A stretch of DNA of 23,487 bases from a virus: positions 1 through 23,487 of IMG/VR virus record IMGVR_UViG_3300037508_000264, one strand, 5' to 3'. The notes beneath the pieces are model-generated. The model searched no databases. It saw only the letters and a program-made list of their open reading frames with translations, and had not been told where the DNA came from. The position numbers and the translations under genes were made by a program. Position 1 is the stretch's first letter; each line of letters starts with the position of its first letter. Below are positions 1 through 23,487 of the stretch, piece by piece.

Positions 1-54
1 CGTGCCGGCCACCAGCGGCGAGCACAGCACAGCGAGGATGATGGCGGCACGCAT
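1..54 (-). CDS. partial CDS: start of a probable secreted protein
   Basis: Only the first 18 codons are in the window; the gene is cut by the left edge. From the ATG at 54 the minus strand reads MRAAIILAVLCSPLVAGT, a charged start, a hydrophobic core and small residues before a possible cleavage site, as in a signal peptide. A secreted or membrane product, for example a lysis protein, is possible but cannot be identified. The Shine-Dalgarno is weak, and between 55 and 136 I see no other feature. Confidence 0.35.
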   Translation of the reverse strand, partial: MRAAIILAVLCSPLVAGT

Positions 55-136
55 TGCCGCAGCATCGCGGAAGTGTCAAGCCGGCGGGGGCGACCAGGGT
101 GGAAAGGAGACACCCCGGCCGCCGCGCCCGCCCGGC

Positions 137-361
137 TCACTCAGGCACGCCAGCCAACGCTGGCAGCGGCCTGCGAATCTCGTCACGTCTCGCTAGCTCT
201 ACCGTCAGGTGATTCACCTCCGCGAGCAGCCGCTTCCTCTCGGCCAGGCATCGCAGCACCATGCCCGCGAGAGTGCCGCTCGTGCCAGTGAACGCACCGC
301 AGAATCGACGAGCAGCGTGCTCCATCGACTTCACCTCGTGGTCGCTCAGAGTCACGCTCAC
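137..361 (-). CDS. 74-aa helical protein
   Basis: A 74-aa protein. The GTG at 361 overlaps the previous stop as GTGA and has GGAAGGA upstream, so it is the preferred start; another GTG at 376 is possible. VTLSDHEVKSMEHAARRFCG is followed by SGTLAGMVLRCLAERKRLLA and EVNHLTVELARRDEIRR, giving helices with a leucine-rich coiled-coil-like C-terminal part. No family is recognised. It is the last complete gene before the left edge. Confidence 0.5.
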   Translation of the reverse strand: MSVTLSDHEVKSMEHAARRFCGAFTGTSGTLAGMVLRCLAERKRLLAEVNHLTVELARRDEIRRPLPALAGVPE

Positions 362-555
362 GAGAAATCCTTCCACTCGTCGTCGTCATCGTCGAGGTCG
401 GCCCGCATCGCCTTGACCTCCGCGGAGATGCCTTGCAGGTGAGCTACGGCCGCCGTCGCGAATAGCGTATGCGTCGTGGCAATCTCGCTCACCGCCCTGG
501 CGATCGCCAGCACGTTCTGCTCGAGAGCGGATACGCGAGCCTCTAGGTCGGTCAC
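358..555 (-). CDS. 65-aa coiled-coil protein with acidic tail
   Basis: A 65-aa protein starting at a GTG (555) whose GTGA overlaps the upstream stop. The first half (MTDLEARVSALEQNVLAIAR, AVSEIATTH) has a heptad pattern typical of a short coiled coil, followed by a helix and an acidic end (DLDDDDDEWKDF). It may be an oligomerising small phage protein. It shares the LDDDDD tract with the 63-aa protein at 2314-2505. No family is recognised; the gene is supported by overlap with both neighbours. Confidence 0.55.
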   Translation of the reverse strand: MTDLEARVSALEQNVLAIARAVSEIATTHTLFATAAVAHLQGISAEVKAMRADLDDDDDEWKDFS

Positions 556-1046
556 TGCTGCTCCTCACGATGCAGCAGCAACGCCAGCAGTGCGTAGGAC
601 GCCAAGTCGAAAAGGTTATCCTCGAGCGACTCGTTCTCCAGCCGGCCGGTGGCGTTGTACGTGGCGAGCCTCGTGACCTTGTCGCTCAATCGCACCATCG
701 CGCCCTTCCAGGCCGGGATGCCGACGAACTTCGCGCCGTTGCGGATGTTGGCGAGCGGGTCCGTGCCGCTCGGACACCCGTAGTCGGCGCTTTTCTTTCT
801 GTGCATTTCTTTGATGTCGTCGCACAGCTTGAAGAATGCCTGTGACGTCGGATGCACGGCTTCGGCTTTTGCAGACGCAAACGCTGGCGGCGTCCATTCC
901 GCGTAGGTCTCGGGGCTGGCGTTGAGGATGCCGTCACCGGGCAGGCGATAGCCCTGCATTTTGGGATCATCGGCTGGCGTGGCGTCGAGCCGCTCACGCA
1001 CGGCTGCCCGCATTGCGTCGTTTGCTTCCTGCAGTGCTGTCGTCAT
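552..1046 (-). CDS. all-alpha NTP pyrophosphohydrolase-like (DUF1599-like) protein
   Basis: A 164-aa protein whose C-terminal half resembles the nucleotide-modification-associated/DUF1599 type of all-alpha pyrophosphohydrolase: MHRKKSADYG (81-90), DPLANIRN (96-103), GIPAWKGAMVRLSDKVTRLA (109-128) and NESLEDNLFDLASYALLALL (138-157), the last with the acidic E/D pattern expected at the metal site. Such enzymes are thought to act on nucleotides. The N-terminal 60 residues are a variable lead-in. An AAAGGGA Shine-Dalgarno precedes the ATG at 1046. The stop overlaps the next start as GTGA, and the start overlaps the phosphoesterase gene by 53 bp. Confidence 0.65.
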   Translation of the reverse strand: MTTALQEANDAMRAAVRERLDATPADDPKMQGYRLPGDGILNASPETYAEWTPPAFASAKAEAVHPTSQAFFKLCDDIKEMHRKKSADYGCPSGTDPLANIRNGAKFVGIPAWKGAMVRLSDKVTRLATYNATGRLENESLEDNLFDLASYALLALLLHREEQQ

Positions 1047-2118
1047 TGGTTCCCTTTCGTAAATCTCGGTCGCAGAACAATGGGTAGGCGCGCGTCACTT
1101 CCTGCCGGCCGTGGTCAATGATTGCCATGCCCTGGCACGGCCGCTCTGGTGACGCGACTCGCTCAGCGTATGGGCTATGTCCAATGACGCTGCCATTCGC
1201 CACGTAGCGGGCACCACGCAGCCAGCCCCAGCAGTGGTAGTGGCCGAAGATCGTCAGATCCGCCTTGCGGCCTGCGTCCCACCGTGCGATAGCCTTGCTC
1301 GCCGGCAGAGCCAATCCGTAGACGCCGCCTGCATAGCGGATGCTGTGGCCGTGTGTAGTGCGGACGAGGAACCCGTCGAGGTCGACGTAGCCCAGATGCC
1401 CCTCTGCAATCTGCCACCGCACGTTCGCGTTCTTTTCCTCGCGGGCGAGCGTGAAATACATGAGCTGCTCCCACGAGTGGTCGAGCTCAGTGGCGATGCG
1501 ATTCTTTTCCGTGCTTCGCCCGTGGTTCCCTGCGTTGGTGCAGACGATGACCGTCTCGGCGTTGGCGGCCACCTTGTCGATGAGTCCACGCAGCCGCTCG
1601 GCAATCCATCGCGTGGCGTTCATCGGGGAGAGCTGGGCCACCTCGACGCAGTCGGGGTGGATGTGGCCAGTGATGAAGTCCCCGCCCAGCCAGATTAGGA
1701 CGCGGCGGATGTCAGCCTGGTTCCGCTCGTGCTGCAGGCACTCTAGGAATCGCTCCTCAAGTTCCCCGAGCCGCTGTTGACATACGTCAAGCGAGTAGTC
1801 GTTTTCACCGTTCACCGTCTCGGGCAGGACTCGCTCCTCGCAGTGGACGTCCGACAGCATCAGGATGGCCGTGGCGTCGTGCTTGGCCCTTTTCTTGCCT
1901 TTGACAGTGTTGGTCAAGGCAACTGGCTCCACGCCTTTCAGCGACGAAATCGCATCCGCCCGCTCGCGTTCCTTGTCGATGGCCTGAAGTGCAGCCTTGT
2001 ACCGGCCACGCAGCGTGGCAACCTCAGATCGCAGGCGTGCCAGCTCGGCGTCGGCCGCGAGCTGTGAGGCTGTCCCGGCGTCATCCACGGCCGCCTCTGT
2101 CAGTCGCTTCGCAGCCAT
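994..2118 (-). CDS. calcineurin-like metallophosphoesterase
   Basis: A 374-aa phosphoesterase with all the family motifs: DVH (D90, H92 in LMLSDVHCEE), GGD (D147), GNH (N198, H199 in TNAGNHGRS), THGH (H256, H258) and GHYH (H293, H295). These bind two metals and would hydrolyse phosphoesters, possibly of nucleic acid or nucleotides; the substrate is not shown. Residues 20-60 form a charged coiled coil (ADAELARLRSEVATLRGRYK). The C-terminus is basic. The ATG at 2118 follows CCAGGGAG; extending to 2283 would add 55 residues of shadow sequence. It overlaps the next gene by 53 bp. Together with the pyrophosphohydrolase-like neighbour it suggests nucleotide or nucleic-acid processing. Confidence 0.88.
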   Translation of the reverse strand: MAAKRLTEAAVDDAGTASQLAADAELARLRSEVATLRGRYKAALQAIDKERERADAISSLKGVEPVALTNTVKGKKRAKHDATAILMLSDVHCEERVLPETVNGENDYSLDVCQQRLGELEERFLECLQHERNQADIRRVLIWLGGDFITGHIHPDCVEVAQLSPMNATRWIAERLRGLIDKVAANAETVIVCTNAGNHGRSTEKNRIATELDHSWEQLMYFTLAREEKNANVRWQIAEGHLGYVDLDGFLVRTTHGHSIRYAGGVYGLALPASKAIARWDAGRKADLTIFGHYHCWGWLRGARYVANGSVIGHSPYAERVASPERPCQGMAIIDHGRQEVTRAYPLFCDRDLRKGTNDDSTAGSKRRNAGSRA

Positions 2119-2354
2119 GACTCGACTCCCTGGTGGCCTACAGGCGAGATACCACGCTCTTGCAAGACCTTGCTCAGAGACCGTGCGAACACACGCAGCG
2201 GCAGCTTGATCCTGCCTGCCTTCCAATCGGACTTCACTGCCTGCAGCTCTGCCTGGTGCTCTTCTGCCACGCGACGATGCCACGGTTGCGTTCCGTGCGT
2301 CACGACTGCGGTGCTAACCGCTTCGTCGAGGAGGCTTGGCTTTCCCTTTCCCAC
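2100..2354 (-). CDS. 84-aa helical protein, possibly DNA-binding
   Basis: An 84-aa helical protein starting with the GTG at 2354, which follows AACAGGAG at good spacing. The body (PWHRRVAEEHQAELQAVKSD, then WKAGRIKLPLRVFARSLSKV) and the end LQERGISPVGHQGVESWLR resemble small helix-turn-helix proteins, with a turn at RGIS and a last helix carrying the specificity-like residues; this is structural impression, not a family match. It overlaps the preceding gene by 41 bp and the phosphoesterase gene by 19 bp. A TTG at 2387 would add 11 residues but lacks the good ribosome site. Confidence 0.55.
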   Translation of the reverse strand: MGKGKPSLLDEAVSTAVVTHGTQPWHRRVAEEHQAELQAVKSDWKAGRIKLPLRVFARSLSKVLQERGISPVGHQGVESWLRSD

Positions 2355-2505
2355 GCTTTGGCTCCTGTTCCTGGGGCTGCGACTCAAGGTGTATCCAGCC
2401 GTCGTCGTCAGGAATCACGCTGCCAGCCTCGGCATCGTCGTCGTCATCCAGATCCGGCGGAAGAATGACAGCCTCTGGCTGGGGCTGCTTCCGTGGCCGT
2501 GGCAT
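2314..2505 (-). CDS. 63-aa acidic/basic small protein
   Basis: A 63-aa protein with an AGGAG Shine-Dalgarno before the ATG at 2505. MPRPRKQPQPEAVILPPDLD is followed by DDDDDAEAG, an acidic run, and by a basic, Lys/Gly-rich end (EPKRGKGKAKPPRR). It has no recognisable fold and is probably largely disordered. It overlaps the next gene by 41 bp. The DNA upstream forms a hairpin over its Shine-Dalgarno. A gene is supported mainly by the start signals and the in-line spacing. Function is unknown. Confidence 0.5.
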   Translation of the reverse strand: MPRPRKQPQPEAVILPPDLDDDDDAEAGSVIPDDDGWIHLESQPQEQEPKRGKGKAKPPRRSG

Positions 2506-2511
2506 GGGCGT

Positions 2512-2544
2512 CGCTCCTGTGACGCCTACAGCGTGACAGGCGCG
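2512..2544 (-). promoter_or_regulatory. intergenic hairpin covering a Shine-Dalgarno
   Basis: The whole gap between the 130-aa and 63-aa genes folds: CCTGTGACGC (2516-2525) pairs with GCGTGACAGG (2531-2540) at 9 of 10 positions with a 5-nt loop, plus three outer pairs after a mismatch. On the transcribed minus strand the CACAGGAGCG Shine-Dalgarno of the 63-aa gene lies in the stem. There is no U-tract, so translational control is more likely than termination. This is inference from sequence only. Confidence 0.5.
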
Positions 2545-2937
2545 TCAAGCACGACGGCGGGCGTTGGCTATCGCTCGCCGCACGAGGAGCCGCCCGGCGG
2601 CGTCGAGGAACGGCAGGCCGCGAGCCTTGGCCTCTGCTCGCATGACCGCCACGACCTCGTCGATGCGCTCGGGCTTGCTGCACTCGTCGCATCCCCAGGC
2701 GTCCATCTCTGCCGCCTTGGCGCGGCAGGAGCACGTCGGCGTCGGCTCGATGCCAAACCGCTTCAAGAGCTTGGAAAGCTCGGTGCCGGGGCCGTGGCCG
2801 ATGGGCTGCGACTCTTCTTGGTTGCGACTTAACTGCTGCGGGGCTGGGCATTGTCGCGGCGAGCCGCAAAACTTGTCTTCTACTCCGCACACGATGCACG
2901 ACGTGCCGGCGCTGTTGCACACGCAAAGCCCCGTCAT
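2545..2937 (-). CDS. Cys-rich 130-aa protein of planctomycete-like type
   Basis: A 130-aa protein. Its N-terminus has CVC, CIVC, and C24/C30; a middle line GHGPGTELSKLLKRFGIEPT leads into CSC (69-71), MDAWGCDEC (78-86), a helix (RIDEVVAVMRAEAKARGLPF) and LLVRRAIANARRR. The GPGTELxxLL-xxxGI plus CxC plus MDxWGxxxC arrangement is one I recall from hypothetical proteins in Planctomycetota; function unknown. The two Cys clusters suggest zinc or disulfide sites. The ATG overlaps the upstream stop (ATGA). An earlier in-frame start would read inside the previous gene. Confidence 0.65.
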   Translation of the reverse strand: MTGLCVCNSAGTSCIVCGVEDKFCGSPRQCPAPQQLSRNQEESQPIGHGPGTELSKLLKRFGIEPTPTCSCRAKAAEMDAWGCDECSKPERIDEVVAVMRAEAKARGLPFLDAAGRLLVRRAIANARRRA

Positions 2938-3800
2938 GCTTGCACCCCGGATATCGTGACGGTTTGGGATGTGACGTTCGTGTCGCCGTAGCCAGACAGT
3001 GACATTCCAGCAAACCCCGAGAAACAAGGCGGCGACGTATACGGACCTGCGCTCTCTGCCGACGGAGACGGAGAATTGAAAGAGAGAGCCTGTGGAGCCA
3101 AGTCTGATGGGTTAGTCCCCCACCCAGACTTCACAATGTTTGCGCCGCTGGCGTAGTCAGGAAGCTGCCACTCTGTATCGTCAATGAAATAGCCTAAGTA
3201 AATCCATCGCACTGTGGTCGATGTTAGATATATCGTGCTGATATCTATGCAGCCGCGCACGCCATTGGCAAACGCAAGAAACGAGTTTATCTCGCCATAT
3301 CTCCACAAAGGGCAGTCTGTCTGATATTGAGCAGCGTTGAATACAGGCGTCCACGGCGACGCAATTGCTGTTTGCGGCAAAATGGATAGCGTCAGGGACG
3401 CCGACAAAGATTTTGACTTTGACTCACTGCCAGTTCGCGAATACCCACCAAGACCACTTTTTGTGTAGACGTTTCTTTTGAGGACATACGAGAACTCGAC
3501 GGCGATATTCATAAAACGCGGATAGCCTAGCTCCCCGCAAAAGCAGTGGCAGCGGGAAGTGTCCTGCGTTTTTGGCGTGCCGTCCGCATTGCATCGCAAG
3601 CACGGATTCGGACTGCACGTCGTCCCCACCCCCTTGAACGTCTCCCCCGCACCCTGGCACTGGCACTGCGGCTTGACGCTGCACGTCGTGCCTTCGCAGC
3701 ACGCGCCTTCTTTGCAGGCTTCGAGACAGGCGGCTTCGGTGGCGTAGCCAAACGAGCCAGATCCGATGCCGTTATGTGATGACGTTTGTCTGCAAGGCAT
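2934..3800 (-). CDS. Cys-rich putative tail/adsorption protein 2
   Basis: A 288-aa protein. Residues 3-88 contain 16 cysteines, including a module beginning GACCEGTTC and ending GVGTTCSPNPC (about 33-67) that matches a Cys-rich repeat I know from secreted proteins of Planctomycetota. A CHCFCG cluster follows at 84-89. The rest is beta-rich with many aromatics (FMNIAVEFSYVLKRNVYTKS, VRWIYLGYFIDDTEWQLPDY). The ATG at 3800 lies 7 nt past the upstream stop, with no clear Shine-Dalgarno. A GTG at 3929 would add a signal-peptide-like MKLTLVLLTLVAGCGA, but it would overlap the upstream gene by 122 bp, so I prefer 3800. The stop joins the next ATG (ATGA). Local GC is low (24 of 60 at 3181-3240). Confidence 0.6.
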   Translation of the reverse strand: MPCRQTSSHNGIGSGSFGYATEAACLEACKEGACCEGTTCSVKPQCQCQGAGETFKGVGTTCSPNPCLRCNADGTPKTQDTSRCHCFCGELGYPRFMNIAVEFSYVLKRNVYTKSGLGGYSRTGSESKSKSLSASLTLSILPQTAIASPWTPVFNAAQYQTDCPLWRYGEINSFLAFANGVRGCIDISTIYLTSTTVRWIYLGYFIDDTEWQLPDYASGANIVKSGWGTNPSDLAPQALSFNSPSPSAESAGPYTSPPCFSGFAGMSLSGYGDTNVTSQTVTISGVQA

Positions 3801-3807
3801 GGCGGCA

Positions 3808-4431
3808 CTACGTCCGGGTGATAGAAAATGAGGACACGGACTTTGGCTCTGTGCCTCTTCCAGTGAAAGTCCCGGTAATGCCGCACCACACCCAGCTACC
3901 AGTGTTAGTAGCACCAGCGTCAACTTCACCTATTTCAGGCATAGATACAAACCACCTTCCAGAGCGGCGGGTAAAAACGCCGTTTATGGTCCCGCCAAAA
4001 CTTGAAGGTGAGGTAACGAAACCTCCAGGGCTCCTTATCTGTGCTCTGTCGTTGCCTGCTTGCGGAAAATCTTTGGCGTATCCAGCAGCCATGCAGTTTT
4101 CAAGACCCTGGGTTGGATTCATGTTTCCGTTTTCAAAGCGGGTCGCCACAGCAGCAGTCCCAGCTAAGGAAAGGGATGCTGATATGTTCAGAGAGACATC
4201 GCCAGTCCCAATGAATACGCAACGCTCTATAAACCCAGCTTCAAAGAGTAGCGGATTGGTAGAAACCCCCGCACTCTCCCAGCACGAATCGGAAAAGGTA
4301 GTTGTGGAATAAGGCAGCGAAGTGTGTTCTTCGCACCGATAGCAATACCACGCCCCGCAGCACCCGCAGTCCTCTGCGAGCTTGCCGTCCTTGAGGATGA
4401 TCGCGTTGTTCTTCGTCGCGATGGGCGTCAT
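3808..4431 (-). CDS. Cys-rich putative tail/adsorption protein 1
   Basis: A 207-aa protein starting at the ATG at 4431, whose ATGA overlaps the previous stop. The N-terminal DCGCCGAWYCYRC (residues 21-33, five Cys) is a tight metal- or disulfide-type knot, then a Ser/Thr/Gly-rich, beta-looking body (ISASLSLAGTAAVATRFENG, GGTINGVFTRRSGRWFVSMP, SWVWCGITGTFTGRG). Cys also occur at 50, 71, 113 and 183. The DNA is clearly less GC-rich than in the capsid or tape measure genes. It lies with another Cys-rich gene downstream; together they look like an exchangeable receptor-binding unit. No signal peptide is seen and no family is recognised. Confidence 0.6.
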   Translation of the reverse strand: MTPIATKNNAIILKDGKLAEDCGCCGAWYCYRCEEHTSLPYSTTTFSDSCWESAGVSTNPLLFEAGFIERCVFIGTGDVSLNISASLSLAGTAAVATRFENGNMNPTQGLENCMAAGYAKDFPQAGNDRAQIRSPGGFVTSPSSFGGTINGVFTRRSGRWFVSMPEIGEVDAGATNTGSWVWCGITGTFTGRGTEPKSVSSFSITRT

Positions 4432-4898
4432 GCGCAAGCCGTCGTAGTGATGGTCGACACGCTCTCCGTCGCCGTGCTGGCGACAGTGATGGACGCTCGC
4501 GTGAATTGCAGCCCCGCCGTCCCGAGGCTCACGCCTGTGAGAACAATCACGGACGTCGTTGCCGTCGTCTGCTGAACGACGTCAATCAAAAACCACGCCG
4601 TGCCGTCCTTCGCGACGGCGCAGTCCCTGCTGCCTGCCGCAGTCGATGTGACGGGGAAGAACAGATTCGTCGCACTGACGGTATTCGGAGTCGACGTCCG
4701 ATTCTTGAACGTCACGGTCTTCGCCGAACCAATAGCCCACGCACCCGTGTAGGTGGCGACGCGAAATACCCGCGCTTTCGCGAGCGTGTCCTGCCGCTGC
4801 GTCTCTAGCGGCTGCCCACCAGGCCGGGCGTTCTCAACGACCCTAACAACGCGAGCGATCCTCGCCGCGGCAGGCCGTGTGAATGAGATCCGCTCCAT
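4428..4898 (-). CDS. small structural protein, probably tail
   Basis: A 156-aa protein with a TAGGTG Shine-Dalgarno before the ATG at 4898. A basic N-terminus (MERISFTRPAAARIARVVRV) leads to Thr/Val/Ala-rich strands: KARVFRVATYTGAWAIGSAK, TVTFKNRTSTPNTVSATNLF, DGTAWFLIDVVQQTTATTSV and ITVASTATESVSTITTTACA. The composition suggests a beta-rich virion component. Its stop overlaps the next ATG (ATGA), linking it to the Cys-rich 207-aa protein, whose DNA is of lower GC content. Function is not recognised. Confidence 0.5.
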   Translation of the reverse strand: MERISFTRPAAARIARVVRVVENARPGGQPLETQRQDTLAKARVFRVATYTGAWAIGSAKTVTFKNRTSTPNTVSATNLFFPVTSTAAGSRDCAVAKDGTAWFLIDVVQQTTATTSVIVLTGVSLGTAGLQFTRASITVASTATESVSTITTTACA

Positions 4899-4913
4899 GC
4901 GTCACCTACGGCG

Positions 4914-5288
4914 TCACTTGTATTCGACGTAGGCCACGTCGACCGTCAGGTCGCCGGTAGCGTTCGCGAAGACGCGAATCGTGTGATCCTCGGGCAGCAC
5001 CAGCTTCGCCGTGCCGTCGACCACGCGGAGCGAGGCGTCGGCCGGCACCGAGATTGTCGTATACAGCTGCGTGGAGTTCGTGCCGACGAATCGCAGCACG
5101 CTCACGTCGGCAGAGTTCACTCCGTCGACGTTATTGACGGTAAGCGAGTTGATCTCGAGGACGGCGGAACTAGCGGACCCGTTGGCGAGAACGAGCGTGG
5201 CGCTCGACCCGGTGGCGGTGCCGACAGGGATCGTCACTGTCCGCAGATACACCTCGGTCGCGGTACCGGCAACATTCGGAGCAGCCAT
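4914..5288 (-). CDS. small beta-rich structural protein, probably tail
   Basis: A 124-aa protein with GAGGTGAAGG before the ATG at 5288. It is Val/Thr/Ala/Ser-rich and built of short strands: TEVYLRTVTIPVGTATGSSA, VLEINSLTVNNVDGVNSADV, LRFVGTNSTQLYTTISVPAD, IRVFANATGDLTVDVAYVEY. The pattern fits a small all-beta virion protein. It follows the fibre by 8 bp and precedes another small structural protein by 15 bp, so a role at the tail tip or fibre is likely. No family is recognised. Confidence 0.55.
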   Translation of the reverse strand: MAAPNVAGTATEVYLRTVTIPVGTATGSSATLVLANGSASSAVLEINSLTVNNVDGVNSADVSVLRFVGTNSTQLYTTISVPADASLRVVDGTAKLVLPEDHTIRVFANATGDLTVDVAYVEYK

Positions 5289-5296
5289 CCTTCACC

Positions 5297-6631
5297 TCAA
5301 GTACGAAAGACAAAATGCAGAGAACGTGCAGCCGGGGCGGCAGAGCCACCGCTTCCGCCACCCGACGCAATAGTGATCGTCGAGCCGGCGGTGCTCACCG
5401 TCACATTACTGCCCGCTGCAATAGTCAGCGTTCCCGTGAGCCCGTTGAGGGTGCTCACGTGGCTTGGCATCCGAGCGACGTCGAGCGTCCCGCTCGTGAT
5501 GTCGGCGGCGGCATGGGTGTGAACCGCGGCAGCGGCAGTGATGTCCCCGACCGTCGGCAACCCGTGGACGTGATCCTCGCGGCTGGCGTTCGCGGACGAA
5601 CCGGCCGCCGCCGTGCCGAGAGGCTGCGGCGTTGCCGAGCCAACCGCCAGGCCGGACGTGCCGCCAGCGAAGGCAATCGTGATAGAGCCGGCGGACGTGT
5701 CACGGGTGAACGCCATGCCCGCGCCCTGCACGAGCACGGGACTCACGATGGAATAGCGACTCGTCCACGTCGCACTCGTGCCGTCCGTGACCAGCGGCCC
5801 AGCGTAGCCAGCCTGCGCCGGCAGCCCGGCATACCCGGAGATGTCGCTGGTCGAGTGCGTGTGCGTGGCCGGTGCGAACGTCAGCGGCACGTTGCCTAGG
5901 CTCGTGTAGGAGCCGCTGGTGGCCACGTCCGCCAGACCCGAGACGTCAGCCGCGGCCAGGCTGATTGTCCCCGTGCGGCCCGCCACCGACTGCACAGGGG
6001 CGGCGGCCGACGCCGCTGCGGTGAACGACACGATGTCGGTCGTGGAGTGCGTGTGGCCGACTTGCGAGAACGACGCCGTGAGCCCGACGATGTCGCTGGT
6101 CGAGTGCGTGTGCACCTCAGCGGCGGCGGTGAGGTCTGCCCGTGTGATGACGACGGCCCCCGTCCTCGACTGCACCGCCTGCACGGGTGCCGCGGCAGAC
6201 GCCGCCGCCGTGAATGCCACCACGTCCGTGGTCGAATGCGTGTGAGCCGACGGGGCAAACGTCGTCGGAACGCCGCTCAACGCCGTGTACGAGATCGTCG
6301 GAATGCGGGCGATCGCGAACGTGCCAGCCGTGACGTCACTCGCCTGTAGGACGATTGCCCCGACTCTCCCGGCCACGGACTGCACCGGCGAGAACCCCGC
6401 CACGACCGCCGTGTCGTAGCTCGCAATCGTGAACTGTCCGCTCGTCGTGCTGACCGTGATGCCAGGTCCGGGCACCAGCTGGAACGTGCCGAACGCATTC
6501 GTCGCCGTGCCTGGCACGGTCAGGAATCCAGCGGGTCCGATGCCGCCGCTGGCGACCACGGAGATACCCGTGTTGCCGCTGACGGAGACACTGACGCCCG
6601 TCTCGCCAAGGATCGAGACGCTGATGGCCAT
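5297..6631 (-). CDS. tail fibre protein with His-box (HxH) repeats
   Basis: A 444-aa, Ala/Gly/Ser/Thr/Val-rich low-complexity fibre. Six HxH sites, most inside the repeated HTHSTTD/HTHSTSD motif, lie near residues 130, 174, 193, 257, 354 and 371; a VQSVAGRTG-type repeat recurs at about 82-100, 148-167 and 211-230. HxH collars are known from tail fibres such as T4 gp37, where they bind metal in a trimeric needle, so a trimeric fibre shaft is likely. The Gly/Ser-rich tail (SGGGSGGSAAPAAR) ends in LHFVFRT. It starts at the TGATG junction with the upstream gene. Receptor binding is inferred, and no distal adhesin domain is visible, so later genes may supply it. Confidence 0.8.
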   Translation of the reverse strand: MAISVSILGETGVSVSVSGNTGISVVASGGIGPAGFLTVPGTATNAFGTFQLVPGPGITVSTTSGQFTIASYDTAVVAGFSPVQSVAGRVGAIVLQASDVTAGTFAIARIPTISYTALSGVPTTFAPSAHTHSTTDVVAFTAAASAAAPVQAVQSRTGAVVITRADLTAAAEVHTHSTSDIVGLTASFSQVGHTHSTTDIVSFTAAASAAAPVQSVAGRTGTISLAAADVSGLADVATSGSYTSLGNVPLTFAPATHTHSTSDISGYAGLPAQAGYAGPLVTDGTSATWTSRYSIVSPVLVQGAGMAFTRDTSAGSITIAFAGGTSGLAVGSATPQPLGTAAAGSSANASREDHVHGLPTVGDITAAAAVHTHAAADITSGTLDVARMPSHVSTLNGLTGTLTIAAGSNVTVSTAGSTITIASGGGSGGSAAPAARSLHFVFRT

Positions 6632-7011
6632 CAGGGAACCCTCACGCTCACGTCACCTGCCAGGTATGTGCGAGTCACGTTGCCGGGCGTGATCGTCTTG
6701 AACCACCAGCGGTACACGCCCGTCGCCGCCAGCTGGTCCGTCTGCACCTCGGAGAGTGAGACGTTGACCTGGCCGGCGGTGAGATTGACCGGCGTGACGG
6801 TGAACGCCACGACCGTGCCACCAGCGGCAACCGTCATCCCGGCTCCGAGCCCGCCGCCAGCAGCGACGCTCGTGAGTGAGTAGATGCGGCTGTCGTAGGT
6901 GTGGCCGGTCAAGTCCGTGCCGTCCATCGAGATGACCATCCCGAATTCGTCACCTTTGACGAACGCGAGATCAAGCTCGGCCGGCAACTGTTCGTAGGTC
7001 GTGTCTGCCAT
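6631..7011 (-). CDS. small tail/baseplate structural protein
   Basis: A 126-aa beta-rich protein. ELDLAFVKGDEFGMVISMDG, GTDLTGHTYDSRIYSLTSVA, a Gly/Ala/Thr-rich middle and VYRWWFKTITPGNVTRTYLA with AGDVSVRVP resemble the small Ig-like N-terminal modules of phage baseplate/fibre attachment proteins (of the kind seen in BppU-like proteins), but similarity is general. The ATG at 7011 has only a distant GAGG; a 44-nt gap (7012-7055) lies upstream and shows nothing notable. It overlaps the fibre start by one base (TGATG), so it probably anchors or assembles with the fibre. Confidence 0.55.
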   Translation of the reverse strand: MADTTYEQLPAELDLAFVKGDEFGMVISMDGTDLTGHTYDSRIYSLTSVAAGGGLGAGMTVAAGGTVVAFTVTPVNLTAGQVNVSLSEVQTDQLAATGVYRWWFKTITPGNVTRTYLAGDVSVRVP

Positions 7012-7055
7012 GATTCTGTTTTACGCCTCGCGGGTACGATTCTTGCAGACGCTAT

Positions 7056-7928
7056 TCAGCCCGGCGGCGAGCCGAAAAGGCCGGTAAAGCTCGCCTCTGG
7101 AAGCACTCGCCGCTCCAGAATCGCCGGGTAGCTCCCCGTCTGTGCGCCGCTGCCGTTGAGTCCGACGGGGTTGGCACTGGGAATCCATTCGCCGTTCTCA
7201 AAGTCGAACACCATCGCACGACGCTTCTGGTTGCCCGAGAGGAAATTGAACCCCACGTCAGGCAGCTGGAGGTTCCAGCCTGTCGGGCGGAACAGCACCT
7301 GCGACTCCGCCTTCCAGTACGGGACGATGGCGTTACCCCACAGTTCTTCAATACGCTCGATCGTGCTTCCTTCGTGCTTGCACTGATACGGATTCGTGCC
7401 AACAAACGAGTCCGAATTCACGTAGCCGAACGATCCGATGATTGCATCGGGGCGAGAGGCAAAATTCCGCGTGATCGTCGCTCGCGTCAGAGACTCCTCG
7501 ACGGTCAGCCCTTCAAAATAATCGTTTGCACTGTTCGTGAGCGGTCGCCTGTCCGTCCCGTCGTAGTAGGAAAGCGCCGGAATCTGCTCGCCCGACACGA
7601 CCTCAAATTTCCACTCTGGGATTCTGTCAAGCGGCCCGAGTGCCTGATTCGTCGTCAGCACCGCGTACTCAAGGATGACCTCGACGTGGTACGGATTCTC
7701 CCCGAACGTCTCGTTCATCACGATTTTGCGGAGCTTCAAAAAGTTGAACTCCGGGTGCTCCGCCCCCCACAGTCCGCCGCCGACGGCGTTGACGACATCC
7801 AGGTTCGCCGTGGGCGAGACCGTGGCGTTGTCGTCAAGGATGACAACAAACCGCCGTTTCGCCACGGTCGACTCGCCGATAGCGCCCTCGATGGTGCGAC
7901 CAAGTTCGCGGAAGCTTGCGACTGCCAT
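7056..7928 (-). CDS. tail tip/baseplate protein of unknown function
   Basis: A 290-aa protein directly after the tape measure, sharing a TGATG junction with it. This is where siphoviruses encode the distal tail protein and tail hub. The sequence mixes beta strands and aromatic residues: KRRFVVILDDNATV, HPEFNFLKLRKIVMNETFGE, NPYHVEVILEYAVLTTNQAL, IPEWKFEVVSGEQIPALSYY, RATITRNFASRPDAIIGSFG and GNQKRRAMVFDFENGEWIPS. There is no signal peptide or membrane segment. I recognise no named family. A role as distal tail or tip protein is inferred from position and beta-rich composition alone. Confidence 0.6.
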   Translation of the reverse strand: MAVASFRELGRTIEGAIGESTVAKRRFVVILDDNATVSPTANLDVVNAVGGGLWGAEHPEFNFLKLRKIVMNETFGENPYHVEVILEYAVLTTNQALGPLDRIPEWKFEVVSGEQIPALSYYDGTDRRPLTNSANDYFEGLTVEESLTRATITRNFASRPDAIIGSFGYVNSDSFVGTNPYQCKHEGSTIERIEELWGNAIVPYWKAESQVLFRPTGWNLQLPDVGFNFLSGNQKRRAMVFDFENGEWIPSANPVGLNGSGAQTGSYPAILERRVLPEASFTGLFGSPPG

Positions 7929-10900
7929 CAGAAAATCTCCGCTGGCGTGTTGAGGTAGCCGGCGACGGCGTTAGTGATGGCAGTGCGGATGCCTGCCAGC
8001 TGCTTCGTCTGGAGGCGGGCCTCGATCAGCTGCGGGTCTTGCGCCTGAGCGCCGAGCCCGAGGACGAGCTTCGCACCCTCGGCAGTGCGAATGTCAGCAG
8101 TCGCCACCGGCCCCTGCACGGGACGGGCAAGCTCCGCTCGGCGGGCAAGCTCTGCACCGGCTCTCGCAGTTGCCGCGATAGCGTCGTTCGCCGACGCCAG
8201 CATCCGCTGCTGCGACTGTGCGGCCCTCTGCTGCTGGGCAATCGCGGCACCGAACTGCTGATTGCTGCCGGCGGCCTGCTGCTGAAAGTTGATGCGGCCG
8301 TCGGCGATATTTCTTTCAATTCTCTCTGCCTGCCGAAGCTGTCGCAGCCTGGCCGTGCCATCCTTTGCGGCCTTGAGGTTCCCTGCGTCGCGAGCCTCCT
8401 GCACTGCCTGCTCTTCCGCGTTGATCCTGTCCTGCAACGCCTGGATGTTGAGTGCCGCCTGCCGCTTTCGCTCCTCGACCTGTGCCGCGAAATCAAGCTC
8501 CGCACGCTGCCGCTCGTCGAGCTGGCCACGCAGGAACTCTTCGACACGCTGGGCACCTACGATTCGCTGGTCGAAAATCTCTCGCTGGCGGGCGACCTCG
8601 GCCTGGTAGGCGTCTGCCGTCAGGATGCCGTCCCGAGCCTGCTGCTGGGCGGCGGCGATTCCAGCCTGCAGCTCGTCGGCAGCACGAACGCCAGCACCGC
8701 CAAACTGCTCTGTCTTTGCGATAAGGTCGTCAATGCTCTTGGTTGTGGCATCGAATGCTTTCGTGAACCCGTCGCCGAAGCCTTGCCGTGCGGCCTGCTG
8801 CTGCTCTGCCAGCCTTGCACCAAGCTGGTCAAGCTGTGCCAGCCTCGCAGTGGCAGCGTCTGCGGAGGCCGTATCTTGGGCAGCACGTGCTGCCGCTTGC
8901 TGCTCCTGTACGCGAACCTGCTCACGCTCAACGGCTGCGAGATCCTCTGCCAGCTTCGACTGAGCGTCGCTCACTTTCGTCAGAGCTTCAATCCGTTTTG
9001 TGTCCGCGTCGGCCTGCTTGGCGGCGGCATCAGCCACTTCTTGACGCCGCGCCTGCTCCTTGGTGATGGCCTCGTTGACCTTGTCTTGAGCCGCCTTGAT
9101 GCGGGCGATCTCTTCCTCGTTTAGCTTCAGCGGATCTTGCACGTCTGCGACGGCCGCCTCAAATCCACGCATGGCATCAGTGATGACGCTGCTTTGGTCG
9201 ACGATGCCGCCGAAGAACGAATCGAAACGCTCTCGCGTCTTCTCGATATTCGTGGCGATCTGAAACTCGGGGGCTCGCTCTTGCTTGACGCTGTCTCCAA
9301 AACCCTTGACGAAATCGGTTGCCGCCCCTGCACCAGCGGCAGAAGCTAACGACTCGCCTCCGAACACGACATTCGTTGCAGCGTTCGCCGCATTTGACGC
9401 TGCGTCCTGCAGCTCGGCTATGTTCTGCTGGATCGCAGCTTCCGCCTGCAGTGCAATGCCTCTGCCGAACTCCTGCACGTCAGTCGAGAACAGCCGTCCA
9501 AACTGCTCAAGCAGCCTGCCGAACAGGCCGATGCTTCCGTTGGCAAAGACCTCAAGCGCGTTGAAGATTGTTCGCAGCGATTCGCTGACGGCCACGAACA
9601 CGTTCCCGACCGCGGAGAATGTCTCGCCAGCGGACTTAAGGCTTGCGGAAAAATCGCCGAACTTGGCGACAAACGAATCAAACACGCCAGCGAGCACCCG
9701 TGCGCCATTCAACAGCACGTCCGTGATGGCATTCGCGATTCCGGTGCCGCCGGTTCCCTCGGTACCGGAAAAGCCCTCGACGAACCTAAGGAACTCGTCA
9801 GTGACGGTAGTCACGGCAGGGGCGAGGTTGCCAACCACCTGGCCGATGATGCCCTCGACAGTCTTCGACACGAGGTCGAACCCATCATTCATTGCCGCGA
9901 CGTTCTCGATCTGCGTCTCGTTGACGATGATGCCAAGCCGCTCGGCTCGAGCACGCAACTCCTCGATGCTGTCAGCACCATCGCGGAACAGTGGAGCCAG
10001 GGCCGCCCCTTTCTCGCCGAACACTTGAACGGCAGCTGCAGCACGATCTGCTGCCGTCGGCAGCTGCGATATCGCCTGGCCGATCGCGGAGAACTGCTGC
10101 TCTGGAGACAGGGCGCGAAGCTCCTGCACCGACAGGTTGATGTTTCGGAGCGACTTGTCGAGCGCATCTCCCGGCGTCGCCTTACCTATGGTCACGGACA
10201 GCTTCTGAATGGACGCGCCGAATGCCTCCGTGTCCACGCCGGCTAGCTTCGCGGCGACGGCGTAGCCCTGCAACGCCTCGACGCCGATGCCCGTCCTCGC
10301 GGAGAAGTCGTTGAGCGTGTCGAGCGAAGAGTTAACAGAGCCCACCAGGCTGGTGATCTGGCTTGTCACGCTCGTGAATGCGTTGCCGAGGGCACGCACA
10401 CCGTCAAAGACCAAGCGGCCGATTTCAATCTGCGCGAGGATGCTGACGTTTTTGTTGAGCCGCTCAATGTTTTTGTCGGTCTTCGCGGCTTCCGAGCCGA
10501 CGCCGTCGAGGTCCGACTTCGCCTTCTGTGCCGCCCGATTGAACTGCTCCTGCGTCAGCCTGCCAGCGTCCAGATGCTGCGTGAGTTCTTGAATCTGCTG
10601 GTCGTACTTTTCCTGCGGAGTCAGGTTCGCCGCAATGATGCGGGCCGCAGAAGCGGCAGCGTCGGCACGGTCTCGCTCCACGCCAGTGGCACGCTCTGAC
10701 GCACGGACGAACGTCTCCTGAGAAATCGCACCTTGCGATAGAAGGCTCTCCAGCTTCTCAAGCTCTGCCGCTCGCCGCTCTTCCTCAGTCGCCACTGAGG
10801 CCGTAACACGTAGCCCGTCCTCAATCACCTGCTGATACTTGCTCGCCGCTTCGGCTGCCTTGTCCGCTTCGCCGGTTGCCTGCCCCCTGGCTTTGGCGTA

Positions 10901-11911
10901 TGTTTCCTCCGAGATCACTCCCGCCTTTAGCAGATCATCAATCTGCTGAATTGTCTTTGCTCGTTTTTCCTCTTCCGAAGCAAACTGCTCCGTAAGTCTC
11001 GCCCCTTCTTGCAGGAGTTTTTCGCGAGCCTTCTGCGATTCAGCCTCGGCCCTAGCCGCCGCTTCTACTGACCCTGTCGCCCTGTCCCTAGCACGCCCGG
11101 CAGTCTCTTCTGAAATCGCTCCTTGCGATAGCAGCGAATCAATTTTCTCAAGTTCCGCCGCCCGCCGTTCTTCAGCGGTTGCCACAGAAGCAGTAACACG
11201 CTGCCCTTCCTCAATGATCTGTTGATACTTGCTTGCCGCTTCGGCCGCCTTCTCGGCTTCGCCGGTCGCCTGCCCCAGGGCTCTCGCGTATGTTTCTTCC
11301 GAAATAACTCCAGCCTTTAGTAGCTCGTCGATCTGCTGGATTGTCTGTGCTCGTTTTTCCTCTTCTGAAGAAAATTGCTGCGTAAACTTCAGCCCCTCCT
11401 GCAGGAGCTTATCGCGGACTTTCTGCGATTCAGCAGCGGCAGCAGCCGCAGCCGCAGTCGCCGCTTCTGACGAACCCGTGGCCTTGTCACGAGCCCTAGC
11501 GGCCGTCTCTTCCGAAATCGCACCGCGCGCGAGCAGCGACTCGATTTTTTCAAGCTCTGCTGCCCGCCGTTCTTCTGCCGTGCGAACCTGTTCAGTGACA
11601 CGGAGCCCTTCTTGAAACGCCGCTGCCGCCGCCTTCGCCTCTTCGGTCAACTGCCCAAATGCGGCAGCGTACTCATTGGGCGCGACAACGCCGTTTCGCA
11701 ACTGCTGGGCAAGCGACTCGAACTTCGCCGCGAACTCCTCTTGAGCTTTGCCCGCTGCCGCCGTCTTCTCGGCGAACGGCTGGAACACAGCCGTGGCCTT
11801 CTCGGCCTGCTTGCCGAGGTTGTCGAGCGCACGATCGACAGGCGTGAGTGACTTTGCCAGCCCGCTGGCGTCGCCGCTAACCTTGAGCGCGAGTCCGAGA
11901 ATATTCGCCAT
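7928..11911 (-). CDS. tail tape measure protein with SHOCT-like repeats
   Basis: A 1327-aa protein, the longest in the window, that sets tail length and sits in the tail lumen. By the usual 0.15 nm per residue the tail would be about 200 nm. Residues 1-470 are charged and helical and hold five 46-residue repeats (101-146, 172-217, 235-280, 302-347, 365-410) plus weaker copies at about 60-95 and 430-468. Residues about 500-720 match the core of many tape measures: DTLNDFSARTGIGVEALQGY, AAVQVFGEKGAALAPLFRDG, ERLGIIVNETQI, then hydrophobic IIGQVVGNLAPAV. The rest is Ala/Gln/Glu-rich coiled coil and an AATDFVKGFGDSV segment. Its ATG overlaps the T stop, and its TGA overlaps the next ATG (TGATG). 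Confidence 0.93.
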   Translation of the reverse strand: MANILGLALKVSGDASGLAKSLTPVDRALDNLGKQAEKATAVFQPFAEKTAAAGKAQEEFAAKFESLAQQLRNGVVAPNEYAAAFGQLTEEAKAAAAAFQEGLRVTEQVRTAEERRAAELEKIESLLARGAISEETAARARDKATGSSEAATAAAAAAAAESQKVRDKLLQEGLKFTQQFSSEEEKRAQTIQQIDELLKAGVISEETYARALGQATGEAEKAAEAASKYQQIIEEGQRVTASVATAEERRAAELEKIDSLLSQGAISEETAGRARDRATGSVEAAARAEAESQKAREKLLQEGARLTEQFASEEEKRAKTIQQIDDLLKAGVISEETYAKARGQATGEADKAAEAASKYQQVIEDGLRVTASVATEEERRAAELEKLESLLSQGAISQETFVRASERATGVERDRADAAASAARIIAANLTPQEKYDQQIQELTQHLDAGRLTQEQFNRAAQKAKSDLDGVGSEAAKTDKNIERLNKNVSILAQIEIGRLVFDGVRALGNAFTSVTSQITSLVGSVNSSLDTLNDFSARTGIGVEALQGYAVAAKLAGVDTEAFGASIQKLSVTIGKATPGDALDKSLRNINLSVQELRALSPEQQFSAIGQAISQLPTAADRAAAAVQVFGEKGAALAPLFRDGADSIEELRARAERLGIIVNETQIENVAAMNDGFDLVSKTVEGIIGQVVGNLAPAVTTVTDEFLRFVEGFSGTEGTGGTGIANAITDVLLNGARVLAGVFDSFVAKFGDFSASLKSAGETFSAVGNVFVAVSESLRTIFNALEVFANGSIGLFGRLLEQFGRLFSTDVQEFGRGIALQAEAAIQQNIAELQDAASNAANAATNVVFGGESLASAAGAGAATDFVKGFGDSVKQERAPEFQIATNIEKTRERFDSFFGGIVDQSSVITDAMRGFEAAVADVQDPLKLNEEEIARIKAAQDKVNEAITKEQARRQEVADAAAKQADADTKRIEALTKVSDAQSKLAEDLAAVEREQVRVQEQQAAARAAQDTASADAATARLAQLDQLGARLAEQQQAARQGFGDGFTKAFDATTKSIDDLIAKTEQFGGAGVRAADELQAGIAAAQQQARDGILTADAYQAEVARQREIFDQRIVGAQRVEEFLRGQLDERQRAELDFAAQVEERKRQAALNIQALQDRINAEEQAVQEARDAGNLKAAKDGTARLRQLRQAERIERNIADGRINFQQQAAGSNQQFGAAIAQQQRAAQSQQRMLASANDAIAATARAGAELARRAELARPVQGPVATADIRTAEGAKLVLGLGAQAQDPQLIEARLQTKQLAGIRTAITNAVAGYLNTPAEIF
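10682..11611 (-). repeat. five in-gene repeats (alternating A/B SHOCT-like units)
   Basis: Inside the tape measure gene five units of 46 codons recur with 63-71-codon spacing. Type A (residues 101, 235, 365) has EERRAAELEKIESLL-x-x-GAISEET and type B (172, 302) has EEEKRAQTIQQIDELLKAGV followed by ISEETYA. All end in ATG. The order A-B-A-B-A gives a supermodule of 130-134 codons. Nucleotide identity is visible too, for example GCTCGTTTTTCCTCTTC occurs near both 10960 and 11350. Neighbouring copies differ at many third positions, so the duplication is not very recent. Confidence 0.85.
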
Positions 11912-12186
11912 CAGCCAGTTCCTAGCGCCGACTGCAGCATTCGTATCTGTGCGAGCATCTGATCCTCGTGCTGCGGCGGATGCTCAATCGGGTTGAAGTC
12001 CTCGGCACTCGGTGCCTTGCCTTTTGCGGAGTACGGTGCCAGCATCGCACTCACCTCGAGCCCTGTCTGTCTCCACGGATCTGGCAACGCCTGGAAGTAC
12101 CGCGTGTAAGCCATCCACTCGGACAACTCGCGAGAATCCATTCGCTCGCACAGTTCGCCGACCGTCATCTTCAAGTGCCCCGCCAA
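11911..12186 (-). CDS. tail assembly chaperone, T-like part of G-T fusion
   Basis: A 91-aa reading frame in the -1 frame relative to G. MTVGELCERMDSRELSEWMA followed by YTRYFQALPDPWRQTGL resembles the T/DUF4035-type half of phage chaperones (a helix ending in EWMAY, then a Pro/Asp/Arg turn). Most likely it is expressed as a G-T fusion through the frameshift upstream, since the frame is open back past the G stop. Independent starts are possible: TTG at 12186 has GGAGG about 12 nt upstream, and an ATG lies at 12168. Its stop overlaps the tape measure ATG by one base (TGATG). The position between G and tape measure supports the call. Confidence 0.75.
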   Translation of the reverse strand: MAGHLKMTVGELCERMDSRELSEWMAYTRYFQALPDPWRQTGLEVSAMLAPYSAKGKAPSAEDFNPIEHPPQHEDQMLAQIRMLQSALGTG

Positions 12187-12218
12187 AGCGAAGAGAAACC
12201 TCCGCGTCGGCGAGACAC

Positions 12219-12563
12219 TCAGGTTTTCCCCAGCTGCTCGACGTCCGCCTCCGTCATGTTGTTGTGCTGCAGCGCCTCATCGAAAAGCCTGCCCATGACG
12301 GCCCCGCTCTTGTTCGCGAGCGCGGCGACCTGCTCGCGGGTAAAGAGCAGCTCGCCCTTCTCGTTGCAAAGCACCCTGCACAGGTACTCGGTGCGGAAGT
12401 TCTCCACGCCGGTCTCGCGCTTGCCCATCCAGAGCCGCTCGTAGGAGTCACGCTCGCCGACGCTCATCACGCGGATGTAGACGTCGTCGCCCCACTCCCT
12501 GACGTGAATCTTCTTCAGCCCGAGGTCGTCGCTTGCCAGAATCTGCTCAGCAGTCAGTGCCAT
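12219..12563 (-). CDS. tail assembly chaperone, G-like
   Basis: A 114-aa protein between the tube genes and the tape measure, where phages place the tail assembly chaperone G. Features: MALTAEQILASDDLGLKKIH, VYIRVMSVGERDSYERLW (the V-x-R-x-MS-x-x-ER line common in this family), TEYLCRVLCNEKGELLFTRE and a helical C-terminus LFDEALQHNNMTEADVEQL. An AGGAGAAGAG Shine-Dalgarno precedes the ATG at 12563. The last codons run over a GGGGAAAA tract directly before the TGA, and the -1 frame is open from there into the T-like sequence, so a G-T fusion of about 217 aa is likely also made. It would bind the tape measure during assembly. Confidence 0.78.
   Translation of the reverse strand: MALTAEQILASDDLGLKKIHVREWGDDVYIRVMSVGERDSYERLWMGKRETGVENFRTEYLCRVLCNEKGELLFTREQVAALANKSGAVMGRLFDEALQHNNMTEADVEQLGKT
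12222..12231 (-). promoter_or_regulatory. candidate -1 frameshift site (GGGGAAAACC)
   Basis: Just before the G stop the minus strand reads CTG GGG AAA ACC TGA in the G frame. The -1 frame continues as GAA AAC CTG AGT GTC and stays open into the T-like ORF, as in lambda G/GT. The G-run allows GGG to re-pair perfectly after a -1 slip, but AAA would slip onto GAA, so this is not a correctly phased X-XXY-YYZ heptamer. Confidence 0.55.
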
Positions 12564-12572
12564 GCTCTTCTC

Positions 12573-12905
12573 CTAGATGGGTGCTAATCGCAGCGTTACC
12601 GTGTGTCGTTGCACATCATTGAGCTTCTTCTCGACGGCCAGTCGCTCGAAGATAGCCTTGTGAGTGAACACGACGCCCGGCCCCGAGACTTGAAACGTGG
12701 CGCGTTTGCCGTAATTGGCAACGCTACAGTTCGCGGTCCCGAGGCACGCTATCTCTATAGTGCCAAGGTCAAGCGAGAACGCGCTGCCAGCTGGCGCTGC
12801 ACGCGAGATCGGCAGATTGCCGCCGAGCGTCACTTTGAAGTCAGTGACCTCGGTGAACGCAACGCTGTTCCAGGTGACGGTAACGCCGGCAGCATAGACA
12901 GCCAT
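12573..12905 (-). CDS. tail tube-like protein 2
   Basis: A 110-aa beta-rich protein with a strong GGAGG before the ATG at 12905. Its start (AAGVTVTWNSVAFTEVTDFK), a middle TIEIACLGTANC and an end TVTLRLAPI line up loosely with the preceding tube-like protein, suggesting an old duplication or a tube/cap pair. The central stretch has C55 and C60 near each other (IACLGTANC). It directly precedes the G-like chaperone gene, again the normal place for the tube protein. Assignment as tube versus a minor tail protein is uncertain. Confidence 0.6.
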   Translation of the reverse strand: MAVYAAGVTVTWNSVAFTEVTDFKVTLGGNLPISRAAPAGSAFSLDLGTIEIACLGTANCSVANYGKRATFQVSGPGVVFTHKAIFERLAVEKKLNDVQRHTVTLRLAPI

Positions 12906-12929
12906 GACGGGATGCCTCCGTCACGGCAA

Positions 12930-13310
12930 CTAGCGAGCGACCTTGAAGACCGCCTGGCCCTTGATGACGTCGTTCGTGGCAAGCGTCACGGATGAGCTCA
13001 CAACCGTGGCGTTCTTTGAGAGGAACGATGCGCCGGCGTGCGTAATCACAAGGGCCGCGCTGGAGGCATCGGCCACGACAGCCTTGCCGAGATAGTCAAT
13101 CGTGACCTGCCGCCCCGTGTCGGTGGCGTTGCCGGTCAGCGGGCGGTCCATCGTCTCGACGGAGTTGCCAGCGGTGAGCCCGAGGTGCGACACGTCGATC
13201 GTGTTGTCGGTTGCCGGGTCGGCCAGGTTGTAAACGATGTTCGTCACGGTAAAAGCCGTGCCGCCAAACGTGAACACTGTTCCCGCACCGTCATGAGGCG
13301 TGATCGCCAT
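12930..13310 (-). CDS. tail tube-like protein 1
   Basis: A 126-aa beta-rich protein with CAGGAG before the ATG at 13310. GAGTVFTFGGTAFTVTNIVY at the start, TIDVSHLGLTAGN in the middle and KGQAVFKVAR at the end resemble the short major tail tube proteins of siphoviruses, which fold as a beta-barrel with a hexamerising loop. It comes right after the tail completion gene, where the tube gene is expected. A neighbour downstream (12573-12905) has a similar layout. Which of the two forms the tube is not clear. Confidence 0.65.
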   Translation of the reverse strand: MAITPHDGAGTVFTFGGTAFTVTNIVYNLADPATDNTIDVSHLGLTAGNSVETMDRPLTGNATDTGRQVTIDYLGKAVVADASSAALVITHAGASFLSKNATVVSSSVTLATNDVIKGQAVFKVAR

Positions 13311-13313
13311 GTG

Positions 13314-13730
13314 TCAACTCTCCTGCCAGAGGATGCCGTAGATTTGTTGCACTGTGTAAACCGGCGGGAGGTCGCCGCCGGCCAACTGGGCGAATCCGTC
13401 GCTCTCGTTGTCGAGCGACACACGCGCCACAGTCACATTTTCCAATGTGCCCCCCCAGCCATCCAGAGACTGCCGGCACTGGTCTGCGATATCCCTCGCG
13501 GATTCGTAGGTCTCTGCGAAGATGTCGACCGAGAGGCTTACTGTCGGCGTGCCGATCGGTCCTTTGAGGGACTGTGCTCGCTCGACCGCCACCCGCCGCC
13601 ACGTCACGAACGGCAGGGCAGCCGTGGCCGGTGCGATGACGGGGTAGATGCGGGTGCCGATGAGGGCGGTCACCCCGGCTGTCGCGACGAGGCGGCTGCG
13701 AACGGCAGCCTCTGGTGACTTCAAAGGCAT
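13314..13730 (-). CDS. tail completion protein (DUF3168-like)
   Basis: A 138-aa protein resembling the DUF3168 / gp17-like tail terminator family: an N-terminal helix (SPEAAVRSRLVATAGVTALI), GTRIYPVIAP, LPFVTWRRV, then the central strand GTPTVSLSVDIFAETYESAR followed by a helix and a final beta-strand ending YTVQQIYGILWQES. Proteins of this family cap the tail tube at the head-proximal end. The ATG at 13730 follows CCGGAG, and the gene lies between gp10-like and tail-tube-like genes, where this family usually sits. Confidence 0.78.
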   Translation of the reverse strand: MPLKSPEAAVRSRLVATAGVTALIGTRIYPVIAPATAALPFVTWRRVAVERAQSLKGPIGTPTVSLSVDIFAETYESARDIADQCRQSLDGWGGTLENVTVARVSLDNESDGFAQLAGGDLPPVYTVQQIYGILWQES

Positions 13731-13732
13731 CG

Positions 13733-14533
13733 TCAGACTCCGGAGAGGGTGCCTTCGCCGCGGAACGTGAGCGTGCTCAGTGCTCGCTCCAGGCTGATCC
13801 GCAGCTCCTGCTGCAGGATGAACGCCACCTGACTCTGCGACTGTTCAAAAGCAGTGCGAACCGGCGGGCGTCCTGCACGACCGCCCACGGGCGTCGGTGC
13901 GATCACGATGGGCGTTTTCGACTTGCGGAAAAACGCCCCCGGATAGGGCGGATCAGTCTGCACGCGGCCGTTTCGCTGGCGGATCGTGTCGAATGGCCCG
14001 AGGCTCTTGAAGCTCGACGCGATGTAGGCGTTCTGACCCTTGACCGTATGCACGACGCCCTTGCCGCGGACGGTCTCTTGTATGCCCATGCGGGTTCGCA
14101 CAAACGGCACCGTCGGGCTTTTCCGCTGGTACGGTGTGTTGGAAAACTTGCCGACCACACGCTGCCGCGTGCCGTACTCAATGAGCCACTGGTGGTTCGC
14201 ACGGTCACCGGCAGACGCACTAGAGACACGGACCTTGCCGCCGGCAGCACTGCGAGAGTCCTGCCTGTTGGCCCGGCGATAGCCAATCAGGCCGACGGCA
14301 GCACCATCACGCGGGTATGCCTTCACCAAGTGCGAGGCCGCGGCCTTCAGATTGCCGGTAGGACCGACAGGCGACAGTTCACGCAGCCGCAGATACGCCG
14401 GATAGATTGCTTTTTCCAGCGCATTCTTCAACGCCTGGGCTGTGAAGTTCTTGTCGCCCAGCCCGCGGATAGCGTCCCCGACCCGCTTGAGGTCGGGAAA
14501 GTCTGCCGAGATGACGATGCCGGCTGTCGCCAT
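13733..14533 (-). CDS. HK97 gp10-like neck/tail completion protein
   Basis: A 266-aa protein whose features match the HK97 gp10-like family: an N-terminal helix region (DLKRVGDAIRGLG, LKNALEKAIYPAYLRLRELS), the motif PVGPTGNLKAAASH, and HQWLIEYGT, the conserved family line before a region ending in FFRKSKTPIVIAP and a C-terminal helix. It is longer than the usual 120-160 aa, with an extra central stretch (about residues 130-195, FSNTPYQRKSPTVPFVRTRM and following) that I do not recognise. The ATG at 14533 abuts the adaptor stop with no gap. It would join head and tail. Confidence 0.75.
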   Translation of the reverse strand: MATAGIVISADFPDLKRVGDAIRGLGDKNFTAQALKNALEKAIYPAYLRLRELSPVGPTGNLKAAASHLVKAYPRDGAAVGLIGYRRANRQDSRSAAGGKVRVSSASAGDRANHQWLIEYGTRQRVVGKFSNTPYQRKSPTVPFVRTRMGIQETVRGKGVVHTVKGQNAYIASSFKSLGPFDTIRQRNGRVQTDPPYPGAFFRKSKTPIVIAPTPVGGRAGRPPVRTAFEQSQSQVAFILQQELRISLERALSTLTFRGEGTLSGV

Positions 14534-14851
14534 CTAGGTGTTCTCCTGGCAGATAGCCTCGTGCTCTTGGCGGTTGCCGTGCTCGAGCAGGCTGACAATC
14601 TCCAGCGTGCGAGACCGCCACGAGAAGCGATGCGACTGCGTCAGGCCAGGCAGATACCGCAGCCGCACGCGATGGCTGATCGCCGTCTGGCTCTGCCCCG
14701 CCGTGATCTGCTCGCGTGCCGACACGCCCTCCACGCTCGCCCAGACGGCAGACGAGTCGGACCACGTCAGCACCGTTTCGCCGAGGGCATTGGTCGTGCC
14801 ACTGGCGACCTGCACCGTGACACGCTCGCGGAGCTTGCCGGGGTCAATCAT
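14534..14851 (-). CDS. head-tail adaptor / head closure protein
   Basis: A 105-aa protein of the phage head-tail joining family (SPP1 gp16 / HK97 gp7-like class). It begins MIDPGKLRERVTVQVASGT, then WSDSSAVWASVEGVSAREQI, RVRLRYLPGLTQSHRFSWRS and RTLEIVSLLEHGNRQEHEAI, which is the usual beta-barrel order with the conserved middle ExF/W strand and a C-terminal closing strand. It would seal the head after packaging. The ATG overlaps the connector stop as ATGA, and its own stop is directly abutted by the next ATG. Position between connector and gp10-like gene supports the call. Confidence 0.85.
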   Translation of the reverse strand: MIDPGKLRERVTVQVASGTTNALGETVLTWSDSSAVWASVEGVSAREQITAGQSQTAISHRVRLRYLPGLTQSHRFSWRSRTLEIVSLLEHGNRQEHEAICQENT

Positions 14852-15447
14852 CGGTACGAGCCCCAGCGTTGAGCGTCGAGCAGCGCCTTCGCACCGAATG
14901 GGATCTCATTCAACGCCCCGGCATCGGCCGCCAGCCGACGCTCGTACCAGTGCCCCACGAGCATCAGGATGGCATTGCGGACGCCCTGCGGCACGTCGTT
15001 TCCAGACGAGCCGCGACCCGCCCACCACGTCACGGTGACGGCGTTGTAATCCATGATGTGTCCAGGCCACGCCCCGCCGTAGTTCGTGCGGATCACGCCC
15101 GGCGTGCTGTCCCGATCCACGCGGTACTGCGTCGAGGACAGCGTTGCCGTCGTGCCGCTCTCGTCGAGCGTGTACGTGACCGTGACGGCGGTAGTCGTGC
15201 CGGCAGTTGCCATCGGTGGACGCGGCAACTCGATCTCGACGGGGAACCCGTCCATCTTCATGGTCAGCTGCTGGTGGACGAGCGACTCGTCCATGTACGC
15301 CTCGACCCACTCGCGGGCCGCCGTCACCAGCGACGCGATGTAGGCGTCGTCGGTCGTGGAGTCGACCCGGCAGTGGCCCTTCGCCTCGGCTAGCGAGACA
15401 GGCTCAACTATCGGCTGCGTGACCGTCCTGATGCTGCGGTAGTTCAC
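14848..15447 (-). CDS. head-tail connector (gp6 / phiE125 gp8-like)
   Basis: A 199-aa neck protein. The N-terminal segment PVSLAEAKGHCRVDSTTDDA (about residues 16-35) followed by LVTAAREWVEAYMD is typical of the gp6-like DNA packaging/connector family. The middle is a beta region with IELPRPP and YRVDRD, and the C-terminus has VPQGVRNAILMLVGHWYERR, typical of the phiE125 gp8 variant. It would form a ring beneath the portal. The GTG start at 15447 lies behind a good CCAAGGAG Shine-Dalgarno. The stop overlaps the next ATG (ATGA), coupling it to the adaptor gene. Confidence 0.85.
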   Translation of the reverse strand: MNYRSIRTVTQPIVEPVSLAEAKGHCRVDSTTDDAYIASLVTAAREWVEAYMDESLVHQQLTMKMDGFPVEIELPRPPMATAGTTTAVTVTYTLDESGTTATLSSTQYRVDRDSTPGVIRTNYGGAWPGHIMDYNAVTVTWWAGRGSSGNDVPQGVRNAILMLVGHWYERRLAADAGALNEIPFGAKALLDAQRWGSYR

Positions 15448-15658
15448 CGTGTCGCTCCTTGGGAGGTCGCCCCCGCCGCCGCGGAGTCAGGTCCGCAGAC
15501 TCGCCGCTAGGCTCAAGTGCCGCCGTCTCGATCAGGTCGGCCTGCCGATCTGCTACGGCAGTGCCCTCGGCGATGAGCCGACGAGCCACTGCCTCGTCGC
15601 AATCGACAACGTCGCCCGGCCGGTAAGTCGAGTAGTTCTTCTGGAATTTGATTTTCAC
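15404..15658 (-). CDS. small phage head-module protein with AT-hook-like tail
   Basis: An 84-aa protein starting with the GTG at 15658, whose GTGA overlaps the glycosyltransferase stop. The N-terminal half (KIKFQKNYSTYRPGDVVDCD, then EAVARRLIAEGTA) has the look of a small family often encoded near phage connector genes: a short beta segment with YRPGDVV and a helix ending LIAEGTA. The C-terminus contains RRRGRPPK (about 60-67), an AT-hook-like basic motif, and is hydrophilic after that. It overlaps the connector gene by 44 bp. An in-frame ATG at 15676 would add six residues. Function is unknown. Confidence 0.65.
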   Translation of the reverse strand: MKIKFQKNYSTYRPGDVVDCDEAVARRLIAEGTAVADRQADLIETAALEPSGESADLTPRRRGRPPKERHGELPQHQDGHAADS

Positions 15659-16392
15659 GATTGGGGCACGCTCCATGCAGTGTCGGGGGCTTTGAGCTTG
15701 CTCGTGAACTCCGTCGTCCACTGGAAAACAGGCGAGCTGAGATCCTTGCCGGGCCACGTCACGACGTACTCGCCGTGGCCGAGAATCACTCGCGGCGTCA
15801 CGAACACGCGGTTCCCGCTGTCTCGCCAATTTCTCCAGAAGTAGATGTCGTCATCGAGGCGACCGTCGTTCCAGGTGCCGTCCTCGGAGGGACGCGACCA
15901 GAACCACGGTTTCTTGCACCGCTTCAGCGCCGCCGTCGACAGCACCGTCAGTCCGAAATGCGCGGAGTCCACCTCCTGCACGGGCTCACCGAACCAACTG
16001 GCGGGCACCGTCGTGCTGCCGGTCGCGGGAGGATTGTCGAGCGTGCCCTTGAGCGTGAGCATTGGGCGGCCGTCTTCACGCTTGGTCTGCAGCCCGGTCA
16101 GTGCGTCGCACTGAAACGTGAGCGCCATCGTGAAGAGATGCTCGACGTCGGCCCTCGTGAAAAACGTGTCGTAGTCGATGGTGAGGATGTACTCGCATTT
16201 ATCAATGAACTGCTCGAAGATCCTGCTGTTCACCTGCGACCAGAACGCACCAGTGCCCATCGTGGGGCGAATGCCGAGAGGCATGAGTGCCTGAGCCCAT
16301 GCGAAGTGGTTGGCGGTAAAGCTCAACCGCGGCATCGACAGCACCGCCTCGACGCGAATGTCTGCCTCTGTGTTCCCCACCTTGACGATCAT
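15655..16392 (-). CDS. glycosyltransferase-like protein (GT-A type)
   Basis: A 245-aa protein with glycosyltransferase features. ILTIDYDTFFTRADVEHLF (residues 69-87) carries a DxD (D73, D75) after a hydrophobic strand, the metal and nucleotide-sugar site of GT-A enzymes. SAHFGLTVLSTAALKR (143-158) resembles the acceptor-side region, and DDDIYFWRNWRDSGNRVFV with RVILGHGEY (180-209) matches the usual end of the catalytic domain. There is no signal peptide or membrane segment. The ATG at 16392 follows CGAGG just past the terminator, so it would be expressed by read-through. The stop overlaps the next start as GTGA. The substrate is unknown; modification of a virion protein or of the host surface are both possible. 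Confidence 0.7.
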   Translation of the reverse strand: MIVKVGNTEADIRVEAVLSMPRLSFTANHFAWAQALMPLGIRPTMGTGAFWSQVNSRIFEQFIDKCEYILTIDYDTFFTRADVEHLFTMALTFQCDALTGLQTKREDGRPMLTLKGTLDNPPATGSTTVPASWFGEPVQEVDSAHFGLTVLSTAALKRCKKPWFWSRPSEDGTWNDGRLDDDIYFWRNWRDSGNRVFVTPRVILGHGEYVVTWPGKDLSSPVFQWTTEFTSKLKAPDTAWSVPQS

Positions 16393-16406
16393 TCTGGTAC
16401 CTCGTG

Positions 16407-16447
16407 AAAAAGGAAGCGGCTGGCGGGGATTGCTCCCTGCCAGCCGC
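16407..16447 (-). terminator. intrinsic terminator after capsid/decoration genes
   Basis: On the minus strand the arm GCGGCTGGCAGGG (16447-16435) pairs with CCCCGCCAGCCGC (16428-16416): 12 of 13 positions match with one A-C mismatch, loop of 6 nt. It is followed directly by TTCCTTTTT (16415-16407). A GC-rich stem plus U-tract is the classic Rho-independent layout on this strand; the plus-strand side lacks a T-run. It lies between the decoration stop and the start of the glycosyltransferase-like gene, only 15 nt before that ATG. Confidence 0.85.
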
Positions 16448-16472
16448 CCAGAATGACGATAGTGTCAAGCGA

Positions 16473-16913
16473 TCAGGACTCGACCGAGACCTTCACGCCC
16501 TTGCCGGTGGCATCGACCGGGCCAGCCTCGCCCTTGCCGAGCCGAGCCGAGACCACGATCACCGTGTCGGTGTTGGGGCTCGCCTTGACTTGCAGGTAGC
16601 GCTTCTTGCCGCGGAGGTCGATGTCCAGCCGCGAGACGGTCATCGTGTCCGTCACAGTCTGGCCGGCGTAGGCCGCCGGCTTGAGGTCGCCCGAGAAGCC
16701 CGTGACGGTGGAGTAGGTGCCGGTGCTGACATCCGACTCGCCAAGAGTCAGGGTCTGGTACACGCTCGACGTCGACGCCGCAGGGCCGGCGATCACGTCA
16801 ATGGACGCATAGGCATACCCCAGCGTGTCGAGCGTCAGGGTCGCGGTCTGCGAGGACGTGTAGACCGCACCCTTGCCGGCCGCAGCGGACTTCGTAGCAG
16901 CAACGTGGTTCAT
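16473..16913 (-). CDS. putative capsid decoration or structural protein
   Basis: A 146-aa protein immediately downstream of the capsid gene, with a TAGGAG Shine-Dalgarno before the ATG at 16913. The sequence is rich in Ser/Thr/Val and looks all-beta: YTSSQTATLTLDTLGYAYAS, VYQTLTLGESD, TMTVSRLDIDLRGKKRYLQV, TVIVVSARLG. This composition and the position just after the capsid gene suggest an outer capsid or stabilising protein, as in many HK97-fold phages. No family is recognised with certainty. The gene is followed by a strong intrinsic terminator, so capsid and this protein would share a highly abundant short transcript, which fits a protein needed in hundreds of copies. Confidence 0.6.
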   Translation of the reverse strand: MNHVAATKSAAAGKGAVYTSSQTATLTLDTLGYAYASIDVIAGPAASTSSVYQTLTLGESDVSTGTYSTVTGFSGDLKPAAYAGQTVTDTMTVSRLDIDLRGKKRYLQVKASPNTDTVIVVSARLGKGEAGPVDATGKGVKVSVES

Positions 16914-16944
16914 CTGTCAGAGTCTCCTAGGAAGGGGGTGTTGT

Positions 16945-18303
16945 TCAGCCGAACTTGAGGGCGACCACCGGGCCGGCCTTGGTGGTGGAGCCGAGGTCGT
17001 GGGCGACGATCGCCACGCGAGCGGTCGCGAAGGTCAGCGTCTGGTCGTACTCGATGAACCGGCTGCCGTCGGTCTTGATCGTGACCGCACGCCGCTCGCC
17101 GTAGGTCGCCGCCTGGCTCATGTCGCCGAACAGGCAGGCCACCGTGCCGGTCGTGCCGGTGAGGGCCGACTGAAGCGGATGGCAGAGAACGACCGGGAAA
17201 CCGAGGAACTGGAGGTTCGCACCGCCAGCAATGTCCGAGGCATTGTTGCCGGCGTTGGCAACCATGAGCCGCAGCATCGACGAGCCGTACCCGGCCGGGC
17301 TGATGTAGAACTTCGCCGACCGCCGAGCGAACAGCGGAAGCCGAGCCACGAGGTTCGTGAAGTCGGTCAGCGTCAGGGCGTCGAACGTCGTGCGGCTGGT
17401 CGCCGTCACCACGCCCGCGGTGTGCGTGCCGTCGTTGATGGCGGTCGCCACGCCCGTCGTTCCGTGATACGTGCTTCCGCCGTCGCCGATGAGGCCCGCG
17501 TTGTCGAAGGCTTCCGCGAACGACTGCGCCACTTCGACGGCCATGGCATCAGCCAGATCCACCACGGAGTCTTCGAGCAGGCTGTTGGGCACGCGGTTGT
17601 CGATGCCCCAGAGCTTCGCGACGAGGTTGACGTTGTCGAACGTCACGTCACTGGTCGTCGGAGCAGCGTTCTCGCCGATCGGCCGAGCCGACAGGCCGCC
17701 GGTGCGACGGGCGACCAGAATGCTGTCCGTGTTCATCGAGACGCGGCGGAACTCCGACGGCACCACGCCGAACTCCTCGACGAGCCGGATGATCTCGCTC
17801 GACAGCTCCTCGCTCACGAGGACGCCGCCGAGCGAGTTGATGCCGCCGGCCTGGGCACGGCTCTCGACGCCGTGATCGCGGCACCACCGACGAGCCTCCT
17901 CGTCACCGAGCACGAAGCCCTTGAGGTGCATTCCGGCACGGTAGGCACGCTCTTCGGCGTTGGGGCCGACGAAGCCCTTGAGCTTGCCGGTCGCACGGGG
18001 GACAGCGTAGTTGCGGTTTTCCACGACGGACTCCTTGGTCTCGGGGGCTTCGGTCTTCTCGACCGTCTTGGCGGGAGCGGCACGCTCCAGAACGGCACGC
18101 AGTTCGACCTGCTTCGCCTCGATCCGCTGGAGCAGCTCGATCTGCTCTCGGAGGCCAGCGGCACGGGTCTCGAGCGAGCGGAGGGACGCTTCCTGCTCGG
18201 CGCTCATCGCGGGAGCGTCACCTTCCGACGGCATCTCGGAGGTCGCTTCCATCTCGGCAACCACCGCGGCGAGTTCGTCGAGCAGCTTCTTGAGCTTGTC
18301 CAT
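16945..18303 (-). CDS. major capsid protein (HK97 fold)
   Basis: Main shell protein, 452 aa. Residues 1-95 are a charged coiled coil (MDKLKKLLDELAAVVAEME, then RSLETRAAGLREQIELLQRI), matching the delta/scaffold domain that the prohead protease removes in HK97-like phages. The rest fits an HK97-fold capsid: GGVLVSEELSSEIIRL, VPSEFRRVSMNTDS, a long helix with VVDLADAMAVEVAQSFAEAF, FYISPAGYGSSMLRLM and the C-terminal ATARVAIVAHDLG. The start is the ATG at 18303 behind CAGGAG at ideal spacing; an in-frame ATG at 18354 would only add leader sequence. It follows the protease and zinc-ribbon genes and precedes a putative decoration gene, the usual head gene order. Confidence 0.93.
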   Translation of the reverse strand: MDKLKKLLDELAAVVAEMEATSEMPSEGDAPAMSAEQEASLRSLETRAAGLREQIELLQRIEAKQVELRAVLERAAPAKTVEKTEAPETKESVVENRNYAVPRATGKLKGFVGPNAEERAYRAGMHLKGFVLGDEEARRWCRDHGVESRAQAGGINSLGGVLVSEELSSEIIRLVEEFGVVPSEFRRVSMNTDSILVARRTGGLSARPIGENAAPTTSDVTFDNVNLVAKLWGIDNRVPNSLLEDSVVDLADAMAVEVAQSFAEAFDNAGLIGDGGSTYHGTTGVATAINDGTHTAGVVTATSRTTFDALTLTDFTNLVARLPLFARRSAKFYISPAGYGSSMLRLMVANAGNNASDIAGGANLQFLGFPVVLCHPLQSALTGTTGTVACLFGDMSQAATYGERRAVTIKTDGSRFIEYDQTLTFATARVAIVAHDLGSTTKAGPVVALKFG

Positions 18304-18409
18304 GCGAAGACTCCTGTGTACGGGATGGGCGACGCTTGCCGCCCGCACCATCAAAACTACGGAGAGACCCCGCGACCCTTGCAGTGAAAGGGCGTCGACA
18401 GTAAACGAA
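18304..18409 (-). other. 106-nt noncoding leader upstream of the capsid gene
   Basis: This is the longest gap between genes in the window. Read on the minus strand it holds a short imperfect hairpin (CCCTT at 18376-18380 facing AAGGG at 18388-18392 on the plus strand, 7-nt loop, four more pairs after a bulge) and ends in the AGGAG Shine-Dalgarno of the capsid gene. There is no U-tract, so it is a poor terminator. I see no convincing -35/-10 pair. A capsid promoter or mRNA 5' element could sit here, but that is only suggested by position. Confidence 0.35.
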
Positions 18410-18580
18410 TCAGCCGACCTTCAGCCGGCGGACCTCGACCGCATGGAGCACGTGCTTGTCCGTGCAGCCGCAGGCGCGGCACCGCAGATACCGCACCTGA
18501 TAGTCGCCGTGCCGCTGGCTACTGGCGATTTCCAGCCTGCCGCGGCGGCAACTGCATGGGTCGTTCGTTCTAGCGGCCAT
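18410..18580 (-). CDS. 56-aa zinc-ribbon-like protein
   Basis: Small protein lying between protease and capsid gene, overlapping the protease 3' end by 11 bp. It carries a CxC pair (C9, C11) and a CRACGC cluster (C34, C37, C39), the spacing of a small zinc ribbon, with basic residues between. A role in nucleic acid or protein binding is inference. The ATG at 18580 is the best start; upstream in-frame sequence belongs to the protease region. The Shine-Dalgarno is weak (CAGG next to the ATG), so expression may depend on coupling to the protease gene. I do not recognise a named family. Confidence 0.6.
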   Translation of the reverse strand: MAARTNDPCSCRRGRLEIASSQRHGDYQVRYLRCRACGCTDKHVLHAVEVRRLKVG

Positions 18581-19577
18581 GCCTGCGGAGGTACTCGCGG
18601 AGGTCTGCGGCCCGTGCCTGTACCGCCAGGAGCCGGGACGAGTCGGCGTCACGCTGGCTGCGGAAGGCGTTGAAGGATCGCTGGGCTACGCTCACGTCGG
18701 CGTCGGGATAGGCCGGGAACGTGACCGGCCCCACGTCGATCAGCGAGTCGATCCTCGTCACGGTGCGGATGCTGCGACCGTCCTCGACGCTCCATGCTTC
18801 GCCGCCCGGCGCGATCTGGAACGAGAACGACGAGCCACGGACGATGCCCGCGTCGATGTTCGCAGCGAGGTCGCGGCCGTAGGTCGTGTCTGGCACGGGG
18901 AACTCGTACCGCAGCCCGATGTCGTCCACGTTCATCCGCAGCGTGCCGGGATACCGAGCGAGCGGGAAGTTGGCGTCGTGGTTCCACAGGGCTCGCGTCT
19001 CGAGCGGTTTCTTCCGGCCGCGACGCTCGGCGACGATGCCAAACGCCTGCGGGTCAATCCGCTCGATGAATTGGCCGTCAAGCTCCAATGAGTTGACACC
19101 GAACTTCGCGGCGTAGCCGACGATCCACCGCGACTCCGCGGCACCGTCCTCGGAGCGTGACTCCACTCGGAGCAGCGGCAGGGAGTCGGAGTCCTCTTCG
19201 TACAAGCTGCGTCGCTCGATCATGCTTCGGTTCTCCTCGTCTGCGGCGTTCATTTGCTCAACTAGTTTGCGACTCCACGCCCACCCTGGATCGGAGCCCC
19301 ACAATGCCCACGCGATCCGCCCGTTGCTTGGGAAGCCCGTCTCGCCGGGGCTCCAGCCCTCACCTTGCTTGTCGATCTCGTGCCGGTCGAAATACGCCTT
19401 CATCCGGCGTGCCGTCTCGGGGCTGATCGTCGTGCCGTTGCTCAGGTCGCGTCCGCGAGCCACGCCGACTGCCGTGCCGCCGCGGCCGTATTCGCTTCGC
19501 CAATCGAGCCCCTTCTGTGCTTCGGCTCGCACGCCCGCGGGCGGCGTGAAGTCAATGTGGTCGTACCTAGCTGCCAC
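18570..19577 (-). CDS. two-domain prohead protease (S78-like) with conserved N-terminal domain
   Basis: Protein of 335 aa with two parts. Residues 1-110 form a conserved phage domain (FTPPAGVRAEAQKGLDW, GRGGTAVGVARGRDLSNG, FPSNGRIAWALWGSDPG) that I have seen in many phage proteins but whose role I do not know. Residues about 135-300 are an HK97 prohead protease of the S78 type: IVGYAAKFG, IERIDPQAFG, the putative catalytic His in LWNHD (H200) and the putative nucleophile in RGSSFSF (S249 or S250), then VGPVTFPAYPDADVSVAQR. The role would be cleavage of the capsid protein's N-terminal scaffold during maturation. The GTG start at 19577 lies 7-15 nt behind a GGAAGGGGCGGAAG purine tract and overlaps the portal gene by 11 bp. 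Confidence 0.9.
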   Translation of the reverse strand: MAARYDHIDFTPPAGVRAEAQKGLDWRSEYGRGGTAVGVARGRDLSNGTTISPETARRMKAYFDRHEIDKQGEGWSPGETGFPSNGRIAWALWGSDPGWAWSRKLVEQMNAADEENRSMIERRSLYEEDSDSLPLLRVESRSEDGAAESRWIVGYAAKFGVNSLELDGQFIERIDPQAFGIVAERRGRKKPLETRALWNHDANFPLARYPGTLRMNVDDIGLRYEFPVPDTTYGRDLAANIDAGIVRGSSFSFQIAPGGEAWSVEDGRSIRTVTRIDSLIDVGPVTFPAYPDADVSVAQRSFNAFRSQRDADSSRLLAVQARAADLREYLRRHGR

Positions 19578-21402
19578 GCTTCCGCCCCTTCCGCTTGGGC
19601 TTGCCGTAGGCGTTCTCCTCGACCGGCGGCGGCTCTGGCAGCGGGTCGATCTTCGTGAGCGTCGACACCTTGTGCCCGACTTGCGTCTCGGTCGCCTGCC
19701 AACCGCCAGTCACTTCTTCGTAGAGCGTGATGAGTGCGGCCGGATCTTCTTTCGTAGCGTCGATCTTGAAATCGGTGCCGGGGATGTCGAGCGTGCCGTA
19801 ATCCATCACATGGTCAATCCGCCCGCGAGCACGGCCGCCCGAGGAATCCCACGACACGAAGTCACCTTCCGACACGGTACCCGGCTCAGCGCGGGCTTCG
19901 GAGGCTTGCTCGGGCTGCAAAACGGGAGCCGGTGCCGGTTCTGCCGGCGGTGCTGCCTCGCTCACTCCCGCGAGAATCGACGCAACCTGTGCGGCGGTAA
20001 TGCTCGGGAACGACGCGGCGATCAGTGCCGCCGCCCCTTCCTTTGTCAGCAGCCCCGCCGGAATCTGCGTCAGGATGGTAATCAGCCCCGTGATCTGTGC
20101 ACCGTTGAGCGACACGTCGGCCACCTGGGGAGACGCAGGCTCGGCTGGCTGGCCATCCACGGCCGCAGCAACGCCGCCCTCGACAGCCTGGCCATCGATG
20201 CCGCTTCCGGGCTGCTGCTGGGCGAGCACGTCGCCGACTGACGGTGGTGCCCCAAGCGTCCCCATGTTCAGCGGCCGATACCGCTCGTCGCCGCCATCGA
20301 CCGGGTCAAGGTTCTCGCTCGCCCTGATGTCGTTGGTCGACACGACGCCGATGTCCCACATCGCCCGGTAGTACGCCGACCGGCTGGCGGCATCGCCACG
20401 CAGGAGCCCCCGCACGTCGAACTCGACCAGATACCGCTCGTCGTCGACGATGAGGTCACGCATGAATGCCGACTCAAGACGCCGCAGCCACGGCATGATC
20501 GTGTGCGTGACGAATTGGATCTCGGCCTGCGGCGTACCCGGCTCAATCCCCAGCAGATAGCCAGGGATGCGGAACAGCCTGGCGATCTCGCGCAGCTGGT
20601 ACTCCCGCAGCTCCAGATACTGCGAGTCGGTGTTGCTGGCGTATGGCACCTCGTAGGGTTTCAGACCGCCCGTGAGGACGGCCGTCTCGTGAGCGTTGTA
20701 CGAGCCGCGGTGCTTGCGGTTCCAGTTCTCTGCAAGCTCGCGGCGAGCGTCGGCGTTGAGTTGGTTGTCGGTCGACAGGATGAATCCCGGCCGGGCACCG
20801 GCACCAAAGAACCTCGCCCCGTGGATTTCGCACGCACGAGCTAGTGCAATCGCGTCGCGGCACTCCTCCACCACCGAGATGCCATGCACGCCGTCGTCGC
20901 TTGGGCCGCGGACGTGCAGGATCTGCTCGTCGGTGTAAATCGTCTGCTTGCCCTTCGCCTCGCGGTACGTGTACCGCAGCCGGCCGTTCTCCAGCGTCTC
21001 GGTCTTCATGCGGCTCGGGTGCAGCGGCACGATCTGGTCGATCGCACCTGACTGCCCTGGCACAAGCTCGCTCTCGGCGTCGCCCCACAGGCCGACGTGC
21101 ATCACCATCTGCTCGCGCCACTCGAAGCTCGTCTGCCATGCGTTTGGTTGCGAGTGGAGCTTGCGATACAGCGGCAGCTCGCGGGCGAGTCGCTTGCCGC
21201 CGCCAGGCGTCCGCTCGAGCAGGTGGAGCGGCAGGCCCGCCACCGTCTCGGCCAAAATCCGCAGGCACGAAAACACCGCCGCGACCGAGGTCGCATTCTC
21301 TGGCGTGATTCGCACGCCGGCCGGCGAACGACCGCCGCCATCGTCATCCCACGAGCGCTCTTCGCCGGGGAGCCAGAGAATCCGGTGTTCGTGAGCGATC
21401 AT
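19567..21402 (-). CDS. portal protein (HK97 family) with C-terminal Tudor/SH3-like domain
   Basis: Portal, the dodecameric ring at the capsid vertex through which DNA passes. The 611-aa product has the HK97-type core over roughly residues 25-390, with TPENATSVAAVFSCLRILAE near the start, LHPSRMKTE, and FRIPGYLLGIEPGTPQAEIQ before the crown. After the core come an Ala/Pro/Gln linker, a hydrophobic stretch beginning LNGAQITGLITIL (about 432-480) that I know from other phage portal and protease proteins, and a segment beginning SEGDFVSWDSSGGRARGRI (about 511-586) resembling a small Tudor/SH3-like (DUF2945-like) domain. The tail end is basic (KPKRKGRKRGS). The start is the ATG at 21402, which overlaps the terminase stop as ATGA; an extension to 21474 would only read terminase sequence. 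The 3' end overlaps the protease start by 11 bp. Confidence 0.93.
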   Translation of the reverse strand: MIAHEHRILWLPGEERSWDDDGGGRSPAGVRITPENATSVAAVFSCLRILAETVAGLPLHLLERTPGGGKRLARELPLYRKLHSQPNAWQTSFEWREQMVMHVGLWGDAESELVPGQSGAIDQIVPLHPSRMKTETLENGRLRYTYREAKGKQTIYTDEQILHVRGPSDDGVHGISVVEECRDAIALARACEIHGARFFGAGARPGFILSTDNQLNADARRELAENWNRKHRGSYNAHETAVLTGGLKPYEVPYASNTDSQYLELREYQLREIARLFRIPGYLLGIEPGTPQAEIQFVTHTIMPWLRRLESAFMRDLIVDDERYLVEFDVRGLLRGDAASRSAYYRAMWDIGVVSTNDIRASENLDPVDGGDERYRPLNMGTLGAPPSVGDVLAQQQPGSGIDGQAVEGGVAAAVDGQPAEPASPQVADVSLNGAQITGLITILTQIPAGLLTKEGAAALIAASFPSITAAQVASILAGVSEAAPPAEPAPAPVLQPEQASEARAEPGTVSEGDFVSWDSSGGRARGRIDHVMDYGTLDIPGTDFKIDATKEDPAALITLYEEVTGGWQATETQVGHKVSTLTKIDPLPEPPPVEENAYGKPKRKGRKRGS

Positions 21403-23018
21403 ATGAAGAAAATTTCCGGGGCGGCGTTGGCGTTGCTCTGCTCCGACCTCATCCACATTCCGAGCCCTTGGCACAGCGCCACGATGCCGTCAATTCGCTC
21501 CGTGCTGGCCTGCTTGCTCGGGAAAATGTTGCCTCGCCTGTCTTCGTGGATGGCTGCGTTGCCAGCGTTCCAGGTCAGCACCGGATGCCCGGCGTGCCGC
21601 AGGCGACCTTGCAGGATCAGGTTCTCGAGCGTCCTCGCGGGAGCGGACATACCGGGACCGCCCTGTGGCCATCCTGCCACGGCGAGCCCGTCCCCTTGCA
21701 GCAAGTTGGCGAGCATCTGGGCGTTGAACTTCATGTCTACAGCCACGCCACGGACGTTGTATTGCCGGCAGATTTCCGTGATGTCCCGGTGCATCACCGT
21801 GTAGTCGGTGACGTTGCCATCGGTCACGCGGATATGCCCGTCACGAATCCAGCCGAGGTAGTCAACCTTGTCACGCTGGGCACGTTCGACGGCGTTGGCC
21901 TCGGGTATCCAAAAGAACGGCAGCACGTCGCACGAGTTGTCCGCTGGGTCAGGGCAGACGAGCACAAGCGCCGAAAGGTCATACGTGCTGGCAAGGTCGA
22001 GCCCGGCGTAGACGGGACGATCGCCGAATGGTCGCAGCGGGCTGGCACACGCTCCCCACGCAGACGGCGAGATCCACCGCGTATCCTGCGTCGTCCAGAC
22101 GTTGAGTCGGTAGCGGAGGAACGAGTTGAGCTTCGTCGGCGACTGCTCTGCTTCGCGGGCGTCGGCTTTGAACGACTCAAGCGTGATCGTCTCGCCGAGG
22201 CTCGGATTGGCGGCCCGCCACGTCTTTTCTTCCTTCCACGTCCCATCGACGCCGCACTCCTGTGGAGCCGCGAAGATGCAGCCGTAGAAGGCCGGGTCGA
22301 ACTTCGGATCTGCAATGCACTTCTCGGCGTACTGATGCTGCTCCCAGCAGATTGACCGGCGGTCATAGCCTGCGGTCGTTATCGACAGAATGAGCGGCTG
22401 CCGACGGGCGGCACCGCCGTACCGCAGGGCATCCCAGAGACGGCGGTCGCGTTGGGCGTGAAGCTCGTCGAAAAGCAGGGCATGGATATTCAGCCCCTCG
22501 GCACGGAACGCATCAGCGGACAGGACGCGGTAGAACGAGTTGCTCGCCCGGTGGACGATAGTCTTTCGCGAGTCGATTACCTCGAAGTGCTTCGACAGGC
22601 CTGGCGAAGCGCGGACCATGCTGGCAGCTTCGCGGTAGATGATGCCTGCCTGCTCGCGGTCACACGCGGCACCGTAAACCTCGGCACCTGGCTCTGAGTC
22701 GAACCCGGTCAGGTACAGCGCCAACCCGGCAAGCGTCGTGCTTTTGCCTTGCTTCTTTGGCAGTTCGATGTACCCGATACGCCGCTGCCGAACTCCATCG
22801 GGAGTGACTCGGCCGAACAGCTCGCGTAGCACTTTGTGCTGCCACTCCAGCAGCTTGAACGCCTGCCCGGCAGTCTGGCCCTTGCTGTGCCGCAAGAGCT
22901 TCTCGAAGAACGACACGACGCGGTCGTACTTCGCCTGGCCGGCGGTGCAGAGGTCACGCGCCGTGGACGCGGAAGAATTCTTCGACCTCGTCCGCGGGCT
23001 TGTTTTCTTTGCCACCAA
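21399..23018 (-). CDS. terminase large subunit
   Basis: ATPase-nuclease of the DNA packaging motor. N-terminal ATPase: the line FFEKLLRHSKGQTAGQAF at residues 37-54, a phage-type Walker A PKKQGKST at 87-94 and a Walker B LLFDE at 181-185. C-terminal RNase H-like nuclease: acidic residues at D341 (YAGLDLAS), D428 (VAVDMKF) and D510 (ERIDGIVA). Length 539 aa is typical of the HK97/YmfN-like group. The start is a TTG at 23018 or the adjacent GTG at 23015, both behind a GAGGG Shine-Dalgarno. A later start would cut into the conserved N-terminus, so the 65-bp overlap with the small terminase looks real. Its TGA is fused to the portal ATG (ATGA), implying coupled translation. Confidence 0.95.
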   Translation of the reverse strand: MVAKKTSPRTRSKNSSASTARDLCTAGQAKYDRVVSFFEKLLRHSKGQTAGQAFKLLEWQHKVLRELFGRVTPDGVRQRRIGYIELPKKQGKSTTLAGLALYLTGFDSEPGAEVYGAACDREQAGIIYREAASMVRASPGLSKHFEVIDSRKTIVHRASNSFYRVLSADAFRAEGLNIHALLFDELHAQRDRRLWDALRYGGAARRQPLILSITTAGYDRRSICWEQHQYAEKCIADPKFDPAFYGCIFAAPQECGVDGTWKEEKTWRAANPSLGETITLESFKADAREAEQSPTKLNSFLRYRLNVWTTQDTRWISPSAWGACASPLRPFGDRPVYAGLDLASTYDLSALVLVCPDPADNSCDVLPFFWIPEANAVERAQRDKVDYLGWIRDGHIRVTDGNVTDYTVMHRDITEICRQYNVRGVAVDMKFNAQMLANLLQGDGLAVAGWPQGGPGMSAPARTLENLILQGRLRHAGHPVLTWNAGNAAIHEDRRGNIFPSKQASTERIDGIVALCQGLGMWMRSEQSNANAAPEIFFI

Positions 23019-23424
23019 GTCTCGCCCTCGACGTCGGGGTCAGACCAAACTCTCCCATTAGCGAAGCCTGCATCGAAACCAGACCGCGGTAGAGGGAGCC
23101 AGCCGGATTCGGTTTTACGCCGCCGAGGTCCGTCCTGATGACCGGGCCAGATGCCCGCAATTCAAGCAGGCACGCCTGAGCCGCAGCATAGACTTCGCAC
23201 AAAGTCGCGAGCGCCTCGCCGTCCGATGTCGTCAGCGTTCCAATTTCCAGCAGGATCGGCACCAGTTCCTGCCACTTGGCTACCGCCACTGGCTCGACCA
23301 TCATCCGCTCGGGCATCGGAGGAGCGCCCGAGTCAGCCGGCAGGTCGGGGCGGATTCGCCTCTTGCCGGGATTCCCCTCCAGCAGCTTTTGTGCGGCCGT
23401 TTTGGGCCTGCGGCCTCGCGGCAT
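22954..23424 (-). CDS. terminase small subunit (P27-like)
   Basis: Probable small terminase, the DNA-recognition part of the packaging motor. The 156-aa product opens MPRGRRPKTAAQKLLEGNPG; a basic start followed by GNPGKR is the hallmark I know from the P27 small-terminase family. A helical middle (roughly residues 35-110) and a C-terminus ending in EEFFRVHGA fit the usual length of about 150 aa. It is the first gene of the block and sits directly before the large terminase, whose start overlaps its end by 65 bp. I chose the ATG at 23424 because the family motif begins there. An upstream GTG at 23478 would add 18 residues with no family character. Upstream of the ATG there is only a weak GGA, so the exact start is moderately sure. 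Confidence 0.85.
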   Translation of the reverse strand: MPRGRRPKTAAQKLLEGNPGKRRIRPDLPADSGAPPMPERMMVEPVAVAKWQELVPILLEIGTLTTSDGEALATLCEVYAAAQACLLELRASGPVIRTDLGGVKPNPAGSLYRGLVSMQASLMGEFGLTPTSRARLGGKENKPADEVEEFFRVHGA

Positions 23425-23487
23425 TTTTGGGCATCCGATTTTAGAGTTGAAAAACGCGCGTGAATTCTGCGGACGCACGCCCCTAGC

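Follow-up and report, generated by a model that had tools for sequence, protein, structure and literature searches.

A tandem two-slot gene cassette in the tail module of a phage, probably encoding receptor-binding proteins exchanged by homologous recombination at conserved anchors

The purpose of both diversity-generating retroelements and shufflons is to provide varied receptor-binding ends. By contrast, in the stretches searched around the phage cassette described here, neither a reverse transcriptase nor a serine recombinase nor any spare cassette was found. The cassette appears to work like known modular phage adhesins, and what makes it unusual is the cysteine-rich nature of its anchors. 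In the parts of the published account concerned with their architecture, the O-antigen tailspikes of E. coli combine a conserved N-terminal anchor with an exchangeable C-terminal receptor-binding domain that is flanked by conserved DNA motifs (PMC10408124). According to the same parts, the short conserved DNA at the tailspike joints is proposed to form recombination hotspots, and the anchors group by phage taxonomy (PMC10408124). The cassette shares with the tailspikes so described the kept N-terminus, the replaced C-terminus and the conserved DNA at the joints. It differs from them in that the synonymous identity of one anchor (anchor A) was unrelated to that of most backbone genes, less clearly so for the other (anchor B), and in that it consists of two tandem slots encoding small proteins with cysteine-rich anchors that have no family match. 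Domain shuffling has also been described for tail fibres, neck passage structures and endolysins (PMC10684548). The likeness here lies in unrelated C-terminal domains that follow near-identical N-termini in close phages; however, the sections of that report on shuffling deal with single proteins, whereas the cassette comprises two neighbouring genes that assort independently, with a domain pool that crosses between slots (two cases). Finally, a discussion of conserved boundary sequences between phage modules (PMC3029335) includes passages on homologous recombination at short conserved sequences between variable modules, as appears to occur here. The difference from the boundaries in those passages is that the conserved sequences of the cassette fall within each gene, in its 5' coding region, and exchange therefore swaps protein domains instead of entire genes. 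On sequence grounds, two independent slots, a shared pool, empty slots, cysteine-rich sockets and the independence of anchor A from phage descent would set this locus apart from known adhesins.

The window analysed, 23,487 bases long, was an entire linear virus record. Its minus strand carries recognised genes for terminase, portal, protease, capsid, connector and tape measure (PHROG). The tape measure is followed by a protein of 444 aa that matches minor-tail PHROGs and, below threshold, a phage-tail-repeat Pfam family, and this in turn by small proteins, gene B, gene A, gene C and an exonuclease-like gene. Genes A and B are thus encoded in the tail module, behind the tape measure and a minor-tail-matching protein, and their products are presumably located in the virion. 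The features considered below are as follows.

4428..4898, minus strand: upstream neighbour g4428, 156 aa; present in 36 of 69 loci; left boundary of the exchanged region.
3808..4431, minus strand: gene B, 207 aa, ATG start; putative receptor-binding tail-tip protein 1.
4333..4431, minus strand: anchor B, codons 1-33 of gene B, MTPIATKNNAIILKDGKLAEDCGCCGAWYCYRC; DNA kept among phages; switch points at about 4335-4375.
3808..4332, minus strand: variable part of gene B (slot 1), GC 0.51; a singleton among 93 variable parts.
2934..3800, minus strand: gene A, 288 aa, ATG at 3800; putative receptor-binding tail-tip protein 2.
3600..3800, minus strand: anchor A, codons 1-67 of gene A, 10 Cys; core CKEGACCEGTTCSVKPQCQCQ..FKGVGTTC.
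2934..3599, minus strand: variable part of gene A (slot 2), GC 0.53; 99.6% identical in L002, with 30-38% relatives in L003, L004 and L006.
2545..2937, minus strand: gene C, 130 aa, ATGA overlap with gene A, Cys-rich N-terminus; putative downstream anchor.
994-2283, minus strand: exonuclease-like gene (phrog_284).

The raw list of open reading frames placed the start of gene A at GTG 3929. This start was rejected because similarity to relatives begins at ATG 3800, and genes A and B therefore do not overlap. Gene A had no match in PDB, Pfam or NCBIfam, no PHROG match of weight and no match in the phage collection; gene B had no Pfam family and no PHROG match below E 0.09.

A scan of viral contigs with gene A retrieved 68 further loci, giving, with the window included, 69 genes for A, which encode 55 distinct proteins, and 54 for B. 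The same scan with gene B as the query returned no relative. Since the loci were retrieved via A peptides, conservation of anchor A at the protein level is partly a result of selection, and most of the records are short fragments. Comparison of the DNA revealed two short islands, at about 4340-4445 and 3600-3750, that recurred in many loci, with no detectable similarity in the DNA separating the two islands. Anchor A was complete in 58 of the 69 loci, and the remaining 11 retained its first half alone, as far as PQCQC. Behind the anchors, the distinct variable parts that reached 40 aa or more numbered 93 (49 from A, 44 from B), and blastp (E<1e-5, half coverage) grouped them into 45 clusters, of which 26 were singletons. 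Three short A entries were excluded: one was an empty slot, and contig ends truncated the other two. These clusters replaced a first clustering in which the parts had been cut too early and A parts were joined via anchor remnants. Two clusters held members from both slots, one joining the A part of L018 with the B part of L018/L006 (42% over 216 aa) and the other the A part of L056 with the B part of L012 (38% over 234 aa), and the slots therefore draw on a common domain pool. Some families of variable parts were related at 30-45%, and an alignment of one A variable family contained no stretch conserved enough to serve as a query for a collection search.

Most of the proteins are about 150-400 aa long. 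In four loci (L031, L040/L043 and L055), corresponding to three distinct proteins of 71-78 aa, slot A was empty, and the anchor passed directly into the motif NPLP. NPLP also formed the terminus of 23 of 52 distinct A variable parts, and the DNA of the NPLP-stop and the next start was conserved across the 27 distinct A genes that had been selected by this ending. From its sequence, this stretch may be regarded as a third anchor. In the lineage of the window, gene A ends in GVQA instead, and DNA similarity to L018 and L006 returns within gene C, at about 2808.

Comparison of close relatives showed that the variable parts change independently of their surroundings. The window and L002 were 99.3% identical over positions 1-3800 and 95% identical over 4338-6078, but the variable part of gene B was unrelated; gene A of L002 was 95% identical over the protein and 99.6% after the anchor core. 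In L018, the variable parts of both A and B were unrelated to those of the window between flanks of 89-95% identity, and in L006 the B part was unrelated and the A part distant (32%) between flanks of 88-91%. L018 and L006 have B in common (98%) and differ in A. These comparisons show that the two slots assort independently, since the window and L002 share A while L006 and L018 share B. The first-pass annotation of this DNA had proposed exchange of a two-gene module and had named, as an argument against it, the same pair in close relatives at matching divergence. L002, L018 and L006, the nearest three relatives identified, contradict that argument. Module exchange was thereby supported, but the unit exchanged is the DNA between successive anchors rather than the two-gene block.

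The unit can be seen directly in the pair L033/L061, which shared 849 bp at 99% identity within surroundings that were dissimilar on both sides. One switch site lay in the GGGTGCTGCGG core of anchor B and the other behind the GGCGCGTGCTGCGAAGGC core of anchor A. Both switches fall inside the two anchors, and the moving unit is therefore the end of gene B plus the start of gene A, from anchor to anchor; the window and L002 form the mirror case. In a further pair, L034/L050, a 99% identical cassette was flanked by DNA of 20-78% identity. Once near-identical loci had been collapsed, 59 ends of segments with at least 95% identity remained. Anchors contained 24 of them (16 in B, 8 in A), the variable part of B none and that of A two, the others being at or outside the region edges; the mean length was 606 bp for the B variable part and 170 and 220 bp for the anchor zones. 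The 16 ends in anchor B are not all independent, as the same few loci recur in many, and where an anchor leads into a part with no homology, an end within that anchor is to some extent expected. The cases with both ends within the region, such as L033/L061, are thus the strongest evidence for exchange. Inside the anchors, switch points differed by tens of bases.

Base composition also changed at the anchor boundaries. Genes B and A had been singled out in the first-pass annotation as low in GC and dense in cysteine, and its count of 24 GC in 60 bases at 3181-3240 was exact; its figure of about 40 in 60 for the capsid gene agrees with an overall value of 0.67. Among 460 windows of 500 bp, the 14 with the lowest GC (0.506-0.542) started at 2851-3951, and the lowest value outside these starts was 0.544, at 10901. 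Cysteine made up 5.9% of A and 4.3% of B, compared with 0-2.3% in the other in-frame genes; gene C is Cys-rich as well (10 of 130 residues). Genes B and A are therefore, by GC profile and by cysteine counts, the lowest-GC stretch of the window and Cys-rich. However, the two properties reside in different parts of the genes, with cysteines in the anchors and low GC behind them. Anchor A holds 10 of the 17 cysteines of gene A within 67 aa and anchor B 5 of the 9 of gene B within 33 aa, so that the annotation's description of disulfide-rich or metal-binding tail proteins fits the conserved anchors but not the exchanged parts. In the window, GC was 0.63 in anchor A and 0.62 in anchor B, compared with 0.53 and 0.51 in the respective variable parts, and GC3 fell from anchor to variable part from 0.73 to 0.58 in A and from 0.91 to 0.47 in B.

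The same break was found in the relatives, where GC of the variable part was below that of the flanks in 49 of 50 cases for A and 48 of 48 for B. Anchor B as a whole was slightly below its flanks in 44 of 48 cases (median -0.04), though its GC3 was high. Median GC3 was 0.76 in anchors A, 0.81 in anchors B and 0.54 in both variable parts, and GC at 4-fold sites was 0.80 (A) and 0.75 (B) in the anchors and 0.52 and 0.51 in the variable parts of the same genes. Third-position use in the variable parts is near-neutral. The break cannot be due to expression level, because anchor and variable part share one gene and one message; a different history can account for such a break inside single genes. 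GC of the variable parts at 4-fold sites did not correlate significantly with that of backbone genes (rho -0.09 to 0.36). Among the backbone genes themselves, rho was 0.99 for exo-tmp (n=8) and 0.71 for g4428-tmp (n=16), and the control pair fibre-tmp was uncorrelated (rho -0.20, n=12).

We consider it probable that the locus is a receptor-binding cassette with two slots in tandem, which is exchanged through homologous recombination at its conserved anchors and probably belongs to Planctomycetota phages. B and A would be two small tail-tip receptor-binding proteins encoded in tandem. The short, Cys-rich and conserved N-terminal adaptor, or anchor, of each would plug into the virion, where the cysteine cluster may fasten the protein by disulfides (or metal) once it is assembled, and the beta-rich variable domain of each would touch the cell surface. 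Co-infecting phages, or a phage and a resident prophage, would recombine at anchor B, anchor A and a downstream anchor, which may be the NPLP-stop and gene C start in many relatives and gene C itself in the lineage of the window. Such recombination would be possible because anchor DNA is similar in many phages of the pool, and would replace the variable domain in frame, slot by slot and independently. Exchange of the variable part would then most likely change what the phage attaches to on its bacterial host.

The functional part of this proposal was examined by structure prediction, which the first-pass annotation had suggested in search of a beta-helix or adhesin fold. Mainly beta, low-confidence models were obtained with AlphaFold for gene A (pLDDT 49.5) and for the B-family member of L035 (66.5), which was modelled in place of the window's B because the gene B query had given no viral-contig relative. 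Foldseek and VIA-align found no convincing match to a known fold for these weak models; the one match above noise was an uncharacterised protein of an uncultured phage, A0A6J5QSS6 (Foldseek E 6.4e-4, TM 0.27). The exonuclease was also used as bait, yielding 129 relatives, of which 80 were kept (some contigs had already been seen). Among the 64 of these loci with at least 3.5 kb upstream, 15 had anchor A, 14 had anchor B and 20 had either, and in the other 44 different proteins (137-1055 aa) occupied the same place. A Cys-dense N-terminus, defined as at least 6 Cys within 45 aa of the first 90, was present in 24 of these 44 anchor-less loci and in 24 of 158 ORFs there, compared with 2 of 543 ORFs elsewhere, with redundant contigs uncollapsed and starts assigned mechanically. 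An N-terminus of this kind therefore seems to be a frequent feature of this tail slot. Taken together, the position and variability of the genes, the predominance of beta structure in the models and the known build of phage adhesins point to receptor binding. Exchangeable cargo unconnected with adsorption, such as superinfection exclusion, immunity or lysis-modifying functions carried behind the tail genes, is an unlikely but real alternative. A and B match no family, and the empty slot A in four loci implies that the A variable domain is not essential everywhere. Against cargo, the genes directly follow tail genes, the anchor-less loci carry Cys-dense N-termini in the same place, the models are mainly beta, and no signal peptide or membrane segment was seen by eye in A or B of the window.

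The simplest reading of the exchange itself is homologous recombination at the anchors, between phages or with prophages. We judged it very unlikely that a dedicated recombination system, whether a shufflon-like invertase, a diversity-generating retroelement or the relatives' tyrosine recombinase, moves the cassettes. The same cores do recur as switch points, and a tyrosine integrase (PF00589) was found in 16 of 30 records, in 14 above the family cut-off. In 14 of the 16, however, it lay on the opposite strand, some 3-12 kb downstream of anchor A, a position where a temperate phage would carry one, and the scatter of switch points by tens of bases within the anchors also argues against such a system. 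Reverse transcriptase (PF00078) was detected in 0 of 30 records, mostly fragments, with 3 of 14 control genomes positive, and serine recombinase (PF00239) likewise in 0 of 30, a distant system being possible in such fragment records. When all 93 variable parts were searched by tblastn over the 69 loci (up to 10 kb on each side), no spare copy turned up away from the A and B positions; 7 matches fell outside annotated genes, all at the B position. Anchor A occurred once in 48 of 50 whole records, the extra matches in the other two falling in the same gene. This also speaks against a dedicated system, but it does not by itself argue against spare ends, which need no anchor.

Anchor DNA was highly conserved at third positions, with a mean conservation of 0.83 for anchor A (41 distinct DNAs) and 0.84 for anchor B (37 distinct). 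These values could be taken to mean that the anchors are conserved for another cause, such as an overlapping signal or codon constraint, and that their use in exchange is incidental. We regard this as more improbable still: median identity at 4-fold sites across distinct locus pairs was 0.67-0.69 for anchor A and 0.34-0.49 for the backbone genes of the same pairs, so that ordinary codon bias is insufficient, and the switch points fall in the anchors. Among backbone genes, 4-fold identity was correlated for tmp-g7056 (rho 0.52, Mantel p 0.002), tmp-g6631 (0.33, p 0.010), g7056-g6631 (0.35, p 0.008), g4428-tmp (0.37, p 0.002) and fibre-tmp (0.41, p 0.008), and weakly for exo with the others (0.22-0.33, p 0.054-0.14, 8 loci). 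Anchor A was uncorrelated with exo (rho 0.07), tmp (0.10), g7056 (0.01) and g6631 (-0.03), the comparison with exo being a weak test because exo correlates weakly with other backbone genes; it was weakly correlated with its upstream neighbour g4428 (rho 0.23, p 0.018). When locus pairs were binned by backbone similarity, pooled 4-fold identity of anchor A remained flat at 0.66-0.72, whereas that of anchor B rose from 0.58-0.66 to 0.77. Anchor B tracks the backbone more than anchor A, and the claim of free travel therefore rests on anchor A.

Fast divergence in place from common ancestors is scarcely credible. In its favour, relationships at 30-45% occur among some families, and a beta architecture may be widespread; against it, 99% identical cassettes stand in dissimilar surroundings (L033/L061, L034/L050), an unrelated part lies between 95% and 99% flanks (window/L002), and dN/dS is below 1 where measurable. 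For the variable parts, dN/dS was 0.08-0.60 in 7 of 9 pairs, the value of 0.08 coming with a dS of 2.9, near saturation, and dS was saturated in the other 2. Those variable parts that allowed comparison are thus under purifying selection.

Our best guess for the host is a member of the Planctomycetota. The terminase query gave a single match in a genome collection, on a contig of 3 kb from a Planctomycetota MAG (57% across some 220 residues), and residues 32-67 of anchor A resemble a repeat in secreted proteins of planctomycetes, with shared cysteine spacing and about 50% identity. The six-cysteine spacing GACC..C..C..GxFxGxGTxC..C is present in anchor A. Alignment of anchor and repeat by hhalign gave a probability of 97% and an E of 1.3e-10 over 36 columns, an E value that is partly circular because the host rows were first retrieved with the phage profile. 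With the host profile, 6 of 149 genomes were matched, and one protein so found carried 15 tandem copies after an apparent signal peptide; this protein had no Pfam or NCBIfam family. The anchor profile gave 3 matches in 392 genomes of the MAG's phylum, each marginal alone (per-genome E 1.3e-4 to 8.7e-4), against a chance expectation of about 0.4 at 1e-3; all three proteins carry the repeat, and no prophage was seen with them. In a scan of the genome collection with the anchor profile, 48 stretches matched the pattern and none was a relative. Relatives of the exonuclease were present in 2 of the 392 genomes (34-36%), with no cassette locus around either, and g4428 was found in 0 of the 392. Compared with the planctomycete GACC repeat (L071-L073, L152), whose cysteine spacing it shares, the phage anchor contains a single copy (L006 has two, as does L037 by eye), carries extra N-terminal cysteines and lacks a leader; gene A begins MPCRQTSS, with no hydrophobic leader by eye.

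Our literature searches found no paper on host recognition by Planctomycetota phages. As a tentative proposal, doubtful at present, these phages may follow a group-wide scheme in which Cys-cluster N-termini, one of them built from a repeat that secreted host proteins also contain, are the standard socket for tail-tip adhesins; the socket DNA would be uniform across distant phages, and the adhesin domains interchangeable between the two slots and among many lineages. A single conserved anchor serves as a marker for hypervariable tail-tip genes in metagenome contigs. A Cys-rich anchor carrying a host-like secreted repeat offers a testable idea on the locking of virion parts or on contact with the host's outer layer. 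Because exchange points, empty slots and independent two-slot assortment are visible at base level, the locus is a natural test bed for how phages keep the exchange of adhesin domains possible between distant genomes.

In gene B of the relatives L018 (9155-9991), L006 and L036, we observed a Cys stretch behind the conserved anchor B that is of the GACC type, the six-Cys repeat of planctomycete secreted proteins resembling residues 32-67 of anchor A. The stretch looks like a partial copy of the A-type socket placed in slot B, the variable part of the gene. At the gene B position of another relative, L014 (about 9186-9998), the reading frame spans just 84 amino acids, after which a different frame holds sequence resembling the variable parts of gene B in L054 and L058. 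The short L014 reading frame may stem from disruption of gene B or from an error in sequencing.

The GACC repeat itself was present in planctomycete proteins of L071-L073 and L152. The L152 protein carries it in 15 tandem copies and had no match in Pfam or NCBIfam.

Further Cys-dense N-termini, different from anchors A and B, were observed in related phages in the tail slot behind the tail genes, upstream of the exonuclease gene, specifically at L075, L076, L080, L098, L116, L121, L148, L149 and L151. Examples are as follows.
L098, Cys-dense N-terminus MACPCCNPC
L075, Cys-dense N-terminus MLGAPCSPCC
L149, Cys-dense N-terminus DGKIGTEQECCC

DNA comparison of the tape measure gene (window 8865-11446) with the close relatives L002 and L006 revealed an unalignable middle, flanked by sequence of 78-93% identity. 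The middle forms a second mosaic region, perhaps reflecting tail-length variation.

Between the capsid and connector genes, the protein encoded at window 15655-16392 appeared glycosyltransferase-like by eye; a Pfam search at E 0.01 gave no match.

The exonuclease-like gene (window 994-2283; phrog_284) had 129 viral relatives, with a best segment identity of 75-100% in the 80 of these that were listed. This gene could serve to mark phages of this group.
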